Assembly: GCA_001899635.1 (NCBI GenBank)
Contig: MKVQ01000030.1
Location: 108,463-147,829, forward strand
Direction of reading: 5' to 3'
Length of the DNA stretch: 39,367 bases
Source of the DNA: Myxococcales bacterium 68-20
GTDB lineage: Bacteria > Myxococcota_A > Polyangia > Polyangiales > Polyangiaceae
Every line of letters starts with the position of its first letter. Positions within the stretch are counted from its first letter, which is position 1. Shown here one piece after another: positions 1-39,367 of this stretch. The notes beneath the pieces are model-generated. The model was not told the DNA's origin and did not search any database. It saw only the letters and a program-made list of their open reading frames with translations. The translations under genes and the position numbers were made by a program.

Positions 1-331
1 GCGTCGCCGCGCGGAGCAGGCTCGCGCAGGCCTGGGGCTCGAGCTCACGTGAGCCGAGGACCACGCCCCGTTGATCCGTCTGCGTCACGCGCGCTCGGAA
101 CCGATCGCTCCCCGCGGGGCTCTCCTCGCCTTCGATGTGGATCTGGGCTCGCTCCAGCTCCGCAAACGGATTGCGCCCGAGCTTGCGCGCGACCGCCTCG
201 CGCAGGGCCGGCTCGGTAACACACGCGGGCGATCTCGTTCCGTGCCAGGACAGCGCGAACGACACCTCACCGAACGCCCGCCCCGTGATCGCCGAGGACG
301 CGACGAAGGCACACGCCGCAGGAAGGAGCAT
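1..331 (-). CDS. Secreted protein of unknown function, N-terminal part (runs off the window)
   Basis: This reading frame is open from an ATG at 331 to the window edge, giving about 110 residues of a longer protein. It opens with a hydrophobic stretch (MLLPAACAFVASSAITGRAFG) that looks like a signal peptide with a weak basic N-region. The mature part has the pattern of a small alpha/beta domain: a beta-strand (EVSFALSWHG), a Cys, a helix (EPALREAVARKLG), then strands with many Arg and Glu. I do not recognise the family. An in-frame TTG at 361 would add an Arg-rich stretch (LRRRAGQHVR) before the hydrophobic core, so the start is uncertain. The codon pattern fits a real myxobacterial gene. Confidence 0.55.
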   Translation of the reverse strand, partial: MLLPAACAFVASSAITGRAFGEVSFALSWHGTRSPACVTEPALREAVARKLGRNPFAELERAQIHIEGEESPAGSDRFRARVTQTDQRGVVLGSRELEPQACASLLRAAT

Positions 332-656
332 CCTGACATGCTGGCCGGCACGGCGACGCAAACGAGGACGCAACGATGCAACCGTAGCGCACCACACGCC
401 GAGACGAGCCTGACGGACGCTACGAAAGCAGCGAAGCCCCAGCTGGGTGTCCGCCCACGAGACGGCGTCGTTGCTCGGCTTGACTGGGAGTCCGCTCACC
501 CTCGGCGCGTCCACCCTGGCCGAACCAATACCACACGTGACGGCTCGTCGCGGATGAACCTGCCACCAGGGTGGGTGGCGCCAACGGGCTGGAGCGCACT
601 TCAGCGAGCACCAGCGAGTGTTCGTGGCGGCGGTACGGACGCCGCGATCGTCTCAA
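332..656. other. Intergenic stretch with nothing recognisable
   Basis: About 325 bases lie between the start of the partial secreted-protein gene and the stop of the ChaC gene, both on the minus strand. Short frames on both strands translate to Arg-rich or low-complexity peptides without motifs. It presumably holds the promoter of the minus-strand gene at 331, but I see no convincing promoter or terminator. Confidence 0.4.
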
Positions 657-1196
657 TCACCGTTGGGCGTCGAGGGCGCCATCGTCTGCGAGGTGGCGAC
701 CAATCTCCTCGACATGAGCGTCCACGATCTCGAGGGCGCGGAGCGCGTCGAGGAGACGGAGCGCGTAGTCGGCGTTCGTTCCGCTCGGCCCGCTTCGCCC
801 ACGGATGTACGCCGCGATGTCACGCTCCGGCATCGGCCCGAGGAAGTGCTCGTTGGCTTCACCGGCGACCCACGTGATCCCCTCCGCAAACGCCCGTTCG
901 TGGGGCTCGCCGTGAAGCGCGAGGCTCCGCCTCACGAAGCCGGCCTGCTCGCGGATGTCGAGCGCGGCGAAGATCTCGGGAGCGAGGTGCGGATCGATCC
1001 GATAGGCGCAGCCGCCGCAAGCCTCGTCGCCGTTCGGTACGAGCGTGACGACGCGTCCCGGCGCACCGGGCACGCCGCGATGATCGGGAGAGCCTTGCCA
1101 GAACCGGCGCGCCCATCCCTTCACGTACGCGCGACGCTTCTCGATGAACGTGAACGAAGGCCGGAAGATCAGCGAGCCGTAGGCGAAGATCCACAT
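657..1196 (-). CDS. chaC: ChaC-type gamma-glutamylcyclotransferase
   Basis: The 179-residue product would cleave the gamma-glutamyl bond of glutathione (or other gamma-glutamyl peptides) in the cytoplasm, releasing 5-oxoproline. The start at 1196 gives MWIFAYGSLIFRPSF, the canonical ChaC N-terminus with the YGSL substrate loop (residues 6-9). The frame is open upstream, but the family begins at this Met. Further family features are the RRFWQGSPDHRG segment (about residues 30-41), PGRVVTLVP, a CAYRI strand, and the ITWVAGEANEHFLGP segment near residues 110-125. The length matches the family (about 180). It stands alone on the minus strand. The family is clear; glutathione as the substrate is inferred. 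Confidence 0.85.
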   Translation of the reverse strand: MWIFAYGSLIFRPSFTFIEKRRAYVKGWARRFWQGSPDHRGVPGAPGRVVTLVPNGDEACGGCAYRIDPHLAPEIFAALDIREQAGFVRRSLALHGEPHERAFAEGITWVAGEANEHFLGPMPERDIAAYIRGRSGPSGTNADYALRLLDALRALEIVDAHVEEIGRHLADDGALDAQR

Positions 1197-1322
1197 GAGG
1201 CGCTCGAGGCAGGCACAACCTAGCACCGCAAGGACGCGCGCAGGCATCGCGTGGGCAGTCGCGCCCCGAAGCTCGAGCCGTCGTGTTCGGACGAGCTCAT
1301 CCTGAGCGCAGGCGGTGCCGCT

Positions 1323-1338
1323 CGCCCGCCTGCGGGCG
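1323..1338. terminator. Short GC-rich hairpin, possible terminator
   Basis: A perfect 7-bp inverted repeat (CGCCCGC/GCGGGCG) with a 2-base spacer lies just downstream of the minus-strand remnant that ends at 1352 and upstream of chaC. There is no T-tract, so a terminator role is only suggested by its position. Confidence 0.25.
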
Positions 1339-1351
1339 CGCGACGCTCGGC

Positions 1352-1556
1352 TCACGGACTGGTGCGCGCCTGGATCGAGTCTTTGATCGACTTCGCGCCC
1401 GCCGTGTCGATCACGTTCCCGGCGTTCTTCCGCATGCGCACCGTCGAGTCGGGGCTCTCGAGGAGCGTGACGAGGGGCGACGTACCCGGACTCCCGGTGC
1501 GCTCGGCGAACCGGATATCGGCCCCCCGGTTGCAGGAGTTTCGCATCGACGCGGGG
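1352..1556 (-). pseudogene. Remnant of an ankyrin-repeat-like gene
   Basis: Directly after the stop codon of the beta-helix gene (read on the minus strand) the sequence still encodes about 65 residues that look like the last repeat of an ankyrin-type protein. One frame reads RVDAKLLQ. A second frame continues NRGADIRFAERTG, then SPLVTLLES, and ends in a helical tail (GAKSIKDSIQ) with a TGA at 1352-1354. Joining LLQ to RGAD needs a frameshift near the run of Gs at about 1526-1532. The pattern (two helices, GAD turn, TG-SPL) matches the repeat, but a single repeat is weak evidence. No start codon or ribosome binding site belongs to it. Confidence 0.4.
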
Positions 1557-3485
1557 CTACGGCTCCTTCGTGGTGGGCGGATCCGGCAAGGCCAGGACAC
1601 CCGAGCCCACCTTCGTCGCGTTGCCGGCGAAGGTCGTGTCGGTCGTGACGATCACCTCGCCTGGTGTGATCTCCGTCGCGTCGGCCTCCTCGCGCAGCGC
1701 TGCATCCTGGACGTGGATACCGATCGAGTTCGACCGGACGAAGGACGTCCGCACGAGCGCGGGCGAGCCGGCGATCGCGATGCCGACGCCCGCGTTGCCG
1801 TCGATCGCCGAGCGCTCGACCGTCACGTGGACCGCATCCTGCGCGAACAGGCCATGCCCGAGACGGTCCTCGAAGATCTCCCGCGTCGTCGCGCGAACGA
1901 GGACGCCCGAGAGATCGATCGCGCCGCCCTGCCAGAGGTAGATGCCCGAGTGACGGTTGGCGACGACGGACGAATCCGTGATCGCGGCGACGGCCCCTTT
2001 CGCGATCGAGACGCCGACGCCCATCTTCGTTCCGTACGACGGGCGTGTGCCGGTGACGAGGCTCCGGCTCACCGCGAGCGTCGTCCCCTCGTCGAAGGCA
2101 TCGATCCCCGAACGTCCGGCCTCGACGATCGCCGTATCGTCGAGCTCGAGCTTCCCCTTCTCGAACACGTAAGCGCCGTTCCCGAGGTCACCGTCGGCGT
2201 CACCCGTGATCGATCGCAGCGTCGCCTGCTCAACCTTCGCCGTCGCACCGAGGAGCACGGTGATCGCGGGACCGGCACTCGCGACCACGCCGAAGCGCTT
2301 CGCCGACACCGTCGCCCCGTCGAGCGCGAAGAAGCCCATGCCGACGCTGCCGCTCTCCTCGCCACGCGTCCCACGAACGACGACGTCCTCGATCTCGACC
2401 TCGGTCTTCGGTCCGGCGCGAAGACCGGCACGGCGGTTCTCCAGGAACGCGCTCCTCGTCACCTTCGCCGTCGCGCTCGCGGTGACGTTGAGGCCGAGAC
2501 CGAACCTGCCCTGGCGATCGGACTCGTTGTCGCGAAAGACGCTCCCGTCGACGACGACGTTCGATCCCTTCTCCCCGACGAGCACGCCGCCACCTTCGTT
2601 CTTCGCGATGACGCTCTCGACGATCTCGACCCGGGCGCCGAAGATCGCCTGGATCCCGATCCCGGAGGAGCCGGCACGCGCGTACGTGTCACGCACGACG
2701 GAGCGCACGAGCTTCGCACTAGCGCCGTCGTACACTGCGAGGCCGACATCGCTGTCGTGCTCGAACAACACGTCCTCGAACGTGATGCTCCCCCGCTCGA
2801 CGCTCGCGCCGGTGGACCAGCCGGAGATCGAGACGCCGCGCACGATCGCCGACGACGCGTCGGACACGATCGCCGGGGTCGTCGCCGTGCTCCCGCCGTC
2901 GAGCCGCACGCGCTCGGCGCATCGCCCCGCGATGGTGACGTTCCGCTTCAACTCGAGCGCCTCTGGATAGACGCCCTCGTCGACGGCGATGACGTCGCCC
3001 GCCTTCGACGCCCCGAGCGCGTCGCCGATCCGGCGGAAGTGCGTCGCGTCGAGCGGCCCCGAAGGGCTCACGAAAAGGTTCGCTCCCGCGGGCGGGAAGA
3101 CAGCCGCGCAATCGCCGAGCGGAACGCATGCCGTTTGCCCGATGGCCTCGCGCGTCGCGCCGGTGCAGGCCGCCGACGGGAGGATCGGCGCGCAGCCCCA
3201 GCCGCTCGGATCGCGCTCGAAGCCGTCGGGACACTCCTGCCATCCGACAGGCTGACAGTCGGCATGGCCGAGCGCCGGACGCGCGCCGGCGGGGCAATCC
3301 CCGGCGAAGACGAGCGGCTCGCACGTCCCATCGCCCGCACGCCCGAAACCTTCGCTGCAGCCGTCTCCCCCGCCGGGCGTTCCGCCGCTCGGCTGACCGC
3401 CGTCCCCATCCCCGCAGGCGAGCGTGAGCACGCAGAGGAGAGCGACGACGCGTTGTGACCTTCGAGCGGTGCGATGTGGCTCCAT
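1557..3485 (-). CDS. Lipoprotein with Cys-rich head and right-handed beta-helix
   Basis: The 642-residue exported protein starts at the ATG at 3485, which places a basic N-region and lipobox (VALLCVLTLAC) correctly; the frame is open further upstream without a signal sequence. After the lipidated Cys comes a Gly-rich linker, then a Cys-rich region (about residues 40-130) of repeats of the type CPDGFERDPSGWGC. From about residue 135 (NLFVSPSGP, then AGDVIAVDEGVYPEALEL) to the end it has parallel beta-helix repeats typical of the PbH1/NosD class, with many GVGV, SGI and SIGIHV turns. Such proteins bind or cleave polysaccharide or act as surface adhesins. No catalytic residues can be named, so its ligand is unknown. 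It lies 62 bases downstream of a small membrane-anchored protein on the same strand. Confidence 0.8.
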   Translation of the reverse strand: MEPHRTARRSQRVVALLCVLTLACGDGDGGQPSGGTPGGGDGCSEGFGRAGDGTCEPLVFAGDCPAGARPALGHADCQPVGWQECPDGFERDPSGWGCAPILPSAACTGATREAIGQTACVPLGDCAAVFPPAGANLFVSPSGPLDATHFRRIGDALGASKAGDVIAVDEGVYPEALELKRNVTIAGRCAERVRLDGGSTATTPAIVSDASSAIVRGVSISGWSTGASVERGSITFEDVLFEHDSDVGLAVYDGASAKLVRSVVRDTYARAGSSGIGIQAIFGARVEIVESVIAKNEGGGVLVGEKGSNVVVDGSVFRDNESDRQGRFGLGLNVTASATAKVTRSAFLENRRAGLRAGPKTEVEIEDVVVRGTRGEESGSVGMGFFALDGATVSAKRFGVVASAGPAITVLLGATAKVEQATLRSITGDADGDLGNGAYVFEKGKLELDDTAIVEAGRSGIDAFDEGTTLAVSRSLVTGTRPSYGTKMGVGVSIAKGAVAAITDSSVVANRHSGIYLWQGGAIDLSGVLVRATTREIFEDRLGHGLFAQDAVHVTVERSAIDGNAGVGIAIAGSPALVRTSFVRSNSIGIHVQDAALREEADATEITPGEVIVTTDTTFAGNATKVGSGVLALPDPPTTKEP

Positions 3486-3547
3486 GTTCCCTGCCCTACG
3501 ACGGAGCGAAGACGCCGCCCCGTCCCATCGAGAGCGCGCGCGCAACG

Positions 3548-4093
3548 TCACTGCGCCCCGCCATCTTGCCAGCGTACCAGCCGCTGCGAAAGCAGCGGGC
3601 GGACACGGAGAACGATGCAGGACGACGCGGCGAACCGCTCACCGACAGCGGCCATCGCGGCCCTCCACTCCGGCGTGTGGAGCTCGAGCTCCACCGACGG
3701 CGTCCCGCGCGGCGTCACCGGATCGAAGCGCACGCTCGACGCGAGCATCGTCGGCGAGAGCGGAGCTTCGACCGGCGCGCTCGCATCCGCGTTCGTCGCC
3801 GCTTCGATCGCCGCCTTCACGTCCAAGGCTGGCTCGTCGATGGGCTCGGGTTCGCAGGTCGCCGGTCGGACGGCAGCGTTTTCGGGCGGCAACGCCGGCG
3901 CTTGCGCCACAACCAGGACGGGAGGCTCGTCACGGAGCGATCCCGTGCGCTGCGCGAGCGCGGCACGGACCGACCGTGCGCTGTTGGCGAGCGCACTGAT
4001 GATGTCGCGCGGGAGGCTCGACCTCCGCGCGACCGCGAACCCGGCCGTGAAGGCGACCAGGATCGAGAGAAGCACCAGCGACCTCGAGAGCAT
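3548..4093 (-). CDS. Membrane-anchored protein of unknown function
   Basis: The 181-residue product starts with MLSRSLVLLSILVAFTAGFA, a single N-terminal hydrophobic segment (signal anchor or signal peptide), followed by a short basic stretch (RRSS). The middle (about residues 60-125) is rich in Pro, Ala and Glu and looks disordered. The C-terminal part (about 130-181) has a possible folded segment (SVELELHTPEWRAAMAAVG). I chose the ATG at 4093 because it puts the hydrophobic segment first; an in-frame start at 4267 would add an unlikely leader. It is probably cotranscribed with the beta-helix lipoprotein 62 bases downstream. No family is recognised. Confidence 0.6.
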   Translation of the reverse strand: MLSRSLVLLSILVAFTAGFAVARRSSLPRDIISALANSARSVRAALAQRTGSLRDEPPVLVVAQAPALPPENAAVRPATCEPEPIDEPALDVKAAIEAATNADASAPVEAPLSPTMLASSVRFDPVTPRGTPSVELELHTPEWRAAMAAVGERFAASSCIVLRVRPLLSQRLVRWQDGGAQ

Positions 4094-4400
4094 GACCGTA
4101 CACAGGTGCAGCGCGAATGAGGCGCCGCGCCATGCCCCCCAGCAACATCGCCGATAGACCTTTGATTCTCGGACGTTGGAACCATCGCCCCCGCCGCCCT
4201 CGAAATGAAACGCAGCTCGTACGACGAGCACACGAGCCTCCGTCCCGCGGCTCGTCGTGACGGCCACCGCCTCGAGCGCACGGCGCTACTCGCGAAGAGC
4301 GTGAAGCGCAGCAGCGAATACCGAGATCGAACCGGATTGCTTGCGGCAAGGGTCGGCACGACATTGACGACGGGCACGCGTGCAACGAGGTGGGCAAGCC
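4094..4400. promoter_or_regulatory. Divergent intergenic region
   Basis: These 307 bases separate the minus-strand gene at 4093 from the plus-strand CitE-like gene at 4401 and must carry both promoters. On the minus strand a TTCCAA and a TCTATC are spaced by 17 bases around 4150-4180, a possible -35/-10 pair; this is weak. No hairpin or RNA gene was seen. Confidence 0.3.
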
Positions 4401-5294
4401 ATGTCCGTCGACACCCGCAAAGATGGGCCTTCGGCCCGCCACGAATCGCTCCGCTCGGGTCGTCAGCGTAGCTGGCTCTTCACTACGGCGCGGCCCGACC
4501 GTCTCGAGAGCGCTGCCAAGAGCGGCGCCGACGTCTTGGTCATCGATCTGGAAGACACGGTGCCCCCGGAAGAGAAGCCCGCCTCGCGTGAGGCTGTCCG
4601 CGCGCTGCTCGCCGGACCTCTGCCACCGGCTCCGCCGTTGCTCGCCATTCGCATCAACTCACCCGCGACGCGCTTCGGGCTCGATGACCTCGCAGTGCTG
4701 CTCGACACGGCCGTCGCTCCGGACTTCGTCGTCCTGCCGAAGATCGAAGCGAGCGCGCAGGTCGAGCAGATCGAGGCGCTCCTCGAAGGCGCGGGCAAGA
4801 CCTCCGCGCTCGTGCCGATGATCGAATCCGCGCGGGGCGTCTCCGCTGCGGAGGCGATCGCGTCCGCCGGCAAGCGCATCTGGGGACTGATGTTCGGAGC
4901 AGGCGACTACGCGGCGGACACCGGCGCGCAGCGAGGCTCGATGGCGTCGAAGCTGGCACGATGCAGGATCGCGGCGGCCGCTGCTGCCGCACGCGTCCAG
5001 GCGATCGACGCACCGTGTTTCGCGCGCGACGACACCGCGTTGCTGGAGGACGAGATTGCGTTCGCGCGCGCCAACGGGCTCCGTGCGAAGGCGACCCTCC
5101 ACCCTACGCACGTCGGCGCGATCAACGCAGGATTCGTTCCCTCCACCGGGCGTGCGGACTGGGCGAAGGAGGTGCTCGCGGCGAGCGCGCAAGGCGCCGG
5201 AGCCGCCGGCGAGGCTACCGTGCGTGAGCCCCGTGAGACGATCGTCGATGCCTCTCCACCCGAGCCGGCTTCACGTCCACCGAAAGCTCGCTGA
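4401..5294 (+). CDS. CitE/HpcH-type lyase (citryl-CoA/malyl-CoA lyase-like)
   Basis: The 297-residue protein belongs to the HpcH/HpaI aldolase and CitE (citrate lyase beta) superfamily, Mg-dependent TIM-barrel enzymes that cleave or form acyl-CoA esters such as citramalyl-, malyl- or citryl-CoA. Family motifs in order are SWLFTTARPDRLESAAKSGAD (about 24-44), VIDLEDTVPPEEK (E51, D52), the conserved Arg in AIRINSP (about 84), VLPKIE (about 111-116), PMIESARG with Glu142, and MFGAGDYAADTG with Asp159. The C-terminus (KATLHPTHVGAINAGFVPS) is typical too. It is not followed by citrate lyase alpha or gamma genes, so a stand-alone lyase is more likely than citrate lyase. Residues about 5-21 are not family-like and coincide with a DNA repeat. 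Confidence 0.78.
   Translation: MSVDTRKDGPSARHESLRSGRQRSWLFTTARPDRLESAAKSGADVLVIDLEDTVPPEEKPASREAVRALLAGPLPPAPPLLAIRINSPATRFGLDDLAVLLDTAVAPDFVVLPKIEASAQVEQIEALLEGAGKTSALVPMIESARGVSAAEAIASAGKRIWGLMFGAGDYAADTGAQRGSMASKLARCRIAAAAAAARVQAIDAPCFARDDTALLEDEIAFARANGLRAKATLHPTHVGAINAGFVPSTGRADWAKEVLAASAQGAGAAGEATVREPRETIVDASPPEPASRPPKAR
4412..4462. repeat. Dispersed repeat copy, inside the start of the CitE-like gene
   Basis: The segment around the hairpin GGGCCTTCGGCCC (4425-4437) and the following GCCACGAATCGCTCCGCTCG resembles two blocks at 26982-27012 and 27046-27064, in the same orientation. Here block A (CCCGCAAAGATGGGCCTTCG) runs directly into block B; at the other site B precedes A. It codes for residues about 5-21 of the CitE-like protein. 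Confidence 0.4.
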
Positions 5295-5344
5295 GCACGA
5301 TTTCCCACGCCACTCCCCTCGCGAGGTTCGAGCAGCGCGGCCGA

Positions 5345-6571
5345 TCACTGCGGACAGTCGAGCGCCGGTTCGTTGCCCGCATCCGGACAGCGCTCGGACG
5401 GCGGCACCTGCCCCTTGGCGCGGAAATCGGCGTCGTAGCGGCCTCGAAACGGTCCGAGTTGATCCAGATGGTAGGCATCGAACCGCGCTCCGAACGAGAG
5501 CCCATCGCAACGAAGTGCGCGGCCGTCATCGCAATGCGACAAGCGAATGTCGCGAGCGTCGCAGAGGATGTTCGCCGTCCCCACGACGCCCGAGCAGATG
5601 TGCGTCCCCGACTGCTCGTCATAGACGAGGCTGATCTGCGTGAGGAGGGACGAGGCGGACACGCGACCGCCGATGACTCCGTCGGAGAGCGACGCCCCAA
5701 CGTCGCTGTTCCCAAAGGAGACAGTCGCCGCGACCCACGCATCGCGGAGGTCGAAATCGAACGTGCGCAGGTCGTCGACCGACGAGCGGATCGGCAGCAT
5801 GAGCCGATCGAAGCGCGCGACGAGCCTGCCGTCGTTGATCCACGCCTCCGCCGAGCGCAGGGTCGAGCCGATCGTGGCGGCGCGAAAGCGGTCGTCCGGC
5901 ATCAGGAGATCTCCGGCGTCGCGATCGAACGGCCGGGTCGACTCGCCGTTCCATTCGGGGACGCCGGCGTCCAGCACACGCCAGTAGCCGATTGTCGGGA
6001 ACGCCATCACCGAGACGTCGTCGTCGTTCTTGGCGCCGTTCCATCCGTCGATCCGGAAGACGAGACCGAAGTAGCCGGTGCGGAGCCGAAGGTCGATGCG
6101 CGTAGGGTCGAACGCGGCGACATAGCTCCGGAGCAGCTGAACCAGCGCGAACGTCGTGTTGTCGACCCCGCTCGGCGGATCGCCGACGGACCTCAGGAGC
6201 GCCCGTGGGTCACCGGCATCGGGGAGAGCGCAGCTGCTCGTGGCGAGATCGGAGGTCACCCGACGATCGAGATCGAACCCCGGAGGCCCCTCGGCGGGGT
6301 TGATGCCCAGATCGAGCGAGCTCAAGGCGAAGAGGACCGTGCCGCCGTCTTCCGTTCGAGGAGACTCGAGCGGCCTTCCGACCTCCCCGATGCGGTCGAC
6401 ACCGCACGCCCCCGCGGCTTCGTCCGGTGCATCCGCCGTCGCGACGTCGTCCGCCCCGGCATCGGTAGCGGCTCGCTCCGAGAGCGGGTCCATGCCGAAG
6501 ACGGCCACGCACGCGCCGCTCGCGAGCGCGAGCGAGACGCCCGTGAGAAGGATGCGGATGCGCGTCACCAT
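5345..6571 (-). CDS. Lipoprotein of unknown function, last gene of the kinase operon
   Basis: The 408-residue exported protein has a signal peptide ending in a lipobox (LASGAC, Cys at about 21), followed by an Asp/Ala-rich linker (residues 30-55) of the kind common in myxobacterial lipoproteins. The remainder is mostly predicted beta (for example RTGYFGLVFRIDGWNG, IDLRLR) and contains a Cys-rich end (ICSGVVG, CDARD, CDDGRALRCDG, CPDAG). This suggests a secreted beta-sandwich, but I recognise no family. Its start codon overlaps the stop of the upstream TPR-like gene (6565-6571), which implies translational coupling. It therefore belongs to the same operon as the Ser/Thr kinase at 9056-7575. 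Confidence 0.75.
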   Translation of the reverse strand: MVTRIRILLTGVSLALASGACVAVFGMDPLSERAATDAGADDVATADAPDEAAGACGVDRIGEVGRPLESPRTEDGGTVLFALSSLDLGINPAEGPPGFDLDRRVTSDLATSSCALPDAGDPRALLRSVGDPPSGVDNTTFALVQLLRSYVAAFDPTRIDLRLRTGYFGLVFRIDGWNGAKNDDDVSVMAFPTIGYWRVLDAGVPEWNGESTRPFDRDAGDLLMPDDRFRAATIGSTLRSAEAWINDGRLVARFDRLMLPIRSSVDDLRTFDFDLRDAWVAATVSFGNSDVGASLSDGVIGGRVSASSLLTQISLVYDEQSGTHICSGVVGTANILCDARDIRLSHCDDGRALRCDGLSFGARFDAYHLDQLGPFRGRYDADFRAKGQVPPSERCPDAGNEPALDCPQ

Positions 6572-7578
6572 TGCCCGACGACTCCAAGCGAGGTCGGTCC
6601 GACACTCAGCCTCGCGCGTACGGGCGCCTGCGCGCCACGTTCATCCGGAGAAGAGGGGCGTGGCGCAAACACGATCAGCGCGCCACCTGCGGCGGCGACC
6701 ACGGCGCCCGACACGATGGCGACGGTCGCGCCGTTCGCGAGCGATCGAGCGTCGGTGGCCTCGCGCACTGCATCCCCCGGACAATCATCGACGGCCCGGC
6801 AGAGAGAGCGCGCTTGGTCGTAGTCGCCCTTCGCGACGAAGCCGAGGACGATCCCCGTGATGAGCGAGGCCGCGCCGGCACCGGCGAGCGCTACACCCGT
6901 GGCTCGCGCCGGCGTCCACCACGACACGCTGCGCGCCGGTGCGGTCGGCGCCGCGGCGGCCGGAGGAGGAGAAGGCGCGATCTCGAGCACGGGGACCTCG
7001 ACGGACCGACTCTCGCCTCGCACGAGGACCCGCGCGCGCCACGGCACGCGGCCGGGGGCCTCCGCCGACATCTCGTGCTCTCCGTCGTCGACCGGGATGC
7101 CGACGCCCCACTCCGCCGACGCGAGCTTGCTTCCGTCGCGCGACACGACGAGCCCCGGAGAGCGCGCGGACTCCGGGACCACGACGGTCAGCCGGACGAG
7201 CTTGGGCGCCAGTCCCTCCGCGTTGGTCCGCGCGGCAGTCTCGAGGTCGGCGCGCCCGATTTTGCGAGCGAGTCCCTCGGCCTCGCGAAACGCGGCCCAG
7301 GCGCTCGCGATCCGACCGAGGCTCTCGTAGCAGCTCCCCAGGTTGAGAAGCGTGCTCGTCTTCGGATCGGCCTCGTGGCTCGCCGCGAACTTGGGACACG
7401 CGGCCTCGTAGCGTCCGGATTCCACGTCGGAGAGCGCGCTCTCGAACAGCTCCTGCGCACGCACGCGACGAGCGGCAACGTTCGCGTCCTCTCCTCGGGC
7501 GGTCGACGTCACCATCACGAGCGCGAATGCTGCGCCCACGGCCCCGGCGCGAATGCGCGAGAAGAGGACGCGCCTCAC
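6565..7578 (-). CDS. TPR-like exported protein with C-terminal membrane segments
   Basis: The 337-residue protein starts with a GTG at 7578 that overlaps the TGA of the kinase gene. It has a signal peptide (about residues 1-29, ending STARGED). A tetratricopeptide-like helical region follows (about 35-125: AQELFESALSDVESGRYEAA, TLLNLGSCYESLGRIASAWA). A beta-rich segment comes next (about 128-200: LVRLTVVVPE, DDGEHEMSAEAPG), resembling the PEGA-type domains often found after kinases in this group. After a Pro/Ala linker there are two hydrophobic segments (about 233-255 and 285-305) around a short Cys-containing loop. This architecture is frequent beside Ser/Thr kinase genes in Polyangiales; its exact role is unknown. 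Confidence 0.78.
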   Translation of the reverse strand: MRRVLFSRIRAGAVGAAFALVMVTSTARGEDANVAARRVRAQELFESALSDVESGRYEAACPKFAASHEADPKTSTLLNLGSCYESLGRIASAWAAFREAEGLARKIGRADLETAARTNAEGLAPKLVRLTVVVPESARSPGLVVSRDGSKLASAEWGVGIPVDDGEHEMSAEAPGRVPWRARVLVRGESRSVEVPVLEIAPSPPPAAAAPTAPARSVSWWTPARATGVALAGAGAASLITGIVLGFVAKGDYDQARSLCRAVDDCPGDAVREATDARSLANGATVAIVSGAVVAAAGGALIVFAPRPSSPDERGAQAPVRARLSVGPTSLGVVGQW

Positions 7579-9056
7579 TCGCGCACCCGGAAGAATCGGC
7601 CGGCGTCCGCGCCGCCCTGGGAGATCGACGCGCTCGAGCTCGCTGCCGGCGGCGGATGGACGAGGCCCGACTTCGCAGGCGAGACGGATGGCCGATGTCC
7701 GACCGGCGAAGCGGCGGCACCAGGCGCGCGCGCCGAACCTCCGCCAGCGGCGGACGCCGGAGAGCCCGCCGCTGCCGGCGTGATCTCGGCAGGCGCTGCG
7801 AAGTCGGCCGCGCTCGTCGCGGAGCCGATCGACGGCGATGGCGACGCCTCATCGATCGTTGCCGAGGCCGTCCCCGGCTGATTGCCGAGATCGCTCGCCT
7901 TGGGCTCCGCCTCGGGGGTCCCGCGGTGACGAAAGAGGAGGAGCACCGCGATGGCAACGGAGAAGAGGAGCGCGAAAGCGAGCGGGCGAACGGCGCGTGG
8001 CTCCGGCTTCGTCTCCGTCGTGATCGCGAGCTGCGTCTCGGCCAACGCGAGGTTCGACCGATTCGAGGTCGCGGCAGGCGGAATCGACGTCGCGAGCATG
8101 GCAGCCTCGTCGCTCGGCCGTCCGGTCCCCGCTCTCGCGATGTCGGCGACCCGCTCTGCGATCGCGCGATCGCGAACGTGCGCGAAAGGCGCGAGCGCCG
8201 AGGCGAGCTCGCCAACGCCCCCGAATCGGTTGCGCGGCTCCTTCTCGAGGCAACGGAGGATGAGCCACTCGAGCGCTTCCGGAAGATCGGGGCGAAGAGC
8301 TCGCGGCGAAGGCGCCGCGTCCTGGCTGGCCTTGAGGCCGATCTCGAGCGCAGTCGGCGCCTCGAACGGCAGCCTGCACGTGAGCAGCTCGTACAGGACG
8401 ACGCCGATGGACCAGATGTCGGTCCGCTCATCGACCTCCTTGGAGGAGCGCATCTGCTCCGGCGACATGTACGCCGGCGAACCGAACACGGTGCTCGTGG
8501 TCGTCAGCGACGACTCGCTCGAGCCCGCTGGGTCGGTCAACTTGGAGATGCCGAAATCGAGCACCTTGACGTGGTCGCGCCCGTCGTGGCCGCGGGTGAG
8601 AAAGAGGTTCGCCGGCTTCAGATCGCGATGGATGATTCCGGCAGCATGAGCCTCGGCGAGAGCGTCGCACGCCTGGAGCACGTAACTCGCAGCCTCCTCC
8701 ACCGAAAAGGGCGCGCCCCGGGCGCTCAGCTCGGCGTCGAGGTCGCGTCCCTCGAGGAACTCCATCACGATGAACGGACACCCGTTCTCGAGTCGCCCCG
8801 TGTCGAGTGTCCTGGCCACGTGCGGGCTCTTCAGCCGCACCGACGCGCGCGCTTCCCTCGAGAAGCGCTCGACGAGCCCAGGGCGTTCGGCGGACGCGGG
8901 AAGGAGGAACTTGAGCGCGACCTTCTGGTCGAGATCGAGGTGGGTCGCCGCGACGACGACGCCCATCCCACCCATCCCGAGGATCCGCTCGACCCGGTAC
9001 TTCGATGCGAGAAGCTCGCCGACCTTTACCGGTGGAGCGTTGGGAAGATCGAGCAC
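7575..9056 (-). CDS. Eukaryotic-like Ser/Thr protein kinase, membrane anchored
   Basis: The 493-residue kinase phosphorylates Ser/Thr on unknown cytoplasmic targets. All catalytic motifs are intact: glycine loop GMGGMG (27-32), VALK with Lys49, HRDLKPAN with Asp145 and Asn150, DFG at 167-169, and SPE at 198-200 closing the activation loop. After the kinase domain (about 20-285) comes a juxtamembrane linker, a transmembrane helix near residues 355-375 (LAFALLFSVAIAVLLLF) and an Ala/Pro/Ser-rich extracytoplasmic tail. I chose the GTG at 9056 because an AGGGGA lies 9 bases upstream and the kinase fold begins about 15 residues later; the longer open frame up to 9416 has Arg-rich, non-homologous sequence. 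The gene overlaps the next by GTGA and heads a three-gene operon. Confidence 0.9.
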   Translation of the reverse strand: MLDLPNAPPVKVGELLASKYRVERILGMGGMGVVVAATHLDLDQKVALKFLLPASAERPGLVERFSREARASVRLKSPHVARTLDTGRLENGCPFIVMEFLEGRDLDAELSARGAPFSVEEAASYVLQACDALAEAHAAGIIHRDLKPANLFLTRGHDGRDHVKVLDFGISKLTDPAGSSESSLTTTSTVFGSPAYMSPEQMRSSKEVDERTDIWSIGVVLYELLTCRLPFEAPTALEIGLKASQDAAPSPRALRPDLPEALEWLILRCLEKEPRNRFGGVGELASALAPFAHVRDRAIAERVADIARAGTGRPSDEAAMLATSIPPAATSNRSNLALAETQLAITTETKPEPRAVRPLAFALLFSVAIAVLLLFRHRGTPEAEPKASDLGNQPGTASATIDEASPSPSIGSATSAADFAAPAEITPAAAGSPASAAGGGSARAPGAAASPVGHRPSVSPAKSGLVHPPPAASSSASISQGGADAGRFFRVRE

Positions 9057-9503
9057 GAGTGAAAATCCCCTTGCGAGGATACGCGCCGGCGCCGGGAGGG
9101 ACAAGGTTCGCTCTGGCCCCAAGAATGCGCGACGCCGCCCCCTGCGAGCGCAGCATCGAGGACGCTTGGCCACGGAACGGGCGCAACGATGCGATGCGAT
9201 GCGAACGCGCCGGCTCTCGAGCCGCGGTGATGGTTCTCCGCGGGCGCCACGCGACAGCGAAGCCGGATCCCCGCCGGAGAGCGACGATGTCGCTCTCCCT
9301 CGCCGCGGCCTCTCGTTTCGACCGCCGAAGCGTGAGACCGTGCATTTTCCGTTAACACCCCGATGGCCCTCACGCGTCCTCGAAGACGTGGAGCCGAGAT
9401 GAGCTCGGCACCACATCCGCCCGGTGCGGTCGTCTCGTACACGACCGGCCGGCGCTCATTCGACTGGCTCGCTCCAAAGCGAATCAGGGTTGGAGACGAT
9501 GCA
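9057..9503. promoter_or_regulatory. Divergent intergenic region between kinase and sigma-factor operons
   Basis: These 447 bases carry the promoters of two divergent operons. The AGGGGA ribosome binding site of the kinase gene is just inside, at its left end, and GGAG precedes the plus-strand ATG at 9504 by 9 bases. The only AT-richer patch is near 9345-9358 (TGCATTTTCCGTTAACACC). I could not identify a sigma-specific -35/-10 pair, and no small gene stands out. Confidence 0.4.
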
Positions 9504-10487
9504 ATGCAGAAATCGAAGCTGATGCTTGCACTGGGGTGTCTCGGGTCGATCCTCGCGTGCGGCGACCTGGGCGACGTCGACAAACGGCCTCCGCTCGCCG
9601 TGATCGAGGGACAGCTCAGCGTGGCTAGCACGAGCGCGGACCTCGGCCAGACCGCGAACGTCCGTGTCGCGGTGCTCTGGGGCACGAGCACCACGGGCTA
9701 CAAAAACTCGGTCGACGCCCCGGTGTCCCCGGTGTTTCCATCGAAGTTCCGGCTCGAGATCACCGACCCGCCGCCGGCCGATTCGATGGTGGGTCCGGCG
9801 CCGGAGCCCGCGCCGACGGAGGACAACACCTCAGGGCTGAGCCAGCGGATCGTCCCGGCGAATACCCCCGGTTCGGGCGGGTACAAGGTGGCGTCCGGGA
9901 GGATCGTCGCCTACGAGGATCGGAACGGCAACGGGCGCCTCGACCTCATCGGCCCGGACATGGCGCCGGTCGATCGCGTGCTCGGAACGAACGACGAGCT
10001 CGCCGTCGTGTACTTCGAGGGCGACCCTCCACCGCTCGACGAATACGGAACGCCTTCCAACGCGACCCGGGGCTACAACCTGCGGAGGACTCCGTACTGT
10101 CCGCCCCCGACGCGGTCGGGGCAGACGACCCCCTGCGAGCTCCCCACCTGGCTGCCGATCACGACTCCGTACGAGCTCCTGATCTCCGCCGATCCGGAGC
10201 TGGCGGGAATGATGTGCGACAGCACGACTGGAACGATGGATGCGTACCCGGACACGTCCAACGTCAAGCCGGGAGAGACGCCTCCCCCGGGACCGGGCCC
10301 GAGCGGGTGGCCGGCCGCGGACGATCCGAGTCTCCGCTGCATGCCGGACGGCAAGAGCTACTCCTACGGCACGTGCGAGACCACGTCGAAGGGCCTCTGC
10401 AAAGGGTGGGTCCAGCGCTGCTCCCACGACCGGTGGAGCCTGCCGGCCGGGGAACCGCCGGCCGGCTGGCCGTGCCCGATCAAGTGA
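9504..10487 (+). CDS. Lipoprotein with a calcium-binding-like loop, first gene of the sigma operon
   Basis: The 327-residue exported protein has a signal peptide and lipobox (GSILACG, Cys at about 19). The ATG at 9504 is preceded by GGAG and places the signal first; the open frame from 9363 adds a non-signal leader. The mature part is beta-rich and Pro-rich. It carries an acidic loop (EDRNGNGRLDL, around residues 138-148) of the calcium-binding type seen in dockerin or thrombospondin type-3 repeats. The C-terminal third holds paired Cys residues (CPPP, TPCEL, MMCDS, LRCM, TCETTSKGLCKGW, RCS, WPCP), likely disulphides. Only 4 bases separate it from the sigma-factor gene, so it is probably cotranscribed. 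Function unknown. Confidence 0.78.
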   Translation: MQKSKLMLALGCLGSILACGDLGDVDKRPPLAVIEGQLSVASTSADLGQTANVRVAVLWGTSTTGYKNSVDAPVSPVFPSKFRLEITDPPPADSMVGPAPEPAPTEDNTSGLSQRIVPANTPGSGGYKVASGRIVAYEDRNGNGRLDLIGPDMAPVDRVLGTNDELAVVYFEGDPPPLDEYGTPSNATRGYNLRRTPYCPPPTRSGQTTPCELPTWLPITTPYELLISADPELAGMMCDSTTGTMDAYPDTSNVKPGETPPPGPGPSGWPAADDPSLRCMPDGKSYSYGTCETTSKGLCKGWVQRCSHDRWSLPAGEPPAGWPCPIK

Positions 10488-10491
10488 GCGT

Positions 10492-11025
10492 GTGAGCGAG
10501 GGACTGAGCAATCGCGAGGTCGCGGACCTCTATCGCCGGTACGGGTTCTTCCTGCGCCGGCGATGCCTCGTGCTCCTTCGGAATTCTTCCCTCGCGGACG
10601 ATGCGTTCCAGGAAACGTTCATGAAGCTGATGCGCGCTGGAGCTCCTCTTCGTACCGCCGACGAGCCGTTGCGATGGCTCTATCGAGTCGCGGATCGAAC
10701 GTGCTTCGACCTCCTGCGAAAGACGAAGAACACGCGTCGCTCGTCGTCCATCGACGAGATGCCGGAGGAGCTCCCGGCGCATCCCGGCGTCGAACCCGAG
10801 ATGCGTCGTGCCGCGATCGAGCTGCTCGACGCGCTCGACGACGAGGATCAGCGGATCGCCGTGATGGCCTTCGTCGATGGAATGAACCAGCAGGAGATCG
10901 CTGACGAGCTCGGCTACTCGCGCATGACGATCATCAAGCGGATGGCGCGACTTCGCGAGCGCGCGCAGCGCGTGCTCGCCGATCGACCGCGTCTCGTGGC
11001 GCCGCGACACGGAGGCCCGTCATGA
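10492..11025 (+). CDS. RNA polymerase sigma factor, ECF-like (sigma-70 family)
   Basis: The 177-residue protein has the two domains of a small sigma factor. Region 2 (about 13-80) contains the ADDAFQETFMKLMR core-binding helix and the RWLYRVADRTCFDLLRK helix that would read the -10 element. Region 4 (about 107-160) contains DDEDQRIAVMAFVDGMNQQE followed by the helix-turn-helix IADELGYSRMTIIKRMARLRE. I chose the GTG at 10492, four bases after the preceding stop; the frame is open further upstream but overlaps the lipoprotein gene. Its end overlaps the anti-sigma start (ATGA at 11022-11025), the usual arrangement for a sigma factor and its inhibitor. Promoter targets, including its own operon, are unknown. 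Confidence 0.88.
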   Translation: MSEGLSNREVADLYRRYGFFLRRRCLVLLRNSSLADDAFQETFMKLMRAGAPLRTADEPLRWLYRVADRTCFDLLRKTKNTRRSSSIDEMPEELPAHPGVEPEMRRAAIELLDALDDEDQRIAVMAFVDGMNQQEIADELGYSRMTIIKRMARLRERAQRVLADRPRLVAPRHGGPS

Positions 11026-11744
11026 GCGAGCACCCCGCGCAGTTTCACCTCGATGCCTACGCAGCGGGGGATCGCAACGAGCAGGTCACCGGCCACCTCG
11101 AGACCTGCGAGGCCTGCACCGACTATGTCGAGAAGGCGCGCGCACTGGCGGCCGCGTTCTCCGAGAACGAAGGCGCGAAGGCGGCAGAGTTCGTCCTTGC
11201 CCTCGACGACGAGCGACGTGCCGGTTCGGGGGACGCGGTGGTCGACGAGCGTGGCCGCCCGGAGCGGCCTCGCCTGTCGCGTCGGGCGGCGTGGATCGGC
11301 GGAACGATGATGGCCGCCGCCGCGGCGCTCCTCCTCGTTCGGACCAGCTCAGAGAACACGGGGCCGTCGTCCGTCTCGAGCGAGCCATCCGTACGCTTCA
11401 AGGGGAAGCAGCAGATCGCCGTCATCCGCGACCGGCGGGGGGAACAATCGCGCATCACGACCGAGGTCCGTGTGAGACCCGGCGATCAGATACGCGCCGA
11501 GATCAGTGTCGATGAGACACGCCCGATCGAGGTAGGGTTCCTCGGAAAGGACGGAACGTGGATCTTGCTCCTGGCGCCCGCCCTCGTCGAAGCAGGAACG
11601 TACTTCTCCGAGCGCGCGGCCCGATTCGACGAGAGTCCGACGGAGGGCTGGGTAATCGCGGGGCATCCCGAGGAGGTGAGCCGAGCAAAGACGACACGGG
11701 CCTTCGACGAGGTGAGCGTTCTTCCGGTCATCGCCGAACCATGA
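11022..11744 (+). CDS. Zinc-binding transmembrane anti-sigma factor
   Basis: The 240-residue protein would hold the upstream sigma factor inactive at the inner membrane. Its N-terminal cytoplasmic domain has the HxxxCxxC zinc motif (H25, C29, C32 in HLETCEAC), the mark of ZAS-type anti-sigma factors. One transmembrane helix follows (about 88-107, WIGGTMMAAAAALLLV). The periplasmic part (about 110-240) is predicted beta-rich (KQQIAVIRDRRG, TTEVRVRPGDQIRAEISVDE, PIEVGFLGKDGTW) and resembles the sensor domains of similar myxobacterial proteins, though I cannot name its ligand. The gene overlaps both neighbours by ATGA, so the three proteins are likely made in fixed ratio. Confidence 0.83.
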   Translation: MSEHPAQFHLDAYAAGDRNEQVTGHLETCEACTDYVEKARALAAAFSENEGAKAAEFVLALDDERRAGSGDAVVDERGRPERPRLSRRAAWIGGTMMAAAAALLLVRTSSENTGPSSVSSEPSVRFKGKQQIAVIRDRRGEQSRITTEVRVRPGDQIRAEISVDETRPIEVGFLGKDGTWILLLAPALVEAGTYFSERAARFDESPTEGWVIAGHPEEVSRAKTTRAFDEVSVLPVIAEP

Positions 11745-13309
11745 TCCGCTGCGTCTCCTCGTTCCTCGTCACGGTGGCGACGCTCCTCTTCATGTCGTCG
11801 ACGTGCCAGGCCGAGCCGATCCGACTGATCGTCGCCGTCGGTCATCGCTTCGGTTTTCCCGGAGACGCGCCGCTGAAGCACGCCGCGCGAGACGCGACCC
11901 GCGTGCGCGACGTATTCGTCGACCTCGGCGGAGTTCGGCCGGAGCATGCGACCGTTCTCCTCGAGCCCAACCGAGCGGCGCTCTTCGCGACGATCGACAA
12001 GCTGGCCGCCCTCACGAGCGGCCGCCGCCGAGAAGACGTCTCCGTCCTCTTCTACTTCAGCGGGCACGGGGATCGCGAGGCGCTCCACCTCGGCGTCGAG
12101 CGCCTCCCGTTGCGCGATCTCGACAGCAAGCTCGCCGCCATCCCTGCAGCGCTCCGGATCATGGTCACCGACGCATGTCGAACGTCGGACCTGCGCGGCA
12201 AGGGGGTCACCTCCGCCGATCCGTTCGCCATCACGCTCGACGCAGATCCGGGAGCGTCGGGGGTGATTCGCCTCCACGCGTCCACCGACGGCGAGATCGC
12301 TCAGGAGTCCGACGAGCTTCGGGCAGCGGTCTTCACGCACTACTGGCTGAGCGGGCTATCCGGCGCCGCGGACACCAACGGCGATGCGCGGGTGACGTTC
12401 AGCGAGTCCTACGCGTTCGCTTACAGTCAGACGCTATTTCGTTCGGCGCGCACCTCGGGGGTCGTGCAGCGTCCGGCCGTGGAAGCGACCGTCCGCGAGG
12501 GCGCGCCGATCGTGCTGACGCGCACGGCGGGCACCTCGCGCCTCAAGCTCCCGCGGGGCGCAGACCACCACTACATCGTCTACGGCGTCGGCTCCCGCAC
12601 GGTGGCAGGCGAGCTATGGAGCTCATCCGAGCGAAGCGTCGTGCTCGCCGTCGCTCCGGGGAAGTACATCGTCCATCGTCGCGCGGGTGGACACTCCGCC
12701 GCGACGCAGATCGACGTCGCCAAGAACGAGGAGCGCGAGCTCCATGCATCGGAGTTTCGCGCCGTGCCGGAGGAGGTGCTCGCGCGGAAAGGAAGCGACC
12801 TCGTCCTCTTCCCGAGCGAGCTCTCGCTCGGCTACGCCGCTCGCACGGGCCGTCTCTACGACGTCGGCCACGAGCTCTCATTTCGCTACGAGTACGCATC
12901 GGACGCGTTCGCGATCGGCCTCGGCGCGCTGGGCGGCGTCGGCAGCATGGATCGCACGACGCAGGAAGCGACGCTCTCATGGCTGGGAGCCGAGGCGATC
13001 GCCGAGGTCCGCTCGAAGCTCGGAGACGTGACGCTTCGCGCCGGAGCGGGCCCCCGCGTCGTCGCGCTCGTGCAAGCGCTCCGACGGACCGATGCAGCGC
13101 GGCTCGCTCTCGCTGGATACGAATCCGAGCAGCGCTTTCGCGGAGCGACCCTCGGTGGGCACGCCCTCCTCGGCGCCCGACTCGCGCTCGGCTCGCGAAC
13201 GTGGGTCGATCTCGATGCGCGTGGCGAGCTCTCCGGCCTCCGCATGCAAGGGTCGCTCGCCGCGACGTGGACCGCAGGCATCGGGACGGCCGTCGGGATG
13301 TCGTTCTGA
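11741..13309 (+). CDS. Caspase-like (peptidase C14) protease with predicted C-terminal outer-membrane barrel
   Basis: The 522-residue exported protein starts at the ATG at 11741 (ATGA overlap with the anti-sigma gene) with a signal peptide ending near STCQA. Residues about 27-235 form a caspase fold. The catalytic His109 is in FYFSGHGD and the catalytic Cys146 in VTDACRTSD, with the family's RLIVAVG strand first. An EF-hand-like loop (DTNGDARVTFSE, 211-222) follows, as in calcium-dependent relatives. After a beta-rich linker (about 255-360) the last about 160 residues are amphipathic strands with many aromatic ends, terminating in Phe (GMSF), as expected for an outer-membrane beta-barrel. Caspases of this type cut after basic residues, but the substrate here is unknown. 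The barrel is a prediction from the pattern. Confidence 0.83.
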   Translation: MIRCVSSFLVTVATLLFMSSTCQAEPIRLIVAVGHRFGFPGDAPLKHAARDATRVRDVFVDLGGVRPEHATVLLEPNRAALFATIDKLAALTSGRRREDVSVLFYFSGHGDREALHLGVERLPLRDLDSKLAAIPAALRIMVTDACRTSDLRGKGVTSADPFAITLDADPGASGVIRLHASTDGEIAQESDELRAAVFTHYWLSGLSGAADTNGDARVTFSESYAFAYSQTLFRSARTSGVVQRPAVEATVREGAPIVLTRTAGTSRLKLPRGADHHYIVYGVGSRTVAGELWSSSERSVVLAVAPGKYIVHRRAGGHSAATQIDVAKNEERELHASEFRAVPEEVLARKGSDLVLFPSELSLGYAARTGRLYDVGHELSFRYEYASDAFAIGLGALGGVGSMDRTTQEATLSWLGAEAIAEVRSKLGDVTLRAGAGPRVVALVQALRRTDAARLALAGYESEQRFRGATLGGHALLGARLALGSRTWVDLDARGELSGLRMQGSLAATWTAGIGTAVGMSF

Positions 13310-13396
13310 CCTCGCGTCGAGGCGATCGTCACGGTCGGGGTCGAGCGCCGCCGACCTCGCGCCGGCGACGACGGCGCGGCTCACTCTCGGTCGAGC

Positions 13397-13702
13397 TCAG
13401 TTGCTCGGTTGCGCGGACGCGTCGAGCCCCTCGCGGAGGAGAACGAACGGCTGCACGACCAGGGCCACCCATGCCGGTCCCTCCTGCTTCGACCATCGCT
13501 CGATCGTCTCGAGCGACGGCTTGCCGAGGAGCCCCCCCTCGACCCACGCGCCGACGCGGGCCTTGTCGTCACGCGCGACGGCCTCACCGACCTCGAGGAG
13601 ATCGAGCGACGCGTCGACGACGATCACCGCGCCGCGCGTGAGGTGGGCACGCAGATCCGAGAACTCGATCGGGCCCATGGAAGCAGCCAAAGTCTCGCGC
13701 AT
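13397..13702 (-). CDS. DUF2288 family protein
   Basis: The 101-residue cytoplasmic protein matches the DUF2288 pattern: a short N-terminal helix, then FSDLRAHLTRGAVIVVDASLDLLEVGEAVARDD (about 14-46), KARVGAWVEGGLLGKPS (about 47-63), and the end in WVALVVQPFVLL. The domain's function is not known. I chose the ATG at 13702 (MRETLAASMG) because the family starts about here; the longer open frame to 13927 adds an Arg-rich leader. It is divergent from the DUF2199 gene at 13807 and convergent with the caspase operon. No operon partner. Confidence 0.72.
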   Translation of the reverse strand: MRETLAASMGPIEFSDLRAHLTRGAVIVVDASLDLLEVGEAVARDDKARVGAWVEGGLLGKPSLETIERWSKQEGPAWVALVVQPFVLLREGLDASAQPSN

Positions 13703-13806
13703 GACTCCGCCACGTAGCGCGGCGTCGAGCCGAGCGCCACCTCGACCATCGGCGCCGACCACCGGAAGGCGGCGCGCCCAGGTGCGCCCTCGACTAGGAT
13801 CCGAGG

Positions 13807-14602
13807 ATGACCGAATGCACGGAGTGTGGACGGGAGCTCGCAGCGCATGAGCTCGACGTCGGCTTCTCGTTACCCGACGAGGTATGGGAGCTCGCGCCGA
13901 GCGACCGGTCACGCCGAGCCGATTCAACCCCCGATGTCTGTGTGCTCGACGGAACGAGGTTCTTCATTCGGGCGGTCGCCGTCCTCCCCGTCGAGGCCAG
14001 CCAAGAGAGCTTCTGCTGGGGCCTGTGGGTCGAGGTATCGGGCGAGGAGTTCGAGCGCTGCCGGCAATCCAGCGACCTCGACGCGCCTGGCAAGCCCTCG
14101 GGACGAGGAATCATTGCGAACAGCCCGCAAAGCTATCCGCCGCTCACGGGGCATCCAGTGGCGATCGAGCACAGAGGCGCGCACGAGCGGCCATGGCTCC
14201 ATCTGGAGGCGTCGGATCACCCGATGTCGCGCGAACAACGAGAGGGCGTTTCGTACAGCAGGGTGCACGAGCTCGTACGTCCATTCGTCCCTGCCCCGAA
14301 GGGAGAGAGCGACGCGACCTGGCCGTTCGACCAAGCACCGAACGTCGCCGCCATCACCACGGTTCAGGTCCTGACACAGAACGCCCCCATCCTCCGGGTG
14401 ACCCCACTATTCCAACGATCACTCGTGGGCGTTCCTCTGCGACACGACCGGCGATACGAGCGATGGTCGGGTCATCTCGATGGCCAGCGCCGTCGGGTTG
14501 GATCCCACGGTTCAGGAGGTCGCCGACCTTCCACCTGGATGGACGGCGACGCGTGCTGCGCCCGGAACGCCATGGGATCGCGAGTGGGATCCGGACATGT
14601 AG
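13807..14602 (+). pseudogene. DUF2199-DUF2185 fusion gene, interrupted by a one-base frameshift
   Basis: The frame opens at the ATG at 13807 with a zinc-ribbon-like start (CTECGREL), then the DUF2199 pattern: VCVLDGTRFFIRAVAVLPVE, SFCWGLWVEVSGEEF, and LEASDHPMSREQREGVSYSRVHE to about residue 160. A second domain of the DUF2185 (Imm33-like) type follows: NVAAITTVQVLTQNAPILRVT. At the run of four Cs at 14402-14405 the frame is lost. Omitting one C restores the domain: HYSNDHSWAFLCDTTGD, DGRVISMASAVGLDPTVQEV, LPPGWTATRA, ending DPDM and TAG at 14600-14602. The repaired protein would be 264 residues. Either this gene is recently inactivated or the base call is wrong. Functions of both domains are poorly known; DUF2185 relatives occur among toxin-immunity proteins. 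Confidence 0.75.
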
Positions 14603-14956
14603 AGCAGCCTCTACCTCCGTCACTCGCCTCCTCCGTGCCGCGCCCCGGCGGTGTCGATTTCGGCGAAAGCACCGCGCCACCACGTTGCATTCTACACTCA
14701 ACAGGACTGGTCCCCGAAGTGACCATCTGTGTGGGGACCGTTCGGGAGCTTCGCGTCGTCACGCCTGACGGACAGCGCGCCGATCGGTCAGAGCCCCTCG
14801 GCTCGAACGGGCACATCCGCATCGAGATGGTCGCGCACATGCCCCGCGCGAACGGGCGTGACGTCTCGTGGTGCGCGTATCGCGAACCTCCCGACAATGG
14901 CGAAGATGCCGATTAGCTCATTCACATCGCGGCACTAGCCTTGTATCCTCGGCCCG
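14603..14956. other. Intergenic stretch, possible degraded coding remnant
   Basis: Between the frameshifted gene and the DUF4388 gene lie 354 bases with no clear gene. Two plus-strand frames give gene-like fragments that would join through a frameshift: APRHHVAFYTQQDWSP (near 14667-14715) and VTICVGTVRELRVVTPDGQ continuing to a TAG at 14914-14916. There is no ribosome binding site or family match. It may be the tail of a decayed gene, or chance in GC-rich DNA. Confidence 0.25.
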
Positions 14957-16258
14957 ATGACTGCCGAGGAGGATGATCTCGTCGAGATCGCGGTCTCCGG
15001 CGAGGCGAGGGCGGTCGGGGCACGCGCTGCGCGCCGGCTGCAGGCGCGCGCAGGCGCCTTCGAGCTGCTCCCCTCCCCGGCGCACTACGTCGTCATGAAG
15101 CAGACGGCCGACGGTGCAGCGGACGCGCGGTCGTACCTCCTCTCGGGAGAGATCCGGTCCGCCGGCGTGCTGTGCGACTTCCTCTCGTTCGTGGCGCACA
15201 CCGGCTGGCGAGGAGAGTTCCTCGTTCGCGATCCGGACGACGGCACGTCACGCTCCATCTTCTTCGAAGACGGCAGCGTCGTCGCGGCCCAGTCGACGGC
15301 GAAGAGCGAGCGGCTCGGCGAGGTGCTCTACCGCTACGGCGTCCTCACGCGCGAGCAAGTGGTCCGGTGCAGCGATGCGAGCGCGGATGGCTCGCTTCGC
15401 TTCGGCGAGGCCGCGGTGAAGCTCCGGTTCCTGACGCGCGAGGATCTGTTCGCGCACATGAGCCGCCAGACCGAGGAGGTGGTCTACGGGATGCTCCTCG
15501 CTTCGCGCGGCATGTTCTACTTTCTCGACGGCTTCGACGAGAGCCAGCTCTCGTGGCGGCAGCCGCTCTCGATCAGCACCCTCGTGCGAGAAGGCATCCG
15601 CCGGATGCACGAGACGAAGTACTTCCGCGCGCGCATCCCTTCCGACAATCACATCCCGGTGCGCGTGCCGAATCGGCAGCCGCCGGACGGCGATTCGCTC
15701 GGGGTCTACGCGGCGGTCGACGGACACCTCAACATCGCGGAGCTCGGCCGGCTCGTTCATGCCGGAGAGTTCGAGGTCACCCGCGCCGTCTTCCAGCTCA
15801 TCCAGAGCGGGCACGTCTCCGTCCGGGCCCCACTGCTCGCGCCGCGCAGCATCGTCGATGCCTACAACCAGGCGATCGGGCTCATCTTGCGCGAGCTCGA
15901 CGCGATGGACGAGGGCGACGCGGTGCGGGAGCAGCTCGCGGCCTTTGCGGTCCAGCGTGGAATGTCGTCGATGTTCGAGGGCGCCGGTCCTGCGGACGAC
16001 GGCACGCTGGACGGTGCTCGGATCGAGCAGAACCTCACGATGCCCGGTTGGGGGGATGACCCCAACCAGCGCCTCGCCGACAGCCTCTACGAATACGCGT
16101 CTTACGCCCTGTTCCTCGCCCGCCCGCATCTGCGTCGTCGGAACGAGGGCAAGTCCTCACGTGAACCGAAGAGTCGTCTCTCGGTGCGCGTCTCCGAGCT
16201 TCTCGAGCCGATCTCTCCGCAGTCGAAGCGGACGTCGGCGCTCGACCGCCAAGAATGA
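14957..16258 (+). CDS. DUF4388 domain protein
   Basis: The 433-residue cytoplasmic protein carries a DUF4388 (PATAN-like) domain in its N-terminal half. The segment from SYLLSGEIRSAGVLCDFLSF through TGWRGEFLVR, SIFFEDGSVVAAQS, GEVLYRYGVLTREQ to YGMLLASRGMFYFLDGF spans about residues 55-195. Such domains occur in gliding and signalling proteins of myxobacteria and are thought to serve in protein-protein contact. The middle (about 215-300) resembles a winged-helix-like segment (LNIAELGRLVHAGEFEVTRAVFQLIQSGHV). The remainder is helical. The gene overlaps the next by ATGA and forms a coupled cassette with a lipoprotein and a pseudokinase. Confidence 0.82.
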   Translation: MTAEEDDLVEIAVSGEARAVGARAARRLQARAGAFELLPSPAHYVVMKQTADGAADARSYLLSGEIRSAGVLCDFLSFVAHTGWRGEFLVRDPDDGTSRSIFFEDGSVVAAQSTAKSERLGEVLYRYGVLTREQVVRCSDASADGSLRFGEAAVKLRFLTREDLFAHMSRQTEEVVYGMLLASRGMFYFLDGFDESQLSWRQPLSISTLVREGIRRMHETKYFRARIPSDNHIPVRVPNRQPPDGDSLGVYAAVDGHLNIAELGRLVHAGEFEVTRAVFQLIQSGHVSVRAPLLAPRSIVDAYNQAIGLILRELDAMDEGDAVREQLAAFAVQRGMSSMFEGAGPADDGTLDGARIEQNLTMPGWGDDPNQRLADSLYEYASYALFLARPHLRRRNEGKSSREPKSRLSVRVSELLEPISPQSKRTSALDRQE

Positions 16259-16914
16259 TTCCCCGTCCTCTCGCGCTCGTTTCGCTGCTCGTGAGCCTCG
16301 GCGCCTGCGCGCCGAAGACTCCCCCGCCACCACCTCCCGCCGCGCCCATCGCGGTCGAGGAGCCGCCGCCGCCACCGCCCAAGTGCGAGGCTCTCGAGGA
16401 AGGCTGCGTCGCGAAGGCAGGGCAGCGTGCGACGGTCCACCCGATCGAGTGGACCGTCGCGCCGCCGGCAGGGTGGAAGTACGCAGCCGAACCGTCCGAG
16501 GTCGTCGCGCTCACCGACACGGCAGCGCTCGCGATCAGCACGTTCGAGTCCTCGGCCGACAAGAAGCCCGCAGCCGTCAAGGCCAAGAAGGCCAAGCGCG
16601 ACGAGGCCATCGCCCGGCTGGCCGAGAAGCTCGGGATCGCACGCCCGAAGAAGCTCGCCTTCCCTGCGAAGCCGCACCAGGCGTCGAAGGTCCACGGGAT
16701 CGACGTCGCCCTCTACCAGTTCGACGGGGCGAAGCGCGGAGATGAGCCGGGCCCCATGCTCGTGTTCGTCGCGCAGCTCGTTCCCGATCGCGCGCTCCTC
16801 GGCCTTGCCTTCGTCGCAGAGCACGACACGACGAATGCCGATGCGGCCGTCCTCGCCGCGATCGACTCGCTCGCCCCCGCCGCGGACGAGGACGGTGCTG
16901 CGGCAGCGCAATGA
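16255..16914 (+). CDS. Lipoprotein between a DUF4388 protein and a pseudokinase
   Basis: The 219-residue exported protein has a short signal peptide with lipobox (LVSLGAC, Cys at about 18), then a Pro-rich spacer (about 22-42). The folded part (about 55-205) has the order EWTVAPPAGWKYA, ALAISTFES, a Lys-rich helix (KAKKAKRDEAIARLAEKLG), then DVALYQFDGAKR, LVFVAQLVP, LLGLAFVAEHDT and a last helix. This strand-helix-strand order resembles small lipoproteins that bind a partner (the PsbP/Mog1-like fold is one possibility), but this is a guess. It overlaps both neighbours by ATGA, so it belongs functionally with them. Confidence 0.77.
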   Translation: MIPRPLALVSLLVSLGACAPKTPPPPPPAAPIAVEEPPPPPPKCEALEEGCVAKAGQRATVHPIEWTVAPPAGWKYAAEPSEVVALTDTAALAISTFESSADKKPAAVKAKKAKRDEAIARLAEKLGIARPKKLAFPAKPHQASKVHGIDVALYQFDGAKRGDEPGPMLVFVAQLVPDRALLGLAFVAEHDTTNADAAVLAAIDSLAPAADEDGAAAAQ

Positions 16915-18680
16915 CGGAGCTTCGATTTCCTCCCGGCCGAATCATCGGTGGCCGATTCACGATTCAAGCCGAGCTCGGTCGCGGGCCCGGCTCCGTGACG
17001 TACCGGGCCATCACCGCGCCGAACCGCGAGGTCGCCGTCCGCGTCTTCGACCCAGCGGTGCCGAACGCGACCGGGCTCGTCCAGGTGCTTCACGAGGCCC
17101 ATGCGCGCTCGGGGACCGATCTCGGTCGGTTCCTCACCGCCATCGTGGACAGTGGGCGCGACGACGAATCGGGTGCGCCTTTCGTCGTCGTCCCGCTCGT
17201 CATGACACCGTCGCTCGCGCAGCTCGTCGCGCTCTGCCCGTTCGAGCCCGCCGACGCAGCAGCGATGATCGTGAGCCTCGGTCGTTCGATCGATGCGCTC
17301 CACGCGGCGGGGTTGGCTCATCTCGACCTGAAACCGACGAACGTCTTCGTCGGTCCAGCGCCCGACCGAAGCGTGCAGCTGACCGATGCAGGCCTGCACC
17401 TGCTTCACGGCGGGGCGCCGGGCGAATGGGCCGCGCCCGAACAGGTGGGCACGCCCGGCACCGCGGGGCCAGCAGCGGACGTCTTCTCGATGGCGCTCGT
17501 CGCCTTCCATGCGCTCACGGGCGCCACGCTCTTGCCGAGCGCACGCGTCGACGAACGACGAGCGGCCCTCGCGAGCCCAACACTCGTCGCGGATCGCGTG
17601 CGGCAGCTCGGGATCACGCTGCCTCCTGGGCTCGACGCCGTCCTCGCGCGCGGGCTCGCCGTCGCGCCTGCCGAGCGCCCGCCGAGCGCAGGCGCGTTCG
17701 CGATGGCGCTCTCCTCGGCGCTCTCCGGTGCTCATCCGGTCGAGCCCGCGATCACGGAAGCTTCGCTCGCGCCGGCGATCACGGAGGCGCCGCCCGCGCC
17801 CGCGATCACCGAGCCCGCGCCTCCGCTGGTCGAGCCGGAGCCTGTCCCGTCGGCGTCGGCCGGGATGCTCACGCTGCCGGTTCCACCACCTCCTCCTTTC
17901 GCGCTCCCCGTGCCGCCGCCGCCTTCGGCGCTGCTCGCCCCGGAACCTGTCCCGTCGGCGCTGCTCGCCCCCGCTGCATCGGTCGAAGCGGTCAGCCTCG
18001 AAGCCCCGCTGTCGTCATCGTCGTTCGCGACCGAGGCCACCGAGAAGACCGCGCGCCGCGCGCGACCGACGGCGTTCTTGCCGCGAGAGTGGCGCTCCCG
18101 CTCGCTGGTGCTGGCAGCAGGCGGCGGCGCATTCGTGTTGTTCCTGGTCGCCGGCGGCCTCGCGCTCGCGAGGTTCGGCGCGAGCCGTAGCGAAGCGCGA
18201 TCGGCGGAAGGAGCGCTCGCGTCGGCCTCCGCTCACGAGGCAGCGGCGGCTCCGATCGCGGAGGCGCCGGCGCCGGCCGCGGCTCCTCCCGTCGAAGAGC
18301 CGACGGCCGTGCAAGCACCGAGCGATCCGATCGTCGCACCGAGCGAGCCAGTCGCCGCGCCGAACGAGGCGGCCGCCGCACCGAGCGAGGCGCCCACGCT
18401 GCAGCTAGGGCCCAAGAAAGGCGAGCTGCTCGTCGTCTGCGAGCCGGTTCCCTGTCACCTCGTGATGCTCGACGGAAAGCCGATGCGCGAATACCCCAAC
18501 CCCGCCGTCGTCCGTGCCGGGGTCCATGGCATCGGTGCATCACGGTCGGGTCACGGGGGACAGTGGCAGCAAGTGGTGGTGCCGGAGCGCGAGCGAAAGA
18601 CGGTGGTCTTCAAGCTCACGCCATCCGCCCCGACGGCAGCGAAGAAGCCGTGCGGGAAGTTTCTTCGTCGGTGTGACTGA
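16911..18680 (+). CDS. Ser/Thr pseudokinase with membrane anchor
   Basis: The 589-residue protein has a kinase-like N-terminal domain (about 10-270) whose motifs have drifted. The invariant Lys of VAxK is Arg44 (VAVR), HRD is HLD (137-139), and DFG is DAG (159-161). Asp139, Lys141, Asn144 and Asp159 remain, as does APE (175-177). Losing the ATP-anchoring Lys makes full catalytic activity unlikely; it may act as a regulatory pseudokinase. A long Pro/Ala/Ser linker follows (about 280-395), a transmembrane helix near 400-420 (LVLAAGGGAFVLFLVAGGLALA), another Ala/Pro-rich linker, and a small C-terminal domain (about 500-575, KGELLVVCEPVPCHLVMLDG) of PEGA type. It closes the DUF4388/lipoprotein cassette and converges on the FrzS-like gene. 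Confidence 0.83.
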   Translation: MTELRFPPGRIIGGRFTIQAELGRGPGSVTYRAITAPNREVAVRVFDPAVPNATGLVQVLHEAHARSGTDLGRFLTAIVDSGRDDESGAPFVVVPLVMTPSLAQLVALCPFEPADAAAMIVSLGRSIDALHAAGLAHLDLKPTNVFVGPAPDRSVQLTDAGLHLLHGGAPGEWAAPEQVGTPGTAGPAADVFSMALVAFHALTGATLLPSARVDERRAALASPTLVADRVRQLGITLPPGLDAVLARGLAVAPAERPPSAGAFAMALSSALSGAHPVEPAITEASLAPAITEAPPAPAITEPAPPLVEPEPVPSASAGMLTLPVPPPPPFALPVPPPPSALLAPEPVPSALLAPAASVEAVSLEAPLSSSSFATEATEKTARRARPTAFLPREWRSRSLVLAAGGGAFVLFLVAGGLALARFGASRSEARSAEGALASASAHEAAAAPIAEAPAPAAAPPVEEPTAVQAPSDPIVAPSEPVAAPNEAAAAPSEAPTLQLGPKKGELLVVCEPVPCHLVMLDGKPMREYPNPAVVRAGVHGIGASRSGHGGQWQQVVVPERERKTVVFKLTPSAPTAAKKPCGKFLRRCD

Positions 18681-18743
18681 AGCCGCTGTCGGCCCGAGGC
18701 CTGGCTAGAGTGGCGCGCGCATCCCGCTCGGCTCGCCGAGACG

Positions 18744-21700
18744 TCAATCGGAGCTGAAGGCCGCACCACCGTCGAGCAGCTGCTCGGCGCGTGCAAGGAC
18801 ATCGCGATGTCGCTCGAGCTCCGCTCCGGCGACACGCGCGCCGAGCACGTGCGCATCGAGCTGCCGACGCACGGTGAGCAGCTCGCTCCGGAGAACGACG
18901 ATCTCGGCTTCGAGCTCGGGGATCTCGCTGCACGCCTCGTCGACCTCTCGCTCGAGTGCGTCGATCGCGTCGCGACGCGACGCGACCAGCGCATCGAGCG
19001 CATCGATCCGTCGTGCGCTCGCCGCGCGGGATGCGGCATGCGCGAGGCGCTCCGCCTCGAGCGCCTCACGCGTCCGGTCGAGCGCGCTCTCGAGGTCCTT
19101 CGATGCTGCCTCGAAACCAGCCTGGATCTCTACGCGCTCGAGCTCGATGCGCGCGGAGTGCTGGATGAGCGCATCCATCTCCGCGGCATGCTCCAGCGCG
19201 GAGGCGTCTCGCGCTCCCTCGACGGCCTCGGCGAGACGCCGCTCCCATTCCGCTTCGAGATCGGCGCGCTCGCACGCTCGGATGTCGTCGAAGTGAACGA
19301 GCATCGATTCCTTCTCGGCGTTCGCGTTGTTCAATAGCTCGCGAAGCACCCCCATCGCCGTTTCGTGCTCTCGTGCGGTCTCCAGCGACTCCCACCTGCG
19401 TTGGTCCTCGAGCTCCCGCAGCGTGCGCTCGAGCGTTGCGATCTTGGTCTCGGCCTCGGCCAGCGAGCGCTCGGTCGTATCGAAGGCGGCCACGGCATCA
19501 TGCGCCTCGGCAAGACTCACCTCGAGCTCCATGACACGTCGAGCGCGTTCGCTCACGACGCGTTCGAGGTCGGCGCACCGCTCCTCGGTCGAAGCACGCC
19601 GCGCAGCTTGCTCGCGGAGCTGCTCTTCGAGCTCCGTGCGAAGCGCAGTCAGCTCGGCGCGCATCGTCGCCGCCGCTTGGGCCGACATGCGCGTCGCTTC
19701 GGCGATCCGTGCCTCGGCGTCGCGCGCCCTCGTCTCCGCGGCTTCACCGAGCCCCTTTGCGGCTGCGAGATCGGCTTCGAGCGCCTCGACGTGAGCTCGC
19801 GCCTCACGCAGCAGTCCGGTCTCGCCACCGAGCGCGGTCTCGAGCTCCCGGGCGCGCTTCGTGGCTGCACCGGCCGCCCCGCGAGCGACGTCGAGCTCCT
19901 TGCGGAGCTCGGCGAGCGCGCGTTCGTGACTTGCCTGCGTGGCGGTGCGTGCCTCTGCGAGCGCGCGCTCCGCCTCGGATCGCGACGACGCCTCGAGGCT
20001 CGCGCGCTCTTCGAGCTCGCGCACGCGCGCCTGTTGGCGCGTCGCTTCGGCACGAGCCGCGTCGAGATCGTTCCGGAGGCCGCCGAAGCGAGTCTCGTAG
20101 AGCTCGCGCATGGCCGAGAGCTCGCCCTCCGCGTTCTCCGCAGCGACGGTCTCCACCTCGGCACGCGCGCGTGCGATCTCCTCCTCCGCTCGGCGGCGCT
20201 CCTCCGCCAGGCGCGCCTCGTAGTCGGCGACGAGTGCGGCGGATCGCTGCTCGTGAGCGCGCGTGAGATTCTGCTCGGTGGTTCGAAGGCGTTCGGCCTC
20301 CTTCGCGACGACCTCCGCGATGGCGTCGCGCTGGGCCTGCTCCGCCTCTCGACGAGCCTGCTCGCTGCTCTCGGCCGCTTCCGTGCGCACGTCGGCGACT
20401 TGGATCTCGGCACGCGAAGCGGCCTCCTCGGCGCTCGCGCACCGCTCGAGCAGACGAGCGCGCTCCTCTTCGAGCGCGCTCGTGCGTCGCGTCGCGTCCG
20501 AGAGAGAGCGAGCGACCTCCGCGCGCTTCACCTCGGCCGAAGCGCTTCGATCTGCGAGATCGGCCAGAGCCTGCTCGAGGCTCGCGATGCGCGTGCTTCG
20601 TTCGGTCTCGGCCGTGCGTGCCCTCGTCAGATCGGCATCGACGGCGCCTGCGCGGGCGCGGGTCGCGGCATGAGCACCGCGCTCGTGCGCGAGTGCCTCC
20701 GTGAGGCGTTCGACTTCGGCTGCTTTCTCGGCCTCGGCCGCTTCGAGGCGATCGATTCGGTCGGTCCTGTCGGCGGCGTCGGCCTCGGCACGCGCCCGCG
20801 CGGCGGTGAGCTCCTCGGTGAGCTTGGCAATCCTGGCGCTCGCTTGCTCGAGCCCCCGCTCCATCTCGGTCCGTACCGCGGCCCACGCTTCGCGTTCGAC
20901 CTCGAGCGCCCGGGCTCCCGCGGCTTGCGATGCTGCCGCTTCGCTCTGGGCGGCCGTGACCTCGTCGCGCATCTTGTCGAGATCGGGCTTCACACGTGCG
21001 AGACGCTCGGTAAGGTGCTCGATCCGCTTGCGAGCGAGCTCCTTGTCCGCAGCGTGGCCCTCGAGCTGCTTCTTCTGCTTGGCGATGACGCGCTCGTCTT
21101 CACGAGCGCGCGTCTCCAGGGAGCGCAGCGACGCCTCCGCGGTCGCGAGCTTCGAGCGGACTCCGACCGCCGCCGTCTTCTCCGTCTCGAGCGCTCGCTC
21201 TGCGAGCGTGAGGGCGCGCGCCTGCTGCTCACGCATTTCGCCGGGCGCGCTCGATGCGGGCTCGGTCGCCTTGGCGATGCGCTTGGCCTCGGCGAGCGCG
21301 GCGCGAAGGCGATCCAGCTCCTTCGCCTGGGCGTCGAGCCTCGTCGTGACCGCGCGCGCCTTGGAGAGCTCGCCGTGCAGGCTCGCGATCGTCGCCTCTT
21401 GCTCGGCGACCTTGCTCTCGAGCTCCGCGACCGCCGAGAGGCTATCCCGCGCCTGCGCGATCCCGTTGAGCTCGACCGCGCCGCCGACCAACCCGAGGAG
21501 GCGCATCCTTGCCACGAGCTCGTCGAAGACGATCGGCTTCGTGAAGTAGTCGTCGGCGCGCGTGGGGAGCTGACCGTGCGTGACCAGCTCCTGCTTCGTG
21601 CTGCCCATCAAGAACAGGGGCACGTTCCCCACGTTCGGGTCCTTCTTCACGCGGTTGCAGATGCGAAAGCCGTTGATGGCCGGCAGCTCCGCCGACAGCA

Positions 21701-21851
21701 GGATCAGGTCGAACGGCTCGGAGACGGCGCGGGCCAGGCCCTCACGGCCGTCGCGAAGAAGCGTCACCTCGAAGCCGAGGTTCGAGAGCCCACGCCGGAT
21801 GTCCCCGGCATACGTCGCATCCTCTTCGAGAAGCAGGATCTTTCTCTGCAT
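18744..21851 (-). CDS. FrzS-like protein: pseudo-receiver domain plus very long coiled coil
   Basis: The 1035-residue protein begins at the ATG at 21851 (MQRKILLLEEDATYAG). Residues 1-120 form a response-regulator receiver fold resembling FrzS of Myxococcus xanthus: ICNRVKKDPNVGNVPLFLMG and the THGQLPTRADDYFTKP segment are close to it. The phospho-acceptor Asp is replaced (LILLSAELP, Ser53), and the switch Thr/Ser also seems lost, while Glu9, Glu10, Asp11 and Lys105 remain. FrzS likewise lacks a working phosphosite. From about residue 125 to 1025 the protein is an almost unbroken Ala/Glu/Arg heptad coiled coil, longer than in FrzS (about 555 residues in all). By analogy it would localise to a cell pole and organise motility or signalling proteins. 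It is not in an operon. Confidence 0.78.
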   Translation of the reverse strand: MQRKILLLEEDATYAGDIRRGLSNLGFEVTLLRDGREGLARAVSEPFDLILLSAELPAINGFRICNRVKKDPNVGNVPLFLMGSTKQELVTHGQLPTRADDYFTKPIVFDELVARMRLLGLVGGAVELNGIAQARDSLSAVAELESKVAEQEATIASLHGELSKARAVTTRLDAQAKELDRLRAALAEAKRIAKATEPASSAPGEMREQQARALTLAERALETEKTAAVGVRSKLATAEASLRSLETRAREDERVIAKQKKQLEGHAADKELARKRIEHLTERLARVKPDLDKMRDEVTAAQSEAAASQAAGARALEVEREAWAAVRTEMERGLEQASARIAKLTEELTAARARAEADAADRTDRIDRLEAAEAEKAAEVERLTEALAHERGAHAATRARAGAVDADLTRARTAETERSTRIASLEQALADLADRSASAEVKRAEVARSLSDATRRTSALEEERARLLERCASAEEAASRAEIQVADVRTEAAESSEQARREAEQAQRDAIAEVVAKEAERLRTTEQNLTRAHEQRSAALVADYEARLAEERRRAEEEIARARAEVETVAAENAEGELSAMRELYETRFGGLRNDLDAARAEATRQQARVRELEERASLEASSRSEAERALAEARTATQASHERALAELRKELDVARGAAGAATKRARELETALGGETGLLREARAHVEALEADLAAAKGLGEAAETRARDAEARIAEATRMSAQAAATMRAELTALRTELEEQLREQAARRASTEERCADLERVVSERARRVMELEVSLAEAHDAVAAFDTTERSLAEAETKIATLERTLRELEDQRRWESLETAREHETAMGVLRELLNNANAEKESMLVHFDDIRACERADLEAEWERRLAEAVEGARDASALEHAAEMDALIQHSARIELERVEIQAGFEAASKDLESALDRTREALEAERLAHAASRAASARRIDALDALVASRRDAIDALEREVDEACSEIPELEAEIVVLRSELLTVRRQLDAHVLGARVAGAELERHRDVLARAEQLLDGGAAFSSD

Positions 21852-21996
21852 CCGCGCTCGAGAGCGTACCTCACTCTCGAGCTTCGCGGATTCATTGCAG
21901 GCCGGCGGCCCACATTCGCCGAGCTCGAGCGTGTGCGAGGGCCCCCTCGCCAGCGGACACCGAGGCGCGACCGGCGTAAGGTGTCGAAGCTCGTTC

Positions 21997-22737
21997 ATGA
22001 CCGCGCCGCTCATCGCTCCTCCTCCCTCTCCGGACGACCTCACCGCGTCGCTCGCTTCGGCCGGCTACGCCTTTGCGCGTGCTCCGGAGATGCGCGCCCT
22101 CCTCGAGACCGCCGGCCTGCGCGACTGGGACACGTTCGCACGCTCGTGGGACGACCTCGGCATCGACGGCTACATGGCCGACGGCGGACGCTACCGGCGG
22201 CGTCGCTTCGCGGCGTTCGCCGCATCGCACGACGGCATCACTCGTAAGCCGCATCAGCCTCATTATCAGAGCCGCGACTACAACCCGCTCAACGGCGGCG
22301 TCGTCCGATGGTTTCTCCCCGTGACGGACGCGATCGCGGACCATCCCGCGATGCAGGCGGTGCTCGACATGGCTCACCGCCTCTTCGACTCGCTCACGCC
22401 CGACTCGATGCGGCCGCGCGTCTGGCACGTCGAAGTGCATCAGTTCCGGATCACTACCGGCAACGAGCAGGGGCAGCCGACACCCGAGGGCATGCACCGC
22501 GACGGCGTCGACTGGGTGCTCGTGATGCTCGTCCGTCGCGAGAACGTGTCGAGCGGCGAGACACGCGTCGAGGACGTGTCGCGGGAGCCGCTCGGCAGCT
22601 TCACGCTCGCGGAGCCGATGGATGCGGCGTTCGTAGACGACGATCGCGTCCTCCACGGTGTGACCGCCATCGAAACCGTCGACCCATCCCGTCCGGCCTA
22701 TCGTGACGTGCTGGTCGTCACGCTTCGCCGTGAGTGA
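21997..22737 (+). CDS. 2-oxoglutarate/Fe(II)-dependent dioxygenase (PF10014 type)
   Basis: The 246-residue enzyme would hydroxylate a small substrate, using 2-oxoglutarate, O2 and Fe(II). The facial triad is visible: H167 and D169 in GMHRDGVDW, and H220 in DRVLHGVT. Arg236 (AYRDVLVVTL) would bind 2-oxoglutarate. The family pattern also shows in RRRRFAAF, QSRDYNPLNGG and VHQFRI. Members include isoleucine/leucine hydroxylases of the BsmA/IDO type; the substrate here is not predictable. I chose the ATG at 21997 (MTAPLIAPPP); the frame is open upstream but covers the neighbour's leader. It is divergent from the FrzS-like gene with 145 bases between, and converges on the M1 peptidase gene 37 bases away. 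Confidence 0.83.
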   Translation: MTAPLIAPPPSPDDLTASLASAGYAFARAPEMRALLETAGLRDWDTFARSWDDLGIDGYMADGGRYRRRRFAAFAASHDGITRKPHQPHYQSRDYNPLNGGVVRWFLPVTDAIADHPAMQAVLDMAHRLFDSLTPDSMRPRVWHVEVHQFRITTGNEQGQPTPEGMHRDGVDWVLVMLVRRENVSSGETRVEDVSREPLGSFTLAEPMDAAFVDDDRVLHGVTAIETVDPSRPAYRDVLVVTLRRE

Positions 22738-22774
22738 GCGCTGAGGCGCCCCGCGAAGACTCTCGATTTCGGCG

Positions 22775-24517
22775 CTAGAAGATCCAGACCGGGAGCGACG
22801 CCGGCGCGGTGAAGCCGTTGGTTACTCCCACCGCGCGTCCGATGACCTTGTGATCGGGATCGAGCCTCACCGACGTCCGCGCGCCGGCGAACGTGATCGT
22901 CGTGCTCGCCGTCGCCGAGGTCGGAGCCAGGCCGAAGTCGACCGTCGCTCGCGCCGTCGTGCTCGGACCTGCGATCGCGACCTCGACGTTGCACCCGTAG
23001 AGGACGCCCGACGCGTTCTGCTGCGTGACCGTGACCGTGAGCTGATCGCCGACCTGATCGAAGCTCACCGCAAACGTCGGCCATTCCGGCTCCCCCGCGC
23101 CGATGACCCACGCGTCGAAGTACTTCTTCAGGTCCTTCGACGAGGCCTTCTCCAGCGCTCCGCGAAGGTCGTCCACGCTCTTCGCGCCCGGCTCGGCGAG
23201 GAACGCCTTGATCGCCGTGAGGATGGCCGCTCGCCCGATCATCGGCTCGAGCTGGACGAAGAGCACCATCGGCCCAGGCCCATAGACGTCGCCGTAGAAC
23301 GACTCGACGCTGGGATTGTCAGTCGGTCGCGGTCGATGCCTCGCCTGGAGCGAGATCGCGTCCCAGTACGCACGCGACGCCGCGGCCTCGCCGGCGGGCC
23401 GATGTTCGTCCTCGAACACGTAGGCGAGGTACTCGGCGATCGCCTCCTTCCAGACGAAGTCGCTCGCCGAAGCGAGCGTCGTCCGGTCGCCCGACCACTG
23501 ATGGACGATCTCGTGCATGAGCACGTGCATCGTCGTATCGGCGTAGCCGGTCGACATGTCTGGGAGGTCCTCCTGCAGGAGGATGTTCGCGGGGTGCTCG
23601 AAGCCGAGCCAGCGCGTTGGCGCGCCGGCAACGCGAAGCTCGGGCCCGTACGGCATCGGGCCGAGGAGGGCCGTGATCCAGACGAGGAACTCGCGCACGC
23701 TCGCCGCGTCGAGCGTGCTCGCGATCTTGCCGCCCGGCACCTCGTACATCACGAGGTCGACCCCCGCAGCGGACGTGAACGGCGCGCGCTTCCAGAGCGG
23801 GTCCGCGGCGAGCGCGAAGCCGGAGTAGGTCGGCGCGAGCGTGCCGGCGACGTCGCACCTCGTCGTGCTCGCTCCGGGCGTGAGCTTCCCCGGACAGAGA
23901 ACGACGGTGCCTTCGGGATGGGTCACCTCGAAGTGCATCTCGGCAAGCCGTGACGGATCCGGATCGCACGGACCGAAGCGGTCGCAGTTGCCGACCCAGC
24001 TGAGGAGATACGAGAACTGTCCGTCCGCGCGATCGGGCCGCTGCGAGAAGCCGATGTCGAGCCCGTGGAACCTCAGCAAGGGAACGGACGGCGTGGTCGC
24101 GGCGATCTCGATCGTGCCGGCGGTCACCGGCGAACCGCAGAGCTCGAGCGCGCCTCCAGCGAGCGTCGACGAAGCCGGGGGCGCGCCGTTCCACGTCACC
24201 TCTTCGGCAGCGGGCGTCCGACAGCCGATGGCCAGACAATCACCGCCAGGCGCGGCCACGTCGACCGAGAGCTTCGACGTGGCGCGGCGGCTCACGAGAT
24301 CGAACGTGTAGTCGTAGCGCCGAACCTCGCCGGCGATCGGACCGGAGACCGGCGTCGCGCCCGCATCCGGGTCGTCGTCGGCCGCCCCGCCGTCGATCCC
24401 GTCTGCACCGCTCGGCGGGCTCGATGGATCGGCAGCGGACTCGCCGCATGCTCCCGTGACCGCCGCGAGCGCGACAAGACACGTCCAGACGAACAGGGCT
24501 CCTCCGCGCGCGGCCAT
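22775..24517 (-). CDS. M1-type metallopeptidase lipoprotein
   Basis: The 580-residue exported protein has a signal peptide with lipobox (AVTGAC, Cys24) and an acidic, Gly-rich linker (about 25-60). The N-terminal beta domain (about 63-260) is of the M1 type. The peptidase domain carries HEIVH (335-339) and Glu358 (WKEAIAEY) as zinc ligands, with Glu336 catalytic. The GAMEN exopeptidase motif is replaced by GFEHPAN (305-311), a form known in the wider M1 family. The end (about 440-580) is a beta-rich domain. Extra Cys pairs (about 94-99, 178-184, 208-221) suggest disulphides. It would trim peptides at the outer membrane or cell surface. Start ATG at 24517. Gene order upstream is transporter then acyltransferase; a functional link is not evident. 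Confidence 0.83.
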   Translation of the reverse strand: MAARGGALFVWTCLVALAAVTGACGESAADPSSPPSGADGIDGGAADDDPDAGATPVSGPIAGEVRRYDYTFDLVSRRATSKLSVDVAAPGGDCLAIGCRTPAAEEVTWNGAPPASSTLAGGALELCGSPVTAGTIEIAATTPSVPLLRFHGLDIGFSQRPDRADGQFSYLLSWVGNCDRFGPCDPDPSRLAEMHFEVTHPEGTVVLCPGKLTPGASTTRCDVAGTLAPTYSGFALAADPLWKRAPFTSAAGVDLVMYEVPGGKIASTLDAASVREFLVWITALLGPMPYGPELRVAGAPTRWLGFEHPANILLQEDLPDMSTGYADTTMHVLMHEIVHQWSGDRTTLASASDFVWKEAIAEYLAYVFEDEHRPAGEAAASRAYWDAISLQARHRPRPTDNPSVESFYGDVYGPGPMVLFVQLEPMIGRAAILTAIKAFLAEPGAKSVDDLRGALEKASSKDLKKYFDAWVIGAGEPEWPTFAVSFDQVGDQLTVTVTQQNASGVLYGCNVEVAIAGPSTTARATVDFGLAPTSATASTTITFAGARTSVRLDPDHKVIGRAVGVTNGFTAPASLPVWIF

Positions 24518-24610
24518 CGGCAGAAGGTCAGCCTAGCCGCTGGCGGTCCCCAGGGGCGAGTCGTTTGCTCCCGGAGGCGACGAGCGACGGACGCCCCGGC
24601 TGCGATGCCG

Positions 24611-33471: not shown

Positions 33472-34913
33472 TTCCCTTCGGCGATCGGGCCATGCGCTTC
33501 GCGGTGCCCGCGAACGCACCGAGACGACGGCTCGCCGCGGAGCTCACTGCGCTGCCGGGCGTCCGTGACGTGGTGCTCGCGGAGGAGGTCGGGTGCGTCG
33601 TGTTCGATCACGACGTGACGAAGGACGCCGATCGAACCGCGGTCGCCAGCGTCCTCGCGCAGCAGCAGAGCGCGCGCGACGACGAGCCTGGGACGCCCCG
33701 CGTCATCCCCGTGATTTACGACGGCGAGGACCTCGACGAGGTCGCGCGCACGATCGGGCGGACGAGAGCGGACGTCGTCGCGCTCCACTCCGAGGCCGAG
33801 TACCGCGTCGCGATGCTCGGGTTCCTGCCGGGCTTCGCATACCTCCGCGGCCTTCCGAGCGAGCTCCGCTTGCCACGACGTGCGCCGCGGCCGCGCGTCC
33901 CTGCGAGGAGCGTCGCGATCGCTGCAGACTACACGGGGATCTACCCGTTCGCCTCGCCGGGAGGATGGCACCTCCTCGGCCGCGCCCCCGGCTTCGAGGC
34001 ATTCGGCGCGGGCCCCGCCGGAGCGGCCGCGCTCGCGATCGGAGACGTCGTCCGCTTCGCGCCGGCGCCCGAGGAGCCGTTGCTCCCGCCTCCGCGCCAG
34101 GAGCCAGCCCTCGCCTCACCGTCCGGCGTCCACCTCGAGATCACGCGCGCCGCCGGGTTCGCGCTCCTCGTCGATGCCGGACGCCCCGGACGAATGCACG
34201 ACGGCGTGCCTCCCGGCGGACCGCTCGTGCGATCGGCCTTCGAGCACGCCAACGTGCTCGCCGGCAACGAGGCCGGGGCATGCGCGCTCGAGATCTCGGG
34301 GACCATCGAGGTCACCGCGCGCGGCGGCTCGATCACGATCGCCGACGACGAGGGCGGCGCCGTCACGCTCCGCGACGGCGAGCGCCACGTCGTGTCGACG
34401 GCAGGACGGGCGCGCGTCCGCTACCTCGCGCTAGAGGGCGGCATCGACGCGCCGGTCATCCTCGGAGGGCGTGGCGCGCTGCTCGTCGCGGGGATCGGAC
34501 GTCTCTTCCGGCGAGGTGATCGACTCGCGCCCCTCGTCCGGTCCGGCGAGACGCACCCGGCGACCGCGCAGACGCCGGCCCTGACCGACGAGCCGATCGC
34601 GATCATGGAAGGTCCCGACGCGGCCTTGCTCCCGCGCGGCGCGCTCGTGACGGAGGACTTCCGCGTGTCCGCGGCGTCGGATCGAACCGGGACCCGCCTC
34701 GAAGGGAACATGTCCCTGCCGGCGCCGGCGTCGGCGAAGTCGACGCCGATGGTCATGGGTGCGATCGAGCTGACCCCGTCGGGGCTCATCGTGTTCGGGC
34801 CCGATCACCCGACGACCGGGGGCTATCCGGTGGTCGCCGTCGTCCGATCGGCGTCCCTCGATCGGCTCTTCTCGAGGCCGATCGGCGCAGCCGTCCGCTT
34901 CACGTTCGCCTGA
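33468..34913 (+). CDS. pxpBC: Fused 5-oxoprolinase subunits PxpB-PxpC
   Basis: The 481-residue protein joins the two subunits that are usually separate. The PxpB half (about 1-205; KipI/allophanate hydrolase subunit 1 type) shows VIYDGEDLDEVAR, HSEAEYRVAMLGFLPGFAYL, LPRRAPRPRVPARSVAIA and GIYPFASPGGWHLLGRAPGF. The PxpC half (about 225-481; subunit 2 type) shows ITRAAGFALLVDAGRPGRMH, GVPPGGPLVRSAFEHANVLA, ALEGGIDAPVILGGRG and the end PDHPTTGGYPVVAVV. It starts at a GTG overlapping the pxpA stop. Only the first 9 residues (VIPFGDRAM) precede what the family usually has. Open reading frame upstream of 33468 in the same phase is not coding. The enzyme needs ATP. Confidence 0.87.
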   Translation: MIPFGDRAMRFAVPANAPRRRLAAELTALPGVRDVVLAEEVGCVVFDHDVTKDADRTAVASVLAQQQSARDDEPGTPRVIPVIYDGEDLDEVARTIGRTRADVVALHSEAEYRVAMLGFLPGFAYLRGLPSELRLPRRAPRPRVPARSVAIAADYTGIYPFASPGGWHLLGRAPGFEAFGAGPAGAAALAIGDVVRFAPAPEEPLLPPPRQEPALASPSGVHLEITRAAGFALLVDAGRPGRMHDGVPPGGPLVRSAFEHANVLAGNEAGACALEISGTIEVTARGGSITIADDEGGAVTLRDGERHVVSTAGRARVRYLALEGGIDAPVILGGRGALLVAGIGRLFRRGDRLAPLVRSGETHPATAQTPALTDEPIAIMEGPDAALLPRGALVTEDFRVSAASDRTGTRLEGNMSLPAPASAKSTPMVMGAIELTPSGLIVFGPDHPTTGGYPVVAVVRSASLDRLFSRPIGAAVRFTFA

Positions 34914-35119
34914 CCGCACCGGACCTTCGCCGCGTCGGGCGCAGACGGCTCGCGCCGCCCCGCGTCATCGGCGGAAGTCGAGGCCCGTAGTGAGATCGCG
35001 CACTTCGCCGGTTTCGGTGCCTCCCGTCACCCACATTTTTCCGGCAGATCTCGGGGCCGTCACCAGGAGACGTCGATGGAGACTTGCCCAAAGGCTGAAA
35101 ACGTAGCCACAACAGAAGC

Positions 35120-35686
35120 GTGAGACTGGCATCCTTCATCCTCGTGCCTGCACTGGCCGTGGCGGTGGCGGCGTGTGACCCGGCGACGCCGGACCGCGCG
35201 GTCACGACGTCGGCCGAGACCAACGTCGTCACCCCGAAGGTGACCTGGCCGGCAGGCGCCAAGGCCGATGCCCGTGCGTTCGCGGCCCTCGGAGAGCCAA
35301 CGCGCGCCGCGGAGCTCGCCGGCCGATCGCCGGTGCCGGTCCTCGCCCCCACGAGCGTCACGTTCGAGCGCCCCACGTTCGTCGTCGGTGCCGAGTACTA
35401 CGCGCTCACCGGACGCGTCGCGGGCGCGACGGTCGCGATTCAAGGAACGCGAGCTGCGCATCGCCACGAGGACATCGCGCCGATCACGGGCGATCGCCTC
35501 CTCCGGGGCACCCGCGGCTTCGTCTCGGTGAACGAGAGCATTCGCACGACGTCGTGGATCGAGAACGGCGTCGCCTACTCCGTCGACATCGAGTGCGCCG
35601 ATCCCACGGACAAGCGGTGCGTGGACGAGGCGTTCGCGCTCGACATCGTCGAGCACCTCGCCTTCGCCGGCGGAGGGGCACGATGA
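35120..35686 (+). CDS. Lipoprotein upstream of the M23 peptidase
   Basis: The 188-residue exported protein begins at a GTG at 35120 with a signal peptide and lipobox (LAVAVAAC, Cys at about 19). A short Thr/Ala-rich linker precedes a compact region (about 65-180). This has strands such as PVLAPTSVTFERPTFVVGAEYYALTG, ATVAIQGTR and the pair of Cys residues in ECADPTDKRCVDEA. I see no family. The stop overlaps the ATG of the M23 peptidase gene (ATGA at 35683-35686), so the two are translationally coupled; it may be a partner or regulator of that peptidase. Confidence 0.78.
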   Translation: MRLASFILVPALAVAVAACDPATPDRAVTTSAETNVVTPKVTWPAGAKADARAFAALGEPTRAAELAGRSPVPVLAPTSVTFERPTFVVGAEYYALTGRVAGATVAIQGTRAAHRHEDIAPITGDRLLRGTRGFVSVNESIRTTSWIENGVAYSVDIECADPTDKRCVDEAFALDIVEHLAFAGGGAR

Positions 35687-36612
35687 TGCGACGGTTCGCT
35701 CCCGCCCTCGCCGTACTGACGATGCTCACGGTCGCCCGCGCTGCTGCCGGCGCCGATGCCGGCGTCGATGCCGGCGGCGTTCCGTTCACCTACGATCCGC
35801 CGGGCAAGCTCGTTCCCGGATCGGGTAAGGGCCGCGACGACTCGAAGGTCTACGTGCCTGGCATCCGCTTCCCGATGGAGAGCGGGCCTGCCTACGCGAA
35901 CTCGCAGGTCTGGGGCCACGGCGGAGGCAGCGGCCCGAAGAACTCGAGCCAGTGCGACAAGGAGAACTTCTCCTATCCGTGGCACGACAACTACTGCGAG
36001 TCGCGCTCCTGGGACATGCCGCTCTGCCCCTCCGGCACGGGCCATCAGGGGCAGGACATCCGGGCCGCCACGTGCGAGAAGGACGTCCACTGGGTCGTCG
36101 CCGCGAGTGACGGCAAGGTCACCAACGTCGGCTCGTACTCGGTCTACATCACCAGGGACGACGGGACGCGCTTCGACTACCTCCACATGAGCAACGTCGC
36201 CGTGAAGGAAGGCGACGAGGTCACGCGCGGACAGCGCATCGGTAAGGTGTCGAACCAGTTCGGCGGCAGCGCGACGACGGTGCACCTCCACTTCAACATC
36301 AAGCAGAACGTCGCGGGCGTCGGCATGGTCTTCGTGCCGACGTACATGACCCTCATCGAGTCCTACGACGACCTCCTGAACCCGAAGCCGCCCGTCGTCG
36401 ACGCCGGCCCTCCGCCCGTCACGACGACCGAGCCGACGCCTCCGCCGCCGCCGAAGGATCGCCCCACGGAGGAGCCCACTCCCGAGGCGCCCCCGGCCGC
36501 GGCCGAGTCCGGATGCGCGAGCGCGCCCGCCTCGGCGTCGAGCGGCGCATTCGCGCTCGTCGTCGGCGCGATGGTGGTCGGCGCGATCCGCCGCCGGCGC
36601 GCAGCCCGCTAG
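35683..36612 (+). CDS. M23 (LytM-type) peptidase with MYXO-CTERM-like tail
   Basis: The 309-residue exported protein has a signal peptide (MMRRFAPALAVLTMLTVARA) and a peptidase domain (about 95-235). Zinc ligands would be H121 and D125 (HQGQDI) and H203 (VHLHF), with H168 (YLHMS) also in the site, so the enzyme should be active against peptidoglycan cross-links. A region before it contains Cys pairs (91, 105, 115, 131). After a Pro-rich linker (about 240-270) the end reads SGC, about 10 residues, a hydrophobic helix (GAFALVVGAMVVGAI) and RRRRAAR: the plan of MYXO-CTERM sorting tails, which are cleaved and anchored by myxosortase. It is coupled to the preceding lipoprotein and is followed by a hairpin. 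Confidence 0.83.
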   Translation: MMRRFAPALAVLTMLTVARAAAGADAGVDAGGVPFTYDPPGKLVPGSGKGRDDSKVYVPGIRFPMESGPAYANSQVWGHGGGSGPKNSSQCDKENFSYPWHDNYCESRSWDMPLCPSGTGHQGQDIRAATCEKDVHWVVAASDGKVTNVGSYSVYITRDDGTRFDYLHMSNVAVKEGDEVTRGQRIGKVSNQFGGSATTVHLHFNIKQNVAGVGMVFVPTYMTLIESYDDLLNPKPPVVDAGPPPVTTTEPTPPPPPKDRPTEEPTPEAPPAAAESGCASAPASASSGAFALVVGAMVVGAIRRRRAAR

Positions 36613-36625
36613 CCCGCTAGCCCGC
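36603..36625. repeat. Three 8-bp direct repeats across the M23 stop codon
   Basis: AGCCCGCT occurs three times in tandem (the last copy lacks one base), spanning the TAG stop at 36610-36612. Slippage here would change how the reading frame ends: the second repeat gives another in-phase-independent TAG. Confidence 0.7.
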
Positions 36626-36661
36626 AACGCGTCCGCTCAGACGGCCGCCAGAGACAGAAAC

Positions 36662-36724
36662 GGGAAGGCGGGAAGACGGGAAGGATTCATTGATCAAACT
36701 CCCTTCCCGCCTTCCCGCCTTCCT
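36662..36724. terminator. Large inverted repeat of the GGGAAGGCGGGAAG type, possible terminator
   Basis: The left arm (36662-36684, GGGAAGGCGGGAAGAC and following) pairs with the right arm (36702-36724, ending CCCGCCTTCCT) at about 21 of 23 positions, around a 17-base AT-rich loop with the palindrome TTGATCAA. It lies 50 bases after the M23 stop and 55 before the aldo/keto reductase start. The same motif recurs at 37648-37824. Confidence 0.65.
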
Positions 36725-36778
36725 GTGGACTCTCTCTCGGTTCGCCTAAACGAACGGCATTGGGGCTAAGCTCGGAGC

Positions 36779-37597
36779 GTGCTGCAGCGCCGCTTCGGTC
36801 CGCTCGAGGTCGACGTGCCCGTCATCGGGCTCGGGACCTGGCAGATGGAGGCCGACGACCGCGACAGCGCGATCCTCGCGATCCGTCGCGCGATCGATCT
36901 GGGCATGACCCACGTCGACACCGCCGAGCTCTATGGACGCGGCGCGGTCGAGGACATCGTCGGCGAGGCGCTCGCCGGCTATCGCGCGGAGGTGTTCCTC
37001 GCGTCGAAGGTACACCCCGACCAGGCGACCTACGCCGGGACGCTCCGCGCCTGCGAGAAGAGCCTCCGGCGGCTCCGCACCGATCGACTCGATCTCTATC
37101 TCCTCCACTGGCGCGGCTCGCAGCCACTCGAAGAGACGTTCCGCGCCTTCGAGGTCCTGAAGCAAGACGGCAAGATCCTCGCGTGGGGCGTGAGCAACTT
37201 CGACGTCTCGGATCTCGAGCACGCGATCGACATCGCAGGCGAAGGCGCCATCGCGTGCAATCAGGTGCTCTACAACCTCCACGAGCGCGACCCCGACCAC
37301 GTCCTCCAGGTCTTCTGCGAGCGCCACCGCATCGCGTTCGTGGGCTACAGCCCGCTCGGCTCGGGGCAGTTCCCGCGCCCGGGCGGCGTCGAAGGTGACA
37401 CGCTCGCGAGGATCGCGAGCGCCCGCGGCGTCACCGCCCGCGCGGTCGCGCTCGCCTACCTGACCCGCCGCTCCGGCGCATTCACGATCCCGAAGTCGTC
37501 GAGCCTCGCGCATGTCGAAGAGCTCGCGCGCGCCGGCGACCTCGTCCTCGACCGGGACGAGATCGCGGAGATCGAGGCGGCCTTCCCGCTCGCCTGA
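36779..37597 (+). CDS. Aldo/keto reductase
   Basis: The 272-residue cytoplasmic enzyme reduces aldehydes or ketones with NADPH. The catalytic tetrad is complete: D47 and Y52 (HVDTAELYG), K77 (ASKVHP) and H110 (LLHWRG). NADPH-binding segments near the C-terminus are GYSPLGSGQF and FTIPKSSSLAHVEELARAG, and the WGVSNFDVSDL and CNQVLYNLHER signatures are present. The length is usual for the short forms (about 275). It begins at a GTG at 36779. The gene stands alone between two related inverted repeats, and nothing nearby indicates the substrate. Confidence 0.88.
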   Translation: MLQRRFGPLEVDVPVIGLGTWQMEADDRDSAILAIRRAIDLGMTHVDTAELYGRGAVEDIVGEALAGYRAEVFLASKVHPDQATYAGTLRACEKSLRRLRTDRLDLYLLHWRGSQPLEETFRAFEVLKQDGKILAWGVSNFDVSDLEHAIDIAGEGAIACNQVLYNLHERDPDHVLQVFCERHRIAFVGYSPLGSGQFPRPGGVEGDTLARIASARGVTARAVALAYLTRRSGAFTIPKSSSLAHVEELARAGDLVLDRDEIAEIEAAFPLA

Positions 37598-37647
37598 CTC
37601 CCAATCGCCTCGCGTACCGCGGCCGCGATTGAACAGAGAGGGATTCA

Positions 37648-37824
37648 ACAGGGAGGCGGGAAGAACTTTTATGTGGGCACTCTGCCAACGCCCTGGCGGC
37701 CTGCGCGCCCGAGGGGCGGCCGATGCAATCGTTTCAGGCGAGCGACCGGTCGTCCGTCGCGCCAGGAGCAGACCGAGCCTGAGCCGGCAGAGGATCATTC
37801 AAATGATCCTTCCCGCCTTCCTGT
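37648..37824. repeat. Inverted-repeat element between convergent genes
   Basis: Arms at 37648-37664 (ACAGGGAGGCGGGAAGA) and 37808-37824 (CCTTCCCGCCTTCCTGT) pair at 15 of 17 positions around about 143 bases. The arms share their sequence with the hairpin at 36662-36724. Next to the right arm is a perfect 9-bp palindrome (AGGATCATT CA AATGATCCT, 37791-37810) that could terminate lpxA on the minus strand. The size and terminal repeats resemble a miniature mobile element, with no coding capacity. Confidence 0.55.
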
Positions 37825-37847
37825 TTCTCCCTCAGGGCGAAACATCG

Positions 37848-38663
37848 TCAGAGAGGGCGGAGGCCCCGCTTCGTCGGGCGGACCCCTCGGACCGGATCCT
37901 CGAGCCACGCAGCGAGGAGCCCGACCCACGGGTCGGAGCGATCGAGCGCGCGCAGCGCGTCGTCGAACGAGCACGAGCCGCCTTCGCGGGCCTCGCCCTT
38001 CCAGAGAGAGGCGAACGCGCGCCGAAGCGCCGCGATGGACTCGGCCGGGACGCCACGGCGCTCGAGACCGACGACGTTGATCGCACGCACACGCGCGCGA
38101 TCACCCTGAGCGATCACGAACGGCGGAACGTCGCGCTCGCACATCGCGCCCGCAGCGACGAACGCGCCCTGGCCCACGCGAAGATGCTGAGCCACGCCCG
38201 CGAGACCGCCGAACGTGACCCAGTCGTCGATGATCACGTGGCCGGCGAGCTGAACGCCGTTGGCGACGACGCATCGCGACCCGACGACGACATCGTGCGC
38301 GACATGGCATCCCGCCATGAAGAGGTTGTGCGAGCCGATCCGCGTCGTGCCGTCGCCGCTCGACGTGTTGACGGTCACGCTCTCGCGGAAGACGTTGTGG
38401 TCGCCGATCTCGAGCCCGTGCCGCGTTCCCTGCGAGGCGGCGCCCTTCCGGACCTGCGCGTCACCGCCGATGACCGTGAACGGATGGATCACGTTCGACA
38501 GGCCCAGCGTCGTGCTCCCCATGACCACCACATGGCTGAGGAGACGCGTCCCGGCGCCGATGCGCACGCCCGCGTGCACGTGACAGAACGGACCGATCTC
38601 GACGTCGTCAGCGATCTCGGCGCGAGGATCGACGATCGAGCTCTCGTGACACCGGCGCGCCAT
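37848..38663 (-). CDS. lpxA: UDP-N-acetylglucosamine acyltransferase LpxA
   Basis: The 271-residue enzyme adds the first acyl chain (from acyl-ACP) to UDP-GlcNAc in lipid A synthesis. It is a left-handed beta-helix built of hexapeptide repeats (AEIADDVEIGPFCHVHAGVR and on to about residue 185), followed by a helical C-terminal domain (ERRGVPAESIAALRRAFASL). The catalytic His is 123 in NLFMAGCHVAHDVVVG, with VFRESVTVN and DVPPFVIAQGD as further signatures. In the segment GGLAGVAQHL, the His of the usual GGMTAVHQF is replaced by Ala. The start is the ATG at 38663. It lies 84 bases downstream of fabZ on the minus strand, the usual lpxD-fabZ-lpxA order. Confidence 0.88.
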   Translation of the reverse strand: MARRCHESSIVDPRAEIADDVEIGPFCHVHAGVRIGAGTRLLSHVVVMGSTTLGLSNVIHPFTVIGGDAQVRKGAASQGTRHGLEIGDHNVFRESVTVNTSSGDGTTRIGSHNLFMAGCHVAHDVVVGSRCVVANGVQLAGHVIIDDWVTFGGLAGVAQHLRVGQGAFVAAGAMCERDVPPFVIAQGDRARVRAINVVGLERRGVPAESIAALRRAFASLWKGEAREGGSCSFDDALRALDRSDPWVGLLAAWLEDPVRGVRPTKRGLRPL

Positions 38664-38747
38664 GGCCTTCGATCCCTACTCGTTCCTGGCGACGATTCAA
38701 TGCCGGACTCGGACCGCCTCCCAGCAGAGCTCGCCGATGCCGTTCGG

Positions 38748-39203
38748 TCAGCCGTTGCGGTCGACGACGCTCGCCAGGAGCTCGCCTTGCGCACACAAGG
38801 TGCCGTCGACGCTGGCCTCGCCCTTCAGCTTCCAGACGTTCGTACGGTGATGGAGGACGCTCACTTCGAGATCGAGCCGGTCTCCCGGCACGACGGGCCG
38901 GCGGAACTTCGCCTTATCGATACCGAGGAAGTAGAGAAGGCTCCTCGTCTCGTCGAAGGGCTCGCTCGCATACGCGAGGATGCCGCCGATCTGCGCGAGC
39001 GCCTCGATGACGAGGACACCGGGCATGATCGGGTTCTTCGGGAAGTGGCCCTGGAACCACGGCTCGTTCAGGGTCACGCACTTGTGCCCTCGGATGCGCT
39101 CGTGGGGGACGATGTCGATCACGCGGTCGACCATCACGAACGGCCATCGATGCGGGAGGATCTGGAGGATGCGCTCGATGTCGAGCTCGGTGCGCTTGCT
39201 CAT
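38748..39203 (-). CDS. fabZ: 3-hydroxyacyl-ACP dehydratase FabZ
   Basis: The 151-residue hotdog-fold enzyme removes water from 3-hydroxyacyl-ACP in fatty-acid elongation. Catalytic residues are H53 (FQGHFPKNPIMPG) and E67 (VLVIEALAQIGG). The N-terminus (DIERILQILPHRWPFVMVDR) and the end (RPVVPGDRLDLEVSVLHHR, CAQGELLASVV) are typical. It starts at the ATG at 39203, overlapping the stop of the upstream gene (ATGA), and shares its transcript with lpxA, balancing fatty-acid and lipid A synthesis. Confidence 0.92.
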   Translation of the reverse strand: MSKRTELDIERILQILPHRWPFVMVDRVIDIVPHERIRGHKCVTLNEPWFQGHFPKNPIMPGVLVIEALAQIGGILAYASEPFDETRSLLYFLGIDKAKFRRPVVPGDRLDLEVSVLHHRTNVWKLKGEASVDGTLCAQGELLASVVDRNG

Positions 39204-39367
39204 TCGTCCTCGGTGCGCGGGATCGGCGGCGCCCTCCGGACGTTCGACGGCGAAGGCGTCGAACCGGAGGCGACTGCGAGCGGCGGAGTGGTCGTCCCCG
39301 TTCGCGTGGGCTCGAAGGGTGGGCTCGTGACCGCGCTCTTGCCTGCGGACGGCGGTGACGGCGGGGG
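39200..39367 (-). CDS. C-terminal end of the gene upstream of fabZ, probably lpxD
   Basis: The last about 55 residues of a longer gene are visible: a Pro/Thr/Ser-rich tail (SPPFEPTRTGTTTPPLAVAS) ending PRTEDE and TGA at 39200-39202. It shows no fold of its own. In most Gram-negative genomes lpxD precedes fabZ, and the ATGA overlap supports a shared operon, so lpxD with a disordered tail is likely. The tail itself does not prove it. Confidence 0.45.
   Translation of the reverse strand, partial: PPPSPPSAGKSAVTSPPFEPTRTGTTTPPLAVASGSTPSPSNVRRAPPIPRTEDE

Follow-up and report, generated by a model that had tools for sequence, protein, structure and literature searches.

Known systems related to the cassette

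Asplund-Samuelsson et al. (2012, PMC3501461) listed operons that combine sigma-70 factors with metacaspases in Myxococcus xanthus, Anaeromyxobacter, Haliangium, Sorangium, Ralstonia and Fibrobacter. They very probably represent the same system as the cassette considered here, or its sister. A preliminary description of the locus called it "not an established system". This has to be qualified, as the operons were already noted in 2012; the operon section of that paper proposes no mechanism for them. The same section mentions no anti-sigma factor, outer-membrane barrel, lipoprotein, cut-site motif or promoter; the barrel, the shared cut-site motif and the promoter are additions to the earlier-listed operons.

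DegS is an inner-membrane PDZ trypsin-like protease. The DegS/RseA/RseP/sigma-E system resembles the cassette in having an inner-membrane anti-sigma factor with a periplasmic part and, as it would be in the cassette, a periplasmic site-1 cut followed by a site-2 cut (described in part in PMC10028731). However, the site-1 protease of the cassette would be an outer-membrane caspase encoded in the same operon. As the operon protease has the caspase fold and is not of the DegS type, the cassette would work like DegS/RseA RIP, but is not a member of that group. The genome contains matches to PF02163, that is, M50 site-2-type proteases, and K127-G128 of the anti-sigma factor is a candidate juxtamembrane cut site.

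In the type III-E CRISPR system Csx29/Csx30/CASP-sigma, a caspase-clan (CHAT) protease cuts the inhibitor of an ECF sigma factor (PMC10028731). That system is RNA-triggered and its inhibitor is purified and soluble, whereas the cassette has an exported protease, a membrane anti-sigma factor and a barrel. Among the open-access papers listed, no title or opening abstract concerns periplasmic action of a caspase on an anti-sigma factor.

Operon structure and conservation

The window (the whole analysed stretch of DNA, 39,367 nucleotides) contains four adjacent genes:

9504..10487, plus strand: lipoprotein gene (327 aa, lipobox ILAC, without a Pfam family)
10492..11025, plus strand: ECF sigma factor gene (177 aa, GTG start)
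11022..11744, plus strand: anti-sigma factor gene (240 aa; zinc motif, TM, linker, periplasmic beta domain)
11741..13309, plus strand: caspase-barrel gene (522 aa, C-terminal residue Phe)

The lipoprotein and sigma factor genes are separated by 4 bases, and the sigma/anti-sigma and anti-sigma/caspase pairs overlap by 4 bases each, in agreement with the positions and the gaps or overlaps of at most 4 bases described previously.

Relatives were collected in a caspase set and an anti-sigma set, for each of which up to a fixed number of candidates per genome was scored. Synteny was analysed in wider stretches around 60 of 100 caspase places. A second caspase set of 78 loci contributed 19 loci, and the other 59 served as outside-caspase controls. 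Every count of 70 refers to distinct loci, ten duplicates having been discarded first. Sigma and anti-sigma genes occur on the same strand within approximately 3 kb of the caspase gene at 64 of the 70 distinct loci, and the complete order lipoprotein, sigma factor, anti-sigma factor, caspase is present at 40. Among the matches listed, 76 of 83 strong anti-sigma relatives have a caspase match within 4 kb. Thus the genes are kept together elsewhere, and the cassette is found in the window myxobacterium and many relatives.

When the four cassette proteins and four neighbouring ones were scanned with PADLOC, the caspase matched a generic model (E 1.5e-4) and nothing else was found, and the possibility of a defence system was rejected.

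Caspase domain and predicted outer-membrane barrel

The following features were identified in the caspase-barrel gene:

11741..11812, plus strand: signal peptide (residues 1-24, by inspection)
11813..12523, plus strand: caspase fold (residues 25-261)
12065-12067, plus strand: codon of the catalytic His109
12176-12178, plus strand: codon of the catalytic Cys146
12815..13303, plus strand: predicted 8-stranded barrel (residues 359-521)

The window protein matches Peptidase_C14 (E 1.3e-8), and PF00656 was found in all 19 family members scanned. In the AlphaFold model the caspase fold is complete and is accompanied by a second beta domain and by a barrel of eight strands, of OmpA/OmpX type; pLDDT is below 50 only at residues 1-23 (signal peptide), 151-170 and 350-352. 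Residues 25-261 superpose on procaspase-3 as expected for a caspase fold (VIA-align Z 22.7, 199 residues, rmsd 2.5). The dyad His109 and Cys146, correctly named in the preliminary description of a caspase-like protease, is invariant in all 70 distinct family members, including the window protein.

The acids of the S1 pocket are conserved as well, D144 in 70/70 and D51 in 68/70 (Glu in the remaining two), which fits a basic residue at P1. Proteolytic activity with basic P1, as predicted from the S1-pocket acids alone, would agree with the preference of caspase homologs for basic residues (PMC8283722). The top Foldseek matches have a caspase domain followed by an Ig domain, as in the MALT1 paracaspase; these caspase-Ig alignments superpose poorly (rmsd 14-26). 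MALT1 prefers basic P1 and is not known to be exported or to have a barrel. It would resemble the cassette caspase in the basic P1, predicted here, and perhaps in the domain behind the caspase domain.

Eight strands were predicted in the last ~163 residues (359-370, 375-386, 390-404, 408-427, 430-449, 463-482, 487-502 and 505-521), where the means of pLDDT in 10-residue blocks from residue 361 onward are 80-97. Foldseek matches of the window protein include NspA, OmpA, OmpX and OmpW. The predicted strand number and fold are the same as in the OmpA, OmpX and NspA barrels, but the window barrel, unlike these, is fused behind a protease via a basic-Gly linker. The barrel was modelled in the window protein alone. 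The C-terminal residue is Phe in 41 and Trp in 6 of 66 family members, four of the 70 being omitted as incomplete or having another C-terminus. Thus the C-terminal region of about 160 residues, ending in Phe, is predicted to form an outer-membrane barrel with eight strands and a C-terminal aromatic residue, as proposed initially, rather than a soluble domain. The sequence and the models also argue for an exported caspase with a barrel of outer-membrane type, coupled to a sigma/anti-sigma pair of its own.

Sigma factor and anti-sigma factor

The sigma protein matches Sigma70_r2 (PF04542, E 2e-11), Sigma70_r4 (PF04545, E 2e-8) and TIGR02937, all above the cut-off. It contains sigma regions 2 and 4 only, as expected for an ECF factor.

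The window anti-sigma factor has no Pfam match. It carries the pattern H-x3-C-x2-C and one TM helix (residues 85-108, low model confidence), followed in the model by a low-confidence linker and a periplasmic beta domain (residues 129-240). The zinc pattern is present in 58 of 65 members; the other seven lack it in the chosen frame or start, and one of these, L144, is cut by the contig end. The zf-HC2 domain (PF13490) is matched by 21 of 47 members scanned, and some relatives also match DUF4384. A TM-like segment was observed by hydropathy in all 65, consistent with a single-TM protein. A Foldseek search with the model produced no match at E 0.001 or less; the best VIA match is a weak one, to Ig-like alpha2-macroglobulin (Z 9.1). 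Binding and inhibition of the sigma factor are putative and suggested by gene adjacency.

Calcium-binding-like loops

Two loops were described as calcium-binding-like:

9918..9944, plus strand: lipoprotein calcium-like loop DRNGNGRLD (clade-limited)
12371..12406, plus strand: caspase EF-hand-like loop DTNGDARVTFSE (residues 211-222)

Both are indeed present. The DTNGDARVTFSE loop pattern occurs in 70/70 cassette caspases, but a similar loop was found in 35 of 58 outside caspases, and thus it looks structural or general. The lipoprotein loop is confined to a part of the family. It is absent from most Sorangium-like loci, and for this reason the lipoprotein was ruled against as a calcium sensor. 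None of 14 lipoprotein members matched Pfam. These distributions argue against calcium as the specific trigger, although it may act as a cofactor.

A basic-Gly motif common to the caspase and the anti-sigma factor

Three basic-Gly pairs are candidate cleavage sites:

11400..11405, plus strand: anti-sigma K127-G128 (R-F-K-G), proposed site-1 cleavage point
12200..12205, plus strand: caspase K154-G155 in the loop after Cys146, proposed self-processing site
12788..12793, plus strand: caspase K350-G351, in the segment joining the barrel to the second domain; proposed release site

The Lys-Gly pair after the catalytic Cys is present in all 70 caspases, at a variable distance from it. Of the 70 caspases, 66 have the pair before the barrel (62 KG, 4 RG), and the four that lack it include one incomplete protein. 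In the anti-sigma factor the pair is located in the linker, close to the outer face of the inner membrane; all 65 members have K/R-G there, 63 of them with Lys, and 49 have Arg at P3. Given the pLDDT minima at 151-170 and 350-352, both caspase sites fall within segments that are of low confidence and probably flexible, and K127 closely follows the sole stretch of the anti-sigma model with pLDDT below 50 (110-123).

The longer pattern R-x-K-G occurs in 62 of 70 cassette caspases vs none of 58 outside caspases, while plain K-G within 15 residues of the Cys is seen in 17 of these 58. Among the 59 control loci, 58 have D-x-C, and one, L109, has a sigma match nearby. The anti-sigma controls were zf-HC2 proteins with a TM segment and no caspase near, 17 of 40 loci being retained by a crude TM and length filter; R-x-K-G was found in none of the 17 and plain KG in two. 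At least one control, L175, has a kinase-like sequence, and in control L180 the motif is far from the match.

Since the K/R-G motif is common to both proteins, it is likely that the caspase acts on the anti-sigma factor, as was suggested initially. Two other explanations of the motif are possible. One is that the two proteins bind each other, the K-G segment being an uncut pseudo-substrate by which the periplasmic part of the anti-sigma factor restrains the caspase, or the caspase restrains signalling. Conservation of a site within a flexible linker is compatible with binding no less than with cutting; however, the same motif occurs in the post-Cys146 loop of the caspase itself and in its barrel linker, which makes this explanation improbable. 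The loop after the catalytic Cys is one of the places at which caspases are cut. The other is that the K-G residues are structural, forming turns before beta strands, in a cluster that is merely co-regulated. Indeed, K127-G128 and K350-G351 closely precede folded beta regions, and two loci, L220 and L225, encode a sigma factor and a K-G anti-sigma factor with no caspase found within 8.8 kb. On the other hand, K154-G155 is universal despite its position in a stretch with pLDDT below 50 and at a variable distance from the Cys, and we consider the structural explanation slightly more improbable still.

Arg-type cassettes

In divergent cassettes, called type II after inspection of the loops, the caspase loop is xRGPGG or xRKPGG. 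The comparison started from 26 loci, of which 21 had both the caspase loop and the anti-sigma factor, and 19 of these a recognizable basic loop site. The anti-sigma factor has R-G at 17 of these 19 loci, one of which, L245, has a somewhat different loop. L223 has R-S instead of R-G, whereas at L229 K-G in the caspase loop is accompanied by K-G in the anti-sigma factor. In L240 and L247 the caspase loop is RPRD, without a basic-Gly pair, and the anti-sigma factor has K-G, assigned in L240 by eye, as the script scored an earlier R-G. At L049 and L129 the anti-sigma factor has R-G but the caspase K-G. The Lys/Arg co-variation is confounded by phylogeny, because it is largely one clade split between types I and II. 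Both types may occur in one cell, as the window cassette (Lys) and L210 (Arg) do. A tentative, rather doubtful extension is that one basic-Gly site is used three times by the barrel-tethered caspase, and that the cut site prevents cross-talk between the Lys and Arg types.

Candidate promoter

One candidate promoter precedes the operon:

9352..9378, plus strand: ECF-like promoter TTAACA-N16-GCGTC, upstream of the whole operon

The 11.9-Mb genome contains no other exact match to TTWACA-N16-GCGTC. With at most one mismatch and spacers of 15-17 allowed, the motif, derived from 34 upstream regions and scored on 35 including those, was found in 12 of 35 vs a mean of 0.1 in shuffles and 0/280 operon-body windows. 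In 12 genomes of the genus there are nine exact matches, eight of them before the lipoprotein gene of the cassette family. However, exact matches are no commoner than those to the reversed control (9 vs 12), and thus position alone speaks for the promoter. No wider regulon is visible among the genome matches with at most one mismatch (35 vs 32 in the reversed control). The motif was not found in Sorangium-like loci; in 19 of these the search for two-box words gave, at best, GC-rich ones that exceed shuffles only slightly. The promoter-like element ahead of the operon makes the previously suggested feedback on its own expression likely.

The operon structure may also be explained by the caspase being the output: the sigma/anti-sigma pair would sense stress via another protease and turn on the caspase, which would degrade other periplasmic or foreign proteins in predation, lysis or quality control. 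The window caspase is the last gene, the promoter is ahead of the whole operon, and many different proteins might be substrates of a caspase that is exported. However, this leaves unexplained the K/R-G of the anti-sigma factor, present in 65/65 members, mostly with Arg in type II, and as R-x-K-G in 0/17 controls. Thus this explanation is unlikely, although less so than the two considered above.

Proposed mechanism

The genome comparison establishes the parts of the cassette, their co-occurrence, the common motif and the promoter-like element. We propose, with moderate confidence and from sequence, that the caspase serves its own anti-sigma factor as site-1 protease and drives its own operon, forming a self-contained trans-envelope cassette. 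The caspase would be exported to the periplasm, the predicted C-terminal barrel holding the protease at the outer membrane. Upon an envelope signal it would cut itself after K154, which would activate it as in caspases, and a second self-cut after K350 would free the protease from the barrel and allow it to cross the periplasm. The next cut, made by the freed caspase, would fall after K127 of the anti-sigma factor, close to the outer face of the inner membrane. The site-2 protease of the cell may finish the shortened anti-sigma factor, and the released sigma factor would transcribe its own operon from 9352-9378. That the motif is a cleavage site is an inference, as are the order of the cuts, the site-2 step, the reading of this promoter by the sigma factor, the signal and any role of the lipoprotein.

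The substrates of bacterial caspase homologs, and the reason why multicellular myxobacteria have many of them, are a standing question; here comparative genomics names an enzyme together with a single-residue substrate site. If the proposed mechanism is true, the cassette would be a caspase-driven transcriptional relay spanning the whole Gram-negative envelope. Self-release from the barrel would explain how a protein of the outer membrane gets to a target at the inner one, and the signal would be carried from the outer membrane to DNA inside one self-activating operon.

Gene order and conservation

Four genes of the window are arranged in the order lipoprotein, ECF sigma factor, membrane anti-sigma factor, caspase homolog, with 4-base gaps or overlaps between them. 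Their neighbours, a Ser/Thr kinase gene upstream and one for a DUF2288 protein downstream, are encoded on the other strand, and thus the four genes most simply form a single operon.

7575-9062, minus strand: Ser/Thr protein kinase, upstream of the operon

The kinase has a high score against the PADLOC PD-T4-6 models, probably because these models are themselves kinases. DUF2199 and DUF4388 proteins are encoded downstream of the operon (13807-14916 and 14957-16258). The host genome is 11.9 Mb long. Among named organisms its closest relative is a Labilithrix MAG, with 69% identity across the caspase, which makes a myxobacterium of the Polyangiales the very likely source.

Of 183 genomes from this order, at least 53 contain a caspase match at E 1e-8, and the range of the set extends to Myxococcus and Fibrobacteria. 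Among 70 distinct loci, the order lipoprotein-sigma-anti-sigma-caspase is found in 40, sigma-anti-sigma-caspase without the lipoprotein in 12, caspase-sigma-anti-sigma in 8, and sigma-anti-sigma-caspase-lipoprotein in 3. In one sigma-anti-sigma-caspase locus a lipoprotein was called on the other strand, which is probably a false hit. Six loci have no sigma gene, four of them (L042, L044, L144, L147) near a contig end. At eight loci (L149, L165-L168 and three more) the sigma and anti-sigma genes follow the caspase gene, and about 0.7 kb separates caspase from sigma.

In the reverse search, 76 of 83 strong anti-sigma relatives had a caspase hit within 4 kb among the matches listed. Of the remaining seven, L222 and L223 proved on reading to have a divergent caspase. 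L220 and L225, each with sigma and anti-sigma genes, contain no caspase within 8.8 kb, yet retain the K-G site in the anti-sigma factor, which could be served by a caspase in trans. L220 also carries a lipoprotein. No caspase was found in L221, L224 and L226, in pieces shorter than 8.8 kb.

Candidate promoter

The upstream regions of window-like loci share the motif TTTACA-N16-GCGTC. With spacers of 15-17 permitted, it occurs with at most one mismatch in 12 of 35 upstream regions, all 12 among the 16 window-like ones, compared to 0.1 in shuffled sequences and 0/280 operon-body windows. When three mismatches are allowed, the excess is small (25 vs 13.2). The only exact match to TTWACA-N16-GCGTC in the window's genome is the following.

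9352-9378: putative promoter TTAACA-N16-GCGTC

Twelve genomes of the genus contain nine exact matches, versus 12 for the reversed pattern, so the number of matches alone means nothing. Eight of the nine stand before a lipoprotein gene of the cassette's family, two of them (L218, L219) outside the motif-discovery set. This makes it very likely that the operon has its own promoter, whose simplest reader would be its own sigma factor.

In L218 (1501-1527 and downstream) the exact promoter precedes lipoprotein-like reading frames that are split in two; their contig is not one of those with that genome's caspase hits among the matches listed. Perhaps this is a broken or third copy.

Predicted structure of the caspase

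In the AlphaFold model (alignment of 19 sequences, mean pLDDT 83.3), a signal peptide region precedes the caspase fold (25-261); then come another beta domain (about 262-345) and a C-terminal part of eight long strands (359-521). Residues 25-261 align with procaspase-3/-7 (VIA-align, Z 22.7), and the top Foldseek matches are MALT1 caspase and caspase-Ig entries. The C-terminal barrel proposed in the preliminary description is supported both by the eight-strand model and by Foldseek matches to NspA, OmpA, OmpX and OmpW. Even-stranded barrels have both ends in the periplasm, and thus the N-terminal protease, as modelled, should face the periplasm. Where the C-terminus is complete (66 members), it has a median length of 172 residues. 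These proteins end in Phe in 41 cases and in Trp in 6, and 4 of them have a hydrophobic stretch over the helix-like threshold of 1.6. One family caspase (L050, 2917-4392) ends in a CsgG/FlgO-like domain in place of the barrel.

Basic-glycine motif

Candidate cleavage sites were found in both the caspase and the anti-sigma factor. In the caspase, K154-G155 lies 8 residues past Cys146, in a loop whose length varies; K-G is present in 70/70 members and R-x-K-G in 62/70. The pLDDT is under 50 at 151-170, and the loop is equivalent to the linker that is cut when caspases are activated. The second pair, 350-351 (KG 62/70, RG 4/70), is situated in a short low-confidence linker ahead of the barrel.

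All 65 anti-sigma factors contain K/R-G 8-49 residues beyond the TM segment; the basic residue is Lys in 63 of them, and 49 have Arg at P3. In the model, TM 85-108 is followed by a region with pLDDT under 50 (110-123), K127-G128 and a confident beta domain (129-240). K-G occurs in 63/65 linkers against a shuffle mean of 13.8/65. Seven genomes supplied 17 zf-HC2 proteins from outside the system that contain a TM-like segment; two of these have K-G and none R-x-K-G. In caspases outside the system, R-x-K-G is found in 0/58 and K-G within 15 residues of Cys in 17/58.

Of 47 anti-sigma members scanned against Pfam, 21 match zf-HC2 and 10 match DUF4384, which, according to passages in PMC8283722 and PMC7475262, also accompanies cyanobacterial orthocaspases. 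L046 and L048 from Fibrobacteria have the cassette with a K-G anti-sigma factor, in which a zinc motif could not be recognised in the frame read.

The window's genome also holds a divergent sigma-anti-sigma-caspase set, L210, with ARKPGG in the caspase loop and TARGG in the anti-sigma linker. Its genes, in L210 positions, are as follows.

3512-4123: L210 sigma factor
4120-4938: L210 anti-sigma factor
4935-6842: L210 caspase

The C-terminus of this caspase looks unlike the barrel, with several hydrophobic stretches by eye; the last residue is Phe. In 19 loci of this second type, the caspase loops contain RG (7), R[KR]PG (11) or KG (1), and the anti-sigma factors RG (17), KG (1) or R-S (1), the KG anti-sigma factor being the partner of the KG caspase. 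Two further loci, L240 and L247, go against the pattern, with RPRD in the caspase loop and K-G in the anti-sigma factor. From these counts, the basic residue of protease and anti-sigma factor tends to change in concert, mostly as one split between two clades.

Possible mechanism

Read most parsimoniously, the cassette would be a regulated-proteolysis circuit, with the caspase as the site-1 protease of its own anti-sigma factor. If the cut falls after K127, a TM stub would remain; M50 proteases process such stubs, and the window's genome encodes several of these proteases. Cleavage after K350 would detach the protease from the outer membrane, where the lipoprotein may, as a guess, be a sensor or restraint. 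Conserved D51 and D144 of the caspase are, by inspection, counterparts of T. brucei metacaspase D95/D211, named in the relevant passage of PMC8283722; if so, a basic P1 is predicted.

Earlier papers describe sigma/metacaspase operons of myxobacteria (PMC3501461), CHAT domains adjoining ECF54 sigma factors as proposed regulators (PMC8999054) and caspase-ECF neighbourhoods within conflict systems (PMC8195603). In type III-E CRISPR, a caspase-clan protease frees a sigma factor (PMC10028731). No description of an exported, barrel-tethered caspase, of a cut-site motif common to caspase and membrane anti-sigma factor, or of the promoter TTTACA-N16-GCGTC was found among the open-access papers listed. 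Thus the sigma/metacaspase operons are already known, whereas the predicted export and barrel tethering of the caspase, the shared putative cut-site motif and the candidate promoter appear to be new.
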